Below are positions 1 to 64,000 of a stretch of 64,000 bases of DNA, one piece after another. The DNA is from Prochlorococcus sp. AG-409-K04 (lineage in GTDB: Bacteria > Cyanobacteriota > Cyanobacteriia > PCC-6307 > Cyanobiaceae). Position 1 is the stretch's first letter. The number at the start of each line of letters is the position of its first letter. The DNA is taken from the NCBI GenBank assembly GCA_003215555.1, contig QCKE01000005.1, positions 1 through 64,000 of the forward strand. Direction: 5' to 3'. The notes under the pieces are model-generated. The model had not been told where the DNA came from. It saw only the letters and a list, made by a program, of their open reading frames with translations, and did not search any database. A program made the position numbers and the translations under genes.

Positions 1-783
1 AGATACTTAGATCCTTTGAAATATTCAAAGCAATATTCAAATGGATTTACTTCATGGTTTAAAGCCCTCGCAGAAAAATATGATTATTCATCTAAAGATT
101 ATCTTTTAAAATCTTGTAAATTGCTTTTATATTTACAAGAAAGAAGCAAAAATATAGCTTTTAGATTAAATAATAAATTGGATCTTAATCAAGCGATAAA
201 TGAAGTTAGCCTTGCTAGGTATGTCCTAGAGTTTATTCCTACAGATATGCCAGTAATGCTATCAGCCAGCAGCCCTATAAGGGATTTCTTGACTTATTCT
301 GGTTCTTTAGCATTTAGTAGAAGATGTTTTAGTTTTAGAGGAGCATCTGGTATAGATGGAAATATTTCCATGGCAATAGGTATTTCTATTGCCATGGGAC
401 CAATGCTTTTAATTTGTGGAGATTTGGCTTTCCTTTATGACAGCAATGCCTTTTTACTTTTACAACCTAAATCTCATCCTCTTATAATTTTGTTGATTGA
501 TAATAAAGGTGGAGGTATATTTAAACAGATTCTTTCAAATGATATTTATAAGGGTAATATAGATAAGCTTTTTTCAATGCCACAAGAAACCAATCCGATT
601 GATCTTGCGGCTGCCCACAAAATTCCTTGCAGAAAGATTTCAACCTTTGATGATTTGAGGTCAGGAATAGTATGGGGTAGATCTATGACAGGTCCAGTTG
701 TGCTTCATGTTTGTACTGATGTTGATTATGATATTTCTTTAAGAAAAAGTATATTGGATGATTTAAATAGCTTTATTACTTAA
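1..783 (+). CDS. menD: MenD, SEPHCHC synthase (C-terminal part)
   Basis: Thiamine-diphosphate enzyme that joins 2-oxoglutarate-derived succinic semialdehyde to isochorismate, the first committed step to phylloquinone, the photosystem I quinone. The reading frame is open at the left edge, so only about the last 260 residues are present; the TTG at 16 is internal and not a real start. The segment GDLAFLYDSNAF (from base 418) fits the cofactor/Mg-binding motif of the family, and a GGGIF motif follows. It lies 75 bases before menB on the same strand, which supports the assignment. Confidence 0.93.
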   Translation, partial: RYLDPLKYSKQYSNGFTSWFKALAEKYDYSSKDYLLKSCKLLLYLQERSKNIAFRLNNKLDLNQAINEVSLARYVLEFIPTDMPVMLSASSPIRDFLTYSGSLAFSRRCFSFRGASGIDGNISMAIGISIAMGPMLLICGDLAFLYDSNAFLLLQPKSHPLIILLIDNKGGGIFKQILSNDIYKGNIDKLFSMPQETNPIDLAAAHKIPCRKISTFDDLRSGIVWGRSMTGPVVLHVCTDVDYDISLRKSILDDLNSFIT

Positions 784-858
784 TATTTAATCTTGAAAAA
801 TAAGATTAAGGTTGTTTTTATATAATATTAAGTGAATTTGAATTTTTAAATTCTTCTA

Positions 859-1716
859 ATGAGAGTTTTACCAGGTACATCGCTAACTGAATGGAATAGT
901 TGGGGAAAGTATACGGATATATTCTTAGATAAAAGCAATGAAGGAATAGCTAGAGTTGCTATTAATCGTCCTGAAAAAAGAAATGCGTTTAGACCTCTTA
1001 CTATCGCAGAACTTTGTCATGCATTTACAAAAATTCGAGATGAGAAAGATATAGGTGTTGTTTTATTTACTGGTGTATCTCCAGGAAAAGATGGTGGGTA
1101 TGCATTTTGTTCTGGTGGAGATCAAAGTGTTAGGGGAGATGGAGGATATATAGACGATGAAGGCTTAGCCCGTTTAAATGTTCTTGATCTACAGAGAATT
1201 ATTAGAAGTATCCCTAAGGTTGTTATAGCCCTTGTTGCTGGGTATGCAATTGGAGGTGGCCAAGTTTTGCATCTATTGTGTGATTTAAGTTTGGCTGCAG
1301 ATAATGCAATATTTGGACAAACAGGACCAAAAGTTGGAAGTTTTGATGGTGGTTTTGGAGCTGGTTATTTGGCCCGTGTTGTTGGGCAAAGAAAAGCACG
1401 TGAAATTTGGTTTTTGTGTAGACAATATGGTGCAGAAGAAGCACTAAAAATTGGTCTTATTAATTCAATAACTTCTATTGATAATTTAGAGGCTGAAGGT
1501 GTTAGATGGGCTAGGGAAATTCTTCAAAATAGTCCTACAGCAATAAGATGCCTTAAAGCCTCTTTTAATGCTGAAACAGACGGTTTAGCAGGTATTCAAG
1601 AGCTTGCTGGGCAGGCCACACATCTTTTTTATAGAACAAATGAAGCAAAGGAAGGGAAAAATGCATTCTTACAAAAGAGGCGTCCTGATTTCTCAGATTA
1701 CGATTGGTTGCCTTGA
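859..1716 (+). CDS. menB: MenB, 1,4-dihydroxy-2-naphthoyl-CoA synthase
   Basis: Crotonase-fold enzyme that closes the naphthoquinone ring from O-succinylbenzoyl-CoA, for phylloquinone synthesis. Full length at 285 residues. Family hallmarks visible are [26 protein letters not shown] (oxyanion loop) and the C-terminal [12 protein letters not shown], which is typical of MenB and not of general enoyl-CoA hydratases. The ATG start follows an AT-rich leader without a clear Shine-Dalgarno. It follows menD in the same direction, so the two pathway genes are clustered. Confidence 0.95.
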
Positions 1717-1765
1717 CCATTTATTATTTTCTAACTCTCTGAGTTTCATGTTCAATTTTTCTTAA

Positions 1766-3223
1766 ATGCGCGTTCTTTTTGCAGCTGCTGAATGCGCACC
1801 GATGATAAAGGTCGGTGGTATGGGTGATGTTGTAGCTTCGTTGCCCACAGCATTAGCTAAGTTAGGCCACGATGTTCGTTTAATTATTCCCGGATATAGC
1901 AAGCTTTGGGCATTGCTTGACGTGCCGGCAGAACCTATGTTTACTGCCAATACTATGGGAGCAGACTTTTCTGTTTATCAAACAAAGCATCCAATAAATA
2001 ATTTGACTTTATATTTAGTTGGACACCCTGCTTTTGATCCTGAAAGAATTTATGGTGGGGATGATGAGGACTGGAGGTTTACATTTTTTGCGAGTGCTGC
2101 AGCAGAATTTGCTTGGAATGCATGGAAACCACAAGTTTTACATTGTCATGACTGGCATACAGGCATGATTCCAGTGTGGATGCATCAAGATCCAGAAATA
2201 AGCACTGTATTTACTATCCATAATCTTAAATATCAAGGTCCATGGAGGTGGAAGCTTGAGAGAATGACTTGGTGTCCTTGGTATATGAGTGGAGATCACA
2301 CAATGGCGGCTGCAATGCTTTATGCAGATAGAGTTAATGCCGTCTCTCCCACTTATTCTGAAGAAATTCGCACATCCGAATATGGTGAACAATTAGATGG
2401 ACTCTTAAATTACATATCTGGTAAATTGCGTGGCATTCTTAATGGTATTGATCTAGACGAATGGGACCCTTCCTCAGATAAATCTTTGCCAGCAAATTTT
2501 AGCTTAGAGAATATAACCGATCGAAAAATTAATAAAGAGGCTCTTCAGAAACAAATGGGCTTAGAAATTAATCCTGATAAATATTTGTTAGGAATGGTAG
2601 GAAGACTGGTGGATCAAAAAGGAGTTGATTTACTGCTTCAAGTTACTAGAAGACTGTTGGCATACACAGATTCGCAAATTGTTGTTCTCGGAACAGGCGA
2701 TCAGCCATTGGAATCAGCGCTATGGCAACTTGCTATTGAGCACCCAGGCAGGTTTGCTGTTTTCTTGACTTATGATGATTATCTTTCCCGTTTGATTTAT
2801 GCAGGAAGTGATGCTTTTTTAATGCCTAGTCGTTTCGAACCTTGTGGGATAAGTCAGCTACTTGCAATGCGTTATGGTTCAATTCCAATTGTTAGAAATG
2901 TAGGTGGACTTGTTGATACTGTAAATCCACATGATCCAAATAACGAAACTGGCACTGGATTTTGTTTCGACAGATTTGAGCCAATTGATTTTTATACAGC
3001 TTTAGTTCGATCCTGGGAGGCATTTCGTCATAAAAGTAGTTGGCTTAATTTGCAGAAGCGTGCGATGAGTCAAGTATACAGTTGGGAAAGATCTGCTCTT
3101 GAATATGAACGTATGTATAAAGAAGTAAGTGGTTTTAAGGAACCTTCTCCTGATGCAAATGAGGTTGAAAAGTTTTCAGTTGGGCAATCTGCTGATCCTT
3201 CTTTGAAATATAAAAACAGATAG
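1766..3223 (+). CDS. glgA: GlgA, glycogen synthase (ADP-glucose)
   Basis: GT5 family glycosyltransferase that extends the glycogen chain from ADP-glucose; glycogen is the carbon store for the night. 485 residues, a usual length. The N-terminal [13 protein letters not shown] is the sugar-nucleotide loop in its cyanobacterial form, HCHDWHTG and [10 protein letters not shown] are GT5 landmarks, and [17 protein letters not shown] is the C-terminal donor-binding segment. The last 25-30 residues after SGFKEP are poorly conserved tail. Same strand as menB, 49 bases away. Confidence 0.95.
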
Positions 3224-3262
3224 CCTGTGCAAGTTCTTACTTGTGTTTATTTGAAGTAATTT

Positions 3263-4654
3263 ATGAGAATTCATTTAAATGATCTTATCCAGATATGGGG
3301 AGAGCCTTTTTGTACGAAAAATCATAATCTTGAGGTCCCTTTGGGAAGAGTCTGTACCGATAGCAGAAAGTTTGTTCAAGGAGATTTTTTTGTTCCTCTC
3401 ATTGGAGAAAATTTCGATGGACATAGTTTCTTAAAGCATGTTTTTTATATTGGCGCACAAGGGGCAATTGTCTCAAAAAATAGTATTCTTCCTATACCTA
3501 GAGGTTTACTGCATTGGAAGGTTGACGATACTTTAGAGGCTTATCAGCAGTTGGCATGCCTTTATCGCTCATCGCTTTCTGGATATGTTGTTGCTGTGAC
3601 AGGATCAGTTGGGAAGACTACTACTAGAGAGTTGATTCATTCTGTTTTGAGATCAATGGGTTCGATATTGTCTAGTCATGGCAATAATAATAATGATATC
3701 GGCGTACCCTTTACTTTGCTTGAGGCCCATTCGAATCATTATGCAATTGTCCTTGAGATGGGAATGCGTGGATTGTATCAAATCAAAAGGTTGTCTAAGT
3801 GTGCTAGGCCTGATGTTGCTGTTATAACTAATATAGGAACAGCTCATATGTCTCTACTTGGTAGTAGAGAAAATATTGCACTAGCAAAATGCGAAATTGT
3901 ATCCTATTTAAACCCAGATGGTGTGGTAATTATATTTGATGGAGACCCTTTGTTGGAGGATATATTGAATTCTCAATGGAGTGGGAGAGTTTATCGAGTG
4001 GGAATAAATAATGATGACACAACAGAACAAACGCCTCTTCCCTTAGGAAATTCAAAGGCGGATTTAATTGGTTATCTTGATGAAGTTAATTGGGTAATTA
4101 CGGTTAATGGACAATCCTTAAAATTACCATTGGAAGGTAGACATAATGCTAAAAACTTTATGTTGGCATTAGGAGTTGCATTAGAACTTGGTGTCCCTTT
4201 GGATTCTTTACAGCAAATTTGTGTTAAAATTCCACCTGGCCGAAATGATGTTTATAATATTGGGGGAATAACTATTATTGATGAAACATATAATGCTTCC
4301 CCAGAATCTGTTAAGGCCTCTCTTGATTTTTTAGCTACAAAAAATGGACGTCGGTTTGCAGTTTTAGGTAAAATGCTTGAATTAGGTAATCAAAGTGCTT
4401 CTTACCATAAAGAAATTGCAGAATATGCAGTTAGTTCCGGATTAAATGGATTGCTTTTGTTTGGAGAAGGGATTGAAATAAAATCTATGTATTCAGTTGC
4501 TAAATCATTACCTTATGTAGAAGTAGTATCTTCACCAGAACAAGCTTTTGTCATTCTAAAAAAATGGCTAGTTAGTGGAGACTATCTTTTATTAAAAGCC
4601 AGTAGAAAGGTTGCCTTAGAAAGAATATTGCCATTTCTAAATAGTTATTATTGA
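3263..4654 (+). CDS. murF: MurF, UDP-MurNAc-tripeptide D-Ala-D-Ala ligase
   Basis: Cytoplasmic Mur ligase adding D-Ala-D-Ala to the peptidoglycan precursor. 463 residues with the three Mur domains: an N-terminal UDP-binding part with [17 protein letters not shown], the central ATP loop [14 protein letters not shown], and a C-terminal domain after [12 protein letters not shown] with [15 protein letters not shown]. Start ATG at 3263. Its 3' end overlaps that of the convergent glmU by 7 bases, so two cell-wall genes meet tail to tail. Confidence 0.95.
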
Positions 4655-6009
4655 TTAGGGTTGTGTTTAGAAGACCAATTTGGCTTCGTCAGTTGCTTAG
4701 CTCTGCTGATGCCAAGTGAGCCATTTGGGACGTTTTTTGTTATTGTTGAACCTGCACCAATAGTAACGTTTGTGCCTATGTTTATTGGTGCAACAAGAAC
4801 TGAATTTGCACCTGTGTTGCTATTATTTCCTATGGATGTTATGTGCTTTTTGTATCCATCATAATTAGCAGTTATTGTTCCTGCACCTATGTTTACATTC
4901 TTTCCAATTTCTGAATCACCTAAATAACTTAAATGGTTCACCTTAGAGTTTTCGTCTAATTTTGTTTTCTTTACCTCCACAAAGTTGCCAATTTTGCAAT
5001 TATTTTTGATATTGCTTTCAGGTCTTATATGAGCATAGGGACCTATCTCAACATTATTACCGATAATAGAGTTTTTAACAATAGAGTAGATTACAAATAC
5101 GTTATTACCAATGCTTGAATTTTCAATTAGAGTATTTGGTCCTATGTGGCTGTTATTACCAATAAGAACTTCGCCACGTAAATGAGTATTCGGTTCAATT
5201 ACTATATCCTTGCCAAATATACATTTATCACTAATAGTTGAGCTTGGTGGATTAATAAACTTGACTCCTTTTTTCATCCAATGGACACGTAAACGCTTTT
5301 GATGTATTTCCTCGCAGATAGAAAGTTGCCATTTGTCGTTAATTCCCATTACTTCCTCTGGGTCGTCTGTTTCATAGTGAACAGAAAGTTCAAGCAATTG
5401 AATTGCATCAGTTAAATAAATCTCTTTTTGCTTGTTTGTATCTGAGAGGTTGGGAAGAACTTCTTTAAGTTTTCTCCAATTAAAGCAATATATACCTGCA
5501 TTTGTAAGATTATTCTTTAGTTCATTTTCTGTGCAATCAGAGTCTTCTATTATTTTATCTACATTTCCGTTATTATCGCTAAAAACTCTTCCATAACCCT
5601 TAGGGTTTAAAATCCTTGCTGAAAGTATGGAAACGTCTGCTTTAGATGAACGGTGTTTTTTGATTAGATTGCCAATTGTATTTTCCTTCAACAATGGTAC
5701 GTCTCCATTAAGAACTAATAGCTCTCCCTGAAAATTTTCAAGAATTGGTAATAATTGTTGTATTGCGTGACCTGTTCCATTTTGTGGAATTTGGTTAACA
5801 AATGTGAGGTTTTGACTATGACGTAATTTTTCTTTTATTTTCATTGATTCATGGCCTACGATAATGAATGTTTTATTAGGTTTTAAGCTATTACAACTAT
5901 TCAAAACCCTTTCAATAATAGTTATCCCTGACAATTCTTGTAAGACTTTGGGTAAGGAACTTTTCATCCTTGTGCCTTTCCCAGCGGCTAGTATCGCGAT
6001 GGCAAGCAT
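4648..6009 (-). CDS. glmU: GlmU, bifunctional GlcN-1-P acetyltransferase / uridylyltransferase
   Basis: Makes UDP-GlcNAc for peptidoglycan and lipopolysaccharide. 453 residues. The N-terminal pyrophosphorylase domain carries [25 protein letters not shown] and VLNGDVPLL. From about residue 250 a left-handed beta-helix of hexapeptide repeats (IGNN, IGPN, IGNF, IGKN, IGAG) forms the acetyltransferase domain, with NLSYLGD-type [12 protein letters not shown] and [11 protein letters not shown] active-site segments. The 5' end is 33 bases from the stop of the upstream methyltransferase gene on the same strand. Confidence 0.96.
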
Positions 6010-6042
6010 ACTTAAATATCTTCTACATAAAATCTACTGCTT

Positions 6043-7029
6043 TTATGTATTTTTTGCGTTGAACCATCTTTTTTTCCATGAGCTTGTTGACTTCAAGGTG
6101 CTTTGCTTTTGCTCAATTTTTCTTCTTGTATTAATTTCTAGTGCAGTTGACTTTCCTGATGGATCTCTATAGGGAATTGCTGCAATAGTACACAAATGTT
6201 CTTCTTCCATATCACTTAGATCTTTCCATGCTTTTTGCATATGTTGTTTATCAGCATCAACTTCTCCATTAAAAGCTATTGTTCCATAACTCCATGCTTG
6301 ACTATTTGAATCTGTTGGAATAATCGATTTTATTGTTAATCCTTGTCTTCTTAGGCTCGATCTTACGGATGCTGCTCTTGAGTAAGTTATTAATCTTCCA
6401 TTTGTGGATAATTTGCTGAAAAGAGCAGTTAAAAACTCTTCACTCCAAAGTTGTGGACATTGTTGAGGCGAGAAAGCATCAAGTAATATTAAATCAAAAA
6501 ATATGTTTTTATGTATTCTTTTTATTGTTTGCCTGGCATCTCCCCAAATCATCTTTCCTACTCCAGTTTTGTTTACCCAATGACTATTCTCATCAATTTG
6601 CTTGAAATTTTCTAACACTTGTGAGCTCCAAGTTGATGAGAATTTTGTGTGTCCCAAAGCTATTTTTAATGGTCTTGAATCTAGCTCTAGTCCCCACCAA
6701 TGAAAATATATTGAATTATTTATAAGTGACTCCATGAGTGATCCACTATTGTATCCCATCCCTACACATACATCTAAAATATTTAGCTTGTCTATTCCTC
6801 TATAGCAATCAATCTCAGATGGTCTTAAGAATTTGTCAATAGATTCTTTGTGAGCTCCTGATAAACAATGAAAGCTTTCGTTGAAAGTATGACTTTTGAG
6901 ACTAATGCTTCCATCCTTTGTTTCCTGCAACGTTAGGGTGTCGTCGTTCTGAAAAATGGTATTTTTAGTTTCTTTTAAGTTGTGCAAGGTCACTCCAGAA
7001 TTTAGGATAAGAAACTGATGAAGCATCAC
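6043..7029 (-). CDS. MnmC2-like tRNA methyltransferase family protein
   Basis: SAM-dependent methyltransferase of the COG4121/MnmC N-domain type. The SAM motif [11 protein letters not shown] lies near residue 90 and [17 protein letters not shown] is the signature of the family that finishes mnm5 modification of wobble uridine in tRNA. The FAD oxidase domain found in E. coli MnmC is absent, as in other single-domain homologs. The frame starts inside the end of aroA (65-base overlap), which is long; a later non-ATG start, for example TTG at 6930, is possible. The C-terminus is lysine/arginine rich. The substrate is inferred. Confidence 0.75.
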
Positions 7030-8302
7030 TTCTAGCTATTGTGGAATTTCCTTTAGCTAATAGTGAAGCAATAGCAAGACTCATAGAAACTCGATGATCT
7101 GTTTCGCTATCTAATTGAGCACCAATTAATTTTTTATTACCAGTAATAACTAACCCATCTGGTTTCTCTTCTATAAGAGCACCCATTTTTTTAAGTTGTC
7201 TAGTCATAACCGCAAGACGATCAGTTTCTTTGACTCGTAACTCTTTCGCTCCTCTTATTTCACTGGTTCCTTGGCAGAAGCATGCAGCAACACTAAGAAT
7301 TGGAATTTCATCTATTAGTCTTGGCATTATTTCATTGTCTAATGTAAAAGCTTGAATCTCTTCTGTATACATAACCCTTATGTCTCCAATAGGTTCTCCT
7401 ACAATTTCTCTTAAATTAGATAATTCAAAATTAATTTCCATTTTGTTCATGACATCAATTATTCCTGTTCTCGTTGGATTTAGGCCTACATTTTCAACAG
7501 TAATATCAGATCCTGGGATTAATGCTCCTGCTATTAACCAAAATGCGGCAGAACTTATATCGCCAGGAACAACTATTTTTGTACCTCTTAATTTATTTTC
7601 GGGCCTTAGTGTTATATGCCTACCCATTTCACCAGTAACCTCAATATTGGCTCCAAAAGCTTTAAGCATTCTTTCGGTGTGATCCCGAGAAACAGCTGGT
7701 TCGATTACTGTTGTTGGTCCTTCTGCTGTTAGTGCAGCAAGAAGAATAGCTGATTTTATTTGAGCACTTGCTACAGGAGTACCTATTACAGCTCCATGAA
7801 GTTGTTGGCCTAATACAGAAATTGGTGCGAAATCACCATTACATCGCCCATTAACTTTTCCACCCATCATTTTTAATGGATGACCAACTCTTTTCATAGG
7901 CCTTTTACTTAGCGAATCATCACCTGTTAGAACAAAATGTCGTTCTTTTCGTCCAACAATTAAACCAAGCAACAGCCTCATTGTTGTTCCTGAATTGCCA
8001 CAATAGAGAACTCCTTCTGGTTCTTTTAGGCCATCTAAACCAACGCCTTCAATTCTGACAGTTTCTCCTTCTATTATTTGACTGATGCTTACTCCCATTG
8101 CTCTAAGGCATGATGCTGTACTTAGAGGGTCTTCTGCTGGAAGAAGTCCTTCTATAGTGGTTATCCCTTCTGCAATAGCACCTAAAAGAAGAGAACGATG
8201 AGAAATAGATTTATCGCCTGGTACTTTTAGTTTTCCAATAAGCGATCCACCGGGCTTGATTTCTTTGTATGTCGCTTTGGATGTGTTTATAATCAAGGTC
8301 AA
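6965..8302 (-). CDS. aroA: AroA, EPSP synthase
   Basis: Transfers enolpyruvate from PEP to shikimate-3-phosphate in the aromatic amino acid pathway. 445 residues. [19 protein letters not shown] is the N-terminal phosphate/PEP-binding segment, [12 protein letters not shown] the second hallmark, and [13 protein letters not shown] the C-terminal one. The protein begins a little upstream of the conserved core, with the ATG at 8302. It precedes the MnmC2-like gene on the same strand and overlaps it. Confidence 0.97.
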
Positions 8303-8365
8303 TTCTAATTATTTATTTAAATTTTATTAGCTAAAGTATTCTAAAAAAAAATATAGGTTGTCTAT

Positions 8366-9931
8366 TTAGGATTTTGTCATGTGATTTAGTTTTACTATTT
8401 CATTCATGACATAACCAAATAGTGATGGATCTGGACTAATTGGTTTTAAATCTTCTAATCCCAATTCATTCCACCTTTCCTCTACTTTTTTATTCAATTC
8501 TTTAGAATGATTTAGAGCTTCTCCCCATTCATGGGATTTTTCTGGTCCGACTTTTGTTGTAGCATCTATGGCTAATCTTCCACCTAAGCCAATTTTTTCG
8601 CTCGCAAAATCAAGACTATCAAATGGTGTGTTCTCCATAATTAACAGATCTCTTTGAGGGTCGACTAAACTTGAAATGGCCCAGACTACCTGCCGAGGAT
8701 CTCTTACGTTAATCGAGGAATCTACAATTACGACAAATTTTGTGTAAGTAAATTGTGGTAAAGCACTCCAGAATGCAATGGCTGCTCTTTTTGCTTGACC
8801 TGGATATCCTTTGTTAATAGAAATTATTGCAAGCTTATAGCTTAGCGCTTCCATTGGAAGAAAGAAATCGGTAATTTCTGTTACTTGTCTACGAAGGATA
8901 GGTGTATATATTCTATTTAAAGCAATTGCCATCATGGCTTCTTCTTTAGGTGGCCTACCACTAAAGGTTGTTAAATAGGTTGGATTATTTCTATGTGTTA
9001 TACAGTGAAAATGAATTAGAGGAGATGCTTCTGTTCCACCATAAAAACCCATGTGATCTCCAAAAGGTCCATCTTGCATTTCTTCTCCAGGCGAGATAGT
9101 CCCTTCCAACACTATTTCACTATGACTAGGTACTTGAAGGTCAAGTGTTTTGCATTTAGTTAATCGGATACCTTTTCCTGCATATAGTCCAGCAAAAAGC
9201 CACTCACTTAAGGTAACTGGTATGGGAGTTGCAGCAGCCATTAGAATTAGTGGATGTACTCCAATTGCCACAGCTATTTCTAACTTTTGATTCATAGCTG
9301 CTGCTTTTCTCAGGTGAAGAGCACCTCCTCTCACACTTAACCAATGAACAGTCATTGTGTTTATTGATTGTTTTTGCAGCCTATATACGCCTACATTTGA
9401 TGTTTTTGTTTCCGGATCCTTTGTTATTACTAAACCAAATGTTATGACTTTTCCTGCATCTTTAGGCCAAGGTCTAATTAGGGGTATTTTGTCTAGATTT
9501 ACTTCTTTCTCTTTGAGAATATTTTGATGGCAAGGGGGTGTTAGATCTATATCTGGATTTGATCTAATTAGATCCCAAAGAGTTTTACCAAATTCAAAGG
9601 TTTTTTTTATTCCCTTAGGTGGTTCAGGTTGTTGTAATACAGACAACTTTTCTCCAAGTTGTTCAAGATCGTTGATGGATTTCAAGCCCATACTCCAAGC
9701 GATTCTGTCAACAGTTCCAAGTAGATTTATGGCAACTGGTATATCTGATCCAATCACATTTTCAAAAAGCAAGGCAGGACCTCCCAGACCAAGAACCCGG
9801 TCACTTATTGCAGCCAGTTCTAGATCAGGATCTACGGGTTGTTTTATTCTTTTTAATTGACCTTTTTTTTCTAAAAGAATTAAAAAGTCCCTCATGTCTT
9901 GGGAAGCAGTGCTTTTTTGAAAAAAGTTCAT
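8366..9931 (-). CDS. ubiD: UbiD family prenylated-FMN decarboxylase
   Basis: In cyanobacteria the UbiD protein is thought to remove the carboxyl group of prenylated 4-hydroxybenzoate on the way to plastoquinone, with the prenyl-FMN cofactor made by UbiX (not in this window). 521 residues. Landmarks: the N-terminal [17 protein letters not shown], a central [17 protein letters not shown] segment that helps form the cofactor site, and [19 protein letters not shown] second ATG twelve codons in is an alternative start. Its start faces comB with 63 bases between, so both promoters must lie in or near this spacer. Confidence 0.9.
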
Positions 9932-9994
9932 TATGTTATTCGCATTGTTGTAGATGTTTTAGTTATCCTTACGCAAATTGTACAGATTGAGATC

Positions 9995-10729
9995 ATGGAA
10001 CTTGCTTATTTTCATGTTGCAGCAGATGTTCAGTCTATAACCAAAACGCAAACTTCAGTTGTTATTGATGTTCTTAGGGCTACAACTACTGTTGCCTGTG
10101 CTCTAAATAATGGAGCTGAAGCTGTACAAACCTTTGCTGATTTGGATGAACTTAGAACTCAAGCTTCTCTTTGGTCTCCCTCTCAACGTCTTTTATTAGG
10201 AGAAAGAGGAGGTTCAAAAATCGAAGGTTTCGATTTGGGAAATTCACCTAATGCTGTTACATCAGAAGTTGTAAAAGGTAAAAGACTTTTCATGAGTACT
10301 ACGAATGGAACGCGTTCATTCGCAAAAGTACGTGATTCTAAGAAGCTTTATTCAATGTCATTAATTAATAGAGGAGCTGTTGCTGAAAGAATCCTTGCAG
10401 ATAAACCAGAACATGTAATGATTCTTGGAAGTGGCTGGGAAGGATCTTATTCTTTGGAGGATTCTCTTGCTGCAGGTGCTCTTGCTTCATATTTGTTGGA
10501 AGGAAGTACAGATAATATTGAAATAATTAATGATGAACTCCTTTCTGCTATAGCTCTTTGGTCTTATTGGAAATCTGATTTAGAAGGTTGTTTACGTTCA
10601 TCAACTCATGGTAAAAGACTTCAGAGACTTGGAAATCATGATGATGATTTCCTTTGTTGTTCAGAACTAGATAAAATAAATGTTGTTCCTATGCAGGGAG
10701 AAAAAGGTGTTCTTTCTCTCTCTGATTAA
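9995..10729 (+). CDS. comB: ComB-like 2-phosphosulfolactate phosphatase
   Basis: Member of the ComB family, named for the phosphatase of coenzyme M synthesis in methanogens; cyanobacteria keep homologs with an uncertain substrate. The frame extends upstream to 9899 but that part overlaps ubiD and looks unlike the family, so I place the start at ATG 9995, giving 244 residues beginning [12 protein letters not shown]. Family segments visible are [36 protein letters not shown] and [11 protein letters not shown]. First gene of a five-gene run on the plus strand. Confidence 0.85.
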
Positions 10730-10755
10730 ACAACTTCCATATTTGCCTTAGAACT

Positions 10756-11577
10756 TTGGCGGATTTTTTATCGGCAGCAATTCAAATAACAAGTACCTCA
10801 AATGTAGAGGAAAATTTTGCTATTTCTGAAGAGCAGATTGAGATAGCTTATAGAAGAGGAGCAGAGCTTATTGGGTTACCGGAAAACTTTGCTTTTATTG
10901 GAGATGACCAAGAACGATTAGATATAGCAGCTTCTCTTTCTGAAAAGTGCAGTCAATTTCTTGTAACAATGGCTAGACGATATCAAGTTGTACTTTTGGG
11001 AGGAGGCTTTCCTGTACCTGCAGGTGATGGTCAACGTACTCTTAATAGAGCAGAACTTGTTGGACGAGATGGTCAATTGCTAGGAAGATATGACAAGATT
11101 CATCTCTTTGATGTTGATTTGCCAGATGGCAATAAATACAGAGAATCTGAAACTATTATTTCTGGAAACGATTTGCCTTCTGTTGTTAATCTTCCTGGAT
11201 TATGCAAAGTTGGAATTTCTATTTGTTATGACGTACGTTTTCCAGAATTGTACAGGCACCTTGTTAAGCAAGGTGCAGAGTTATTGATGATCCCAGCAGC
11301 CTTTACAGCTTTTACTGGGAAGGATCATTGGCAAATATTGCTTCAATCAAGAGCAATTGAAAACACTGCTTATGTAATAGCTCCTGCTCAAACAGGTCAA
11401 CATTCTTCCCGTCGTCAAAGTCATGGACATGCCATGATAATTGATCCTTGGGGCACTGTTCTGGCAGATGCTGGAGTCCAGCAGGGTGCAGCTATAGCAC
11501 CTGTGGACACTTCCAGAGTGCAAAGTATAAGAAATCAAATGCCTTGTCTAAAACATATAAAAAAAGAGCTTTTTTAA
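10756..11577 (+). CDS. Nitrilase superfamily amidohydrolase (Nit-like)
   Basis: Carbon-nitrogen hydrolase of the Nit1/Nit2 branch, whose characterised members hydrolyse deaminated glutathione or omega-amidated acids. 273 residues. The catalytic triad is visible: Glu in GLPENFAF, Lys in GRYDKIHLFDVDLP and Cys in GISICYDVRFPELYR. The start is TTG at 10756 (MADFLSAAIQ by position). It is 26 bases after comB and ends 5 bases before the amidase gene, so the genes are probably cotranscribed. The exact substrate cannot be read from the sequence. Confidence 0.87.
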   Translation: MADFLSAAIQITSTSNVEENFAISEEQIEIAYRRGAELIGLPENFAFIGDDQERLDIAASLSEKCSQFLVTMARRYQVVLLGGGFPVPAGDGQRTLNRAELVGRDGQLLGRYDKIHLFDVDLPDGNKYRESETIISGNDLPSVVNLPGLCKVGISICYDVRFPELYRHLVKQGAELLMIPAAFTAFTGKDHWQILLQSRAIENTAYVIAPAQTGQHSSRRQSHGHAMIIDPWGTVLADAGVQQGAAIAPVDTSRVQSIRNQMPCLKHIKKELF

Positions 11578-11582
11578 CACTC

Positions 11583-12674
11583 ATGCTTTTTGCTAAGCCA
11601 AGTTATAGAAAAAGTTTGATTTTTATTCCTCTCTTACTGTCTTTATTTAATGTTTTACCTTTAAAAGCTGCAAGCGTCTTAGCTGCTTGGGTTGTCACAT
11701 CAGACGGTGTATTGAAATTGCGTACGTCATCATATGCAAAATTAAATGCTTACTATCAATCGGGTTATGAATCTTTTGGTGATCGTTTGTGGATTGATTT
11801 TCCTGGTGAATTAACGCAACCAAGGACATTGAATGGAAACGGCCCCATAAAGGAAATAAGACTTGGAAAACCATTCAAGGGAAATACAAGACTTGTTGTT
11901 GAGTTTTCGAAAGATGTATCTCTGGATCCCGCTCAACTTAAATTGTTAGGTAAATCTCCGACATTGTGGGAACTTAATCTGGTTGGGCTTGATTCCGCAA
12001 ACTTAAAAAGTTTTGGGGAGGGAAAAATAATTAAAACGACTTCAAGCTCTTATGTTTCTAGTTCAAGGAATAGATTTTTATCAAGCAAAGTAAACATTAA
12101 TGATTTACCAAATGTAGAAGTAGGAAGGTATAAAATCATTATTGATCCAGGTCATGGTGGCCCAGATGCAGGTGCTGTAGGAATAAGAGGTTTAAGAGAA
12201 ACTGATGTTGTTTTGGAAATCTCTAAGCAAGTTTCTAGTTATCTTTCTGCCAAAGGTGTACAAGTTTTGATGACTAGAAAAAAAGAAATAGACGTTGATT
12301 TGCATGAACGAGTAACTTTTGCAAATAAATCAAGTGCGGATGTGTTTGTAAGTATTCATGCAAATGCAACAAGAGGTTATAGGAGAGATGTTAGTGGAAT
12401 AGAAACTTATTATTTTGGAGGGGCTAAGGGAAGAACACTTGCCACGAAAATACAGAATGAATTGATAAATGTTGCTGGAGGCAGTCCCAATAGAGGTGTT
12501 CGTAAAAGTAGATTTTTTGTTATTCGTCATACTCATATGCCAGCCGCTTTGGTTGAAGTTGGATTTGTTACTGGCAGGCTCGACGCTAGATTGCTTTCTC
12601 AAGAAAATTATAAAAAAGAAATCGCTTTTGCTATTGCAAAAGGAATACTTGAATTTCTCAAGGAGGGGTATTGA
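11583..12674 (+). CDS. N-acetylmuramoyl-L-alanine amidase (AmiC type) with AMIN domain
   Basis: Zinc amidase that cuts peptide stems from peptidoglycan, in cyanobacteria for septum splitting. The frame runs back to 11448 inside the nitrilase gene, but the ATG at 11583 starts a good signal peptide (FIPLLLSLFNVLPLKAASVLA), so I choose it: 363 residues. An AMIN-like beta domain spans about residues 35-140. The Amidase_3 domain follows with IIDPGHGGPDAGAVG (zinc His), RGLRETDVVLEIS (zinc Glu), SIHANA (zinc His) and the catalytic VEVGFVTG. It overlaps murI by 4 bases. Confidence 0.92.
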   Translation: MLFAKPSYRKSLIFIPLLLSLFNVLPLKAASVLAAWVVTSDGVLKLRTSSYAKLNAYYQSGYESFGDRLWIDFPGELTQPRTLNGNGPIKEIRLGKPFKGNTRLVVEFSKDVSLDPAQLKLLGKSPTLWELNLVGLDSANLKSFGEGKIIKTTSSSYVSSSRNRFLSSKVNINDLPNVEVGRYKIIIDPGHGGPDAGAVGIRGLRETDVVLEISKQVSSYLSAKGVQVLMTRKKEIDVDLHERVTFANKSSADVFVSIHANATRGYRRDVSGIETYYFGGAKGRTLATKIQNELINVAGGSPNRGVRKSRFFVIRHTHMPAALVEVGFVTGRLDARLLSQENYKKEIAFAIAKGILEFLKEGY

Positions 12675-13474
12675 GAAATCGCTTGGCTTTATTTGATAGT
12701 GGAATAGGAGGATTTAGTGTGCTAAAAAGCATTTGCTCACGGCATTCAAATTTTAGTGCTATTTATTTGGCTGATACGGCTAGGCTCCCTTATGGCTCAA
12801 GGTGTAAGTCGGAAATTAGAGAGATAGCATTAGAGATTTCTGAATGGCTTAATTGTCAAAAGATTGATGCTGTTATTGTGGCTTGTAATACAACAAACTC
12901 TTTAGCGCTTGATGTTGTACAAAAAACACTTGATGTCCCTGTTTTTGACCTTATAGGATCTGCCATTGATTTAATAAGGACATCGAGAATTGGAGTTTTA
13001 GCAACCCCTTCTACTGTTTCTTCTACAACATATACTTCATATATTAAAACTATTAATCCTCTTGCTTTTGTTATAGAAGAAGGTTGCTCTGGTTTGGTAC
13101 CACTAATAGAAAAAAGAAAATTAAATTCTTTACAGATTAAAGAAATAGCTGCTAATCATTTGAAGAATCTTTTAAAAGAGGAAGTGCAGGAAATTGTGCT
13201 TGGATGCAGTCATTTTCCTTTGATAAAACCTATTATAAATGAATTAATACCTTATAATATAAACTTGATTGATCCTGCGACAGCTTTGTCTAAAAGGTTA
13301 GATGAATTCTTAGGACACTCACCTTCTGATTTAGAGCTAATTCCCTCTTTCCCTGATATTCAGTTTTGCGTGACCTCAGATCCGATTAGATTTACTTCTG
13401 CAACGAAGCAATTATTAGGAATTAATCCTAAAGTTGAACTCATTTCCTTACGATCTAAGTCCTGCGTCTTATAA
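12671..13474 (+). CDS. murI: MurI, glutamate racemase
   Basis: Supplies D-glutamate for peptidoglycan. 267 residues. The two catalytic cysteines are in VACNTTNS and LGCSHFPLI, and the N-terminal ALFDSGIGGFSVLKSI is the usual opening. The start is TTG at 12671 in the tetramer-like overlap with the amidase stop (TTGA), pointing to translational coupling between two cell-wall genes. An AGGAGG-like sequence lies shortly upstream at 12661-12666. Confidence 0.95.
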   Translation: MRNRLALFDSGIGGFSVLKSICSRHSNFSAIYLADTARLPYGSRCKSEIREIALEISEWLNCQKIDAVIVACNTTNSLALDVVQKTLDVPVFDLIGSAIDLIRTSRIGVLATPSTVSSTTYTSYIKTINPLAFVIEEGCSGLVPLIEKRKLNSLQIKEIAANHLKNLLKEEVQEIVLGCSHFPLIKPIINELIPYNINLIDPATALSKRLDEFLGHSPSDLELIPSFPDIQFCVTSDPIRFTSATKQLLGINPKVELISLRSKSCVL

Positions 13475-13495
13475 GATCTATTTAACGAGGATTCT

Positions 13496-14467
13496 ATGGC
13501 CACAGTAACTGAGTTGCTTCTGCCTGTTGAGACAGATCTTGAAGATCTGCTAAAGGATCTTCGTGTTTTGATTGGTGCAGGCCACCCTATTTTGCAGGCA
13601 GCAGCTGAACATCTTTTTAGTGCAGGAGGGAAAAGAATAAGGCCTGGTATTGTCCTTCTTATTTCAAAAGCATTGACTGTTGATGGAAATTTGTCGTCTA
13701 GGCATAGACGTTTGGCAGAAATTACAGAAATGATTCATACAGCATCTCTTGTTCATGATGATGTTGTAGATGAAGCTTCTACCAGAAGAGGAGTTGATAC
13801 AGTTCATAGTCGATTTGATCACAAAGTCGCAGTTTTGGCTGGAGATTTTCTTTTCGCTCAAGCTAGCTGGCATCTTGCGAATTTGAATAATTTGGATGTT
13901 GTTAAACTTTTGAGTCGAGTGATCATGGATCTTGCTGAAGGTGAAGTGAAACAAGGATTATATAAATATGATGCCACTCAGACATTAGATTCATATTTAG
14001 AAAAAAGTTATTTTAAAACAGCTTCTTTAATAGCAAATAGTTCTCAAGCAGTTGGTGTACTTAGTGATGTGTCAGATTATGAATTAAGTCAATTGTATAA
14101 TTATGGAAAACAACTTGGCTTAGCTTTTCAAGTGGTTGATGACATTTTAGATTTTACTTCTAGTCAAAAAGAATTAGGTAAACCAGCGGCAAATGATATG
14201 GCAAGTGGATATTTAACTGCACCAGCCTTATATGCACTTGAAGAAAATAATAGGCTTTCTATTTTAATTGAAAGGGAATTCTCTTCTAATGGTGATATTG
14301 AAGAAGCTTTGACAATAGTTAGAAATTCAAATGCTATTAATCGAACAAGGAAATTAGCCGAACAATTTGCAAAAGATTCTTATGAATCTATTACTTGGAT
14401 GAAAGATTCTCCATATAAAAAAGCATTATTAAATCTTCCTGAGTATGTCTTAGGTAGACTTTACTGA
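13496..14467 (+). CDS. sds: Solanesyl (all-trans polyprenyl) diphosphate synthase
   Basis: Trans-prenyltransferase that makes the C45 side chain for plastoquinone. 323 residues. The first aspartate-rich motif is in LVHDDVVDEASTRRG and the second in FQVVDDILDFTSS; GGKRIRPGIVLLI is the N-terminal substrate-binding segment. The chain length (nonaprenyl) is inferred from cyanobacterial homologs and not visible directly. Preceded by an AACGAGG sequence 6 bases before ATG. Last gene of the comB-to-sds run; overlaps the convergent HAD gene by 7 bases. Confidence 0.9.
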   Translation: MATVTELLLPVETDLEDLLKDLRVLIGAGHPILQAAAEHLFSAGGKRIRPGIVLLISKALTVDGNLSSRHRRLAEITEMIHTASLVHDDVVDEASTRRGVDTVHSRFDHKVAVLAGDFLFAQASWHLANLNNLDVVKLLSRVIMDLAEGEVKQGLYKYDATQTLDSYLEKSYFKTASLIANSSQAVGVLSDVSDYELSQLYNYGKQLGLAFQVVDDILDFTSSQKELGKPAANDMASGYLTAPALYALEENNRLSILIEREFSSNGDIEEALTIVRNSNAINRTRKLAEQFAKDSYESITWMKDSPYKKALLNLPEYVLGRLY

Positions 14468-15138
14468 GAATATAATTTTCTTATAAAGATCAGGATTTCA
14501 TTTAAATTCTTAATGTGAATTGGATTATTATTTAGCATATCTTGATGTTTATAAAATTCATCTGAGTGATTATTGTCAAGCAAAAAAACTTTATTTCCTG
14601 CATCTAATGCTGATTTGCATCCTAAGTGAGAGTCTTCCACCGCCCAGCAATAATTGGCATTGATTCCTAATCTATTAGATGCCAAAATATATGGATCAGG
14701 ATTTGGTTTTCCTTTCTTAATGAGAGGATCATCCCCATAAACTCTGGTTTTAATTTTTTCTATCCATTTATTGTCTCTACATTTATACATAACAGATTCA
14801 TACGTGCTGCTTGTTACTAATGCTATAGGGATTTTGTTTTTGATAATGAATTCAATTAACTCTTGTGCTCCATTAATTGGTTTTATATTTTGAAGAATCT
14901 TTTCGTGAATTTTTTTGTGAATAGATAATACCTCTTTGACAGTTATTTTCTTTTGCGACCATTCAATTAAATCATTTACACAGTCAATTTTTCTTTTACC
15001 TAGGAAGGTATTTAATTGATTATTACTAAGTTCATATTCGAAATAGCTCGAGGTTCTTTTCCAGGTTTGTCTATTTAATGGCTCAGTATCCAAGAGCACA
15101 CCGTCAAGGTCAAAGAGAAAAGCATTAGGTAATCTCAT
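14461..15138 (-). CDS. HAD-superfamily sugar-phosphate phosphatase / phosphoglucomutase-like
   Basis: HAD hydrolase of subfamily IA with a helical cap. 225 residues. Motif I is FLFDLDGVLLDTEPLNR, motif II ALVTSSTYES, motif III near KKGKPNPDPYI, and motif IV AVEDSHLGCKSALDAG. This group includes beta-phosphoglucomutases and small sugar-phosphate phosphatases; the sequence does not decide which. Single gene on the minus strand, tail to tail with the prenyl synthase. Confidence 0.83.
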   Translation of the reverse strand: MRLPNAFLFDLDGVLLDTEPLNRQTWKRTSSYFEYELSNNQLNTFLGKRKIDCVNDLIEWSQKKITVKEVLSIHKKIHEKILQNIKPINGAQELIEFIIKNKIPIALVTSSTYESVMYKCRDNKWIEKIKTRVYGDDPLIKKGKPNPDPYILASNRLGINANYCWAVEDSHLGCKSALDAGNKVFLLDNNHSDEFYKHQDMLNNNPIHIKNLNEILIFIRKLYSQ

Positions 15139-15232
15139 ATTTAATTATGTTTTTCTTTTAATAAGCATTTCACAAGCTTTTCCATTTGCTGTTAAGTGGC
15201 TTGAATGCATGTAATGAATACTTTTATTTTCT

Positions 15233-17209
15233 ATGAGTTTTGAGCCATCAGCAAGAATTGAGACAGTACTAAGTGAGGGGAGAGTCTTCAAACCTTCTTC
15301 AAAAGTACAAAGTACATCAACTATTAGTGGATTTGAAAAATATCAGCAAATGGTGGATTCTGCAAAATCAGATCCAAATAAATTTTGGGGTGATGCTGCA
15401 TTGAAAGAATTGCATTGGTTTGAGCCATTTGAAACAGTCTTGGATTGGTCAAATCCTCCTTTTGCTAGGTGGTTTGATGGTGGGAAAACAAATGTTTCTT
15501 ATAATTGCTTGGATCGTCATGTGTTGAACGGTAAAGGAGAAGAAATTGCAATTATTTGGGAGGGTGAACCTGGAGATATCAGGAGAATTACTTATAAAGA
15601 GCTTTTTATGGAAGTCTGTAAAACAGCAAATGCATTAAAACAAATTGGCATAGGCAAAGGAGATTTAGTTGCTCTTTACATGCCTATGATTCCAGAAGCT
15701 GCAATAGCAATGCTTGCATGTTCTCGAATTGGAGCGCCTCATTCTGTTGTTTTTGGAGGATTTTCTTCTGAAGCTTTAAGAGATAGATTAAACGATGGAG
15801 AGGCTAAGGTTGTAATTACTGCTGATGGTGGATACCGCAAAGATAAAATTATTTCTCTTAAGAAAGCAGTGGATTCTGCTTTAAAGAATAATGCTTGTCC
15901 TACTGTAAATTCAGTTTTAATAGTACAACGCACAAAAGAAAAAATTTCTTTTAATCCAGAAAGAGATTATTGGTGGCATGAGCTTGTTCCTGCCCAATCT
16001 TCTGAATGTAGTCCAGAATATATGGATAGTGAGGATAGGTTATTTGTTCTTTATACCTCCGGTTCAACAGGAAAGCCAAAAGGTGTAGTACATACTACTG
16101 CTGGCTATAATTTGTGGGCCCATCTAACTTTTCAATGGATTTTTGATGTAAAAAAAGATGAGATCTATTGGTGTACTGCAGATGTGGGATGGATAACTGG
16201 TCATAGTTACATTGTTTACGGTCCTCTTTCTAATGGTGTTACTACTGTGATGTATGAGGGTGTTCCACGCCCATCAAACCCAGGTGCTTTCTGGGAAGTA
16301 ATCCAAAAGCACAAAATCAATATTTTCTATACGGCCCCAACGGCAATAAGAGCATTTATGAAGTCAGGTAGAAGTCTTCCAGATAGTTATGATTTATCGT
16401 CTTTACGCTTATTAGGTACTGTTGGTGAACCAATTAATCCTGAAGCCTGGATGTGGTATATGGAAGTTATTGGTAGGAATAATTGTCCAGTTGTTGATAC
16501 TTGGTGGCAGACTGAAACAGGAGGAGTAATGATTTCACCTCTACCTGGAGCTATCCCAACAAAGCCAGGTTCGGCAACTTTGCCTCTGCCTGGTATAGAA
16601 GCTGATGTAGTTAATGCTGATGGTGATTCAGTAAACGAGCAAGAAGGTGGCTATCTAGTAGTAAAACGTCCTTGGCCAGGCATGATGAGAACAGTTCATG
16701 GTGATTCCAAAAGGTTTCGAGAGAGTTATTGGGAATTTTTGAAACCAAAGGATGGAAGTTATGTTTACTTTGCTGGGGATGGAGCAAGAAGAGATATAGA
16801 TGGGTATTTTTGGATTATGGGCCGCGTTGATGATGTAATTAATGTTTCTGGACATAGATTAGGCACTATGGAAATAGAGTCTGCGTTAGTTAGCCATGCT
16901 TCTGTTGCTGAAGCAGCTGTTGTAGGAAGATCTGATGAGGTGAAAGGTGAATCAATTGTCGCTTTTGTTACTTTAGAAGGTTCTAATGAATTGACTGATG
17001 AGCTTTTGAAGGATCTAAAAATGCATGTAGTGAACGAGATTGGTGTAATAGCAAGACCAGATGAAATACGTTTTACTAATGCCCTGCCAAAAACAAGAAG
17101 CGGTAAAATAATGCGAAGATTATTAAGATCACTAGCTTCTGGTGAAGAAGTAAAAGGTGATACAAGTACTTTAGAAGACAAGAATGTTCTTGATGAATTA
17201 AGAAGGTAG
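15233..17209 (+). CDS. acs: Acs, acetyl-CoA synthetase
   Basis: AMP-forming enzyme turning acetate, ATP and CoA into acetyl-CoA. 658 residues, the usual Acs length, against about 500-550 for other acyl-CoA synthetases. Motifs: [15 protein letters not shown] (phosphate loop), [10 protein letters not shown] (adenine and acetate pocket) and the C-terminal [15 protein letters not shown] holding the lysine that is controlled by acetylation in homologs. It has its own spacer of 94 bases on both sides of the start, so is probably monocistronic. Confidence 0.96.
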
Positions 17210-17240
17210 TTCTATTAGTTTGTAAAGACTTTAATGAATC

Positions 17241-18302
17241 TTACGGTTTACAAGCTGACCATACTTTTGTCATAAAGTATTTATCAGACTTTATAGATGT
17301 GAAACCTGACTCGGAAAGTTTTGATTCAATATTATCTTGTATATAATCTTTGTAGTAGGGTTCATGAAATATTCTGTGGAAATTATCTAATACTTGTACA
17401 AATTCAGATGAATCATTTATTTGAATAGAATCAGCAATAATTAAAACACCTTTTGATTTTAAAAGTCGAAAACATTCTTTTATTACATTATCTCTAGCTT
17501 TATTTGGTAGTTCATGAAATAAGAAAACGCATGTAATTGCATGAAAAGACTCCTTTAATAATGGAGTCTTTTCAGCGTTACCTTGAATTAATTGAACCAA
17601 TTCACTTTCGCCATTATTTAAATATCTGCTTGCTTGCTTTAGATATGCCCCAGATAAATCCAAACCTGTAAGTTCAGTTTTGGGAAATGCAGCCCTAAGT
17701 TGTTGGAGCGTTCTCCCAGTTCCTGTAGCTAAATCCATTATTTTTAAATTCGAAGTATCTGTTCCTGAAAAATTTAAATTGATACCTTTTTTTAATGGAG
17801 CTATCACTCTCCTCCTCATTGCATCGGCCGTACCATTAAAAAGAATTTCTACTTGTATATCGTACAAACTTGCAGAGTGATCGCTTAAATAACCATCGGT
17901 TTGGTGATGAAAATTTTGTAGATAATATTCAGGATATTTTTCTTTATTAATTTCAATAGGTATTTCTTGATACTTTCTTTTTATTCTCCTTTTCCATGTA
18001 GATGGCATGTCTAACCAAACTAACGGGTAATTTTTAAGCCATTCAAACCAGGGAGCTTCAAAAAGTAGGCTTTTAGGATAAAAGCCATTTTCAGCTTCTA
18101 TCCAGTCTATTTCCTCTAAATCCTTTATCGCCTTCCTTAATTCAAAAAGTAACTCTGGTGTTACAGGGGAAGTTTCTGGGATTGCTTGTGGAACTATAAG
18201 CTCCATGATTTTTGTACTAATCTCTTTATGAGCAATTCCTATTAGCCCTTTCCCTTGTTGTAAAGCTTGGTATGCGAATTTTGTGAGGCTTGACTCAGCC
18301 AT
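17241..18302 (-). CDS. Class I SAM-dependent methyltransferase (cyanobacterial family)
   Basis: 353 residues. The C-terminal two-thirds form a Rossmann methyltransferase: motif I MDLATGTGRTLQQLRAAFP near residue 190, then LTGLDLSGAYLKQA, AITCVFLFHELP and LKSKGVLIIADS. The N-terminal 150 residues are a helical region with conserved-looking W and P residues (PWFEWLKNYPLVWLDMPSTW). The substrate is unknown; similar proteins are found across cyanobacteria. Convergent with acs and 31 bases from its stop. Confidence 0.75.
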   Translation of the reverse strand: MAESSLTKFAYQALQQGKGLIGIAHKEISTKIMELIVPQAIPETSPVTPELLFELRKAIKDLEEIDWIEAENGFYPKSLLFEAPWFEWLKNYPLVWLDMPSTWKRRIKRKYQEIPIEINKEKYPEYYLQNFHHQTDGYLSDHSASLYDIQVEILFNGTADAMRRRVIAPLKKGINLNFSGTDTSNLKIMDLATGTGRTLQQLRAAFPKTELTGLDLSGAYLKQASRYLNNGESELVQLIQGNAEKTPLLKESFHAITCVFLFHELPNKARDNVIKECFRLLKSKGVLIIADSIQINDSSEFVQVLDNFHRIFHEPYYKDYIQDNIESKLSESGFTSIKSDKYFMTKVWSACKP

Positions 18303-18411
18303 ATTACTTATGGAAGTAAATCTATTTGAACAGATTTTGTAGAACTTTGAGGAAATTATTTGATTTATGTTGTCAAGAGAATCAATTTAACTGCATTTTT
18401 AGATGCAATTG

Positions 18412-18711
18412 TCAGCTTCGACATAATTGAGGCGGTAATGCATTCATTAGTTCTATAAGTTCTTTCCAGGAATAATACGGTTGATGTTTTTCTAAAGCAT
18501 CATAATTTTTTTGTATATAATTTTTTATTTTAGTAGAAGTTGTACAGGCATTTTTGTACTGCTTTTTTTCAAAATTGCTTTCAAGTATATCCATTAATTC
18601 ATTGAATTTATTGAAAATTTCTACGTTTTTATTTTGAGCTGAATAACTTATATTGAGTTGAGATAATAGTACTATGATTAAACTGAAATGCTTAATTTGT
18701 TTTTTATTCAT
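18412..18711 (-). CDS. Small secreted protein, function unknown
   Basis: 99 residues starting with a signal peptide (KHFSLIIVLLSQLNISYSAQ) and then a helical, lysine-rich mature part with two cysteines (one in KNACTTS, one at the C-terminus, PPQLCRS). The shape suggests a small periplasmic helical-bundle protein. I do not recognise a family. It follows glnA on the same strand but is separated by a strong terminator-like hairpin (18749-18788), so is probably transcribed on its own. Confidence 0.6.
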   Translation of the reverse strand: MNKKQIKHFSLIIVLLSQLNISYSAQNKNVEIFNKFNELMDILESNFEKKQYKNACTTSTKIKNYIQKNYDALEKHQPYYSWKELIELMNALPPQLCRS

Positions 18712-18748
18712 GACACTTTTTATATATATAAAATCAAAATCATATAAA

Positions 18749-18788
18749 CATTAATAGGCTAAATAATATTGATATTAGCCTATTAATG
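18749..18788 (-). terminator. Strong hairpin after glnA
   Basis: A perfect 14-base inverted repeat (arms 18749-18762 and 18775-18788) with a 12-base loop, about 33 bases beyond the glnA stop. In glnA's direction it is followed by a T-rich stretch. It fits an intrinsic terminator or 3' stabilising stem for the glnA transcript. The stem contains a GGC/GCC core but is otherwise AT-rich. Confidence 0.7.
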
Positions 18789-18820
18789 AAAAATAAGCGC
18801 CTTATCGCAAGTCTAACTTC

Positions 18821-20242
18821 TTAAGCGTCGTAATACATGAAGAACTCGTGTGGATGAGGTCTCTGTCTTAATTGCTGTACTTCCTCATACTTCATTTCAA
18901 TGAAATTGTCGATAAAGTCTTGATCAAAAACGCCACCTGATGTTAGGTATTCGTTGTCATCTTTAAGAGCATTTAATGCGTCATTGAGTGATGATGGAAC
19001 AGTAGCAATTTTTGCTAGTTCTTGTTCGGGAAGCTCGAATAAGTCTCTATCTTCACCATCACCTGGATCAATTTGATTCTTGATTCCATCAATTCCTGCC
19101 ATCAACATTGCGCTAAATGCTAAGTAAGGGTTTGCTAGTGCATCTCCAGGCCTAAATTCAAGCCTTTTTGCTTTTGGACTTGGACCTGTTAATGGAATTC
19201 TTATAGCTGCTGATCTGTTTCCTTGAGAATAAACTAGATTGACTGGTGCTTCAAATCCAGGAACTAAACGTTTATAGCTGTTGGTCGTTGGGTTGGTAAA
19301 TGCTAGGAAAGAAGGCGCGTGTTTAAGTATTCCCCCTATATACCATTTTGCAGTTTGTGAGAGGTTTGCATATGTCCCTTCACCAAAGAATAAAGGCTGC
19401 CCACTTTTCCAAAGACTTTGATGGACATGCATTCCTGTCCCATTGTCATTCCAAACAGGTTTAGGCATAAATGTGGCTGTTTTGCCGTATTTTTTAGCAA
19501 TGTTTCTTACTACATATTTGTAGGTCATAACATTGTCTGCTGCATCTATAAGCGAGGCAAATTTCATTCCTAATTCGTGCTGTCCTGGACCTGCAACTTC
19601 GTGATGATGCTTCTCTATAGGTATTCCTAGTTGGCCCATAAGTAAAAGCATTTCTGATCTCATGTCTTGAGCTGTATCATTAGGCGCTACAGGAAAGTAT
19701 CCTTCTTTGTATTGAATTTTGTAAGCTAGGTTGCCACCTTCCTCTGTTCTCCCTGTGTTCCAAGGTGCTTCGATAGTATCAACACTATAAAAAGATGTGC
19801 CTTCTTTAGAGTCGTATTTAACGTCATCAAAAATAAAAAATTCAGGCTCAGGTCCAAAAAATGCTGAGTCTGCTAATCCAGTTGTAGAAAGATAGGAAAG
19901 TGCTTTTTGAGCAAGAGCTCGCGGGCATCTTGAATATGGATTCCCACTTCTAGGTTCTTGTATAGAACATATCAAGCTAAGTGTTTTGTGACGATAAAAA
20001 GGATCGATCCATGAAGTGGTTGGATCTGGAACCATTGACATGTCAGATTCGTTAATAGCTTTCCAGCCACGTATTGAGGAGCCATCAAAAGCAAGACCTT
20101 CACTGAAAGAACTTTCGTCAATCATGTCGGAAGTTACAGTTAAATGCTGCCACTTCCCATGAATATCTGTAAATTTTAAGTCAATTAGTTCAATTCCCTC
20201 ATCCTTGATTTGCCTGAGGACATCTTGTGGAGATTTACTCAT
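18821..20242 (-). CDS. glnA: GlnA, glutamine synthetase type I
   Basis: Assimilates ammonium into glutamine. 473 residues, the GSI-beta length. Landmarks: [17 protein letters not shown] (N-terminal), [13 protein letters not shown]-type [28 protein letters not shown] (ATP and metal site), and [19 protein letters not shown]. The region [10 protein letters not shown] is present. The start is ATG at 20242, only about 30 bases after a -10 element of an NtcA-type promoter, so the leader is short and leaves no room for a glutamine riboswitch. Confidence 0.98.
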
Positions 20243-20270
20243 GAACCCTTTTTAAATATTTATACTTATA

Positions 20271-20276
20271 AAATTA
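20271..20276 (-). promoter_or_regulatory. -10 element of the glnA promoter
   Basis: Read on the minus strand this is TAATTT, matching the cyanobacterial TAN3T -10 form. It lies exactly 22 bases after the NtcA site at 20299-20312, the spacing known for NtcA-activated class II promoters, which normally lack a -35 box. Confidence 0.75.
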
Positions 20277-20298
20277 ATTAGCACAGCAAACTACTTTT

Positions 20299-20312
20299 GT
20301 ATCAATAAGTAC
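20299..20312 (-). promoter_or_regulatory. NtcA binding site upstream of glnA
   Basis: GTATCAATAAGTAC on the plus strand is a perfect GTA-N8-TAC palindrome, the consensus for NtcA, the global nitrogen regulator of cyanobacteria. With the TAATTT element 22 bases on, it predicts activation of glnA by NtcA with 2-oxoglutarate under nitrogen limitation. The divergent aminotransferase gene begins 170 bases away in the other direction and could be influenced too, but no matching -10 was seen there. Confidence 0.85.
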
Positions 20313-20481
20313 TTTTTTCCACTCTTTGCTTTAAATATTGACCTTTTATAACGTAATAGCTGTGAATGCCTCCAAATAAACACAAATAATTTTTGTCAGC
20401 ATTGCAATACCTAAAAAATGATTCACGAGTTTACCTTTAGATGTTTAGGCTCATGGTTAAACAATTTACTATCCTTAAATC

Positions 20482-21648
20482 TTGGAGACCAAAATACCTA
20501 AATTTTCAATGCCCAATACTTTTGATAGAAAAGTTTCCCCACTTTTAGTACCCGAGAGACTTCTTTTAGGACCAGGTCCTTCCAATTCACATCCTTTAGT
20601 TCTAAAAGCTTTAGCTAACCAACCTGTAGGACATTTAGATCCTTTTTATATAGATCTAATGGCAGAGGTTCAAGATCTTTTAAGACATATTTGGCAAACA
20701 AACAATCGTTTAACTCTTCCCATGAGTGGCACAGGAAGTGCTGCCATGGAAGCAACAATTGCAAATGTTGTTGAACCTGGTGACACAGTCTTAGTTGGAA
20801 TTAAAGGATATTTTGGTAATAGATTGGCTGATATGGCTTCAAGATACAGGGCGAATGTTCAAACTATTGAAAAGCCATGGGGAACTGTGTTTTCTTTAGA
20901 AGAACTTGAAGAAGCTTTAATTAAATTTCGACCTGCTGTATTGGCTCTCGTTCATGCAGAGACTTCTACAGGTGTGTGTCAGCCTATGGATGGAGTAGGA
21001 GAATTGTGTAGAAAATATAATTGTCTTTTATTGCTTGATACAGTCACTTCCTTAGGGAGTGTACCTTTGTATTTAGATGAATGGAAAGTCGATTTGGCAT
21101 ATAGCTGCAGTCAAAAAGGTTTAAGTTGTCCGCCTGGGTTAGGTCCGTTTACTATGAATATAAGGGCTGAAGAAAAATTAAATAAAAGAGAAGGTAAAGT
21201 TCCTAATTGGTATTTAGATGTTTCTCTTTTAAACAAGTATTGGGGCAGTGACCGTGTATACCACCACACAGCACCTGTCAATATGAACTTTGGCATAAGA
21301 GAAGCTCTAAGATTAATTGTTGATGAAGGGCTTGAAAATTCATGGAAACGTCACCATGAAAATGCTGTACTTTTGTGGAATGGTTTACAAGAATTAGGAT
21401 TAGAATTGCATGTTTCACAAGAATATAGACTGCCTACTTTAACAACAGTTAAGATTCCAGAAGGTATTGATGGGAAGGCATTCTCTCTACATTTGTTAAA
21501 TAATCATGCAATTGAAATTGGTGGAGGTTTAGGAGAATTAGCTGGAAAGGTTTGGAGAATTGGTTTAATGGGCTATAATTCCCAAAAAATAAATGTTGAA
21601 AAAATATTGAATATTTTTGATTCAGAACTTGTGAAATTTAAATCATAA
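20482..21648 (+). CDS. Class V aminotransferase (serine/alanine-glyoxylate aminotransferase type)
   Basis: PLP enzyme of the purine-catabolism/photorespiratory branch; serine or alanine:glyoxylate transamination is the likely reaction. 388 residues from TTG at 20482; ATG at 20509 is an equally good start. Landmarks: LLLGPGPSNSHPLVLKAL (N-terminal substrate loop), MSGTGSAAMEA, LLLDTVTSLGS (PLP aspartate) and YSCSQKGLSCPPG with the PLP lysine. The C-terminal GGLGELAGKVWRIGLMG is typical. It is divergent from glnA. Confidence 0.87.
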   Translation: METKIPKFSMPNTFDRKVSPLLVPERLLLGPGPSNSHPLVLKALANQPVGHLDPFYIDLMAEVQDLLRHIWQTNNRLTLPMSGTGSAAMEATIANVVEPGDTVLVGIKGYFGNRLADMASRYRANVQTIEKPWGTVFSLEELEEALIKFRPAVLALVHAETSTGVCQPMDGVGELCRKYNCLLLLDTVTSLGSVPLYLDEWKVDLAYSCSQKGLSCPPGLGPFTMNIRAEEKLNKREGKVPNWYLDVSLLNKYWGSDRVYHHTAPVNMNFGIREALRLIVDEGLENSWKRHHENAVLLWNGLQELGLELHVSQEYRLPTLTTVKIPEGIDGKAFSLHLLNNHAIEIGGGLGELAGKVWRIGLMGYNSQKINVEKILNIFDSELVKFKS

Positions 21649-22141
21649 GTTTTTTTGATCTTCTTTTTTGTGAAAACCAGTTTTCAATTTCTTTCTTGAC
21701 TTCTTCTTGCAAGATACCTCCTTTCACAATCATTTTATGATGTGCACTTTTTAAGGAAGACAGGTCAATTGAGCCTCCTAGACCACCTCTTTTTAGATCT
21801 TCTGCTCCATAAACTACTTTTCCCATTCTTGCTTGAATAAGTGCACCAGCACACATTTGGCACGGTTCTAGTGTAACTATCAAGGTACATTCATTAAACC
21901 TCCAATCATTTTTTAACCATGCTGCCTGGCGAAGAGCTATTAGTTCAGCATGTCCAAGCGGATCTCCATCTTTATTCCGTTTATTTCTTCCATGACCTAT
22001 GCAATGCCCCTTTTCATCGAGGATAATTGCTGTAACAGGCACTTCCCCTTCTTGTCCAACTTGTTTTGCTCTTTTAAGAAGAGTTTCCATCCATCTATAA
22101 ATTTGCTTATCGTTAAGCTTTACTGGCTTGGCAGATTGCAT
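21638..22141 (-). CDS. tadA: TadA, tRNA adenosine-34 deaminase
   Basis: Converts A34 to inosine in the anticodon of tRNA-Arg(ACG). The zinc site is complete: GHAELIALRQA with the catalytic Glu, and TLEPCQMCAGALIQAR with the two zinc cysteines. I place the start at ATG 22141 (167 residues); the frame continues to 22249 but would add 36 unusual residues and overlap the divergent decarboxylase gene. It overlaps the end of the aminotransferase gene by 11 bases. Confidence 0.9.
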   Translation of the reverse strand: MQSAKPVKLNDKQIYRWMETLLKRAKQVGQEGEVPVTAIILDEKGHCIGHGRNKRNKDGDPLGHAELIALRQAAWLKNDWRFNECTLIVTLEPCQMCAGALIQARMGKVVYGAEDLKRGGLGGSIDLSSLKSAHHKMIVKGGILQEEVKKEIENWFSQKRRSKKLMI

Positions 22142-22230
22142 CGCTACAAAAAAAACTTTTAAATCGAACATTATTAATGCTGTACTCAATTTATATCCTT
22201 TTTGCATAAAAAAATAGAAAGGAGAAACCC

Positions 22231-23598
22231 TTGGAATTCTTTGCTTCACCTGATCAAACTGATCATGAATTTATATCTTTTCTGACTAAAGCAGGTATTA
22301 ATTTGTCTGATTGGTTCGCAACAACAACAAAGAGAGGGCCTTCTCCTTCTTCTTTTGACTTGCCTGATATTGCTCCAAGCAGAAATGGGCTCTCACAAAA
22401 TCAGTTATTAGATGAGCTTAAAGTATTAATGGCCGGTTCCTATCAGCCTTCTCATCCAGGTGCTCTAGCTCATTTAGATCCTCCACCATTAACTGCTTCC
22501 ATAGTTGGTGAATTGATTTCTGCAGGCCTTAATAACAATCTATTGGCTGAGGAGTTGTCACCAAGCATTACCAAATTAGAAAGGGGTATTTGTAATTGGT
22601 TCGTTAATCAGCTATCCATGCCTGAAACGTCTGGAGGAGTTGCTGTTAGTGGAGGAAGTCTAAGTAACCTTATGGCCCTTTTGGTTGCCAGATCTAACGT
22701 AGAAAATCTATATGACTCAAGTTTAGTTGTAATGGCTAGTGCTGAGGCTCATGTTTCTATCGATAGAGCAATCTCAGTGATGGGGCTTCCTCCTGAATCT
22801 TTATCTAAAGTTTCTACAGATCACCAGGGTCAAATAATAATTGAGTCATTAAAGGAGCAATATATGAAAAACAAATCACAAGGTAAGACATGCTTTGCTG
22901 TTGTCGCTACAGCTGGTACTACAGTGAGAGGAGCAATAGACCCATTAAATGATATTTCTGACTTTTGCAAATCTGAAGGGCTGTGGCTTCATGTAGACGC
23001 AGCAATCGGAGGTGTATTTGCCTTAACACCTACAACTTCTTCACTGTTGAATTCTATTTCCAATGCGAATTCAGTTTGTGTTAACCCTCAAAAAGTTTTA
23101 GGAATAACAAAAACCTCTTCACTATTGTTAGTATCTAATAAAGAAGATCTTTTTAATTGCTTTTCCACTGGATTTCCATATATAGAACCTTCTAATGAAG
23201 GAGACTTTCAGGGAGGCGAAATTGGTTTGCAGGGTACTAGATCTGCAGAGGTGATAAAGCTTTGGTTAGGGCTTAGACAACTAGGGGAAAATGGAATTAA
23301 AATTCTTTTAGATAAAGCTTTGGAAAGGAGATTATATTTGAATAGTAAGATAGATCATTCAAAATTAGAGGTTATTTCTGGACCACTGCATTTGTTAGCC
23401 ATAACTCCTGTTGATTTTTCAAAGCATGAGTCAGAAGAATGGTCTAATACCACTAGAAAGAAACTTTTAGAACATGATTTTATGTTGTCAAGACCTCAAT
23501 ATAAAGGGAAAAGTTACTTAAAAGCTGTAATGGGTAACCCACATACTAAATTCCATCATATTGATCAACTTGCTGACATTTTAAACCAATCAATTTAG
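22231..23598 (+). CDS. PLP-dependent group II decarboxylase
   Basis: Aspartate/glutamate/aromatic amino acid decarboxylase family, closest in pattern to L-2,4-diaminobutyrate decarboxylases; the true substrate is unproven. 455 residues. Landmarks: GALAHLDPPPLTAS, VSGGSLSNLMAL, ATAGTTVRGAIDP, LWLHVDAAIGGVFAL (PLP aspartate) and VNPQKVLGITKTSSL with the PLP lysine. The start is TTG at 22231, decided by a clear AAAGGAGAAA ribosome site 5-6 bases before it. The small membrane protein gene follows after 7 bases. Confidence 0.85.
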   Translation: MEFFASPDQTDHEFISFLTKAGINLSDWFATTTKRGPSPSSFDLPDIAPSRNGLSQNQLLDELKVLMAGSYQPSHPGALAHLDPPPLTASIVGELISAGLNNNLLAEELSPSITKLERGICNWFVNQLSMPETSGGVAVSGGSLSNLMALLVARSNVENLYDSSLVVMASAEAHVSIDRAISVMGLPPESLSKVSTDHQGQIIIESLKEQYMKNKSQGKTCFAVVATAGTTVRGAIDPLNDISDFCKSEGLWLHVDAAIGGVFALTPTTSSLLNSISNANSVCVNPQKVLGITKTSSLLLVSNKEDLFNCFSTGFPYIEPSNEGDFQGGEIGLQGTRSAEVIKLWLGLRQLGENGIKILLDKALERRLYLNSKIDHSKLEVISGPLHLLAITPVDFSKHESEEWSNTTRKKLLEHDFMLSRPQYKGKSYLKAVMGNPHTKFHHIDQLADILNQSI

Positions 23599-23605
23599 GA
23601 GTCTT

Positions 23606-23773
23606 ATGAATCAAGAAAATACTAGAAGAAAACTTTTGGCAATTATTACAGGTTTTTTTTCAATAGCAATTGGTATTATTTATTTGACATTGACTACTAT
23701 TCTTGATGCTCGTGGCCCCATGCTTCCCCCTCCTCCTGAGGCTTTTGGCTTGGTGGCAGTTGTCTTTTCTTAG
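23606..23773 (+). CDS. Small single-pass membrane protein, 55 residues
   Basis: ATG at 23606 follows TAGGAG at the right distance. The product begins MNQENTRRKLL, has one hydrophobic segment (LAIITGFFSIAIGIIYL) and a proline-rich part (PMLPPPPEAFG). It begins 7 bases after the decarboxylase stop and so may be translated with it. Its last 77 bases overlap the 3' end of the convergent GTPase gene. I do not recognise it, but the ribosome site and transmembrane pattern make it credible. Confidence 0.65.
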   Translation: MNQENTRRKLLAIITGFFSIAIGIIYLTLTTILDARGPMLPPPPEAFGLVAVVFS

Positions 23774-25265
23774 AGCGATCTAATGGTCTTATCACTTTTG
23801 TCATAGCAGCCTGAATAAACTTTTTAAGATTAGTTTCTCTTTTATTTACGTTGTAGTGGTGTTGTACGACTTCTTGAATGCCGCCATCGCCCCAACTTTG
23901 GTCTTGTTGGAAATATGTAATAAAACTTTCTCCAGCTACTTTTGTCAGCCATGCAGCAGTAATACTTTGAAGTGTTTTACCAATGATGTAGGTAGGTAGA
24001 TGTAAACTTAATGAATTACTTAGAAGTGATACTCCACCTTTAATTATTCCTAAACCAGTAAGTGTTTGAGCAACTGATCTTGCTAGTTCCTTCGATCTTC
24101 CCGTTGTTAGCTGTACACCAAATATTTTTGAGATATCCATTACCATCTTTCCATTAACAACAGCAGTTCCCAATAAATCAATACCAGGAAGTGGTGTAAT
24201 CATTACGACGCCACTGCTCACCCATATATATTTTTCTACGCAGCTTTTTGATTCCATTAACCTTTGTTTGTTTAAGAGCTTTTTGCCTGATTCTCCCAGG
24301 TTTTTACATTGAAGTAAGATATTGTCTGCTATAAGCTCTTCTCCTTCTTTATGTAAAATATAGGCCATCCTTTGGATTAACTGATTAATTTTAGGATTGG
24401 GTTGTATTGGATGACTACCAATTATAGGTATTGATTGGGGTGATGCAGCAATCGGTATTATATCTTCGCTCATAACCAGGCCTCTGCAACGCATTTTGAG
24501 AATTGATACGAGTCTTTCTTCTTCTTCTTCTCCTCGTAAATCGCATTTATTTAATACAACTAATATTTTTTTCCCAATATTTGTGAGATGAACAATGAGA
24601 TTCATTTCATATGATCTTAAATCGCAGTCGAGAACAAATATTATGAGATCAGCTCTACTAGCGCTAAGAAGAGAATCTTTTTCTTTTAAGAATCCCTCTT
24701 CTCCACCTTCTAATATCCCAGGAGTATCAATTATCTTTATACCTCTGGTTAGGTTTTTGAGATGAAGTTTGTAAGAAGTAGGTCTTTTTGTTGAACCCAT
24801 ACTTGCTCCTACCTCACCTACTATTTTTTTAAGTAAAGCTCTGATTAAGGATGTTTTACCACTTGATCCAGTCCCAAAAATAACTACTAACAGGTCTCCG
24901 CGTAAAAATTCCTTTTCTACACGGTTTTTTTCAATCTTTAAGGCTTCAGATGTAATATTGTTTTGAATCAAAGAAGTTAATTGTTCGATACTTTTTAAAC
25001 TTTGTTTTGCAGCGTCTTTTCTACTCATTGGAAGTGAATAGTTGGATTGAGTTTTTTTGATGTTGTATTGACTGATGCGTATTAATTTTTTTATTAGTTT
25101 TATTCCTTTTTTGTTAGATAATAAGGCAATCACTACCATAAATAATATTATCGATTCAATACTTATTATGCGAATTATGATACTAATAATCCCAAGCAGA
25201 AAAATACTAGCAAATAATAGAATTAATGTAACTATGACTTTTATTTTTGAATTCATATTTATCAA
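23697..25265 (-). CDS. Membrane-associated Era-like GTPase with DUF697
   Basis: 522 residues. Two hydrophobic segments near the N-terminus (residues about 8-50), then a GTPase domain: G1 FGTGSSGKTSLIRAL, G3 IIDTPGILEGG, G4 VLNKCDLRGEE. The C-terminal third has the hydrophobic GITPLPGIDLLGTAVV-like segment (MITPLPGIDLLGTAVVNGKM) typical of DUF697. Such proteins occur throughout cyanobacteria; a role at the membrane is likely but unknown. It overlaps lspA by 4 bases and is last in the bioY-lspA-GTPase operon. Confidence 0.8.
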   Translation of the reverse strand: MINMNSKIKVIVTLILLFASIFLLGIISIIIRIISIESIILFMVVIALLSNKKGIKLIKKLIRISQYNIKKTQSNYSLPMSRKDAAKQSLKSIEQLTSLIQNNITSEALKIEKNRVEKEFLRGDLLVVIFGTGSSGKTSLIRALLKKIVGEVGASMGSTKRPTSYKLHLKNLTRGIKIIDTPGILEGGEEGFLKEKDSLLSASRADLIIFVLDCDLRSYEMNLIVHLTNIGKKILVVLNKCDLRGEEEEERLVSILKMRCRGLVMSEDIIPIAASPQSIPIIGSHPIQPNPKINQLIQRMAYILHKEGEELIADNILLQCKNLGESGKKLLNKQRLMESKSCVEKYIWVSSGVVMITPLPGIDLLGTAVVNGKMVMDISKIFGVQLTTGRSKELARSVAQTLTGLGIIKGGVSLLSNSLSLHLPTYIIGKTLQSITAAWLTKVAGESFITYFQQDQSWGDGGIQEVVQHHYNVNKRETNLKKFIQAAMTKVIRPLDRSKKRQLPPSQKPQEEGEAWGHEHQE

Positions 25266-25750
25266 TTATTATGCCTTCCTCTTTTATTTAGAGAATTGAA
25301 CTTTATGTTGTCTAATATTATTATGAAAACTGCAAGATTTATAGATATATCAGCTATATTAAAAATAGGAAATTGAACAGGTATTAATTCAATAAAATCT
25401 ACTACATAACCTAATCTCCATCTATCTATTCCGTTCCCTAATGTTCCTCCAAGTAAAAGAGAAAAGGCTAATGCTTTGTTTATACTAAAAATTCTTTTAT
25501 ATAATATCCAGCTTATGAGAAATAAAGAGACTAATAAGCTTGCAAATGATAGGAATATTGGAAAATCATTTAAAATACTAAATGCTGCACCTCTATTGAT
25601 GATATAATTAAATCTAATGAAATTAGGTAATATTACTGATAAATTTGTATCCTTGGCTGAAAATGCAAATAATTTGCTTAGTTGATCTAGGATAATAATT
25701 AAAATTGATATATAAAATATTGAGTTGTATTTTAATTGTTTATTCATCAC
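25262..25750 (-). CDS. lspA: LspA, lipoprotein signal peptidase
   Basis: Inner-membrane aspartyl protease that cuts lipoprotein signal peptides before the lipidated cysteine. 162 residues and four hydrophobic segments. Active-site blocks are visible: FNYIINRGAAFSIL, GGTLGNGIDRW, VVDFIEL (first Asp) and FNIADISINLAVF (second Asp). Overlaps the GTPase by 4 bases and bioY by 4 bases. A likely client, the TPR lipoprotein at 53077-53925, lies in this same window. Confidence 0.92.
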   Translation of the reverse strand: MMNKQLKYNSIFYISILIIILDQLSKLFAFSAKDTNLSVILPNFIRFNYIINRGAAFSILNDFPIFLSFASLLVSLFLISWILYKRIFSINKALAFSLLLGGTLGNGIDRWRLGYVVDFIELIPVQFPIFNIADISINLAVFIIILDNIKFNSLNKRGRHNN

Positions 25751-26325
25751 CTAATTAATAATAATTTTCTAGCTAATATAGCCATAACTACAATGCTAGG
25801 ACATAAAATAATTTGTATTGGAAATGTTGAAATAGTATATTTAATAATTAATTCAAACAGATTCTCTGGCCAGGAAATAAAGACAGAGCCTATTATTAAG
25901 TTAATTATTCCAATGGAATGAATAGTTGTCAATCCAGATAAGCATGCTTTGAAAAATTGAAGTACGGTGTTTTTATTTTTTATTCTTGCAATTCTTCCAG
26001 TGATCCATACTGCTGGAACAAATCCTGCCAGATAACCGAAATCAGGTATTGCAAGGTATCCTATGCTTCCTCCACCATGGAATATAGGTAAGAAAAATAA
26101 GCCAACAGTTAGATATGCAAGGGCTGTTATGACTCCTATTCTAGGACCACATACCAGTCCTATAACTAGTAATGATGGGATTTGCCAAGAGATCGGTAGA
26201 TTTATCACATTGACTAGATGGTGTTTGTGTGGAACTAATATTGCTGCGGGAACCATTCCACCAATAATCATTATTAGTACCCCTGTTAACGAAGAGGCAA
26301 TTTTTATTAAAGTCCTCATAGCCAA
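25747..26325 (-). CDS. bioY: BioY, biotin transporter substrate-binding membrane protein
   Basis: Membrane S component for biotin uptake, working alone or with an ECF energy module. 192 residues, six hydrophobic segments. Family features: LTVGLFFLPIFHGGGSIGYL and PDFGYLAGFVPAVWITG. First gene of the operon. A lone ABC ATPase at 30026 could serve as its energy partner, but this is speculation, since no T component is seen here. Confidence 0.87.
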   Translation of the reverse strand: MAMRTLIKIASSLTGVLIMIIGGMVPAAILVPHKHHLVNVINLPISWQIPSLLVIGLVCGPRIGVITALAYLTVGLFFLPIFHGGGSIGYLAIPDFGYLAGFVPAVWITGRIARIKNKNTVLQFFKACLSGLTTIHSIGIINLIIGSVFISWPENLFELIIKYTISTFPIQIILCPSIVVMAILARKLLLIR

Positions 26326-26457
26326 ACTTTTACATATAAGAATATTAAAAGTCTCTTCGTTATTTGAAACACTCTTGTTCGCAAGTAAAATAGTTTATAT
26401 AGACAGTAAAGCCTTTAAAGTAGTTACTAAACAACATTGTTATTTCCCCTTGTTTTT

Positions 26458-26685
26458 ATGGCACCTGAAATAGGAGATAAGGTCTTTTTAACAGTATCTC
26501 AAAGTTTTCTTAAAACGAATGACCCTATGCCAATGCTCCGTCCACCAGATCTCGTTTCATTTGATGAGTTAGGTGTTGTAATTGGTCTCAAACCTTTAGA
26601 TATAGCTGTTGTGAGATTTCGAAATGGTACATTCCTTTTGTCTCTTGAACATTTAAAGAAACAATCTGTTTCTGAGTCTAGTTAA
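26458..26685 (+). CDS. ndhO: NdhO, NDH-1 complex subunit O
   Basis: Small peripheral subunit of the cyanobacterial NAD(P)H dehydrogenase-like complex used in cyclic electron flow and respiration. 75 residues from ATG 26458 ([20 protein letters not shown]); the frame reaches 26437 but the shorter start matches the family. The segments [18 protein letters not shown] and [15 protein letters not shown] are characteristic. Its 3' end is 7 bases before prfC. Confidence 0.9.
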
Positions 26686-26692
26686 AAAAATT

Positions 26693-28351
26693 ATGACTGT
26701 AGAAACCGATCTATCGGAATCATCCGACAATGATTTTGGTAGAAATGAATTAAAGAAAGCTGTAACTAGACGAAGAAACTTTGCAATTATTTCTCATCCA
26801 GATGCAGGTAAAACAACACTTACTGAAAAATTGCTTCTGTATGGTGGGGCTATTCAACAGGCAGGTGCTGTAAAAGCTCGTGGAGAGCAAAGAAAAGTTA
26901 CTTCCGATTGGATGGAATTAGAAAAGCAAAGAGGTATATCTATTACTTCAACAGTGTTGCAATTTGTCTATAACGAAAAAACCATTAATCTTTTAGACAC
27001 ACCTGGTCATCAGGATTTTTCGGAAGATACTTATAGAACTTTAGCAGCAGCAGATAACGCTGTGATGCTTGAGGATGCAGCCAAAGGATTAGAGCCTCAG
27101 ACTCGAAAACTTTTTGAAGTATGTCGCCTTAGAAATATTCCTATTTTCACCTTTGTCAATAAAATGGATAGACCTGGTTTAGAGCCACTTTCATTACTAG
27201 ATGAAATAGAATCTGAATTAAAACTCTCAACTTATGCGGTTAATTGGCCAATTGGAAGTGGTGATTTATTTCGTGGAGTTATAGAACGTGAAACTAGGGA
27301 TGTTGTTTTGTTTTCAAGAGGTGAAAGAGGTAAGCAATCTAAGGAAAAACGCCTAAAAATAAATGATCCTCAAATTAGTCAATTAGTAGAACAGGAACTC
27401 TTAGATAAAGCATTAGAAGAACTTGAACTTTTAGAGGAAGCAGGCTCTGAATTGGATTTAGATCTTGTGAAAGCAGGTGAACTTACACCTGTTTATTTTG
27501 GGTCGGCCATGACAAATTTTGGAGTCAAATCTTTTCTAGATAGCTTTTTGCAGATGGCTCAAGGACCAGTTGCAAGGAAGGCAGCTGATGGTTTAGTAGA
27601 TCCTTTGAGGGAAACATTTACAGGTTTCGTTTTTAAATTACAAGCTAATATGGATCCTCGGCATAGAGATAGAGTGGCGTTTGTTCGTGTATGTAGCGGT
27701 AAATTTGAAAAAGATATGACAGTCAATCACGCAAGAACTGGTAAGAATATTCGTTTGTCTCGACCACAGAAGATTTTTGCGAAGGATAGAGCCGTTGTAG
27801 AAGATGCATATCCTGGAGATGTCATTGGACTAAATAATCCTGGTATGTTTTCAATAGGAGATACTTTGTATACTGGCAAGCACGTTGAATATGAGGGTAT
27901 TCCTTGTTTTAGTCCTGAGATATTCTGTTGGTTAAGGAACCCTAATCCCTCTGCCTTTAAGAATTTTCGAAAGGGTGTAAATGAATTACGCGAAGAAGGT
28001 GCTGTTCAAATTCTTTATGACATTGATCAGAGTAAGAGGGATCCTATTTTGGCAGCAGTAGGTCAATTACAGCTTGAGGTTGTTCAGCACCGATTGGAGA
28101 ATGAATATTCTGTAAAAACTTTAATTGAACCAATGAGTTTTCAAGTTGCAAGATGGGTTACAGGTGGTTGGCCATCTCTTGAAGACATTGGTAGAATTTT
28201 TAATTGCAAAACAGTTCAAGATTCTTGGCAAAGACCTGTTTTGCTTTTTAAGAATGAGTGGAATTTGAATCAATTAGAGCAAGATCATGCCTCCTTGGGC
28301 CTAAGTGCAGTCGCACCAGTAGTTAGTGGAGTAAATCCTATAACGCTTTAA
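26693..28351 (+). CDS. prfC: PrfC, peptide chain release factor 3
   Basis: Translational GTPase that recycles RF1/RF2 after termination. 552 residues. G1 [17 protein letters not shown], switch [18 protein letters not shown] and G4 FVNKMDRPG are all in the RF3 form ([10 protein letters not shown] separates it from EF-G). C-terminal block [17 protein letters not shown] is as expected. Probably cotranscribed with ndhO. Confidence 0.95.
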
Positions 28352-28412
28352 ACGAATATCTTTACCAAATAAGGGTCTTGCATTTACGCTCTTTTTACTA
28401 ATTAAACTAATT

Positions 28413-29102
28413 GTGTCTGATAAATCAGCCGATAAACAGGAAGAAGCAAAAGATCCATTTGCTCTACTAGGAATATCTCCGGACTCTTCTTTTGATGAGA
28501 TTCAGCAAGCCAGAGACAAAAAACTTTTAGAAGCAGGAGATGATGTAATTTTAAAAGCAAAAATTGAATCATCTTATGATTCATTACTTATGGAGAGCCT
28601 TAAGGCTAGGCAATTAGGAAAAATTAGCAATGAAGCAGTAAAAGCATCTAACCAAGAGAAAAATATAGGCGAAAAAAATATAAGCAAATTTGGCAGTGCA
28701 TTGCTAACTAAACTTTCTGGAAATAATCAAGGTTCCTCTCCTGATGATAATTCTTATTCTGCATCCTTCTTAAATTTGCCAGAGGGAGAAGGCCTAACAA
28801 CAAGAATTACGATAGGAATATTAGTGATTCTTCTCTTCCTTATTTCTCCGGATCAAAGCATCAACTTTATTATTTCCATTTCTACAATTGGAGCTGTGGT
28901 TAGTCAAGTAAAACGGGGAAGAAGAGTCTTTCAGTCATTGGGATGGAGTGTTGTATTTCTCGCATCAGGATTTATTATAGGTGGGATAGTTGTTAATGGA
29001 TTAGTTGGAGTTAATGATGAGGCTTTGATGCTCTCATTGGAGAAAATAGAGGCATTACCAGCTCTATTATTACTATGGATTGCTTCTCTCTTTCTTGCTT
29101 GA
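28413..29102 (+). CDS. CPP1-like membrane protein with J-like domain (DUF3353)
   Basis: 229 residues from GTG 28413. The N-terminus DPFALLGISPDSSFDEIQQ resembles a J domain lacking the HPD tripeptide; then a charged linker, then three or four hydrophobic helices in the last 100 residues. This is the layout of cyanobacterial/plastid CPP1, a chaperone-like protein linked in plants to protochlorophyllide oxidoreductase stability. The role in cyanobacteria is less certain. Confidence 0.8.
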   Translation: MSDKSADKQEEAKDPFALLGISPDSSFDEIQQARDKKLLEAGDDVILKAKIESSYDSLLMESLKARQLGKISNEAVKASNQEKNIGEKNISKFGSALLTKLSGNNQGSSPDDNSYSASFLNLPEGEGLTTRITIGILVILLFLISPDQSINFIISISTIGAVVSQVKRGRRVFQSLGWSVVFLASGFIIGGIVVNGLVGVNDEALMLSLEKIEALPALLLLWIASLFLA

Positions 29103-29112
29103 GATTGGTGTT

Positions 29113-30018
29113 TTAAAGATTGGATATTAATACTTCAAGCTGTTCTTGATTTATTTGATAAACTGAATTGCAGAATTTACAAGTTAATTCAGATTTTTTG
29201 TCTTCCTTTAATATCTCCACAAGTTCTTTTTTGCCTAACAATCGCAATGCTGCAATACTCTTTTCTAAGGAACACTTGCAGTTAAATTTAATATTTCTAT
29301 TAATCTCTAAAATATTAACACCTGTTGTTTTTAATGTAGGAAATAAATTTACAAATATCTGATCAAAGTTATTTCTTGAATTATATAAGTGTTCGCTAAA
29401 ATTAGATATATTTCTACATTCATTATTTAATAGATTCAGTAAGGAATTATTTGCTTCCCCTTTGGGCATAATTTGTGCAATGAGTGCTCCAGAAACTACT
29501 AAATTATTTTTTTCAATTTTTTCTCCAACAAAGACAGCTGATTGAGTTTGTTCAGAGTGAAGCAGATAAGAGGCGATGTCTTCTCCAATACCTCCCTCTA
29601 TTAATTCAACGGTACTTGAAAATGGTTGACCTGTTCCATGGTCTTTTGCCACATGTAAATATCCTTTGCCACATGCTTTATTAAAATCAAAGTATGGTTT
29701 GCTATTTTCTTTTTTTGTTAAGTCTAATTCTAATTTAGGATTTCCTACATATCCCCTCACTGTGCCATCTTTTCCAGCATCAACGAATAGTCCTTTCAAC
29801 GGACCATCAGATTGGATTCTTAAAGTCACTCTTCCTTCTTTGACTTTCATTGAACTAGCTAGCAGTAAAGCACTGCTCATTGATCTACCAATCAAAACTG
29901 TTGTTAAGAATGAAAGAGAATGTCTTTTTTGAGCTTCATTAGTAGACTGTGTGACATTGATTGCTAACAGTCTAATTGCTCCATCTGCAGCAGTTGCTTT
30001 AACTAGTGTATCTTTCAT
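29113..30018 (-). CDS. hslO: HslO, Hsp33 redox-regulated chaperone
   Basis: Cytoplasmic holdase switched on by oxidation. 301 residues. The four zinc-binding cysteines are present as NCKCSLEK and LTCKFCNSVY near the C-terminus, so redox control is expected. The N-terminal domain shows LIGRSMSSALLLASSMK and RIQSDGPLKGLFVDAG. Convergent with the CPP1-like gene; the upstream ABC ATPase gene on the same strand is 7 bases away, so they are probably cotranscribed. Confidence 0.95.
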   Translation of the reverse strand: MKDTLVKATAADGAIRLLAINVTQSTNEAQKRHSLSFLTTVLIGRSMSSALLLASSMKVKEGRVTLRIQSDGPLKGLFVDAGKDGTVRGYVGNPKLELDLTKKENSKPYFDFNKACGKGYLHVAKDHGTGQPFSSTVELIEGGIGEDIASYLLHSEQTQSAVFVGEKIEKNNLVVSGALIAQIMPKGEANNSLLNLLNNECRNISNFSEHLYNSRNNFDQIFVNLFPTLKTTGVNILEINRNIKFNCKCSLEKSIAALRLLGKKELVEILKEDKKSELTCKFCNSVYQINQEQLEVLISNL

Positions 30019-30025
30019 AAGTCAA

Positions 30026-30652
30026 TTACTTAAGTTTGATCGAATGGCTTGTTAGTTGATAATTAATCACTTGCAAAGTGGAAAAGAGATTTGGTTCATG
30101 GGTAACTATTATTAAAAGTTGTTCTTCTGATAGTAATTTAATTAATTGGAGAATCTCATTGCGGACTGACCAATCTAAGCCGGCTGTTGGTTCATCCAGT
30201 AAAAGGATTTTGGGTTTTCTTATTAATTGCACTGCTATAGCCAATCTCCTTTGCTGCCCCCCACTAAGTTGCTCTGGTAAAGATTTCGTACTTATGGTAT
30301 CTAATCCTACTTTACTTAAAACTTGAGACTGAAGTTCCCAGCTTGTTCGACGGTGTCCTAACATAAGTTCTTGGGCAATAGTCATTCCAAGAAAATGACG
30401 CTCGGGAAATTGAAACACTATGCCAGAAATTGTTCTTCTGCTTCGTACAGTAGTCAATTTATTTTCCCAGGAAATAGTTCCTTTACTTGGCATTGACAAA
30501 CCACTTATTATTTCTAATAAACTAGTTTTTCCACTCCCACTTGGACCTGAAATTACAACTGTCTCTCCAAAATTAGCTTGTAGATTTATGCTTTCAAGTA
30601 TTGGCTTTTCAGAGGTAGCAGGATGATAATGAATATCTTTTAATTTAAGCAT
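30026..30652 (-). CDS. ABC transporter ATP-binding protein
   Basis: Single ATPase domain of 208 residues from ATG 30652 (the frame continues to 30688). Walker A ISGPSGSGKTSLLEI, signature EQLSGGQQRRLAIAVQL and Walker B ILLLDEPTAGLDWS are intact. The Q-loop region is IVFQFPERHFLG, a form like that of CbiO/EcfA energy-coupling ATPases (FQFPE). No membrane partner is adjacent. An ECF-type role, perhaps with BioY, is a guess from the Q-loop form. Confidence 0.83.
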   Translation of the reverse strand: MLKLKDIHYHPATSEKPILESINLQANFGETVVISGPSGSGKTSLLEIISGLSMPSKGTISWENKLTTVRSRRTISGIVFQFPERHFLGMTIAQELMLGHRRTSWELQSQVLSKVGLDTISTKSLPEQLSGGQQRRLAIAVQLIRKPKILLLDEPTAGLDWSVRNEILQLIKLLSEEQLLIIVTHEPNLFSTLQVINYQLTSHSIKLK

Positions 30653-30763
30653 TCTATTTTTAAATGCCTTAGAGTAAATATATTGCAAAATCTAGCTAAT
30701 GAAATTACTTTTTGGCTTACACCAACCATTTTTACCTTAAGGCTACTTATATCTTAATTTACT

Positions 30764-31213
30764 ATGCAAGTTCACTTTAGAGAAATAGACCCATTTAACT
30801 GTTGGATATGGATTCGGTTTGCTGAAATACCTAACCAGGGGGAGAAGAATTATGTAGATGGTTTATTTGATAGTTGGTATGTACTTGGCAGGCTGGGAGG
30901 TTTTAATGCAGGAAACCTGCAAGCACATCAAGCTGGCTCTGATTTAAGTTGGATGAATTATAGTGTTGAAGAACAGACTGCAAATTTACCCTCTTTGATG
31001 CACAATTTGGGTCAAATTGAATATAAGAATGAATGGGCAAGATGCTGGGTTGATTTGGGAACCTCAGATTCATTAGCTCTGGACATCTTGATTAATGCGT
31101 TAAGTCAAGTAGATGGAGATGTTGTTGAATTAAGAGAATTAGTGATTGGAGGTGTAAATGATGATTGGGAAGTTGAAGAACATCCGGATGCTATATTTCC
31201 TTCTTATGAATAG
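30764..31213 (+). CDS. DUF3531 family protein
   Basis: 149 residues, acidic, soluble, with many tryptophans (CWIWIRF, WYVLGRLGGF, WARCWVDLG). The order NAGNLQAHQAG ... DLGTSDSLALDILINAL matches the conserved cyanobacterial/plastid DUF3531 family, whose function is unknown. It ends 2 bases before rsmE, so the two are likely cotranscribed, hinting at a translation or RNA-linked role only by proximity. Confidence 0.78.
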   Translation: MQVHFREIDPFNCWIWIRFAEIPNQGEKNYVDGLFDSWYVLGRLGGFNAGNLQAHQAGSDLSWMNYSVEEQTANLPSLMHNLGQIEYKNEWARCWVDLGTSDSLALDILINALSQVDGDVVELRELVIGGVNDDWEVEEHPDAIFPSYE

Positions 31214-31215
31214 AG

Positions 31216-31971
31216 ATGTCTGAATTAAGAAGGATATTAATTTCAAGTAGTCGATTAAAAAAATCTGAAGTTAATAATAATATTGTTGAATTGAATAAAG
31301 CTGAAAATCATTATTTAGCTAGGGTCCTTCGACTTAGAGATAGAGGTGAACTATGTGTTGTAGATGGTATAGGTCATAGTTGGAAGGCTGAATATATTCC
31401 CCCTGCAAAACTCTTTCTCAGTTCAAATTACAAGAAACCATTTTACTCAGATAAGCCACCTCACCCAAAAATTTGTTTGGCAGTTGTTGTTCCAAAGTAT
31501 GGTTTTGATGAGGTCATAAGAATGTCTTGTGAAATTGGTGTTGATATTTTGCAGCCAATTTATTCAGAGAGAAGTGTCGTCACTAAAGTTAGTAATGAAC
31601 GTATTAATAGATGGGAATCGATAATTAACGAAGCTGTCGAGCAATCAGAACGCATGTGGAAACCAGAATTAAGACAATTACTTACTTTTTCTGATTGTTT
31701 AAGTACTCACTTAGATAATGATCTGCTAGGTATTGCTACCACAAGAAAACATAATGCACAATTTCTGTCTGATTTTGTTGCTCACATTAGTCGCATTGAC
31801 TTTCTGTGGGTGTATATTGGTCCTGAGGGTGGATGGACAAAGAATGAAATAGAATTATCGAGGAAAATTGGTTGTGTAAGTATTAATTTAGGAGAGACTA
31901 TTCTTAGAACTTCTACAGCAGCTATAATTGCTACAAACAATATGATGAATTGGAGGCGATCTATTCAATAA
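31216..31971 (+). CDS. rsmE: RsmE, 16S rRNA m3U1498 methyltransferase
   Basis: SPOUT methyltransferase for position 1498 of 16S rRNA. 251 residues. N-terminal PUA-like part with HYLARVLRLRDRGEL, and the trefoil-knot part with EQSERMWKPEL, VYIGPEGGWTKNEIEL and LGETILRTSTAAII. The latter two are strong RsmE signatures. Confidence 0.93.
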   Translation: MSELRRILISSSRLKKSEVNNNIVELNKAENHYLARVLRLRDRGELCVVDGIGHSWKAEYIPPAKLFLSSNYKKPFYSDKPPHPKICLAVVVPKYGFDEVIRMSCEIGVDILQPIYSERSVVTKVSNERINRWESIINEAVEQSERMWKPELRQLLTFSDCLSTHLDNDLLGIATTRKHNAQFLSDFVAHISRIDFLWVYIGPEGGWTKNEIELSRKIGCVSINLGETILRTSTAAIIATNNMMNWRRSIQ

Positions 31972-32007
31972 GAATTTTATTTTCTCTCTTTAATTTAGGT
32001 TATTGAT

Positions 32008-32748
32008 GTGTTTTCATTAGTTTTTCAAAATGCTTGGTTTGCAGCATTTCTACTAAATCTATTTCTTATCTCTATTGCACAGAGATATCCATTGCTTACA
32101 AAATCAGGATGGATCAATGCAGGAATATTAGGCACTATTCTCTTTGCTTGTTTAGGTTGGAAAGGTTGGTTATCTGTAGTGATTTATTTATTTCTTGGAT
32201 TCCTTGTTACAAAAATTGGCTTTTCTTATAAAAAATCAAAAGGTGTTTCTGAAGGAAGAGATGGTAGGCGTGGTCCTGAAAATGTCTGGGGTTCTGCGGC
32301 GACTGGTGCTATATTGGCAATTTTATTAGAGATACTTCATGGACATGGACAATATCTTATCTTTATAGGCTTTGCTTCGAGTTTTTCTGCAAAATTGGCT
32401 GATACTTTTGGGAGTGAAATAGGGAAGAGATGGGGTAAAAAAACTTATTTGATCACTACATTTAAACCCGTATCAGTAGGCACTGATGGTGCGATAAGTA
32501 CTATTGGCACGTTTGCAAGTTTAGTTGGTAGCTTCTTGATGACTTGTGTAATGTATTCTCTTTCATTCTTGCCATCTTTAAAAGCTTTCCTGATTGTTTT
32601 TATTTGTGGTTTTATTGCTACTTTGATGGAGAGCCTGTTTGGAGCATTGATACAACATAAAATTAAATGGCTAACAAATGAAGTTGTAAATTTCATTCAA
32701 ACAAGCTTTGCAAGTATACTTTCTGTATGCTTGGCTTTACTTCTTTAA
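32008..32748 (+). CDS. DUF92 membrane protein, possible phytyl-phosphate kinase (VTE6-like)
   Basis: 246 residues from GTG 32008, with six or seven hydrophobic segments. The conserved cytidylyltransferase-like blocks are RRGPENVWGSAATGAILA, ASSFSAKLADTFGSEIGKRWG and TYLITTFKPVSVGTDGAIS. This is the DUF92/TIGR00297 family; plant VTE6, a phytyl-phosphate kinase for tocopherol and phylloquinone recycling, belongs to it, as does its cyanobacterial homolog. A role in recycling phytol from chlorophyll is inferred. Confidence 0.75.
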   Translation: MFSLVFQNAWFAAFLLNLFLISIAQRYPLLTKSGWINAGILGTILFACLGWKGWLSVVIYLFLGFLVTKIGFSYKKSKGVSEGRDGRRGPENVWGSAATGAILAILLEILHGHGQYLIFIGFASSFSAKLADTFGSEIGKRWGKKTYLITTFKPVSVGTDGAISTIGTFASLVGSFLMTCVMYSLSFLPSLKAFLIVFICGFIATLMESLFGALIQHKIKWLTNEVVNFIQTSFASILSVCLALLL

Positions 32749-32778
32749 TATTATTAGATGATTTCTAATTTGATTTAG

Positions 32779-33426
32779 TCATGATTGCGCCCAATAATTT
32801 AGAGATTGCCAGTTCAATAATTTATTGTAAATCCATATGTGTCCATTTTTGTTTAGGTGAATTCCGTCAGGACTTATCCATTGATCCCAATTATTCTCAC
32901 TTTTCATTTCTTTGAAAATTGGTAGGAATGGTATATCAAGGTCAAGACAACATTCTTCAATGAGTCTTTCATATGTAAAACAACTTTTATTTGAGTACCA
33001 TAAACATTTTGCAAATGGCATTTTGTGTTCATTAATTGGTGAAAGTCCCATTACTAATACATATGTTTCTTTTTTTATTTGTTTTAGAAGTGCTTCTAGA
33101 CCGTACTTGAAACCTTCAGTAGAGAGTTGAGGTCGTCCATCTTCTCTTCCTATTCTTGCAGTATCATTAATTCCGACACACAAAAGTAGTCCGCTTGGAA
33201 CATTTCTCCTAAATTCACCTCGACATTGCCATTCTTTATGCCATCGCTTCGTAAGTCTTTCAAGTCCATCACCTCTAATTCCTAATGGATAGATGATAGG
33301 CATATCAATATCCTTCATCCATTTGCGCTGTAACCTACTACACCAACCACCACCATCACTGTCACCCCATCCATACACTGAACTGTCACCCATAACGATT
33401 AACTGTTTTGGTTGTTTATCAATCAT
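32779..33426 (-). CDS. SGNH/GDSL-type esterase
   Basis: 215 residues without a signal peptide. Block I is VMGDSSVYGWGDSDGGGW with the catalytic Ser, block III CVGINDTARIG, and block V SPDGIHLNKNGH with the Asp-His pair. It begins 2 bases beyond the stop of the permease gene, last in the aminotransferase-phnD-phnC-phnE run. The transport context suggests an ester substrate related to what is imported, but this is only inference. Confidence 0.82.
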   Translation of the reverse strand: MIDKQPKQLIVMGDSSVYGWGDSDGGGWCSRLQRKWMKDIDMPIIYPLGIRGDGLERLTKRWHKEWQCRGEFRRNVPSGLLLCVGINDTARIGREDGRPQLSTEGFKYGLEALLKQIKKETYVLVMGLSPINEHKMPFAKCLWYSNKSCFTYERLIEECCLDLDIPFLPIFKEMKSENNWDQWISPDGIHLNKNGHIWIYNKLLNWQSLNYWAQS

Positions 33427-33428
33427 GT

Positions 33429-34979
33429 TTATTTATCTTTATTAGTGTGCTGAATTTGCTTTTGCAATATCTCCCCAATGTATTCTCCCATTAGTGTAAT
33501 TGTAATAAAAGCCAAAGTGATTAGAAAAACTTCTTCCCAGGCAAAAGAGCTTAAGGATTCTTGCAATTGCCATCCTAAACCTACACCTCCTACTACTCCA
33601 ACAACAACCGTTTCCCTTAAGATAATATCTGCCCTATATATTGAATATATAAGGTAAGTATTGCTTTGAGGTGCAAATTTCCCATATAGCCATGAGATTT
33701 TGGGATTGGAACCATTTGCTTTAAGAACATTGTAAAGCTTATTATTTTGTTTCCCAATACTTTCTTTTAAAAGACGTCCTAATACACCTATATTTTGTAT
33801 TCCTAAGGCCAAGGCTGCTACATATAAACTTGGTTTTGAGAACAATAATATCAAGAGAGATGTTAGTGGTGGTGGGAATAATCTACATAATGTCCATATT
33901 ACACTTAAAAATATTTCAACTATTTTGTTGTGGGAAATCAACAGCAATAATGGTGGAATACCTGTAGCTAATAGCGATGCTATTATTGTTATCAATAATG
34001 TATCTGAAAAAAGTTTTATCCATGATAGATTTTTCAGTGCTAACAAAATATTTACTATACTTGGTATCTGAACTAAATGAATGGTTTCCGGAAAAGAAAA
34101 ATCTATACCTATATATTTTAGCCAAACAAGACTAAGACCACATGTACATAAAAGAAGCAGGATTATTCCTATAGAAAATTGTCCTGTTTTATTTTTAATT
34201 AAACTAGGTTGTTGTAATATATGGACTATTTGCTCTAGAATAAATATAACTATGAAAAGGAGCCATATAGAAGTCCACATTTCGTTAAAATTTAGTGATG
34301 ATGTGGCCAGTTGAAGCTCAGTTCCTATTCCTCCTAATCCAAATACCCCTAAAAGTGTCGCACCTCTTATGGCACACTCTAATCTATAAAAGCCATATGA
34401 ACTAATCAAAGGCATTATTTTTGGTATCAGAAAAGTTATCAATACTTGTATGTTCTTGGCTCCTGTTTTTTGTATTGCAATTATTTTGCTTAAATCTATT
34501 GAATCTATTTGTTCTGAAAATATTCTTGCTAAGAGAGAAGAATATGGAATGATTATTGATAAAATTGCTATCCAGGGAGCTAATCCAAATATTTGCAGGA
34601 AAATTATTCCCCAAATTAATTCGTGAATTGATCTTAATAGAGCAAGAGTTCGCCTTATAAAAACTGCAATTAATTTTGGTATTCCTAATAATTTATATAT
34701 GTTATATGAGCTAGCAAGGCTTAAAAAGAAACCTAAAAATATACTAATTGACCAGGAAAATAAGGCTACAGCAATAGTAATTTGTATTTGATTTAAACTA
34801 TTGCTAATAACATTGTAGTCTGTAGATGGTTGTATGCTTGCTGCTATGAAATTATAAATAATGGAGAGTCCATCTAAATGAATATCTTTAACTATATTTA
34901 TGGACACTGGTATTAATACTAAACTAGGTAAAAGACACAATATTGGCTGTGAGAATTTTATATTCTTAATGCTAAACAT
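33429..34979 (-). CDS. phnE: PhnE-type phosphonate/phosphite ABC permease, two units fused
   Basis: 516 residues, about twice the usual PhnE. Two homologous halves, each with an ABC permease EAA-like loop: the first has IIAIQKTGAKNIQVLITFLIP and RGATLLGVFGLGGIGTEL, the second VLKANGSNPKISWLYGKFAP and ILRETVVVGVVGGVGLGWQL. About 12 hydrophobic segments in all. So one chain can supply both membrane halves of the importer. It overlaps phnC by 8 bases. Confidence 0.87.
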   Translation of the reverse strand: MFSIKNIKFSQPILCLLPSLVLIPVSINIVKDIHLDGLSIIYNFIAASIQPSTDYNVISNSLNQIQITIAVALFSWSISIFLGFFLSLASSYNIYKLLGIPKLIAVFIRRTLALLRSIHELIWGIIFLQIFGLAPWIAILSIIIPYSSLLARIFSEQIDSIDLSKIIAIQKTGAKNIQVLITFLIPKIMPLISSYGFYRLECAIRGATLLGVFGLGGIGTELQLATSSLNFNEMWTSIWLLFIVIFILEQIVHILQQPSLIKNKTGQFSIGIILLLLCTCGLSLVWLKYIGIDFSFPETIHLVQIPSIVNILLALKNLSWIKLFSDTLLITIIASLLATGIPPLLLLISHNKIVEIFLSVIWTLCRLFPPPLTSLLILLFSKPSLYVAALALGIQNIGVLGRLLKESIGKQNNKLYNVLKANGSNPKISWLYGKFAPQSNTYLIYSIYRADIILRETVVVGVVGGVGLGWQLQESLSSFAWEEVFLITLAFITITLMGEYIGEILQKQIQHTNKDK

Positions 34980-35709
34980 ACAATTTATTTATAAGATTAA
35001 AATCAATGTCATCAGCACTTTTATCAAATATTTTTATTCCATCTTTTATCCCTATAACTCTACTAAAATATTTTATATATTTGGGTTGGTGAAGGGATAT
35101 TATACAGGTAGAGGGAATATAATTAAAATCTATTTCATGGAGTTGCAGTAATTTTTTAAGTAGTCTTTTTGATTGCTTTGGATCTAAACAAGATAGAGGT
35201 TCATCTGCTAACAGCAAGGTTGATTTTTGCCTAAGAAGTCTAGCAATTGAAACTCTAGCTTTCTGTCCAAAAGATAATTTATTTACGTTTTTGTTTAAAA
35301 GACTTTTAGGTAATTCAACAACTTTAAGGCACTCTTCACACTTCTTTCTCTCTATAGAAGCTATTAGATTTGCAATAGCCCAAACAAAACCATGTCGTCC
35401 AAGAGCTCCAGTGTTAATATTTTGACCAACAGTTAATTCGTCAATTAATCTTAAATCTTGCCAAAAAGTTCCTATTTGTGTTCTTTGTTTTTGAATTAAC
35501 TTATTTATATTTGTTCCTTTATACAGTACTGTTCCATGATTTGGAATCAAGCTTCCGTTGGCTATTTTGAGAAGAGTTGTTTTTCCAGAACCACTTTTGC
35601 CTAATAAGGCAATTTTTTCACCATATTTAATTGTTATATTTATATCTTTAAGTCTTTCTACTTCATTATCCTTGAGATATATATTTGTTAGTTCTAATAT
35701 GGCCGTCAT
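34972..35709 (-). CDS. phnC: PhnC-type phosphonate/phosphite ABC ATPase
   Basis: 245 residues. Walker A LLGKSGSGKTTLLKIANG, a Q-loop GTFWQDLRLIDELTVGQN, signature NKLSFGQKARVSIARLL and Walker B TLLLADEPLSCLDP. The signature begins LSFGQ rather than LSGGQ, a mild variant. It overlaps phnD by 4 bases and phnE by 8, so the three are translated together. The PhnC assignment comes mostly from the operon. Confidence 0.85.
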   Translation of the reverse strand: MTAILELTNIYLKDNEVERLKDINITIKYGEKIALLGKSGSGKTTLLKIANGSLIPNHGTVLYKGTNINKLIQKQRTQIGTFWQDLRLIDELTVGQNINTGALGRHGFVWAIANLIASIERKKCEECLKVVELPKSLLNKNVNKLSFGQKARVSIARLLRQKSTLLLADEPLSCLDPKQSKRLLKKLLQLHEIDFNYIPSTCIISLHQPKYIKYFSRVIGIKDGIKIFDKSADDIDFNLINKLYV

Positions 35710-36605
35710 CTAATTTTTCCAAGTTTTCTGCCAATAAATTCTATATCTTCATATTGGTAGGCATGCGCTTTGACAAAACTTTTAGCACTAAAAAGTTCTA
35801 ATATTTTCTTTTGCCTAGGATTGGTTTTTTTTAAACCTATAATTGATTTTTGCAATCTATTTGTAAAACCTTTTCCGAATTTCTGGTCCAGGCTTGGTTG
35901 TGCGAGCCAGTGATAATCAGAGTAAGCCGGAGTTCTCCAAATCACAAATATATCTTTCTTATTTGCTCTCCCTGAATTGATACTATCTATCCAGACTTGT
36001 TCATTAAGAACTCCTGCTTCATATGAACCACTCTGAACTAGGGCAATAGTTGCGTCGTGACTACCACTAAATCCTGGCCGAGATCCTTTGAAATCAGTTA
36101 ATTTAACATTTGCTTTATTCAGAAAATATTGAGGCATTAATCTTCCAGATGTAGAGCTTTCAGAGCCAAAGGTAAACCTCTTTCCTTTTAGTACTTTTAA
36201 GTCTTTTATATCTCGTATTGGTTTGATTTTTGCTTTTGTATTGGCAATAAATACACTATGAAATGCCCTATCTATATCTCGTTGAGCTAATACAATAGCT
36301 CCTGGTTTTTGTAACCGAGCTTGAACTCCAGTCAACCCCCCAAACCAGACCAAATCAAGACTACCTGTACGAAAGGCACTAACGGCAGCTTGATAATTTA
36401 TAACTGGTTTGTATTCCACATCAATATTCAAACTCTCACTTAATTCATCTGATAAAATTGTATATAATCTATTAAGCTTTTCAGGATATTGATCAGGAAT
36501 GGCGCTAATAATAAAAACTTCTTTTGAGTTCGATTTTTCGTATATTGGTAGAAGAATGACGCATATGATAAAGAAAAGAAAATTCTTTAATTTTAGCATT
36601 TGCAT
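35706..36605 (-). CDS. phnD: PhnD-type phosphonate/phosphite binding protein
   Basis: Periplasmic binding protein, 299 residues with an N-terminal signal segment (FLFFIICVILLPIYEKSNS). PhnD landmarks: SAIPDQYPEKLNRLY, VWFGGLTGVQAR and the anion-binding FGSESSTSGRLMPQYFL. Homologs in Prochlorococcus bind phosphite or phosphonates; which one here cannot be read from the sequence. First of the transporter genes, 33 bases after the aminotransferase gene. Confidence 0.87.
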   Translation of the reverse strand: MQMLKLKNFLFFIICVILLPIYEKSNSKEVFIISAIPDQYPEKLNRLYTILSDELSESLNIDVEYKPVINYQAAVSAFRTGSLDLVWFGGLTGVQARLQKPGAIVLAQRDIDRAFHSVFIANTKAKIKPIRDIKDLKVLKGKRFTFGSESSTSGRLMPQYFLNKANVKLTDFKGSRPGFSGSHDATIALVQSGSYEAGVLNEQVWIDSINSGRANKKDIFVIWRTPAYSDYHWLAQPSLDQKFGKGFTNRLQKSIIGLKKTNPRQKKILELFSAKSFVKAHAYQYEDIEFIGRKLGKIR

Positions 36606-36638
36606 GAAAAATATCTCAATTAATTATATGATATAAAG

Positions 36639-37817
36639 TTATAGATTTTGAATTAAATTGGTTAGTCTTTGTATTCCTTCATTTATTATTTCTTCTGAGA
36701 CAGAACAGGATATTCTAATACATCTATCGTTACCAAAAGCAATTCCTGGTATTATCGCTAAACCTTCTCTTTCTAATGCCATTTTGCAGAATTCTAATGA
36801 ATCAGGAAGATCCTTATTTAAAGATGGAAATGCATAGAATGCTCCATGTTGTGATTCTAATTGCAAGTTTTTTATATCCTTTATAGCTACGGTTAATTTG
36901 TTCCTTCTTTCATTATAACTATTTATCATAAAATCTATTCCTTTTGGTGAATTTTTTATAGCTGCAATAGCACCTTTTTGTGCAAAAGTACATACATTAC
37001 TTGTACTTTGACTTTGTAAAGCTATTGCTTTCTTTATAATTTCTACATTACCTTGTAAGTAACCAACACGCCAGCCTGTCATTGCCCAGGCTTTTGCAAA
37101 TCCATTCACTATAAATACTCTATCAATTAAATCTGGTGCTATTCCAGATAAGCTGTAATGTTTTTCATTTGGTGATATCAGGAACTCGTATATTTCATCA
37201 CTTAAGACATATATATGTTTATGTCTTCTTAGAACTTCTGCTATTTTATTTAGTTCTTCTAGATTCATTATTCTACCGCTTGGATTACATGGAGAATTTA
37301 GAATTATTAGTTTTGTTTTGTTTGTTATATTTTGTTCTAATTTATTAATGTCTAGCTCAAACCCAGTTTCTGGATAAGAATCAACAAAGATAGGAATTGC
37401 ATTTGCAAATCTAGTTATCGCTGGATAAGAAACCCAATAAGGACAAGGTATTAAGACTTCATCACCTGGATTCAAAAGTACTTGAATTAGGTTGAAAATT
37501 GCTTGCTTACCTCCATTTGTTATTTGAACATTTTCAGAAGTTGTTAAAATATTATTAACTGTTTTAAGTTTATAGGCTATTGCTTCCCTTAATTCAGGAT
37601 CCCCTCCAGCAGGACCATATTTCGTTTGCCCTTCTTTAATTGCTCGAATTGCTGCATCTTTAATAAAATCAGGAGTATCAAAATCGGGTTCTCCAGCGCT
37701 TAGGCTACATATGTCTTTTCCTTGATTTTTTAGTGATTGGGCTAATGCACTTATTTCTAAGGTCAATGATGGCTTCAATTCAAGCGCTCTTTGAGAAATA
37801 GAATCAGTGTTATTCAT
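36639..37817 (-). CDS. Class I aminotransferase (aspartate/prephenate type)
   Basis: 392 residues. Landmarks of the class I fold: SLSAGEPDFDTPDFIKDAA, GQTKYGPAGGDPELREAIA, ITNGGKQAIFNLIQVLL, ILNSPCNPSGRIMN, and the PLP lysine in IVNGFAKAWAMTGWRVGYLQG. This is the Ib subgroup that contains bacterial aspartate and bifunctional aspartate/prephenate aminotransferases. It heads the run that continues with phnD-phnC-phnE. Confidence 0.88.
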   Translation of the reverse strand: MNNTDSISQRALELKPSLTLEISALAQSLKNQGKDICSLSAGEPDFDTPDFIKDAAIRAIKEGQTKYGPAGGDPELREAIAYKLKTVNNILTTSENVQITNGGKQAIFNLIQVLLNPGDEVLIPCPYWVSYPAITRFANAIPIFVDSYPETGFELDINKLEQNITNKTKLIILNSPCNPSGRIMNLEELNKIAEVLRRHKHIYVLSDEIYEFLISPNEKHYSLSGIAPDLIDRVFIVNGFAKAWAMTGWRVGYLQGNVEIIKKAIALQSQSTSNVCTFAQKGAIAAIKNSPKGIDFMINSYNERRNKLTVAIKDIKNLQLESQHGAFYAFPSLNKDLPDSLEFCKMALEREGLAIIPGIAFGNDRCIRISCSVSEEIINEGIQRLTNLIQNL

Positions 37818-37912
37818 TCTTAGACTATCTATTTTTTTGATTCATTCTTAAGCATCACATTCTTCCTGTGTGAGTCTTTTTTATAACCTATACAAATTAT
37901 ACAAAAAGTCTT

Positions 37913-38317
37913 ATGAATTTTTCTAAAACAAGTTTTTTATTTTCCTCTTCAAATCCTTATCAACTATCGAAATTTTATTCTGTACTTAAGGGTGTCAATG
38001 CTTCTGAAGGCATTTCAAGTAATGATTTTTCAATTGAGAGTGATGATTCTTGCAACATAAAATTTTTCAAGCCAACAAGTGATTTAAATAATGGACGCTT
38101 ACCCCCCCCTGTTTTGTCACTCTGTTTTGAGAAAGAACCTAGCCTAAATCCTTTGAAATCTATCAAAGGTTGGATTGAAGAAGTCATTTTGGTTGGTGGA
38201 AGATTAATAGATGGACCAAGACTTGAATATTTTGGAGCTGAAGCATGGATGTCAGACCAAGAAGAGAATAAGTTTTTGCTTTATGTCCCCCTTCTGGTTT
38301 CTCGAGAAATAAAATAA
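37913..38317 (+). CDS. VOC (glyoxalase)-fold-like protein
   Basis: 134 residues, soluble. FLFSSSNPYQLSKFYSVLKG resembles the first beta-alpha unit of the vicinal oxygen chelate fold, and GAEAWMSDQEENKFLLYVP resembles the end of such a domain (acidic, then Glu-Asn). The usual metal ligands are not obvious, so activity is open. It precedes the uracil-DNA glycosylase by 16 bases on the same strand. Confidence 0.55.
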   Translation: MNFSKTSFLFSSSNPYQLSKFYSVLKGVNASEGISSNDFSIESDDSCNIKFFKPTSDLNNGRLPPPVLSLCFEKEPSLNPLKSIKGWIEEVILVGGRLIDGPRLEYFGAEAWMSDQEENKFLLYVPLLVSREIK

Positions 38318-38333
38318 TAAAAAAATTATTTGT

Positions 38334-38942
38334 ATGACTTCTGCTGAAGATCATCAATCTTGTTTATGCAAGTCTTGTGGTTCCAAAATGTCTACAAGCC
38401 CACTTGTTATAAGTAGAGGCAGTTCGATTGCTCAAGTAATGCTTATTGGTGAAGCTCCTGGAGCAATGGAAGAGAAAATGACTATTCCATTTGTTGGTCG
38501 TTCTGGTAAGTTGTTAAATATGCTTCTTGAATTAGCTGGCTTTGATTATGATAAAGATGTGTACATAACTAACTTGGTAAAAACACGACCACCTAAAAAT
38601 AGGACTCCAACTAGTCGAGAAATATCCTTACATTTACCATGGCTATATCAACAAATAAAAGTTGTAAAACCTTTGATCATTGTTCTTATTGGTTCATCAG
38701 CTTTAAAAGCTTTGCTTGGAATTAAATCAAAAATCACACAGGCAAGGGGTACGTGGCACAATTGGAATGGAATTCATGTTATGCCCATTTTTCATCCTTC
38801 ATATCTTTTGAGGAACCCCTCTAAAGTATCGGGAAAACCTTATGATTTAACATGCTTGGATTTCCTTGAGGTTAGAAAGAAACTAAAAGAACTAACTATT
38901 CTTCAAAAAGATTCAAATTTGTCTTTTCCAATTAGTAATTAA
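38334..38942 (+). CDS. Family 4 uracil-DNA glycosylase
   Basis: Removes uracil from DNA. 202 residues. Motif [13 protein letters not shown] with [15 protein letters not shown], the segment [17 protein letters not shown], and motif [14 protein letters not shown] are typical of family 4. Two N-terminal cysteines (residues 12 and 15, CKSC) remain, but the two later cysteines that complete the 4Fe-4S cluster in characterised members are Thr 84 and His 100 here, so the cluster may be lost or altered. It stops 2 bases before ispG. Confidence 0.87.
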
Positions 38943-38944
38943 TT

Positions 38945-40171
38945 ATGTCGATTACAGAAAATACAGCAGATCTAAGTTCTGGACTGTTAAGTCAACGTTA
39001 CAGCACAAGGATTAATCGTAGGAAGACCGTCTCTGTAATGGTTGGTGAAATTGGAATAGGTAGTGAACATCCTGTATGCGTTCAATCAATGATTAATGAA
39101 GATACTTTAGATATAGAAGCCTCCACTGCTGGGATAAGAAGATTACATGAGGTTGGTTGCGAAATTGTCAGATTAACAGTTCCATCTCTTTCTCATGCAA
39201 AAGCAGTTGGTGAAATAAAGAAGCAATTAAAGAGCACTTATAAACCGGTTCCTTTAGTCGCAGACGTTCATCATAATGGAATGAAAATAGCTTTAGAGGT
39301 AGCTAAGCATGTAGATAAAGTCAGAATTAATCCAGGATTATTTGTTTTTTCCCAGCCTGATCCAAATAGAACAGAATTTTCAAAAGAAGAAGTACAAGCC
39401 ATTCAAAGTAAAATAATTCAAAATTTTGAACCTATTGTTAACACGTTAAAACAACAAAATAAGGCTCTAAGGATAGGAGTTAATCATGGCTCACTTGCAG
39501 AAAGAATGCTCTTTCAATATGGAGATACACCTCTTGGAATGGTTGAATCAGCAATGGAATTTATAAGAATATGTGATTCATTAGATTTTCATAATATTGT
39601 TATTTCAATGAAGGCCTCCAGACCTCCAGTAATGCTAGCTGCTTATAGATTGATGGCAGACACAATGGATAAAGCTGGTTACAAATATCCTTTGCATTTG
39701 GGAGTTACTGAGGCAGGAGATGGTGATTATGGGCGTATTAAAAGTACCGTTGGAATAGGAACATTGTTGTCTGAAGGAATTGGAGACACCATAAGAGTCT
39801 CTTTAACTGAAGCACCAGAGAAGGAAATACCGGTGGCATATGCAATTTTGCAAACAGTTGGTTTAAGAAAAACAATGGTTGAATATATAAGTTGTCCAAG
39901 CTGTGGAAGAACTTTATTCAATCTTGAAGAAGTGGTTTCCAAGGTTCGTGATGCTACTAATCATTTAACTGGATTAGATATTGCTGTAATGGGATGCATC
40001 GTTAATGGTCCAGGTGAAATGGCAGATGCTGACTACGGATATGTAGGGAAAGGAAAAGGTACAATAGCTTTGTATAGAGGAAGAGAAGAAATTAGAAAAG
40101 TTCCAGAGGAAGAAGGTGTTAGTGCATTAATCGAATTAATAAAACTTGATGGGAAATGGATTGACCCATAA
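38945..40171 (+). CDS. ispG: IspG (GcpE), HMBPP synthase
   Basis: 4Fe-4S enzyme of the MEP isoprenoid pathway that makes hydroxymethylbutenyl diphosphate. 408 residues. [22 protein letters not shown], and the C-terminal cluster ligands in [15 protein letters not shown] and [17 protein letters not shown]. It is the ferredoxin-dependent plant/cyanobacterial form in length. Follows the glycosylase by 2 bases. Confidence 0.97.
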
Positions 40172-40256
40172 TCGACAAGATATAAATTTTTAATTTTATA
40201 TGTATTTTCAAATAAATAAATTAATAGAACTCGCTCAACTTACGAATGGAGTAAGG

Positions 40257-41555
40257 ATGAAGTCTTTGTTTAAATATATCTTTATTTGTACGATATTTAT
40301 TCAACCTGCTTTAAGTCTTCCAATTAATAATTCAAGATTGATTAGAAATAGTCCAAAAGAAGTTATTGATCAGGTTTGGCAAATTATATTTCGTGATTAT
40401 ATGGATTCTACAGGTAAATACGACGAAAATGATTGGCGGAAATTAAGAAAAAAAATTTTAGCTTATAAGTATGACGATACATCTCAATCTTATGATGCTA
40501 TAAGAGGAATGTTGTCATCCCTGGATGATCCATATACGAGATTTTTAACTCCTAAAGAGTTTAATCAAATGCGAATAGATACTTCAGGAGAACTTACTGG
40601 TGTAGGCATTCAAATATCTATTGATGAAAGTTCAAAAAATATATTGGTTGTTTCTCCTGTAGAGGAGGCTCCAGCTTATAAAGCTGGTATCCTTTCAAAT
40701 GATTTAATTCTTTCAGTAGATGGCACTCAAACAAAAGGTTTAAGTATTGACAAAGTAGTCAGTTTAATAAGAGGTAGAATAGGATCTGAAGTAACATTGG
40801 GAATATTAAGGAATAACAAAATAATTAATGTTACGCTTATAAGAGAAAAAATTGAGATTAAATCAGTTGTATCTAAATTAAATAAATCAAGCTCAAAATT
40901 CTTAATTGGTTACATTCGATTAAAGCAATTTAGTGCAAATGCATCTAAAGAAATGAGATATGCAATACGATCGCTAGAAAGCAACGGTTCAGATGCATAT
41001 GTTTTAGATTTACGTAACAATCCTGGTGGATTACTCGAGTCTAGTATAGATATCTCGAGACAATTTTTAGATACGGGTATAATTGTGAGAACAAAAACTA
41101 AGAATGCAATTACAGATATAAGAAGAGCTAGAGGAAATGCATTGACATCAAAGCCATTGGCTATCTTAATAAATGAAGGATCTGCTAGTGCAAGTGAAAT
41201 AGTTTCAGGTGCAATTAAAGATAATGCTCGTGGAATTCTTGTCGGGAAAAAGACCTTTGGCAAGGGGTTGGTTCAGTCTGTTAGACCTTTAGTTGATGGT
41301 TCTGGGCTTACTGTTACGGTTGCAAAATATCTTACTCCGAATGGTACTGATATTCATCAAAGTGGTATTAGACCAGATATAGAAATATCAGCTAATATTA
41401 AAAATAGAAAAGAATTCACTAATAGTGATTTTGGTTCAAAAAGAGATAACCAGTATTTAACAGCAGAAAAAGAACTGTTGAAAATATTGTCAATTAGAGA
41501 TACTAAATCAACCTTTATTCCTTCAAGTACAAATTTTATAAATGCTTTGAATTAA
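40257..41555 (+). CDS. Carboxyl-terminal processing protease (CtpA family)
   Basis: S41 serine protease, exported. I place the start at ATG 40257, after GGAG with a 6-base gap: 432 residues starting with a signal peptide (SLFKYIFICTIFIQPALS). The PDZ domain spans about 100-180 (GVGIQISID, VSPVEEAPAYKAGIL). The Ser-Lys dyad lies in NEGSASASEIVSGAIKD and GKKTFGKGLVQ. In cyanobacteria one paralog processes the D1 precursor; whether this is that one cannot be decided here. Confidence 0.88.
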   Translation: MKSLFKYIFICTIFIQPALSLPINNSRLIRNSPKEVIDQVWQIIFRDYMDSTGKYDENDWRKLRKKILAYKYDDTSQSYDAIRGMLSSLDDPYTRFLTPKEFNQMRIDTSGELTGVGIQISIDESSKNILVVSPVEEAPAYKAGILSNDLILSVDGTQTKGLSIDKVVSLIRGRIGSEVTLGILRNNKIINVTLIREKIEIKSVVSKLNKSSSKFLIGYIRLKQFSANASKEMRYAIRSLESNGSDAYVLDLRNNPGGLLESSIDISRQFLDTGIIVRTKTKNAITDIRRARGNALTSKPLAILINEGSASASEIVSGAIKDNARGILVGKKTFGKGLVQSVRPLVDGSGLTVTVAKYLTPNGTDIHQSGIRPDIEISANIKNRKEFTNSDFGSKRDNQYLTAEKELLKILSIRDTKSTFIPSSTNFINALN

Positions 41556-41560
41556 TCAAC

Positions 41561-42103
41561 TTAAAGCTTTAAGTAGTAATGATTTATTTCTAGCTTATCT
41601 AAATTTTTATTATCATTACTTTTCTTTAGTTTTAAAATCCACTTCTTATCATTTGAATTTACATTGCATTCCATATTAATTAATTCTTCTATCATCATAA
41701 TATTATCAATATGTATATTTAAAAGTTTCTTTTTAGATTTGTTCTTTGCTTTTTTAATGGCTTCTCTTTTCGAACAAGCAACTACATTAATTAATTCATG
41801 TTGTTCTTGTAATTCCTCCTTAATATTCCCTCCCAAATTGATAAGCCAAAGCTGCTCCTTCTTTATTCTATATTCTATATATTCCTGTATTGATATTTCC
41901 AAGGGTTCTATTTTATAGCCATCTACTTCTATTATCTTTGTATAACTATCAATATGTAAATTTGATATATTTTTATCAAATACCGATTTGATATTTTCAA
42001 TTATATTCTCAATTTTATTTCCTATAATGAAAATTAAATTATGTATTTCAATATTATTACCTCTAAGGTCTCCTCCTAAATATATAAGAAATAAATTTTT
42101 CAT
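41561..42103 (-). CDS. DUF1543 protein with two tandem repeats
   Basis: 180 residues from ATG 42103 (MKNLFLIYLGGDLRG); the frame reaches 42127. Two repeats of about 90 residues each begin LFLIYLGG and LWLINLGG and include IEIHNLIF/QEQHELIN and LHIDSY/IHIDNI. This is the DUF1543 family, of unknown role. It is tail to tail with the processing protease and 38 bases after nadA in the minus direction. It is very rich in Lys, Asn and Ile. Confidence 0.72.
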   Translation of the reverse strand: MKNLFLIYLGGDLRGNNIEIHNLIFIIGNKIENIIENIKSVFDKNISNLHIDSYTKIIEVDGYKIEPLEISIQEYIEYRIKKEQLWLINLGGNIKEELQEQHELINVVACSKREAIKKAKNKSKKKLLNIHIDNIMMIEELINMECNVNSNDKKWILKLKKSNDNKNLDKLEINHYYLKL

Positions 42104-42141
42104 ACTATTCTTTAATCTCTGAGACAATTGATAATTACTAA

Positions 42142-43086
42142 TTAACTTGATAATTCCAACATCTTCTTGATAGGGATAAGAGCTCTTTCTCGTGTTTCTT
42201 TGTCTAGATGTATTTGTGGTTGTAGTGTTGTTAGAGATTCAATTACTTTATCTATTGTGTTTAAACGCATGTATGGGCAGGAATTGCAGCTACATCCATC
42301 AATACCTGGGACATCTAAAAAGGTTTTGTTTGGCTCCTTAATTCTCATTTGGTAAATAATTCCTGGCTCTGTTAAGACTATGAATTTTTTCACATCAGAA
42401 GTTTGCACGTAATATAGAAGCTTGCTCGTTGAGCCAATAAAATCTGAATACCCTAAAAGGATTTCATTACATTCAGGATGAGCAATAATCTCAGCGTCTG
42501 GATGGGTTGTTTTGAGTTTTAGGAGTGCTTCTTCACTAAATGTTTCATGGACAATACAAGAACCATCCCATAATTTCATTTTTCTCCCTGTTTGGTTTTC
42601 AACCCATCTACCTAAGTTCTTATCAGGTGCAAATATGATTGGTATATCCTGTGGAATCTTTTTCACTAGATCCACTGCATTGCTGCTAGTACATATCAAA
42701 TCGCTGTTTGCTTTTACTCCTGCAGAACAATTTATGTAGCTTATTACGTAGTGATCAGGATGTTGATCAATGAATTTTTTAAATTCATTTTCTGGACATT
42801 CATCAGCTAAGGAACAACCAGCGTTTAAATCAGGAATTAAAACTTTTTTATTTGGATTAAGTATTTTGGCAGTTTCTGCCATGAAATGAACCCCACAGAA
42901 AAGTATTACTTCTGCGTCTGTTTCTTCTGCCTTACGGGAGAGTTCTAAAGAATCACCTATGAAATGAGCTATATCTTGTATTTCTTCATCTTGGTAGTAG
43001 TGAGCAAGTATTAATGCTTTTTCTTCTTCGCACAAAACTTTGACCTGCTCTATTTTTTCTTTTTTAGTTGAAAGAGTCGTTAACAC
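42142..43086 (-). CDS. nadA: NadA, quinolinate synthase
   Basis: 4Fe-4S enzyme condensing iminoaspartate with dihydroxyacetone phosphate in NAD synthesis. 314 residues. [38 protein letters not shown], and [12 protein letters not shown] hold the expected cluster cysteines and active site. Start ATG at 43086. Confidence 0.96.
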
Positions 43087-43165
43087 AGTTTGATTGTAGG
43101 ATTGAACGCTATTCAGTTTGTTTGACGCAATTTAAGGCAGTATAGAGGTTGGCATAGTATTTTAT

Positions 43166-44026
43166 CTGTCTAAATCTCGTATTGCTATTGCTGGAGACCT
43201 TCATGGATCATGGTTTGAGGAGGATCATGATTTGTTGGCGCAATTAAATCCTGATGCTGTTTTGTTTGTTGGTGACCTCTCTAATGCAGATATAAAACTT
43301 GTTAAGTCAATTGCATCTATTGATATACCGACTGCTGTAATTCTTGGAAATCATGATCGAGGTCAAGATTTGTCAGGGCTTCAATTAAAAACCCAGTTAT
43401 CCATATTAGGCAATAAAGATGTCTCTTGGGGCAAATCTATATCCTGGATCAAGCCTTTAGTTTCTGTTGTAGGAGGAAGAACTTGTAGTGCTGGAGGGGG
43501 ATATTATCTTTCTAAGCAAGTTTCTTCTGTATATGGTCAATTAACTATTAATGATTCAGTTCAGAGAATTGTAAAAGCAGTTAATAAGATTCCTCTTCAT
43601 TTACCGCTTATTATTCTTGCTCATTCAGGACCTACTGGGTTAGGTTCTGATTTTTCCAGCATTTGTGGTAGGGATTGGAAAGTTCCAGCAATTGATTGGG
43701 GAGATAAGGATCTTGAAATAGCTATTGATGAAATCAGAAAAAATAGAGAAGTAGATTTAGTAGTATTCGGGCACATGCATCACAATTTAAAGAGAGGAAG
43801 TGGTAAAAGACAAACCTGTATTGTTGATAAGAAGTATAAAACTATATATTTAAATGCTGCTTGTGTTCCACGAAAGATTTTGGATATTTCAGGAAATACA
43901 TTGACTCATTTTTCATGGGTAGAATTTTTAAATGGAAAAATTGTACATGTTTCCCATAGATGGTATCGTTCAGATTTGTCTATAGCTAATGAAGAAATAT
44001 TATATGATGTCAATATATCTGAGTAA
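43166..44026 (+). CDS. TIGR04168-like metallophosphoesterase, non-standard start
   Basis: Calcineurin-fold phosphoesterase of a cyanobacterial/plastid type. The first metal motif GDLHGSW (from base 43193) lies upstream of the first ATG (43232) in the frame, so the ATG cannot be the true start. Between the in-frame stop at 43133-43135 and this motif there is no ATG, GTG or TTG; CTG at 43166 (giving a protein starting xSKSRIAIAGDLHG) or ATA at 43154, after GAGG at 43145, are candidates. Later motifs FVGDLSNAD, ILGNHDRG, LAHSGPTG and FGHMHHNL are intact. Confidence 0.8.
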   Translation: MSKSRIAIAGDLHGSWFEEDHDLLAQLNPDAVLFVGDLSNADIKLVKSIASIDIPTAVILGNHDRGQDLSGLQLKTQLSILGNKDVSWGKSISWIKPLVSVVGGRTCSAGGGYYLSKQVSSVYGQLTINDSVQRIVKAVNKIPLHLPLIILAHSGPTGLGSDFSSICGRDWKVPAIDWGDKDLEIAIDEIRKNREVDLVVFGHMHHNLKRGSGKRQTCIVDKKYKTIYLNAACVPRKILDISGNTLTHFSWVEFLNGKIVHVSHRWYRSDLSIANEEILYDVNISE

Positions 44027-44065
44027 TAGTATTGATTGTAGAATTGCAGATAAGGCAGTTTTAAT

Positions 44066-44860
44066 CTAATCAGTTGATTCTTTGTTAATTGACCTACTCG
44101 TTAATAAATAGGCAATAATTGAACATGCAAGAAAGGATACTATATTTCTAGATAATGGAAGGATCTCACTTGTTCTTGTTATAACAGGAGCGATGCCAAA
44201 AACACCAAATAGCATAATCCATAATGGTGAGAATAATAGTAGCCATTTCCAATCTATTATTTTTAGTGAATTCCTAGGAACAGCTGCTACCCCAGCAACT
44301 ATGCCACCTAATAAAGAAGTTATAAAAGTCCATATCCATTGTTCTTTAGGCAATCCAGGTACAACATTACAACCTCCTTTATCTAAACAATTTTTTATAG
44401 TATTAATAGAGTCAATAATTGCCCCATTTTCACCATGTTCTTTAACATAAAATTGATTACCAAATCTTGTCTGTAACTCTACCCAGAATATTCTTGGCAA
44501 TAGAGCAAAATATGCTTCCCCAACATTGAAATTGAGAAGATTTCCTCCTCTCGGGTCTGCTACTACTATTAAACTTGTTTCATCTATATCCCAGAATTTT
44601 CTAACTGCAATGCCTGGAGATTCTTCGTATTGAGTAATAACTTTGATTTTCCAGCCTGTTTCTTTCTCGTATTTCTCTAGTTTATTTTCTAGGCTCTCTC
44701 TTTCGTTATTATTAAGTGATTTAGCAAGATCTATAATTGGAGTTTGATGATCTGGTAGCAAATCTATATTGTCTACAGCTTTAACTGGTAGGCAAATTGC
44801 TAGGGATATCAGGAGAATCAGGAGAAGGTTTCTCAAAAAAGCAATTTGATTTACAAACAT
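44066..44860 (-). CDS. TPM domain membrane protein
   Basis: 264 residues from ATG 44860 (the frame reaches 44899). Signal sequence FLRNLLLILLISLAICLPVKA, then a lumenal/periplasmic TPM domain (LAKSLNNNERESLENKLEKY, ITQYEESPGIAVRKFW, LIVVADPRGGNLLNF) and two or three hydrophobic helices at the C-terminus. TPM proteins include plant TLP18.3, a thylakoid phosphatase acting in photosystem II repair; a thylakoid role here is inferred. Divergent from the next gene. Confidence 0.8.
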   Translation of the reverse strand: MFVNQIAFLRNLLLILLISLAICLPVKAVDNIDLLPDHQTPIIDLAKSLNNNERESLENKLEKYEKETGWKIKVITQYEESPGIAVRKFWDIDETSLIVVADPRGGNLLNFNVGEAYFALLPRIFWVELQTRFGNQFYVKEHGENGAIIDSINTIKNCLDKGGCNVVPGLPKEQWIWTFITSLLGGIVAGVAAVPRNSLKIIDWKWLLLFSPLWIMLFGVFGIAPVITRTSEILPLSRNIVSFLACSIIAYLLTSRSINKESTD

Positions 44861-44891
44861 CTTATGTACCTTATTCACTTTATTCTCGCTG

Positions 44892-46091
44892 ATGAACACC
44901 TCAACTGTGAAATGTCCTGAGTGGCTAGCTGATCTTATCGAAGATTCTGGTGGTTCCGTAAGTTTTTCAAAATTTATGAAATGGGCACTTAATGACCCTA
45001 TTAATGGTGCTTATGCTTCAGGGAAACTGCATATTGGAGTTGAAGGTGATTTTGTTACATCACCTTCTTTAGGACCTGAGTTTTGTGACTTGTTGTGTGT
45101 GCAAATTGCAGATTGGATAAAGGATTTATCTAAAAATATCTCCTCCAATTCAGTTATCTCTATTGTAGATATAGGGCCTGGAGAAGGAGATCTTGCATTT
45201 TATTTGATTTCTTCATTAAAAAATAGATTCCCTCATCTTTTATCAAATATTGAATTTATTTTAGTAGAAATAAATGAAGGAATGAAGAAGAGACAAAAGT
45301 CTAGATTATCCTGCTTTAGTAATATAAGTATTAGATGGACTACATTTGAAAATCTTTCAAATGATCCCGTAAATGGAATTTTAATTGCTAATGAAATACT
45401 TGATGCACTTCCAGTCGATAGAATAATATTTTCAGATAAAAAATTATTCTTACAAGGTGTCAAATTAGTTAAAAATGGACTTAATAATTATATTAAGTTT
45501 ACAAAATTACCTTTAAGTAATTCTATTCTACAAGAAATAAATTCTTTTGAGGAACAATTTAAATTTAAAATCCCACCAAAAGATACAACTGATAATTGGA
45601 CTACAGAATGGCATACAGGACTTGAAGATTGGTTTTATAAGGCTTCTCTATGTATAAATAATGGATCACTTTTAGTAATAGATTATGCTATGGAAGCATC
45701 AAGATATTATAACCCTAATCGAGTTGATGGTACATTAGCTTCTTATAGAGATCAGAAAGCTTTTGTTGATGTACTAGATAACGTTGGAAAATGTGATATT
45801 ACATCTCATTTATGTCTAGAATCATTATATTTATCAGCTAGTAAAAGTTCTTGGAGTTTTGTTGGTGAATGTAGACAAGGCTTAGCACTTTTGTCGTTGG
45901 GACTATCAGAACAAATTAGCAATTTGAGGAAAGTAAGAAGTGATCAAATATCTTCAGCACTTAGAACTAGAGAAAATCTGTTAAGATTAGTTGATCCACT
46001 AGGTTTAGGTGAGTTTAGATGGATTTTATTTTATAAAGGTGATTGTAAAACTAATCCTATATTTTTGTCAGAGAATAATCACTCTTCTTGA
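44892..46091 (+). CDS. NDUFAF7-like SAM-dependent methyltransferase (COG1565)
   Basis: 399 residues. N-terminal ISFSKFMKWAL-like (VSFSKFMKWALND) and GDFVTSPSLGPEFCDLL, then SAM motif IVDIGPGEGDLAFYLIS, and LIANEILDALPVDRI with a later LLVIDYAM segment. These are features of the family whose mitochondrial member methylates an arginine in complex I; a target in NDH-1 would be a natural guess in a cyanobacterium but is untested. Its end overlaps convergent aroB by 13 bases. Confidence 0.82.
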   Translation: MNTSTVKCPEWLADLIEDSGGSVSFSKFMKWALNDPINGAYASGKLHIGVEGDFVTSPSLGPEFCDLLCVQIADWIKDLSKNISSNSVISIVDIGPGEGDLAFYLISSLKNRFPHLLSNIEFILVEINEGMKKRQKSRLSCFSNISIRWTTFENLSNDPVNGILIANEILDALPVDRIIFSDKKLFLQGVKLVKNGLNNYIKFTKLPLSNSILQEINSFEEQFKFKIPPKDTTDNWTTEWHTGLEDWFYKASLCINNGSLLVIDYAMEASRYYNPNRVDGTLASYRDQKAFVDVLDNVGKCDITSHLCLESLYLSASKSSWSFVGECRQGLALLSLGLSEQISNLRKVRSDQISSALRTRENLLRLVDPLGLGEFRWILFYKGDCKTNPIFLSENNHSS

Positions 46092-47194
46092 TTTAATTCC
46101 TCTAGAAGATTAATTATATCTTTTTCATCTATAGTGTTAAAGATTTCTACCTTTCCAATTTCTCTAGGCAAAATAAATCTTAATTTTCCATGCTTTACTT
46201 TTTTATCTCCTTTGAGTGATTCGAGTACCATATTTATATCCAAGCTTGGCCATTTTATCGGTAAACCTGTTTTCTTAAGTAAACTATCTTGCTTTTCTGA
46301 ATCTTCTTTATCCCATATTTTTTTTTGAGCTGAAAGTTTTCCAGCTGCTACCATACCTATAGAGACAGCTTCGCCATGTAAATAATGCCCATAACCACAT
46401 AATGTTTCTACAACGTGTCCAAATGTATGGCCATAATTGAGAATTGCTCTTATTCCATTCTCTCTTTCATCTTTTTCTACTATATTAGCTTTGGTTTTAA
46501 TTGACTGGATAATTATACTGAGTAATAGTTCTTTTTTTATTGCTTTCAAATTGCTTAGGTCTGGTGTATTTTCGAGAAGATAAAATAAATCTTTATCTTC
46601 TATTAAGCTATACTTTATTATTTCTGCCATACCAGCACGAAATTCTCTTTTTGGAAGTGTATTTAATGTATCAATATCAATAAAAACTAATTTAGGTTGA
46701 TGAAATGCACCAATTAAATTTTTGCCTTTTGGATGATTGACGCCTGTTTTCCCGCCAACGGAAGCATCTACCATTGCTAATAAAGTTGTTGGTACTTGAA
46801 TAAAATTGATACCTCTTAGCCATGTTGCAGCTGCAAAACCTGCCATATCCCCAATCACTCCACCTCCTAAGGCAATAATTAGTGATGATCTCTCCAGATT
46901 GTGCTTATATGCTGCATCGTGAATAATTTGTATGGTTTCAATATTCTTTTGATCTTCACCAGCTTCTAGAATTAATAAATTCGGAATAAAGCCAGCTCGT
47001 TCAATACTTTCAATAAATTTTTTGCTATATGGCTTTGCAACATCAGGATTTGTAATTACTAATATTTTTGTACTTCGCTCTATTTTTAGTTTTTGGATTG
47101 CTTCACCAATGCTATAAAGATTGCTTGATCCAACTATAACGTTATACGGATCGTTTACCAAGTTGACTTTGATTGTGGAGATTTCTTGGTTCAC
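46079..47194 (-). CDS. aroB: AroB, 3-dehydroquinate synthase
   Basis: Second step of the shikimate pathway. 371 residues. NAD-binding GGGVIGDMAGFAAATWLRG, VPTTLLAMVDASVGGKTGVN, NLIGAFHQPKLVFID and LNYGHTFGHVVE with the metal histidines. Divergent from purK with about 80 bases between them. Confidence 0.97.
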   Translation of the reverse strand: MNQEISTIKVNLVNDPYNVIVGSSNLYSIGEAIQKLKIERSTKILVITNPDVAKPYSKKFIESIERAGFIPNLLILEAGEDQKNIETIQIIHDAAYKHNLERSSLIIALGGGVIGDMAGFAAATWLRGINFIQVPTTLLAMVDASVGGKTGVNHPKGKNLIGAFHQPKLVFIDIDTLNTLPKREFRAGMAEIIKYSLIEDKDLFYLLENTPDLSNLKAIKKELLLSIIIQSIKTKANIVEKDERENGIRAILNYGHTFGHVVETLCGYGHYLHGEAVSIGMVAAGKLSAQKKIWDKEDSEKQDSLLKKTGLPIKWPSLDINMVLESLKGDKKVKHGKLRFILPREIGKVEIFNTIDEKDIINLLEELNQEE

Positions 47195-47273
47195 AAGTTA
47201 AATAATGATATTAAGAAATTCCCAATATTTATTGGGATTCTATATTTAAGCTCACCATAGTGGAGATTTTTCA

Positions 47274-48446
47274 TTGGAACATAACGATCATAAGGATTTT
47301 TCAGTTGGAGTAGTTGGAGGAGGCCAGTTGGCTAAAATGTTGGCTATAGAAGGAGAGAAGCTTGGCGTTAATGTGTTTGTACAAACAGGGTCAGATACTG
47401 ATCCAGCTGTTTTAAATGCTTTTGGAGCTGTTCTTTCAGATACAAATGATATTGACGGAACTAGAAAGTTAGCGAGTCAATCTAATTGTGTAACATTTGA
47501 AAATGAATGGTTGGATATTGAGGCGTTGTCTCTTTTAGAAGATACTGGAATTTCTTTTGTTCCTAGTTTATCTTCAATAATGCCATTGGTTAATAAGTTA
47601 TCTCAACGCATACTTCTTAATAAATTAAACATACCAGTACCTAAATGGACTTCATTATCTTCCTTTAAATCTAAGGAATTGATTTTACCTTCTAAATGGA
47701 AATTCCCAATAATGGCTAAGTCTTCTATGGGAGGTTATGATGGAAAAGGAACGAGAGTCTTAAATGATTACAATGATTTATCAACTTTATTGAAAACAGT
47801 TAATAATTCAGATTGGTATATAGAGGAGTGGGTTGATTATAAGCAAGAGCTATCTATAGTTGTATCAAGAGATAAGAAAGGTCAGGTAAGATTATTCCCT
47901 CTTTCTGAAACATTTCAGAGTCATCAAATATGTGATTGGGTTTTAACTCCAGCAGATGTTAGTCAGCAGGTCACTTCTTTTGCAAATAATATTGCTATGT
48001 CATTAGTTAGAGAATTGAATTATGTAGGTGTACTTGCCGTAGAGTTTTTTTATGGTGATAGTGGTTTATTAGTTAATGAAATTGCTCCTAGAACTCATAA
48101 TTCTGCACATTTAACAATAGAAGCATGTAAATCTAATCAGTTTGAGCATCAGATTGCAATCGCTGCTGAGTTGGAAATAGAAAATCCTGATCTCCTTGCG
48201 CCTGGAGCAATGATGGTTAACTTATTAGGAATAAAAGAAGAAGAATATTCAATTAGTTCTCGATTAAAAGATCTGAATGAAATTGATGGGCTAAATATAC
48301 ATTGGTATAACAAAGATAAAAATGTAATAGGACGTAAATTAGGCCATGTTACAAAATTATTGAATATATCTAATAAACAAGATTGTAGAAAAATGGCGTT
48401 TGATATAAAAAATCAAATAAGAACGATATGGCCATTTCAAGCTTAG
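47274..48446 (+). CDS. purK: PurK, N5-carboxyaminoimidazole ribonucleotide synthase
   Basis: ATP-grasp enzyme of purine synthesis. 390 residues from TTG 47274 after GGAG (47261-47264). VVGGGQLAKMLAIEGEKLG, AKSSMGGYDGKGTRVL and VNEIAPRTHNSAHLTIEAC are diagnostic. The gene is followed at once by 6S RNA, as in other cyanobacteria, and 6S transcripts in some species begin within or before purK. Confidence 0.96.
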   Translation: MEHNDHKDFSVGVVGGGQLAKMLAIEGEKLGVNVFVQTGSDTDPAVLNAFGAVLSDTNDIDGTRKLASQSNCVTFENEWLDIEALSLLEDTGISFVPSLSSIMPLVNKLSQRILLNKLNIPVPKWTSLSSFKSKELILPSKWKFPIMAKSSMGGYDGKGTRVLNDYNDLSTLLKTVNNSDWYIEEWVDYKQELSIVVSRDKKGQVRLFPLSETFQSHQICDWVLTPADVSQQVTSFANNIAMSLVRELNYVGVLAVEFFYGDSGLLVNEIAPRTHNSAHLTIEACKSNQFEHQIAIAAELEIENPDLLAPGAMMVNLLGIKEEEYSISSRLKDLNEIDGLNIHWYNKDKNVIGRKLGHVTKLLNISNKQDCRKMAFDIKNQIRTIWPFQA

Positions 48447-48475
48447 ATTTTGATATCTTATAAAAGGACTGTTTT

Positions 48476-48643
48476 GTTGGTGTTGATCTTTTAAGTGCTC
48501 TGATCTGACTCTTTTTCGATCTGAGGAGACTGCTGTGTTGGAGAAGTAAACCAGTCTAGTAACTGGAAATGGAACCGCACTTTGACTCCTCTTCTGGTTT
48601 TTCCAGGTCGAACGCTTAGGTCACACGGCAAGATGGTTCCCTA
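48476..48643 (+). ncRNA. ssaA: 6S RNA
   Basis: Non-coding stretch directly after purK, the known place of cyanobacterial 6S RNA (ssaA), which binds RNA polymerase holoenzyme by mimicking an open promoter. No reading frame fills it. The outer ends can pair (ATCTT at about 48486 with AAGAT at about 48630), and the middle can fold into imperfect arms such as CCAGTCTAGTAACTGG. The ends given are approximate. The call rests on synteny and foldability, not on an alignment. Confidence 0.75.
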
Positions 48644-48671
48644 ATCCTTATAGAAATACGCTTAGATGTAT

Positions 48672-48833
48672 TTATATAGCTATATAAGTAAATGGCACAA
48701 TTACTTGAACAAGACTGAATAATAGTATTAATAAAATAATAAGCATTACAGCTGTTAATAGTGCAGCTTGAAGTGGAGTACAATCCTTCCATATTGAGTA
48801 AATTATCTTACTTATTAATCTAAAGAAATTCAT
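48672..48833 (-). CDS. Small membrane protein, 53 residues
   Basis: Reverse-strand frame from ATG 48833 to TAA at 48672: begins MNFFRLISKIIYSIWKD and has one hydrophobic helix (AALLTAVMLIILLILLFSLV) near residues 23-45. It starts 10 bases after the end of the carbamoyltransferase gene and may be its last operon partner. It has the sort of Lys/aromatic N-terminus and single helix seen in small thylakoid or cytoplasmic membrane proteins; I do not recognise a family. Confidence 0.6.
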   Translation of the reverse strand: MNFFRLISKIIYSIWKDCTPLQAALLTAVMLIILLILLFSLVQVIVPFTYIAI

Positions 48834-48842
48834 AATCTTAAT

Positions 48843-50573
48843 TTATTTTTTTTTTAAAAGGCCAAAATCTGTGAGAAGGTATTTGAGTGGGGTTAGAGAA
48901 CAAACCATAAGACTATCTATAAGGTCAAAGCATGTTGGATCACCACTAATATTTAGAGATGAATTAGCTAATATTTCTATTCCCATCGGTTTAAGTATAC
49001 ACAGTAATTGATCTAAAATTGATTCATCTTCTACTATTTGTATTCTAGCTGTACCATCGATATGTGTTACAGGAAAATCAAGTGATATATTATTATCTAT
49101 ACATTTGCATGTAGCATTCATTGATAAGTAACAAGTCTTTAATTCTGACTTGATTTGATAATATTTTTTTGCTGTAGCTATTGTCATTGCTGGAGCAGTC
49201 GGCCTAAAAGGACTTCTATTTTTGATAACGGTATTTAGGGTATCTACAGCTTGTTTATTTAAGCCATCACAAAGTAATGATCTATTTCCTAAAGCTCTTG
49301 GTCCTGTTTCACTATTCGATATTATTGTTCCAATTATTTCACCATTTTTAATAAGTTTTGATGTAATTTGTAGGGCACTATGATGACAATCTGAAATCAA
49401 TTCAAATTTCTCACTTATTATTTTCTTAACTTGTTCAAGTTGTTCATTACAATTAAATACTGATGGAAAAAGACTTGGCTTTAATATCTTTCTAGGCTTT
49501 TTATTTGACGTAATATATCCATAGAAAGCTGAACCTATAGCAGCTCCAGAATCACCTGGGCTTGGTGGTACTATTAATTCATCTACAAAACTTAATTCTG
49601 CCAGTGAATTTAAGCAAGCTGAATTTAAAGCAACACCTCCAGAAAATAGATATTTATTAGAGTTAGTTAAATTATAGGCATGTTCAAAAATCTTTTTTAG
49701 TATCATATTTACTGAATCTTGCGCGCCCTTTGCAATATCAGCATACTTCTGAAAATATTTATCATCTGGCATTAGAGGTACAAATGGATTTCTCGGCTCT
49801 CCCAATAGGTTCGTTAATTTCTCACTATAGGAATTACTTACACTTTTGTGATAGCTAAAATATTCCATCTCAGTGTCAATGTTTTTGGTAATATCATTCC
49901 ATTTGATGAGGTTTTTAACTAATCTTGCATGAGGACTATTTTCATTGCCATATGCTGATAAACCCATAACTTTATATTCACCTTCATTTATAGCAAAGCC
50001 AAGAAAATCAGTTATAGTAGAGTAGAATAGACCTAGAGAATAAGGATATTCTGCTGCCCATAATTCTCTGATATTATTAATATTATTTATAAAGCTAATT
50101 GTAGATGTACTTCTGTCTCCGAAACCATCTACGACAATTGAGCAAATATTTTCTTGACTTTTTGAATATAAAAGTGCAGTTAGCGTATGTGAAAGATGAT
50201 GATCAATATAAATTAATTTATTTTCTAGACCAGGCATAAACTTGTTGAGATCTAAAAAACAATTAATAGAAGAATTTTTGAAGTTTCTAAGCTGATGTAC
50301 TAGAAAATCTAAACTTCCAGGTAAAGACTTCGAGGCAATTTTTAATGGAATGAGAAAAGAACTTAAAGGCTTCTCATAAAAAATCACCTTTTCTATTATG
50401 GAACTATCAATATTATGAATTTGAATTAGGCGTTTAAGAGCTCTTTTAGGGAATGACTGATCTCCTTTGATTCTACTTAAAGATTCTTCTTTACAGTAGT
50501 CTAGAAGTTCACCATTCTTATTAACTATAGCTATAGCTGATTCATGGTTATAAGCTGAAATGCCAATATACAT
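48843..50573 (-). CDS. NodU/CmcH-type carbamoyltransferase
   Basis: O-carbamoyltransferase, using carbamoyl phosphate and ATP to modify a hydroxyl group, usually on a glycan or natural product. 576 residues. The Kae1-like domain has MYIGISAYNHESAIAIV, the metal histidines DHHLSHT (124-130), MGLSAYGN and SGGVALNS (311-318); the C-terminal YrdC-like part has SETGPRALGNRSLL (421-434). All catalytic blocks look intact. It starts 4 bases after the diiron gene stop. The acceptor is unknown. Confidence 0.88.
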   Translation of the reverse strand: MYIGISAYNHESAIAIVNKNGELLDYCKEESLSRIKGDQSFPKRALKRLIQIHNIDSSIIEKVIFYEKPLSSFLIPLKIASKSLPGSLDFLVHQLRNFKNSSINCFLDLNKFMPGLENKLIYIDHHLSHTLTALLYSKSQENICSIVVDGFGDRSTSTISFINNINNIRELWAAEYPYSLGLFYSTITDFLGFAINEGEYKVMGLSAYGNENSPHARLVKNLIKWNDITKNIDTEMEYFSYHKSVSNSYSEKLTNLLGEPRNPFVPLMPDDKYFQKYADIAKGAQDSVNMILKKIFEHAYNLTNSNKYLFSGGVALNSACLNSLAELSFVDELIVPPSPGDSGAAIGSAFYGYITSNKKPRKILKPSLFPSVFNCNEQLEQVKKIISEKFELISDCHHSALQITSKLIKNGEIIGTIISNSETGPRALGNRSLLCDGLNKQAVDTLNTVIKNRSPFRPTAPAMTIATAKKYYQIKSELKTCYLSMNATCKCIDNNISLDFPVTHIDGTARIQIVEDESILDQLLCILKPMGIEILANSSLNISGDPTCFDLIDSLMVCSLTPLKYLLTDFGLLKKK

Positions 50574-50577
50574 AGAT

Positions 50578-51294
50578 TTATAATAAGGATTTTGATGATA
50601 TATCCATTAAATTAATATTTTCTCTATAGAAGTGGTAATGATTAAATTTTAGTAGTAAATATCCACCTAAAAGAGCTAATAGTGAGTACAACGGTTTAAA
50701 TATAATTTCTAAAAATTCAATATTCTTATAATATATTCTCCTGGTTTTGTTCTTAATTGTTTCTCTCAATTTGTATAGAAATAAATGATATGGTTGTAAA
50801 TTTGGATAATATTTCAGAAAATACTCTCTCGCCATTCCATGATGTCTTAGTTCGTCTTTCATAATATCTAAAATAGAATCAAAATCTCTTTTATTATCTT
50901 TTATGAGTTTTAGTATTCTTTCAAATGATTTTTTAGCCAAAAGTTCATTAGTATAAACATAGGCAACGAAATCTTTTAGTTTCAATGTTTCAATTAGAAA
51001 TCCATTGTTATCTACATAACCTTTTTTTATAATACCTATAGGAGTAAACCTATAATTTCTCGCTATTTCTACATGAGTATTTTCTATTCTGGTTGCTAAT
51101 ATTTTTTTAAATGTTTTTGTATGTATATACTCGTCCTTTGCATGTTCAAAATATCCATAGACAAGATTATCTCTAGAAGTAGCTTTGCAAGCTGCTAACA
51201 TTTCTAGAGCTGAACCATGTTCTGCATGAAGAGTTTCATGTAATATCCTTAGAATATTTTTTTCTTTCATTAGATCAAAACATCCTAACTTCAT
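50578..51294 (-). CDS. Ferritin-like diiron protein
   Basis: 238 residues (ATG 51270 is an alternative start). The ligand pattern of a four-helix diiron site can be read: E25, E55-x-x-H58 (DEYIH), E117 (TNELL) and E148-x-x-H151 (DELRH). The C-terminal part from about 180 has a basic stretch and one hydrophobic helix (PLYSLLALLGGYLLL), so it may sit on a membrane. Oxygenase, desaturase or rubrerythrin-like activity is possible. Immediately upstream of the carbamoyltransferase gene, so probably in one operon. Confidence 0.72.
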   Translation of the reverse strand: MKLGCFDLMKEKNILRILHETLHAEHGSALEMLAACKATSRDNLVYGYFEHAKDEYIHTKTFKKILATRIENTHVEIARNYRFTPIGIIKKGYVDNNGFLIETLKLKDFVAYVYTNELLAKKSFERILKLIKDNKRDFDSILDIMKDELRHHGMAREYFLKYYPNLQPYHLFLYKLRETIKNKTRRIYYKNIEFLEIIFKPLYSLLALLGGYLLLKFNHYHFYRENINLMDISSKSLL

Positions 51295-51380
51295 TTTATA
51301 ACTAACTTTAGCATAAGAAACTTATAAAATAATTCTTGGTATACTTTCTATATAGAAATAAACTAGTATCCTTTTATATT

Positions 51381-52682
51381 ATGGCTGAATCGAAAAATTT
51401 TAAAAAATATATATTATACCTAGTGTTGATTTTTCCATTAACAGTTTTCCTTATTGAAATATTTTCATCCGTTATTATCTCTTTTGTAATGAAACAGAAT
51501 AGTTTTCACGAAAATACTAGGACTAAATTTGATTTGTTAACAGGATGGAGGCAAAATTGTGATAGTGATCAAAATGATATGAAATTACCAAAAGATATTA
51601 TTTGCAATAGACATGGACTAGCTAAAACTCCTTTTTCTTCTTCAAATATTTCTGAGTCCATAGGTGTTTTACTATTAGGAAATAGCGTAGCTATGGGAGA
51701 AGGTTTATACAGTAAGAATAATTATAAGACTTTCGCTAGTCAGTTAGAGAATCATTTAAGGAAAAAAAATAATAAGGTAGATTTAGTTAATGGAGCCTAT
51801 TCTGGATTTAATAGTTGGCAAGAGCATGTAGAAACAGCTAGATATCTTAATTCTAACTATTTATATAATGATTTACCATCTCTTTCTCTTATAGTTAGTT
51901 TTGGCGGCATTCAGGATTTCTGGGGTTTTCTAAAATTATTAGTTAATAATAGTAATCAACAACAACCATTTGAATATAAATATGCAAATGGTTTAATGAT
52001 TCATAGCAAATCTATTAAATATTTAGATTATATTAGTAGTAGTTATACTGGTAATGTTATTAGTGCAATAAACGGATTAGTTAGTGCTTTATCACAAAAA
52101 AGTTACACTTATAAATTACTTAAGAATGTACGACATTCAGCTATAGCCTTAACAAAATCTAAAATAGATAAATCAGAATTGATTATAGATACTGAAGGCT
52201 ATAATTCATTAACTGACCTGAGAGACATTTTAAATAGAAGGTTTTCAATTGATTACAAGAAATACATAGAAATAAGAGATTATTTTATCTCATCAGTAGT
52301 AAGAAATATTACAGCAACTAGTGTAATGTTATACAACAAGGGGCATTACGTCTATATTTATGCACCGACTTATTTTAGTACTTTAAACACTAATCGATCA
52401 GATGGTTTTCACGATTATCTCGTAACTGGAATTAGTCATCTAATAGATAACAATGAATATCAATTTGAAATTTATGAAGGTGAACTAAAAATTGTCGAAA
52501 ATGATTATAGAGTCGAATTGCTAAGACGACTTTCAGAAATCAATTCAATAATTGCTGTTGATTATTCAGATGAAGCTGACGGTATTGACTGGTTTATAGA
52601 TTATAGTCATTTCAATGAATATGGTGCAAATGTTCTTAGTCAAAGGCTTTCAAGTTACTTAATAAGATATCTTAATGAATGA
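51381..52682 (+). CDS. Membrane-anchored SGNH-family hydrolase-like protein
   Basis: 433 residues from ATG 51381; the frame also runs to 51336. One hydrophobic N-terminal helix (10-36), then an SGNH-like domain: GNSVAMGEG (S102, block I, GNS for GDS), NGAYSGFNSWQE (block II), SFGGIQDF (block III with Gln for Asn) and IDYSHFNEYG (Asp-x-x-His, block V). So the catalytic Ser, Asp and His are present and the enzyme likely faces the periplasm. Many such proteins act on surface glycans as acetylesterases. Divergent from the diiron/carbamoyltransferase operon, 87 bases away. Confidence 0.72.
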   Translation: MAESKNFKKYILYLVLIFPLTVFLIEIFSSVIISFVMKQNSFHENTRTKFDLLTGWRQNCDSDQNDMKLPKDIICNRHGLAKTPFSSSNISESIGVLLLGNSVAMGEGLYSKNNYKTFASQLENHLRKKNNKVDLVNGAYSGFNSWQEHVETARYLNSNYLYNDLPSLSLIVSFGGIQDFWGFLKLLVNNSNQQQPFEYKYANGLMIHSKSIKYLDYISSSYTGNVISAINGLVSALSQKSYTYKLLKNVRHSAIALTKSKIDKSELIIDTEGYNSLTDLRDILNRRFSIDYKKYIEIRDYFISSVVRNITATSVMLYNKGHYVYIYAPTYFSTLNTNRSDGFHDYLVTGISHLIDNNEYQFEIYEGELKIVENDYRVELLRRLSEINSIIAVDYSDEADGIDWFIDYSHFNEYGANVLSQRLSSYLIRYLNE

Positions 52683-52769
52683 TGATATATTTTTTTTATG
52701 TAACATTCATAATGATTTATTATATTTTTGACTAGTTATCTATATAATTTCTAGGATTTTAATACTTTT

Positions 52770-53018
52770 ATGAAATCTATTCGGATTTTTTCATTAGTTG
52801 CTGCTTCAGCAATATCCTCTGTTTTCATTGGCCTTAATACTGAAGCCGTTGCCAGGGGAATGCAAACAGAACTCTTGCCTAATGCTTCTGGTGAATTTGT
52901 AGCTTGTGGCGGCGGCGGCGGCGGCGGCGGCGGCAATGGAGCAAAGAAGAGAGCTGCGAAGAAAGCGATGCAAGAAGAACTTAAAAAAATGATTGAGGAA
53001 ATGAAGAACAAGGACTAA
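52770..53018 (+). CDS. Secreted small glycine-repeat protein
   Basis: 82 residues: signal peptide (IFSLVAASAISSVFIGLNTEA), a short mature part with one cysteine, a run of nine glycines (47-55), and a basic/acidic helix (KKAMQEELKKMIEEMKN). The nine glycines are coded by nine pure GGC codons at 52908-52934, remarkable in DNA this AT-rich. A hairpin terminator follows. I do not recognise a family; a short helix tethered by a flexible hinge is what the sequence shows. Confidence 0.65.
   Translation: MKSIRIFSLVAASAISSVFIGLNTEAVARGMQTELLPNASGEFVACGGGGGGGGGNGAKKRAAKKAMQEELKKMIEEMKNKD
52908..52934 (+). repeat. GGC trinucleotide repeat, nine copies
   Basis: Nine uninterrupted GGC units in frame, coding nine glycines in the secreted peptide. 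It is by far the GC-richest 27 bases in the region. Repeat number could change by slippage without breaking the frame, altering only the linker length. Confidence 0.95.
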
Positions 53019-53043
53019 ATACATTAGTTCTAATTTATGAAAG

Positions 53044-53079
53044 GCTGAAAGCTGTTCTTTACAGCTCTCAGCTTTTTTA
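53044..53079 (+). terminator. Hairpin terminator after the glycine-repeat gene
   Basis: Arms GCTGAAAGCTG (53044-53054) and CAGCTCTCAGC (53062-53072), with a single mismatch, are followed by six T. It lies 26 bases beyond the stop of the glycine-repeat gene and touches the 3' end of the convergent TPR gene. Confidence 0.85.
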
Positions 53080-53925
53080 TTTATATAGGCAAATTTTCCT
53101 ATATGTATTTTGGGTTATTTCATATCCTAATAATCTCGACTTTTTTAGATCTTTGCAAGAATTTTTTAATTTATTTAATTTAAAATTGTTCTTTGATCTA
53201 TTATAAAAAAACTTTCCATTATTCGAACTATATTTAATGGCTATATTGAAATTCTTATTGGCTTCAGGATAATTACCTAAATGATAATTAACTACTCCTT
53301 TATTATTATGCACCTGTGCGCTATTTGGTCTAATTTTTAGCGCATTAACATACGCAATTATAGCTTGCTTAAATTCTTTTTGTATAAAATATATTTGTCC
53401 CATATTATAATAGCTGTGAAATTCTTTTGGATTTATTTTTACTACCTTTTTAAAATCTTTTAGTGCCATTTGATAGTTATTTAACCGTAGATAATTATCT
53501 CCTCTATAAAACAAGTATTTTTCATTATTTCTGTCAAGTAGAATTGCTTTACTATATTCTATTATAGCTCTTCTGTAATCTCCTAATTCTTCATAGGCTA
53601 GACCTTTTTGAAACAAATACTGTTTGTTTCTAGGATCTTTTTTTAGAACTATATTAAGATCACTGATGGATTTCGTATAATTTTCTAGATATAAGTTAAT
53701 CCTAGATCTTATGAAAAGTTGTTCTTTATTTTCTGGTAGTTTTTCTATGTTTTGATTTAGTAAATTCAGGTTATCGTCAAGAGAATTTGTAAGCTTGTCT
53801 GATTGGTATTTATTTGTCGGCTCTATTGAGCAAGAACTTAATGGTATAAGTATTATTGAGATTAAAGGTATTAACTTATATATGAATGTACTTTGTCGTT
53901 TAAATATATAATTTCTATCAGACAT
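53077..53925 (-). CDS. TPR-repeat lipoprotein
   Basis: 282 residues. An N-terminal export signal ends in a lipobox (IPLSSC, Cys 32), so a lipid-anchored periplasmic protein is expected. From about residue 60 there are six tetratricopeptide-like repeats (for example GLAYEELGDYRRAIIEYSKA and NMGQIYFIQKEFKQAIIAYV). TPRs mediate protein-protein contacts; the partner is unknown. It overlaps the DoxX-like gene by one base, suggesting coupling. Confidence 0.8.
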   Translation of the reverse strand: MSDRNYIFKRQSTFIYKLIPLISIILIPLSSCSIEPTNKYQSDKLTNSLDDNLNLLNQNIEKLPENKEQLFIRSRINLYLENYTKSISDLNIVLKKDPRNKQYLFQKGLAYEELGDYRRAIIEYSKAILLDRNNEKYLFYRGDNYLRLNNYQMALKDFKKVVKINPKEFHSYYNMGQIYFIQKEFKQAIIAYVNALKIRPNSAQVHNNKGVVNYHLGNYPEANKNFNIAIKYSSNNGKFFYNRSKNNFKLNKLKNSCKDLKKSRLLGYEITQNTYRKICLYK

Positions 53926-54290
53926 TATTTATCTGATCTAGTTATTAATAACAACAAACCACCTATAAGTCCCAGATTAGTTACTACACTTTTCATATCG
54001 AAAGGATATACATGAAAAATAATAGTTGCAGGTATAATAAATAATAAAATTATAGCTGCTCCTATTCGTTCATAAGTTCTCGAAATTATTAGTACAGGTC
54101 CTACTATTAGGAGTATTACAGATATGATGTGTAATAAAATTGATATTGGTTCGGAAAAACCTTTACTAGCTATGTAATCAACTACATTTGTGAAATTTGT
54201 TAATTTAAATCTCAGTGCGTTTACAAAAATTGCTATTAAAGATACCCTCGCAAAAAAATCAACTATTTTGTTTGTATTTTTTAACTCCAT
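53925..54290 (-). CDS. DoxX-like membrane protein, copy 1
   Basis: 121 residues from ATG 54290; the frame extends to 54362. Four hydrophobic helices. The order NKIVDFFARV ... KLTNFTNVVDYIASKGFS ... ERIGAAIILLFIIPATIIFH ... NLGLIGGLLLL is DoxX-like and matches the divergent gene at 55466-55897 block by block, so the two are paralogs. DoxX proteins are linked to redox stress in some bacteria but have no settled function. Confidence 0.75.
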   Translation of the reverse strand: MELKNTNKIVDFFARVSLIAIFVNALRFKLTNFTNVVDYIASKGFSEPISILLHIISVILLIVGPVLIISRTYERIGAAIILLFIIPATIIFHVYPFDMKSVVTNLGLIGGLLLLITRSDK

Positions 54291-54429
54291 AGTTTTGTTG
54301 TTTATATAAAATCCTTTGTCAATAGAATCCTTATCAATTCTAATTAATGTATGACCGTACATCAGTATTTATATAGATTTATCAAAGTTCAGTCTTATTC
54401 AATTCAGTATTTCAAATTTTGTTTTAGAA

Positions 54430-54631
54430 AGTGGGCGAATATTCGGCTTGTTGTTGCCTGGTTGGATTTATTTTAAGTATTTAGAGCGTCGAAAGTGTGA
54501 CCACACTATGAGTGGTACTATTGAGTGACTTCATCTACTACCTATGGTACTTGATTTAATTGATATTTTGACCTAGAAAGAAGGTTCCCCATCACCCAGG
54601 CTCCACGTTATACGTAGAGTCTTTTTTTTTT
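54430..54631 (+). ncRNA. Candidate small non-coding RNA
   Basis: About 200 bases in a long spacer, GC-richer than its surroundings, ending in a hairpin with a T tract (54599-54631). No open frame of note. It can form inner hairpins (AGTGT-GACC-ACACT near 54500) and a long-range pair between GCCTGG (54456-54461) and CCAGGC (54596-54601), which touches the terminator stem. I looked for tmRNA, SRP RNA, RNase P RNA and tRNA landmarks and found none. The 5' end is not defined. Confidence 0.5.
54599..54631 (+). terminator. Intrinsic terminator of the candidate ncRNA
   Basis: Stem GGCTCCACG with CGTAGAGTC (one mismatch, one G-U), a short loop, then a run of ten T. No protein gene on this strand lies just upstream, so it most likely ends a non-coding transcript. 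Confidence 0.8.
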
Positions 54632-54640
54632 GCATTTCTT

Positions 54641-55011
54641 TTATTGTTGCTGTCGTTTTACAGCAGTTTATGATCCACAACTTCCAAATAATCCTTTATC
54701 CCATGACTCTTATGCTTAATTCAACCCGGGTATTTTAAAAAATTCGTTTTATGCTTTTGACTCGATCACAGTAGTTTTAATATTTAATATAATCCTGTAT
54801 AAGAGAATTTATCAGTAATGGCATCTATTTTTAATGATTTCTCTGGAAAGTAATTTGAAATTAAAATATTCTATTTAATTAAATATTTATTATAAGCCAG
54901 ATATTTAAAAAACATAATTTTATTAGTAAATATATGTATAAAAGGAATATTTTTATAATTATGTTATTTTCACTTATAGATAGTAGTATTTAGGCACTGT
55001 AGAAAATCTTC
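54641..55011. other. Gene-free AT-rich spacer
   Basis: About 370 bases without a credible gene. Very AT-rich, especially 54850-55000. It holds only very short frames, such as an 11-codon one near 54819. No strong hairpin or repeat was seen. An isolated DnaA-box-like TGATCCACA lies near 54671. Confidence 0.5.
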
Positions 55012-55224
55012 TTACTCTTCATTTAGTTGAACCCATCCCATTGTCCATTTTGCATATGTTTTTAATTCTGTCCAGCTTAATTTGATCTTTATATTGTTGT
55101 TGCGTATGGCTGTAAGCATAACCCACCTTTCTTCTCCTTTGCCACCATATTCAATCACTTCAAAGTGTCTAAAACCCTCTATAGCTTCATTTGATGTCCA
55201 AGCTTTGTTAGGAGGCCACCTCAT
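55012..55224 (-). CDS. TIGR02450 family Trp-rich small protein
   Basis: 70 residues with five tryptophans: WPPNKAWTSN, RHFEVIEY, RWVMLTAI and the C-terminal SWTELKTYAKWTMGWVQL. This pattern matches the TIGR02450 family (short Trp-containing proteins in marine cyanobacteria and proteobacteria), function unknown. No signal peptide. Monocistronic. Confidence 0.75.
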   Translation of the reverse strand: MRWPPNKAWTSNEAIEGFRHFEVIEYGGKGEERWVMLTAIRNNNIKIKLSWTELKTYAKWTMGWVQLNEE

Positions 55225-55313
55225 ATATTTAAAATATTCATATGTAAATTATAGTATAGAATTATATTCAAAACATTAACCTTGAAATAACTATTGGCTT
55301 AATTCATTTAGTA

Positions 55314-55427
55314 ATGAACACCATTGCTTGTATTATTATCCTTATATTCATCTCAGTAAATATGCTCAATCGTCTAAACAACAATAATTTCTTCTTAATA
55401 TTAGTAAACACTTCTAAGAGAAACTAA
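55314..55427 (+). CDS. Possible 37-residue membrane peptide
   Basis: ATG 55314 to TAA 55427; starts MNTIACIIILIFISVNM, then Asn-rich. It has a hydrophobic start but no clear ribosome site and could be a chance frame in AT-rich DNA. Listed only because it fills the spacer before the second DoxX-like gene. Confidence 0.2.
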   Translation: MNTIACIIILIFISVNMLNRLNNNNFFLILVNTSKRN

Positions 55428-55465
55428 ACTCATATGCACGGTAAAGTTCATAATAATCTCCTTAA

Positions 55466-55897
55466 ATGATGATTTTTAGTAATAAGACAGTTGATTTTAT
55501 TGGTAGGTTTTTACTAAGTATTACCTTTTTGGTAGCAATACCTCCAAAGATCACAAAATTTTCATTAGTTCTAGAAGCTATTATTTCTAGAGGTATTTCG
55601 AGAGAATATGCTTACTACTTGCTTGTTATTGCTATTTGCTGTTTATCCATTGGAAGCGTTGGTTTGATTCTTGGTTTGCGTAGAATAGGATCATCCTTTT
55701 TATTACTGTTTCTAGTACCAACTACTTTTATATTTCATTTAAGACCATTTGAGTCACAGGCATTTTTCATGAACATAGGCTTAATAGGAGCGTTGTTATT
55801 AGTATTTAATTCAGATAGGGATAGAACTTCAAACTTAAGGAGGGTCATGAAGCTGGTCATAAATTACCTAAGAACCTTTTTAGAACGATTAGAGTGA
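55466..55897 (+). CDS. DoxX-like membrane protein, copy 2
   Basis: 143 residues (a second Met codon follows the first). Four hydrophobic helices with NKTVDFIGRF, KITKFSLVLEAIISRGIS, RRIGSSFLLLFLVPTTFIFH and NIGLIGALLLV, each matching copy 1 (53925-54290). It has an extra basic tail of about 25 residues (RDRTSNLRRVMKLVINYL). It is transcribed away from copy 1, with the candidate ncRNA and the Trp-rich gene between. Confidence 0.75.
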   Translation: MMIFSNKTVDFIGRFLLSITFLVAIPPKITKFSLVLEAIISRGISREYAYYLLVIAICCLSIGSVGLILGLRRIGSSFLLLFLVPTTFIFHLRPFESQAFFMNIGLIGALLLVFNSDRDRTSNLRRVMKLVINYLRTFLERLE

Positions 55898-55995
55898 ATG
55901 ATTTTTTTATTAGTTTTAGTATTGAAATGCATATATGACGTTACAAAATAAATTTTATAAGTAAATTTAGATTGAATGTATTTCATTTATTTCAA

Positions 55996-56124
55996 ATGAA
56001 AGAACTAGCATCTCTAGGTCTTAACTCGCTAGAAGACCTTGGCTTCTCCTCTGAAGATGAACTAGAGCAGGCTTTGATAGCTCTAATGCAGGTTGATGAA
56101 ATCGAAGAAGCACTAAGCGCTTAG
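55996..56124 (+). CDS. Small acidic protein, 42 residues
   Basis: ATG 55996 to TAG 56124: starts MKELASLGLNSLEDLG, then SSEDELEQALIALMQ and ends EEALSA. Ten Glu or Asp against a single Lys, with amphipathic helix character and codon use unlike the AT-rich spacer around it (GCTCTAATGCAGG), which argues for a real gene. I do not recognise a family. Confidence 0.55.
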   Translation: MKELASLGLNSLEDLGFSSEDELEQALIALMQVDEIEEALSA

Positions 56125-56135
56125 AAAAATTTGCC

Positions 56136-56243
56136 CTATCTTTTCTTTTTTGTTTTATTAGATTGTATCCCTAGAAAAACAGCTAAAAAAAAGAACAATA
56201 GAATGAGGATACTGTTGCTATGGCTAAAAATTTCTAAAAGCAT
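56136..56243 (-). CDS. Small membrane peptide, 35 residues
   Basis: ATG 56243 to TAG 56136: begins MLLEIFSHSNS, one hydrophobic helix (ILILLFFFLAVFLGI) and a strongly basic end (NKTKKKR). The helix with a positive tail is the shape of a small membrane protein inserted N-out. It lies 14 bases downstream of the 81-residue gene on the same strand. No family known to me. Confidence 0.4.
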   Translation of the reverse strand: MLLEIFSHSNSILILLFFFLAVFLGIQSNKTKKKR

Positions 56244-56257
56244 TTTTATTTAGGTTT

Positions 56258-56503
56258 TTAGGATTCTGGATTGAATTTATTTATTATTGATTCAACTAAA
56301 ACAGCAGTAAAAAAAATACTTAGACAAGGTAGAAATAGCGGTTTCCATAAAATTTGGAAAAGACTCAAAGGCCTTGTATAAGAAAGAGAATCAGCTATGA
56401 TAGAAATAATAAAAAAAAAGAATCCAAATATAATTATAAATAGATTCCCAATTAAAAACTTATCAATCTGTACTTTCCATTCTATTTTTTCAGTCCAATT
56501 CAT
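56258..56503 (-). CDS. Two-helix membrane protein, 81 residues
   Basis: Starts MNWTEKIEWKVQIDKFLIGN, then helix 1 (LFIIIFGFFFFIISIIA) and helix 2 (PLFLPCLSIFFTAVLVE). The two helices are joined by a short loop (DSLSYTRPLSLFQILWK). Function unknown. It seems to be followed by the 35-residue peptide as a two-gene unit. Confidence 0.55.
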   Translation of the reverse strand: MNWTEKIEWKVQIDKFLIGNLFIIIFGFFFFIISIIADSLSYTRPLSLFQILWKPLFLPCLSIFFTAVLVESIINKFNPES

Positions 56504-56616
56504 AGAAACCGAAACTAATTTATTTGTAATATATCATATTCTCTATAACGCCTTATAACGATCTACATGATATTTTGTTTAAACAAATTAATATATTATT
56601 TATAATGAGTTTTTAA

Positions 56617-57012
56617 TTAAGCTGAAAGAATATTCAAGTCATCATCTTTTGACCTGAATATTCTTTCAGCTATTTTCCCTTGAATCATAATTATTTTAAC
56701 AACTTGCTTTCTTCTAGGATCATAGGTTTTAACATTAACATGCCCAATTTTCTTATCATTGCCTAACTGTTCTATATTTTGCTTATTAATTTGTGGGTCA
56801 AGTTCTTTAATTAATGTTCCTGAGGATGAATTCATATTTTTTTCACAATCAGTTATTGAAGGATGATAAATTACTGGTGATTCCGTTGTAATTGAAATTG
56901 GTTTGTCATTTTTAAAGGAAAATGAAGATTTTAAAAAATTCCCTATCTCAATGACTTTAGAGATTTCTAAACTTAATTTTAAGCTAGTTATGAAGTAGTT
57001 TTTAGTAATCAT
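56617..57012 (-). CDS. Hypothetical soluble protein, 131 residues
   Basis: No signal peptide or membrane helix. The N-terminal half is mixed; the C-terminal half has KIGHVNVKTYDPRRKQVVKI followed by an amphipathic stretch with many charged residues (AERIFRSKDDDLNILSA). I do not recognise a family. The length and charge pattern are those of a real protein, but support is only the open frame. Confidence 0.45.
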   Translation of the reverse strand: MITKNYFITSLKLSLEISKVIEIGNFLKSSFSFKNDKPISITTESPVIYHPSITDCEKNMNSSSGTLIKELDPQINKQNIEQLGNDKKIGHVNVKTYDPRRKQVVKIIMIQGKIAERIFRSKDDDLNILSA

Positions 57013-57445
57013 CGATGATTTTTGCTAAATATAACAAACAAATATGATTTAGCAAATATGTAAAAACTAATTAACATTACATAATAATAACCATCTGTAA
57101 TTCTTCATACTTTTTAATTACTTAAATGAAGTAATACTAGTCAAGCCTTTTTACTGGTTTTTGAATCTAAACTAATACCAATAATTCTATAAGCTTATGA
57201 TGCTTTTTAAAAGAAGTTGTAAAGAAATTATTCCTTTCATTATCTAAAATCTTGCTTGCCATTATATAAGTATAAGCAACTCTCACGTAAAACATTTTAA
57301 AACTTGTTTTAAGTATTTTTACCTACAGCGAACAAATGACTTTCCGGTTCTTGGTGAAGTCATAAATTTTATACCTTTTACTAGTTAGTGTTATATTGTC
57401 TAAATCTATTTTATGTTATATATTGATAAAAGTACAATTTGTATT
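57013..57445. other. Gene-free spacer
   Basis: About 430 AT-rich bases between divergent genes (56617-57012 minus and 57446-57685 plus). It contains an inverted repeat ATTACTT/AAGTAAT at 57117-57135 that could be an operator, and a 16-codon frame near 57197. No DnaA boxes or terminators were noticed. Promoters for both flanking genes must lie here. Confidence 0.5.
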
Positions 57446-57685
57446 ATGAAAAAAGTAAAATATGCTGAAGTGGCTCCCTGGGATGGAGGCCCTAACCAAA
57501 CTCACACAAATGATCCAGAGTGGATTATGCAGAAAGGAATTATTGAAGTTAGTTTCAGCAGAAATCAATTAGATCATAATTATTTTCACATAAGAAGAGG
57601 TGAAAAAGAAGAACAAGTATATACATTTCAAGCACGTTATCTCTATCAAGAGTTGTTAGATAAAGGATTTCGTTTAAAAGAATAG
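57446..57685 (+). CDS. Hypothetical soluble protein, 79 residues
   Basis: From ATG 57446 (MKKVKYAEVAPWDGGPNQTH); the frame reaches 57413 but without support. It is rich in His, Gln and aromatic residues (DHNYFHIRRGEKEEQVYTF) and ends FRLKE. I do not recognise a family. It is convergent with mfd, leaving the long spacer that holds the DnaA-box cluster. Confidence 0.5.
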   Translation: MKKVKYAEVAPWDGGPNQTHTNDPEWIMQKGIIEVSFSRNQLDHNYFHIRRGEKEEQVYTFQARYLYQELLDKGFRLKE

Positions 57686-57763
57686 TCTCTATTTAATGTT
57701 TCTATGTATACAACCTCGTAATTGATATTAACCTTATTAATTGTTGTTTTATTTAATTACACC

Positions 57764-58089
57764 TTATACACAAAAAACTTTTTAGAAACAAAATATTATT
57801 TCCTAATAACATTATCAGCAGTTTAGAACTAGAATAACTAGATATTCTGATTAATCTAGAAAGTCATCGTTTTTCCACATTTCCAAGGTTTGCTAACAAA
57901 AAATATATTCTGTAGCAGCAATTTATACACATTCCCTGCTTTCTGAGGAACTTTATCAATTCTTTAGATCCATTGTTAATAAAGGGTTTATTGGTGGTAG
58001 AAATATGTTTGTAATTTATCCACTTATGTCTTTGGCCTATTACAACAACATGCCCAAAAAAAATATGCAGATTGTGGAAAAGTGGAAAA
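57764..58089. other. Cluster of six DnaA-box-like 9-mers
   Basis: In one spacer between convergent genes: TTATACACA at 57764-57772 and again at 57923-57931; TTTTCCACA at 57871-57879; TTATCCACT at 58016-58024; and on the minus strand TTTTCCACA (58073-58081) directly joined to TTTTCCACT (58081-58089). TTATNCACA is the classic DnaA box and TTTTCCACA a form used in cyanobacteria. The flanks are AT-rich. Function could be origin, DnaA titration or a control site. Confidence 0.65.
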
Positions 58090-58161
58090 CTAATCTTTTC
58101 TGCTCCGAATCTCAGCACTCAAGTGCCCAGAAATAGCTTTGTCAATTTGTGTAAGTGATTG

Positions 58162-61100
58162 TTACGGAGATAATTTGTTTGAGAGCTTTTTACCTATTTC
58201 TTTTTCTATATTTGGAAGTTTTGCAGACATTTTGTCTAGCCATTCGATGATTGTTTCTATCTGATGCTCAATTGCTAGTGTTCCTAGCCCTCTTAATGTA
58301 ATTTCTGAGATTGCTTGTCCTTTTTTAAAAATCACCCTTCCTTGCAGATGCTTATCTAGACCCTCTACCAAACTTTTAAAACTAGCATGATTCATTGATG
58401 TATCAAGAACTATATTAGGTTTTATACTTCTAACTCTGGATATCCCCAGTTTTTTTGTTCTTAATTTGAGTTTCATTAGTAGCAATAATGCTTCCACTGG
58501 CTTAGGCAATGCCCCAAATCTATCTATCCATGTTGTTGTTAAATCTATTAATTGCTCTGAAGTTTCGCATTCCGATGCTTCTTTATAAGCATTTATTTTC
58601 TCTTCATTCTCACTAATCCATGTACCAGGAATAAAAGCTGTGATTGGAAGATCTATTTTTGTTTCCTCTACCGTTGGTATGGATTGCCCTTGAATATCTG
58701 CTATTGATTCATGCAGTATTTCCATATATAAATCAAAACCTATAGCTTCCATTTGTCCACTTTGCTCAACACCTATTAAGTTTCCTACACCTCTTATTTC
58801 CATATCTCTCATTGCTAATTGATAGCCGCTTCCTAGTTCACTAAATTCTTTAATTGCCTTTAATCTCTGCCTTGCTTTTTCATTAATCTTTAATTCAGGA
58901 GGATAAAATAGCCATGCATGTGCTTGTATTCCGCTTCTCCCAACACGACCTCTTAATTGATACAGTTGTGATAATCCAAATAAATGTGCATTTTCAATCA
59001 AGATTGTATTAACTCTAGGAATATCTAAACCACTTTCTATAATAGTAGTACATATCATTAGATCTGCTTCCCCCTCATTGAAGGCGATCATAGCTATTTC
59101 CAGTTCACCTTCATCCATTTGTCCATGAGCTATTATTATATTTATTTTGGGCACCATACTTTGTATTTTTTGAGTTACTTTCTCTATACCTTCTATTTTT
59201 GGAACAACGTAAAATACCTGACCTCCCCTTCCAATTTCCTGACAAATAGCACTTCTTATAGTTTCATCATCTATAGGAGCTAAATGTGTTTTAATAGCTC
59301 TTCTTTGCGGTGGAGGGGTTGTTATTAAGCTCATTTCTCTAACACCTGATAAGCTCATATACAATGTCCTAGGTATTGGAGTGGCTGTGAGAGTAATTAC
59401 ATCAATATGTTTCTTTAGTGACTTTATCTTTTCTTTCTGAGTTACACCAAACCTCTGTTCCTCATCTATCACAAGAAGTCCTAGGTCTTTATATTTTATT
59501 TTATTTGAAAGTAGCAAATGTGTACCAATAATTGCATCTATTTTTCCTTTTTCTAATTCGTTTATTATTTCCTTTCTTTCCTTAAGTGATTTAAATCTAT
59601 TAAGTAGTGATACTTTAATTGGATAGGGAGCGAAACGATCTGAAAGCGTCCTCCAGTGTTGTTGAGCCAATACAGTAGTTGGTGCAAGTACAGCAACTTG
59701 TTTTCCAGCAGTAATTGCTTTAAATAAGGCTCTGACAGCTACTTCGGTTTTACCAAAGCCTACATCTCCGCATATCAGCCTATCCATTGGAATATGGTTT
59801 TCCATATCCTTTTTAATTTCGGTAACGGCTTTTACCTGATCTGGTGTTGCTACGTATGGAAACGAATCTTCCAATTCGCTTTGCCATGGTCCGTCCTCGG
59901 GAAAACAGAATCCTTGAGAATTTGATCTTTCTGCATACAATTTGATTAAATCAATGGCAACTTTATTAATAGCTTTTTTTGCTTTTTGCTTTGTTATTTT
60001 CCATGTATTACCTCCTAATTTACTTATTTTAGGTGAATTATTATTTGAACTTCTATATCTACCAAGAGAAGATAATTGATCTGCAGATACTCTTAATGTA
60101 CCATCTAAATATTGAACTAATAGATAATCTCGTGCTTCTTTATTTATGAAAAACTTTTCAATTCTAAGAAATTTACCAACCCCATGATTTCTATGCACAA
60201 CATAATCTCCAGGATTTATTTTATTTAATTCAACTTTATTGCTCGACGAAACATTTCTCCTTCTTATATATCCAGTTGATGAAATTAATTGTTGTCCAAA
60301 TAATTCTTTATCTGTTAGTAAAACTATTTTCCATTGTGGTAAATCAAGACCTTCAATATCAATGTTTCCTGCTAACTTTAGAGCTACTGGTATTTTTTGC
60401 TTAATTAGATTTAAAATACTAATTAAGTCGTGATTGTTAGGAATGAAGTGTGTACTACAATCGTGTTCTTGGAGTAGAGCTTTTGCTCTACTTGGTTGCG
60501 CGGATAAAATCCATATAGAATAATCTTCTTTTGTATACGTCTTTATTAATTCACTGATTTTACTAAATTGATTGGGATAAGTGGAAACGATTTTAGAAGA
60601 TAAATTAAAGTTGTTCGTTGTATTATCTTGTTTATCACTGTATGTTTCTATTGTTACAAATTTGCTTAAACATTCATAAATAATTTTACTATCTCTAATT
60701 GGTTGTTGTAGTTCAATTTCTACATTTTTCTTTTTTAGTATATTCTCCATTTCACTATATGTATTATGTAGGTGATACAACCAATTATCTGTATGTTCTT
60801 TGCATTGATTTTTTTCATCAAGTATTACTAACGTATTAGTATTTAAAAAATCTAAAATAGAACTTTGATATTTAGATGATAATAATGCTCGCTCTAATAT
60901 CATATTTTCTATTTCATATCCTTTGTTAAGATTAGTATTTTTCTTTTTATAATTTTCTAAAGATTCCGTTAATAGATAATTAAAGCTTATAGGTGTTATA
61001 ACTATTTCATCTATTTCGTCCAGTGATCTCTGCGTTATTGGATCATACTCTCTTAACTTATCTACCTTGTCTCCAAATAACTCTATCCTTATTGGAAGTT

Positions 61101-61671
61101 CATTGTTTACTGCATAAATATCTATAATGTCTCCTCTCCTACTCCAATACCCTTCTTGATTTGTTGTCGCATTTCTTTCATAACCAATCTCAGTTAGTTT
61201 ATGATTAATATTATCAACATTCAAATCTTGTCCTCTCTTAATTAATAAGCTATTTTCGTTAACTACTTTGGGGTGAGGTAAATGATTGAAAAGACTTCTT
61301 TCTGTACATATTACGGCAAAATTAATAGATTTATTACAGGCTAATTCGCTTACTATAGATAGTTGTCCCCAGCTAATTTCAGTTGATTGATTAATGCTTT
61401 CGTAAGGAGTTACTTCACTACCTGGATATAAAAAAGTTTTATCCCAGCCCATTAATTGTAGTTGACTATGCCATCTAGTAGCTTCTTCAAGCGTAGGAAG
61501 TATAACAAGAAGATTTGTATTTGCACTCTTAGCTAAACCTGCACTTATTAATGTTTTAGCTGTTCTACATCCTCCTTGTATTGTTAATTTTTGATCTCTG
61601 GTTGCTCTATCGAGAATCTCGTCTATTAATGTTGTATTCTGTAGTCTAGATAGCAATGAATTAAGCGTCAT
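58162..61671 (-). CDS. mfd: Mfd, transcription-repair coupling factor
   Basis: Removes RNA polymerase stalled at lesions and recruits UvrA. 1169 residues, the usual length. UvrB-like N-terminal half; RNA polymerase interaction domain with GDYVVHRNHGVGKFLRIEKF; then translocase motifs CGDVGFGKTEVAVRALF (Walker A), VIDEEQRFGV (DEEQ box), TATPIPRTLYMSLSG and QLRGRVGRSG (motif VI). The C-terminal D7 domain is shortened of nothing obvious. Its 3' end borders the DnaA-box cluster. Confidence 0.97.
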   Translation of the reverse strand: MTLNSLLSRLQNTTLIDEILDRATRDQKLTIQGGCRTAKTLISAGLAKSANTNLLVILPTLEEATRWHSQLQLMGWDKTFLYPGSEVTPYESINQSTEISWGQLSIVSELACNKSINFAVICTERSLFNHLPHPKVVNENSLLIKRGQDLNVDNINHKLTEIGYERNATTNQEGYWSRRGDIIDIYAVNNELPIRIELFGDKVDKLREYDPITQRSLDEIDEIVITPISFNYLLTESLENYKKKNTNLNKGYEIENMILERALLSSKYQSSILDFLNTNTLVILDEKNQCKEHTDNWLYHLHNTYSEMENILKKKNVEIELQQPIRDSKIIYECLSKFVTIETYSDKQDNTTNNFNLSSKIVSTYPNQFSKISELIKTYTKEDYSIWILSAQPSRAKALLQEHDCSTHFIPNNHDLISILNLIKQKIPVALKLAGNIDIEGLDLPQWKIVLLTDKELFGQQLISSTGYIRRRNVSSSNKVELNKINPGDYVVHRNHGVGKFLRIEKFFINKEARDYLLVQYLDGTLRVSADQLSSLGRYRSSNNNSPKISKLGGNTWKITKQKAKKAINKVAIDLIKLYAERSNSQGFCFPEDGPWQSELEDSFPYVATPDQVKAVTEIKKDMENHIPMDRLICGDVGFGKTEVAVRALFKAITAGKQVAVLAPTTVLAQQHWRTLSDRFAPYPIKVSLLNRFKSLKERKEIINELEKGKIDAIIGTHLLLSNKIKYKDLGLLVIDEEQRFGVTQKEKIKSLKKHIDVITLTATPIPRTLYMSLSGVREMSLITTPPPQRRAIKTHLAPIDDETIRSAICQEIGRGGQVFYVVPKIEGIEKVTQKIQSMVPKINIIIAHGQMDEGELEIAMIAFNEGEADLMICTTIIESGLDIPRVNTILIENAHLFGLSQLYQLRGRVGRSGIQAHAWLFYPPELKINEKARQRLKAIKEFSELGSGYQLAMRDMEIRGVGNLIGVEQSGQMEAIGFDLYMEILHESIADIQGQSIPTVEETKIDLPITAFIPGTWISENEEKINAYKEASECETSEQLIDLTTTWIDRFGALPKPVEALLLLMKLKLRTKKLGISRVRSIKPNIVLDTSMNHASFKSLVEGLDKHLQGRVIFKKGQAISEITLRGLGTLAIEHQIETIIEWLDKMSAKLPNIEKEIGKKLSNKLSP

Positions 61672-61700
61672 GATAAACTTTATTAGTATTGAATGTATGA

Positions 61701-62411
61701 TTAAAATATGTCTTTATTAAGTAGTTCATTGAATTTTATTAGGTCTATTATCGTTAGGTTATTTCTGCTACTAACATTAAAGCTTTTATTTAAATAATCT
61801 CTAGCTTTTTCTGTGCTCCAATTTAATTCAGTTATTCTTTTGTCCGATAATCTAATTAGAGTTTCTTTAGTAAAATATTCTTTTAATTTGTTCATTGATT
61901 GTTCAGGTTTTATTGATTTCAGTACATTTATAAAATCTTTTATTTGATTAATATCAGAAATTCTGTTTTTTTTGGGAAATTCAAGGATTTTTTCTAAAAA
62001 TTCATTCTCTTGTTCTCTACTCCATCCTAATCTCGCTATTTCATAATCAATTTCCGCTAATTCTTCTGTCCAATCTGATTTTGGTTTGATTTTTTCATAT
62101 TTTAGCTTCTCTTCTGTTTGCTTGTGTGTAGTTTGCTCATTGATTGATTTTTTAGATTCATTACTTATTTTATCACCTTTTAAATGTGCGCTTTTTTCTA
62201 TAAAGGTGTGTTGTCCTGATTGGATTTGCTCATTTGGAATCAAATGTTCCTGATTTCTCTTTATCAATTCATCTATTGCTGACTTTTCGGCTTCTCTTAT
62301 ACTTCTTCCCTCCCCTAAACTGCTACCAATACACTCGTTGTTTTTATAACCTGTTATTCTTACAATTATCTTGTTAGAATCAACGTGGCATAGCTCAGAG
62401 TCTATTCTCAT
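61701..62411 (-). CDS. Protein with SAM-like N-domain and two C-terminal helical repeats
   Basis: 236 residues. The N-terminal 50 residues (VRITGYKNNECIGSSLGEG, then AEKSAIDELIKR) have an alpha-beta look somewhat like a small nucleic-acid-binding domain. After a charged linker come two related repeats of about 40 residues: LGWSREQENEFLEKIL (128-143) and LNWSTEKARDYLNKSF (196-211), each followed by a polar turn and a short helix. Similar modules are appended to some cyanobacterial DNA recombination proteins. Function unknown; it lies 30 bases from mfd on the same strand. Confidence 0.55.
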   Translation of the reverse strand: MRIDSELCHVDSNKIIVRITGYKNNECIGSSLGEGRSIREAEKSAIDELIKRNQEHLIPNEQIQSGQHTFIEKSAHLKGDKISNESKKSINEQTTHKQTEEKLKYEKIKPKSDWTEELAEIDYEIARLGWSREQENEFLEKILEFPKKNRISDINQIKDFINVLKSIKPEQSMNKLKEYFTKETLIRLSDKRITELNWSTEKARDYLNKSFNVSSRNNLTIIDLIKFNELLNKDIF

Positions 62412-62485
62412 ATTAGGGCTTTTGTATTAATGCAATTAATGCTTTTTTTATATTACTTCAGTCGTGAAATTTTTGCTTAGGAATT

Positions 62486-63193
62486 ATGGACTCAGCAGCG
62501 TTAGAATTCTTTTCCCCTCTTTTAGATAGTGTTGACCATTGGTCTGAGTTTGCAGCATTACTACCTGTAATAGCATTATTAGAGTTAATACTATCTGCGG
62601 ATAATGCAGTAGCTTTAGCTTCAATAACAAAAAAATTAAATGATACTGAACTTCAAAGGAAATCCCTAGATATTGGTATCGCTATCGCACTATTTTTAAG
62701 AATTATACTTATTTTGACAGCTAATATAATTATTAAGTACTCATTTATTCAATTACTAGCAGCTTTATATTTATTTTACATTGTCATTTCTAAATTCTTT
62801 CTTGATAAGTTAACTTCTTCAGATAATCAAAGTTCGATATCTGAATCCAAATCAAACATTAGTTTTTTCACGGTAACAGCTTCTTTAGCACTTACTGATC
62901 TTGCTTTCTCTGTTGATAGTGTTACAGCAGCTGTAGCTATAAGTGATCAGTTGATCCTAGTATTGCTTGGTTCGCTTATTGGAGTTTTAGCTTTACGATT
63001 TACGGCTGATTTGTTTATTAATTGGCTTGATATCTATCAGAATTTGGAAATAGCTGGATATTTGGCAGTAGCTCTTGTCGCTTTTAAATTAATTTTTGCA
63101 GTTATTTTTTCTAATATTTATGTACCAGATTACATATTTTATGTTTTGCTTTTAGTGATTTTTGTATGGGGATTTTTAAACAAAAAAAAATAA
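62486..63193 (+). CDS. TerC family integral membrane protein
   Basis: 235 residues, seven hydrophobic segments. The family's acidic motifs are visible: LELILSADNAVALASI near the N-terminus and LTDLAFSVDSVTAAVA in the middle, which likely bind a metal ion. Family members are linked to tellurite resistance, manganese export (Alx, MeeF-like) and, in plants, thylakoid biogenesis. The cyanobacterial role is unknown; Mn2+ or Ca2+ handling is a reasonable guess. Start ATG 62486 after a GGAA-like site. Confidence 0.85.
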   Translation: MDSAALEFFSPLLDSVDHWSEFAALLPVIALLELILSADNAVALASITKKLNDTELQRKSLDIGIAIALFLRIILILTANIIIKYSFIQLLAALYLFYIVISKFFLDKLTSSDNQSSISESKSNISFFTVTASLALTDLAFSVDSVTAAVAISDQLILVLLGSLIGVLALRFTADLFINWLDIYQNLEIAGYLAVALVAFKLIFAVIFSNIYVPDYIFYVLLLVIFVWGFLNKKK

Positions 63194-63212
63194 TTTTATA
63201 GTAGCTAATTAG

Positions 63213-64000
63213 TTATTGCAGAATAATATTACCATTTTGACTAGTTATTTGTTGTATAAGTGAGTCTGATAAAGCTTCTTTTTTGCCTTCTAATTTGATC
63301 TTTGTTATTAATAGTAGAGAATCTTTTGTTTGAACCAAAATACCAATGCTTTTAATATATGATATTATTTGCCCTGGAAGTGGCTCTTTGTTTTTATAGC
63401 ATTCAATTATGTTATCTGATTTATAATTAAAATATTTATAGTACTGTTCTCTAAAAGGAAAAGCTTCAATGATTTTCATCCGCTTATTATTAATAATACT
63501 ATAAGTATTAGGATATAACCCTAATACTTTCCTATGAATATTTATAGTGCTATCATTCCAGTCTATGTGATAATCATTTTTATTCAAAAGTCGCGCATAG
63601 TTTTGTTTTCTATTTATATCACTTTGATTTATTAGATTTAATTTATCTAATGAATTAGATTCTATATTACTACGCTCTATTTTATCTATAGCTTTAATAA
63701 TTAGTTTTGAGGAAATGAGACTTAGTTTTAGTGCTAACGAACTAGCATTTTCCGTTGGTGTAATCTCTATTTTTTCTTCTAATAAGACTGGTCCAGTATC
63801 TAATCCCTGCTCCATTAACATTATTGCTACCCCAGTTTCTTTATCTCCATTTAATAAACACCATTGAATTGGCGCAGCTCCTCTCCATTTTGGTAACAAT
63901 GACGCGTGAATATTCCAGCAACCAAGGCTAGGCATTGTTAATATTTCTTTTGAAAGTATTTGGCCAAAGGCTACGACTATAAATAAGTCTGCATTTAATT
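63213..64000 (-). CDS. fmt: Fmt, methionyl-tRNA formyltransferase (N-terminus beyond the window)
   Basis: Formylates initiator Met-tRNA. The frame stays open to the right edge (64000), so about the first 75-95 residues are missing; the ATG at 63935 is internal because conserved sequence (LFIVVAFGQILSKEI) continues upstream of it. Active-site segment NIHASLLPKWRGAAPIQW with the catalytic His, then MEQGLDTGPVLLEE, and a C-terminal tRNA-binding domain. The last part is divergent, as usual. Confidence 0.93.
   Translation of the reverse strand, partial: LNADLFIVVAFGQILSKEILTMPSLGCWNIHASLLPKWRGAAPIQWCLLNGDKETGVAIMLMEQGLDTGPVLLEEKIEITPTENASSLALKLSLISSKLIIKAIDKIERSNIESNSLDKLNLINQSDINRKQNYARLLNKNDYHIDWNDSTINIHRKVLGLYPNTYSIINNKRMKIIEAFPFREQYYKYFNYKSDNIIECYKNKEPLPGQIISYIKSIGILVQTKDSLLLITKIKLEGKKEALSDSLIQQITSQNGNIILQ

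Follow-up and report, generated by a model that had tools for sequence, protein, structure and literature searches.

A conserved DnaA-box element, a candidate DnaA control site outside the origin, in Prochlorococcus sp. AG-409-K04 and its relatives

The spacer downstream of mfd in the low-light Prochlorococcus sp. AG-409-K04 contains a 219 bp arrangement of DnaA boxes which, read from its sequence, we regard with moderate confidence as an orphan DnaA-binding element of chromosomal control that is neither a gene nor an origin of replication. It is because the box set is kept once per genome, though its neighbours change, that a DnaA control site is the probable reading and an origin is not. The window, by which we mean the whole 64,000 nt stretch that was analysed, lies within a contig of 85,053 bp (C5) of a genome that is 75% complete (1.41 Mb in 38 contigs). 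The initial annotation had drawn attention to six 9-mers that match or nearly match DnaA boxes within 326 bp, and all six were found, between 57764 and 58089, in a spacer of 476 bp that does indeed lie between the 3' ends of two convergent genes. The features of the region are as follows.

57446..57685, (+): small flanking gene, encoding a 79-aa protein (PWDGG...), 3' end towards the element
57686-58161: spacer, 476 bp, between gene 3' ends
57764..57772, (+): DnaA box TTATACACA, outside the conserved element and absent from the orthologous spacers of relatives
57871..58089, (-): the conserved element as a whole, with a length of 219 bp in Prochlorococcus sp. AG-409-K04
57871..57879, (+): block D, an inverted DnaA box TTTTCCACA that faces block A about 200 bp off, with 9/9 columns invariant
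57923..57931, (+): DnaA box TTATACACA, likewise absent from the orthologous spacers of relatives
58010..58027, (-): block B, ATAAGTGGATAAATTACA, longer than a single DnaA box and placed between blocks A and D
58016-58024, (+): weak DnaA box TTATCCACT within block B
58063..58068, (-): GCATAT block just after block A, its CA core invariant in the alignment of elements
58073..58089, (-): block A, the 17-mer TTTTCCACWTTTCCACA, made of tandem DnaA boxes TTTTCCACT and TTTTCCACA with a 1-base overlap (TTTTCCACA at 58073 and TTTTCCACT at 58081 on the minus strand)
58162..61671, (-): flanking gene mfd, 3' end towards the element

Conservation and distribution of the element

When the DNA downstream of mfd was compared among relatives, whose Mfd is only 63-66% identical, the boxes were found to be kept; their absence from orthologous spacers is what the initial annotation had named as evidence against its reading. 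All nine genomes of the genus (g1) that hold the 3' end of mfd have the element. In the eight with a complete mfd, this genome included, TTTTCCACWTTTCCACA is followed by an inverted TTTTCCACA about 200 bp from it, with ATAAGTGG about 40 bp after TTTTCCACWTTTCCACA in most of them, and in the ninth, G178, the element adjoins an mfd that is cut by the contig end. The other five genomes of the genus, which are 54-82% complete, gave no good match to mfd and no element. Both TTATACACA boxes were sought in the orthologous spacers and not found, therefore the conserved core consists of four boxes at most and the TTATACACA pair is likely to have arisen by chance.

Column statistics were taken from 16 elements of four genera, with the blocks picked after the alignment had been viewed. 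Invariant columns make up 28 of the 36 in the three blocks against 6 of the 177 outside them (Fisher p 4e-22), and pairwise identity is 0.97 in block A, 0.86 in block B and 1.00 in block D, compared with 0.43 elsewhere. Within block B GTGG is invariant and most of AAGTGG..ATTAC is nearly so (16-17 aligned elements from four genera). The length from block A to block D is 216-221 bp in 15 of the 16 elements and 207 bp in one, whilst every copy has block D in the opposite orientation to block A and the inner sequence is not kept. The pattern is that looked for in a control site, where boxes and spacing are conserved and the spacer sequence is free.

It had been claimed that such a group of boxes would be very unlikely to arise by chance, and simulation bears this out. 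Of 150 windows of 64 kb drawn from a first-order Markov model, each scored for its densest 340 bp, none held more than three matches to TTWTMCACW or two to TTWTMCACA, as against six and four here. The genome as a whole (1.41 Mb, 75% complete) has 67 TTWTMCACA sites, no more than the 74 of the reversed control, so DnaA boxes are not common genome-wide; the spacer accounts for four of the 67, as against two at the next densest place, thus neither the simulations nor the genome offer a similar density elsewhere. The lack of box enrichment across the genome would be in keeping with a chance cluster in AT-rich DNA, yet we consider such a cluster extremely improbable, as 45 genomes from four genera keep the element, some of them at other loci, and simulations never reach the observed density. 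For blocks A and D a chance origin is refuted by conservation and simulations together, and the spacer can be said to hold a DnaA-box cluster in non-coding DNA that is above chance, as would be expected of a control site.

Across 400 genomes of the family the block A 17-mer is found once per genome in 47, with no match for the reversed control; in G040, one of the 47, the match is part of the dnaN-side region. A search for the inverted core pair at 172-202 bp gives an almost identical set of genomes and, in other genera, a small number of isolated matches. A model of blocks A and B that uses sequence only (R1) finds the element in 45 of the 400 at E<=2e-12, at a single place per genome. The match next in rank stands at 2.9e-4, and the 45 span four genera and stand beside differing genes. 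In the NATL-type genus (g56) the element is present in 34 of 41 genomes, including all 20 that are at least 87% complete, these clade counts resting partly on incomplete single-cell genomes. High-light Prochlorococcus (g17, which includes a MIT9301-size genome) has it in none of 68 genomes, and searches with the 17-mer and with R1 find it to be absent from the MIT9211-size genus and the Synechococcus-type genera. These absences indicate that it is dispensable in close relatives, which counts against the control-site reading. Block B has been lost in G003 and in a second site of G060 (on contig C16), in both of which blocks A and D are kept.

The position beside mfd, as first described, holds true only within g1, and in other genera the neighbours differ: the element lies downstream of lexA in g56 and near a ferredoxin gene and a Crp-type regulator gene in G060, and in G003 and G027 the genes next to it are small and unnamed. 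As neighbours change whilst sequence and length are kept, it would seem unlikely that the element regulates one adjacent gene.

With regard to the other flanking gene, the 79-aa protein was searched against Pfam and NCBIfam with no match, and a near-identical homologue adjoins the element in the SS120-size genome G010. Small proteins with PWDGG... or PWDYG..., seemingly of one family, are found near the element in g1 and in G003 (57446-57685; L186:8614-8862), and a similar protein lies near a second site of the block D type in g56 (L413:126-392), which may be coincidence. Elsewhere in the window a small ORF (52770-53018, (+)) has a run of nine glycines, a possible signal peptide and no NCBIfam match, and two small membrane proteins that are similar by eye are encoded on opposite strands (53925-54362 and 55466-55897), flanking the gene for a TIGR02450 Trp-rich protein (55012-55224).

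Origin, RNA and coding readings of the spacer

The initial annotation had also entertained the possibility that the cluster is the actual origin or a secondary one, neither of which is borne out. It was right that dnaN is not in the window; dnaN is on contig C13 of the same genome, together with a module of boxes and DnaA-trios. Every genome of the genus that has dnaN carries degenerate boxes upstream of it followed by CTACTACTACT or CTACTACTACG, the module of Prochlorococcus sp. AG-409-K04 being ATTTCAACAATTTCCACAGCCCCTACTACTACTG, and there are three to four CTA units upstream of dnaN in 10/10 of these genomes. A layout of box, spacer and DnaA-trio is that of the basal unwinding system (PMC8287927). 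An origin of this type was defined as one or more DnaA boxes followed by at least three DnaA-trios within 16 nt, and a search for a run of trios in 38 elements gave only zero to one strict CTA units after a box; the element has neither trios after a box nor a position at dnaN or at the origin skew switch. As an observation on the dnaN locus itself, Prochlorococcus oriC appears about 100-300 bp upstream of dnaN as box-box-spacer-CTACTACTACT, a clear trio module in which most boxes are degenerate.

The position of the element also varies. Measured in the direction of dnaN, it lies at 52.6% and 47.1% of the chromosome from this gene in the two complete genomes of the genus (the SS120-size G010, of 1,751,080 bp, and G065 respectively), at 72.4-73.7% in five g56 genomes and at 33.7% in G003. 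The T/A skew of the SS120-size genome changes sign between 827 and 908 kb, on the terminus side, and the element is close by at about 920.4-920.6 kb; in the NATL2A-size genome its place is about 1,333.7-1,333.9 kb. Within the window GC skew switches near 57 kb and AT skew does not, therefore the GC-skew switch probably follows gene strand. Whilst a box cluster in a spacer between convergent genes might be expected of a primary or secondary origin, we consider this reading very unlikely given the boxes and trios at dnaN, the lack of a trio in the element, its varying place (between 34 and 74% of the way round the chromosome from dnaN, and in the SS120-size genome close to where the skew switches at the terminus), and published analyses of GC skew that put Prochlorococcus origins at dnaN (PMC2836286).

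A further reading is that the spacer encodes a non-coding RNA with ends that base-pair by way of the inverted boxes, or contains the promoter of such an RNA under DnaA control. In its favour, each arm is a perfect inverted repeat of the other, and the AG-409-K04 copy, folded as RNA, has a z of -2.57, to which the inverted boxes contribute. There is, however, no Rfam match; in the consensus fold, none of the 12 pairs in which the blocks take part shows a change on both sides, so that there is no covariation between the arms; and with the arms fixed the folding of the interior is not better than that of shuffles (mean z -0.37 for 16 elements). Promoter-like matches are at chance level and no terminator was found. 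An RNA gene or its promoter is therefore thought quite improbable, and a structured RNA, a promoter and a terminator have each been rejected on these grounds. Also rejected was a small ORF across the spacer (57864-58118, 84 aa), which has no Pfam match and whose coding sequence is not conserved.

Proteins that may read the boxes

The sequence TTTTCCACA is a cyanobacterial DnaA box that has been tested in Anabaena and Cyanothece (PMC4674748), and boxes of the element are identical to it in sequence. The DnaA encoded by this genome has the usual ...GKDHTTVMYA... segment for box binding. Among the options put forward at the outset, a titration or control site is the one that the data support best, the boxes being kept in orthologous spacers and in other genera and loci, and we infer that the element binds DnaA, brings its arms into contact and controls initiation. 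DnaA would occupy block A, at its tandem boxes, and block D, the inverted box some 200 bp distant, with a further protein perhaps on block B; the DnaA-bound arms would then form a looped complex, and this would leave less DnaA for oriC through titration or inactivation, as at datA or the DnaA-box clusters of Bacillus. Titration or inactivation of DnaA is somewhat more likely than its reactivation, the sign of the effect being a guess.

Some features sit less well with DnaA. The tandem boxes of block A have an 8-bp offset whereas E. coli DnaA prefers a gap of 2-3 bp (PMC11317965), and the effect of datA is lost in rich medium when it is moved to the E. coli terminus (PMC5742627), yet the element is near the terminus in the SS120-size genome; both count against the DnaA reading. 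In addition, block B exceeds a DnaA box in length and its match to the box is only loose in many copies, which suggests that another protein may be involved.

Boxes of the same sequence as in the element are also found at the gene encoding DUF2811. Pairs of TTTTCCACA 44-45 bp apart were found upstream of this gene in 6/6 of the Prochlorococcus genomes first examined, AG-409-K04 included (G000:C16:22840-22893; L209:2041-2094). When 900 bp on either side of 30 DUF2811 genes from the family was examined, 33 copies of TTTTCCACA lay upstream and none downstream, and the upstream boxes are present even in several genomes of 60-69% G+C. Across picocyanobacteria TTTTCCACA, often as an inverted pair, appears about 230-380 bp before the start of the DUF2811 domain (L545-L574). 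Judged by eye only, DUF2811 resembles a ribbon-helix-helix protein; searches returned no match to a DNA-binding family or to a solved structure.

A 14-mer that extends the box, TGTGGAAAAGTATC, occurs in 33 of 400 host genomes, for the most part at the element, the control giving one hit; the AG-409-K04 copy of block D is without the GTATC flank. Second sites of TGTGGAAAAGTATC that lack block A occur in NATL-type genomes (L393, L394, L410, L413 and L416, near 1500), and in g56 these lie about 600 bp upstream of genes that by eye resemble DUF2811 paralogues. It can therefore be asked whether another protein reads TTTTCCACA, for example the small DUF2811 proteins, with DnaA not the main ligand. 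The one-sided distribution of TTTTCCACA about DUF2811 genes would fit this, as would the reach of block B and of the GTATC beside block D beyond a DnaA box, and the proximity of the second D-type sites to DUF2811-like genes. On the other hand TTTTCCACA is an established DnaA box in cyanobacteria, some of the double boxes upstream of DUF2811 are 2 bp apart, which is the preference of E. coli DnaA, DUF2811 has no detectable DNA-binding family match, and the phages with a compact form of the element lack DUF2811. We consider it unlikely that a protein other than DnaA is the main reader.

The compact form is found in viral contigs with the block A 17-mer, where block A and the inverted block D are only 31 bp apart, start to start. 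These copies often share a GTATCA flank and are preceded by a TTGACA-like sequence. The annotated collection contains 113 cyanophage records that match the 51-bp query at E<=1, those inspected being T4-like Kyanoviridae, and a search for a DUF2811 homologue in phages found none. In T4-like cyanophages (Kyanoviridae) the compact element reads TTTTCCACATTTCCACA-TTCCGCAT-TGTGGAAAAGTATCA (L538:2501-2551) and lies in a conserved region among small hypothetical genes (also L295, L298, L299, L307, L330 and L346), some copies being without the first box. In another viral group blocks A and D are 81 bp apart with ATGCGGAA beside block D (L288, L303, L320). In that part of the literature on cyanophages and DnaA boxes that was covered, no report of such a site was found.

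Given the DUF2811 and phage observations an extra role for the extended motif is plausible, though they do not specify the protein that reads it. It is conceivable, and offered only tentatively, that the low-light orphan site, the boxes upstream of DUF2811 in most picocyanobacteria and a compact phage copy that could capture or divert host DnaA together make up an undescribed picocyanobacterial system of DnaA control. Chromosome replication in Prochlorococcus is closely timed to the day, yet of the usual regulators of DnaA neither seqA nor dam nor hda had a homologue identified in PCC9511, the strain studied (PMC2921402). A DnaA site that is conserved and lies outside oriC would be a first candidate for DnaA control in these highly abundant phototrophs, and a natural comparison is provided by its being present in some lineages and absent from the high-light ones. 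Furthermore the boxes common to cyanophages and the upstream regions of DUF2811 offer leads on replication control and on phage takeover.

Comparison with known DnaA-box sites

The cyanobacterial oriC at dnaN has the same TTTTCCACA boxes and tandem pairs as the element, to the extent that G040 has the identical 17-mer in its dnaN-side region; it differs in having the trios CTACTACTACT and in adjoining dnaN, neither of which is true of the element. Known sites outside oriC that control the amount or nucleotide state of DnaA include datA, DARS1 and DARS2 (PMC5742627, PMC4585315). In E. coli datA and DARS, as in the element, boxes and spacings are conserved whilst the spacers vary. Like the element, E. 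coli datA is a non-coding intergenic cluster of DnaA boxes without an unwinding element, and the minimal datA is 262 bp (PMC5742627) compared with 219 bp here. The essential boxes of datA all point in one direction, an IHF site is needed and the locus is near oriC, whereas the distal box of the element is inverted and the element is far from oriC.

In these last respects the element recalls DARS1 and DARS2, which have two boxes one way and one the other, away from oriC and with free intervening sequence (PMC4585315, PMC5742627). Were it a site of that kind, DnaA-ADP would assemble on it and swap its nucleotide, and initiation potential would be raised and not lowered. This is an alternative of rather low probability: the orientation of the boxes (PMC5742627) and the distance from oriC (34-74% of the chromosome) are similar to those of DARS sites, but the DARS core has a compact fixed spacing from which that of the element, with its opposite box about 200 bp away, is quite different.

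A control site that lowers initiation has further parallels in the box clusters of Bacillus subtilis and Streptomyces, where, according to the works cited in PMC5742627, extra boxes away from the unwinding module restrain initiation. The element differs from those of B. subtilis in being one single element, restricted to certain lineages and far from oriC. The B. subtilis DnaA-box clusters are several and close to oriC. The orientation pattern of the element recalls the DARS core and its length recalls datA, so that it has the full set of features of neither class, and the best reading of its sequence is of an element that would work like datA, DARS or the DnaA-box clusters.
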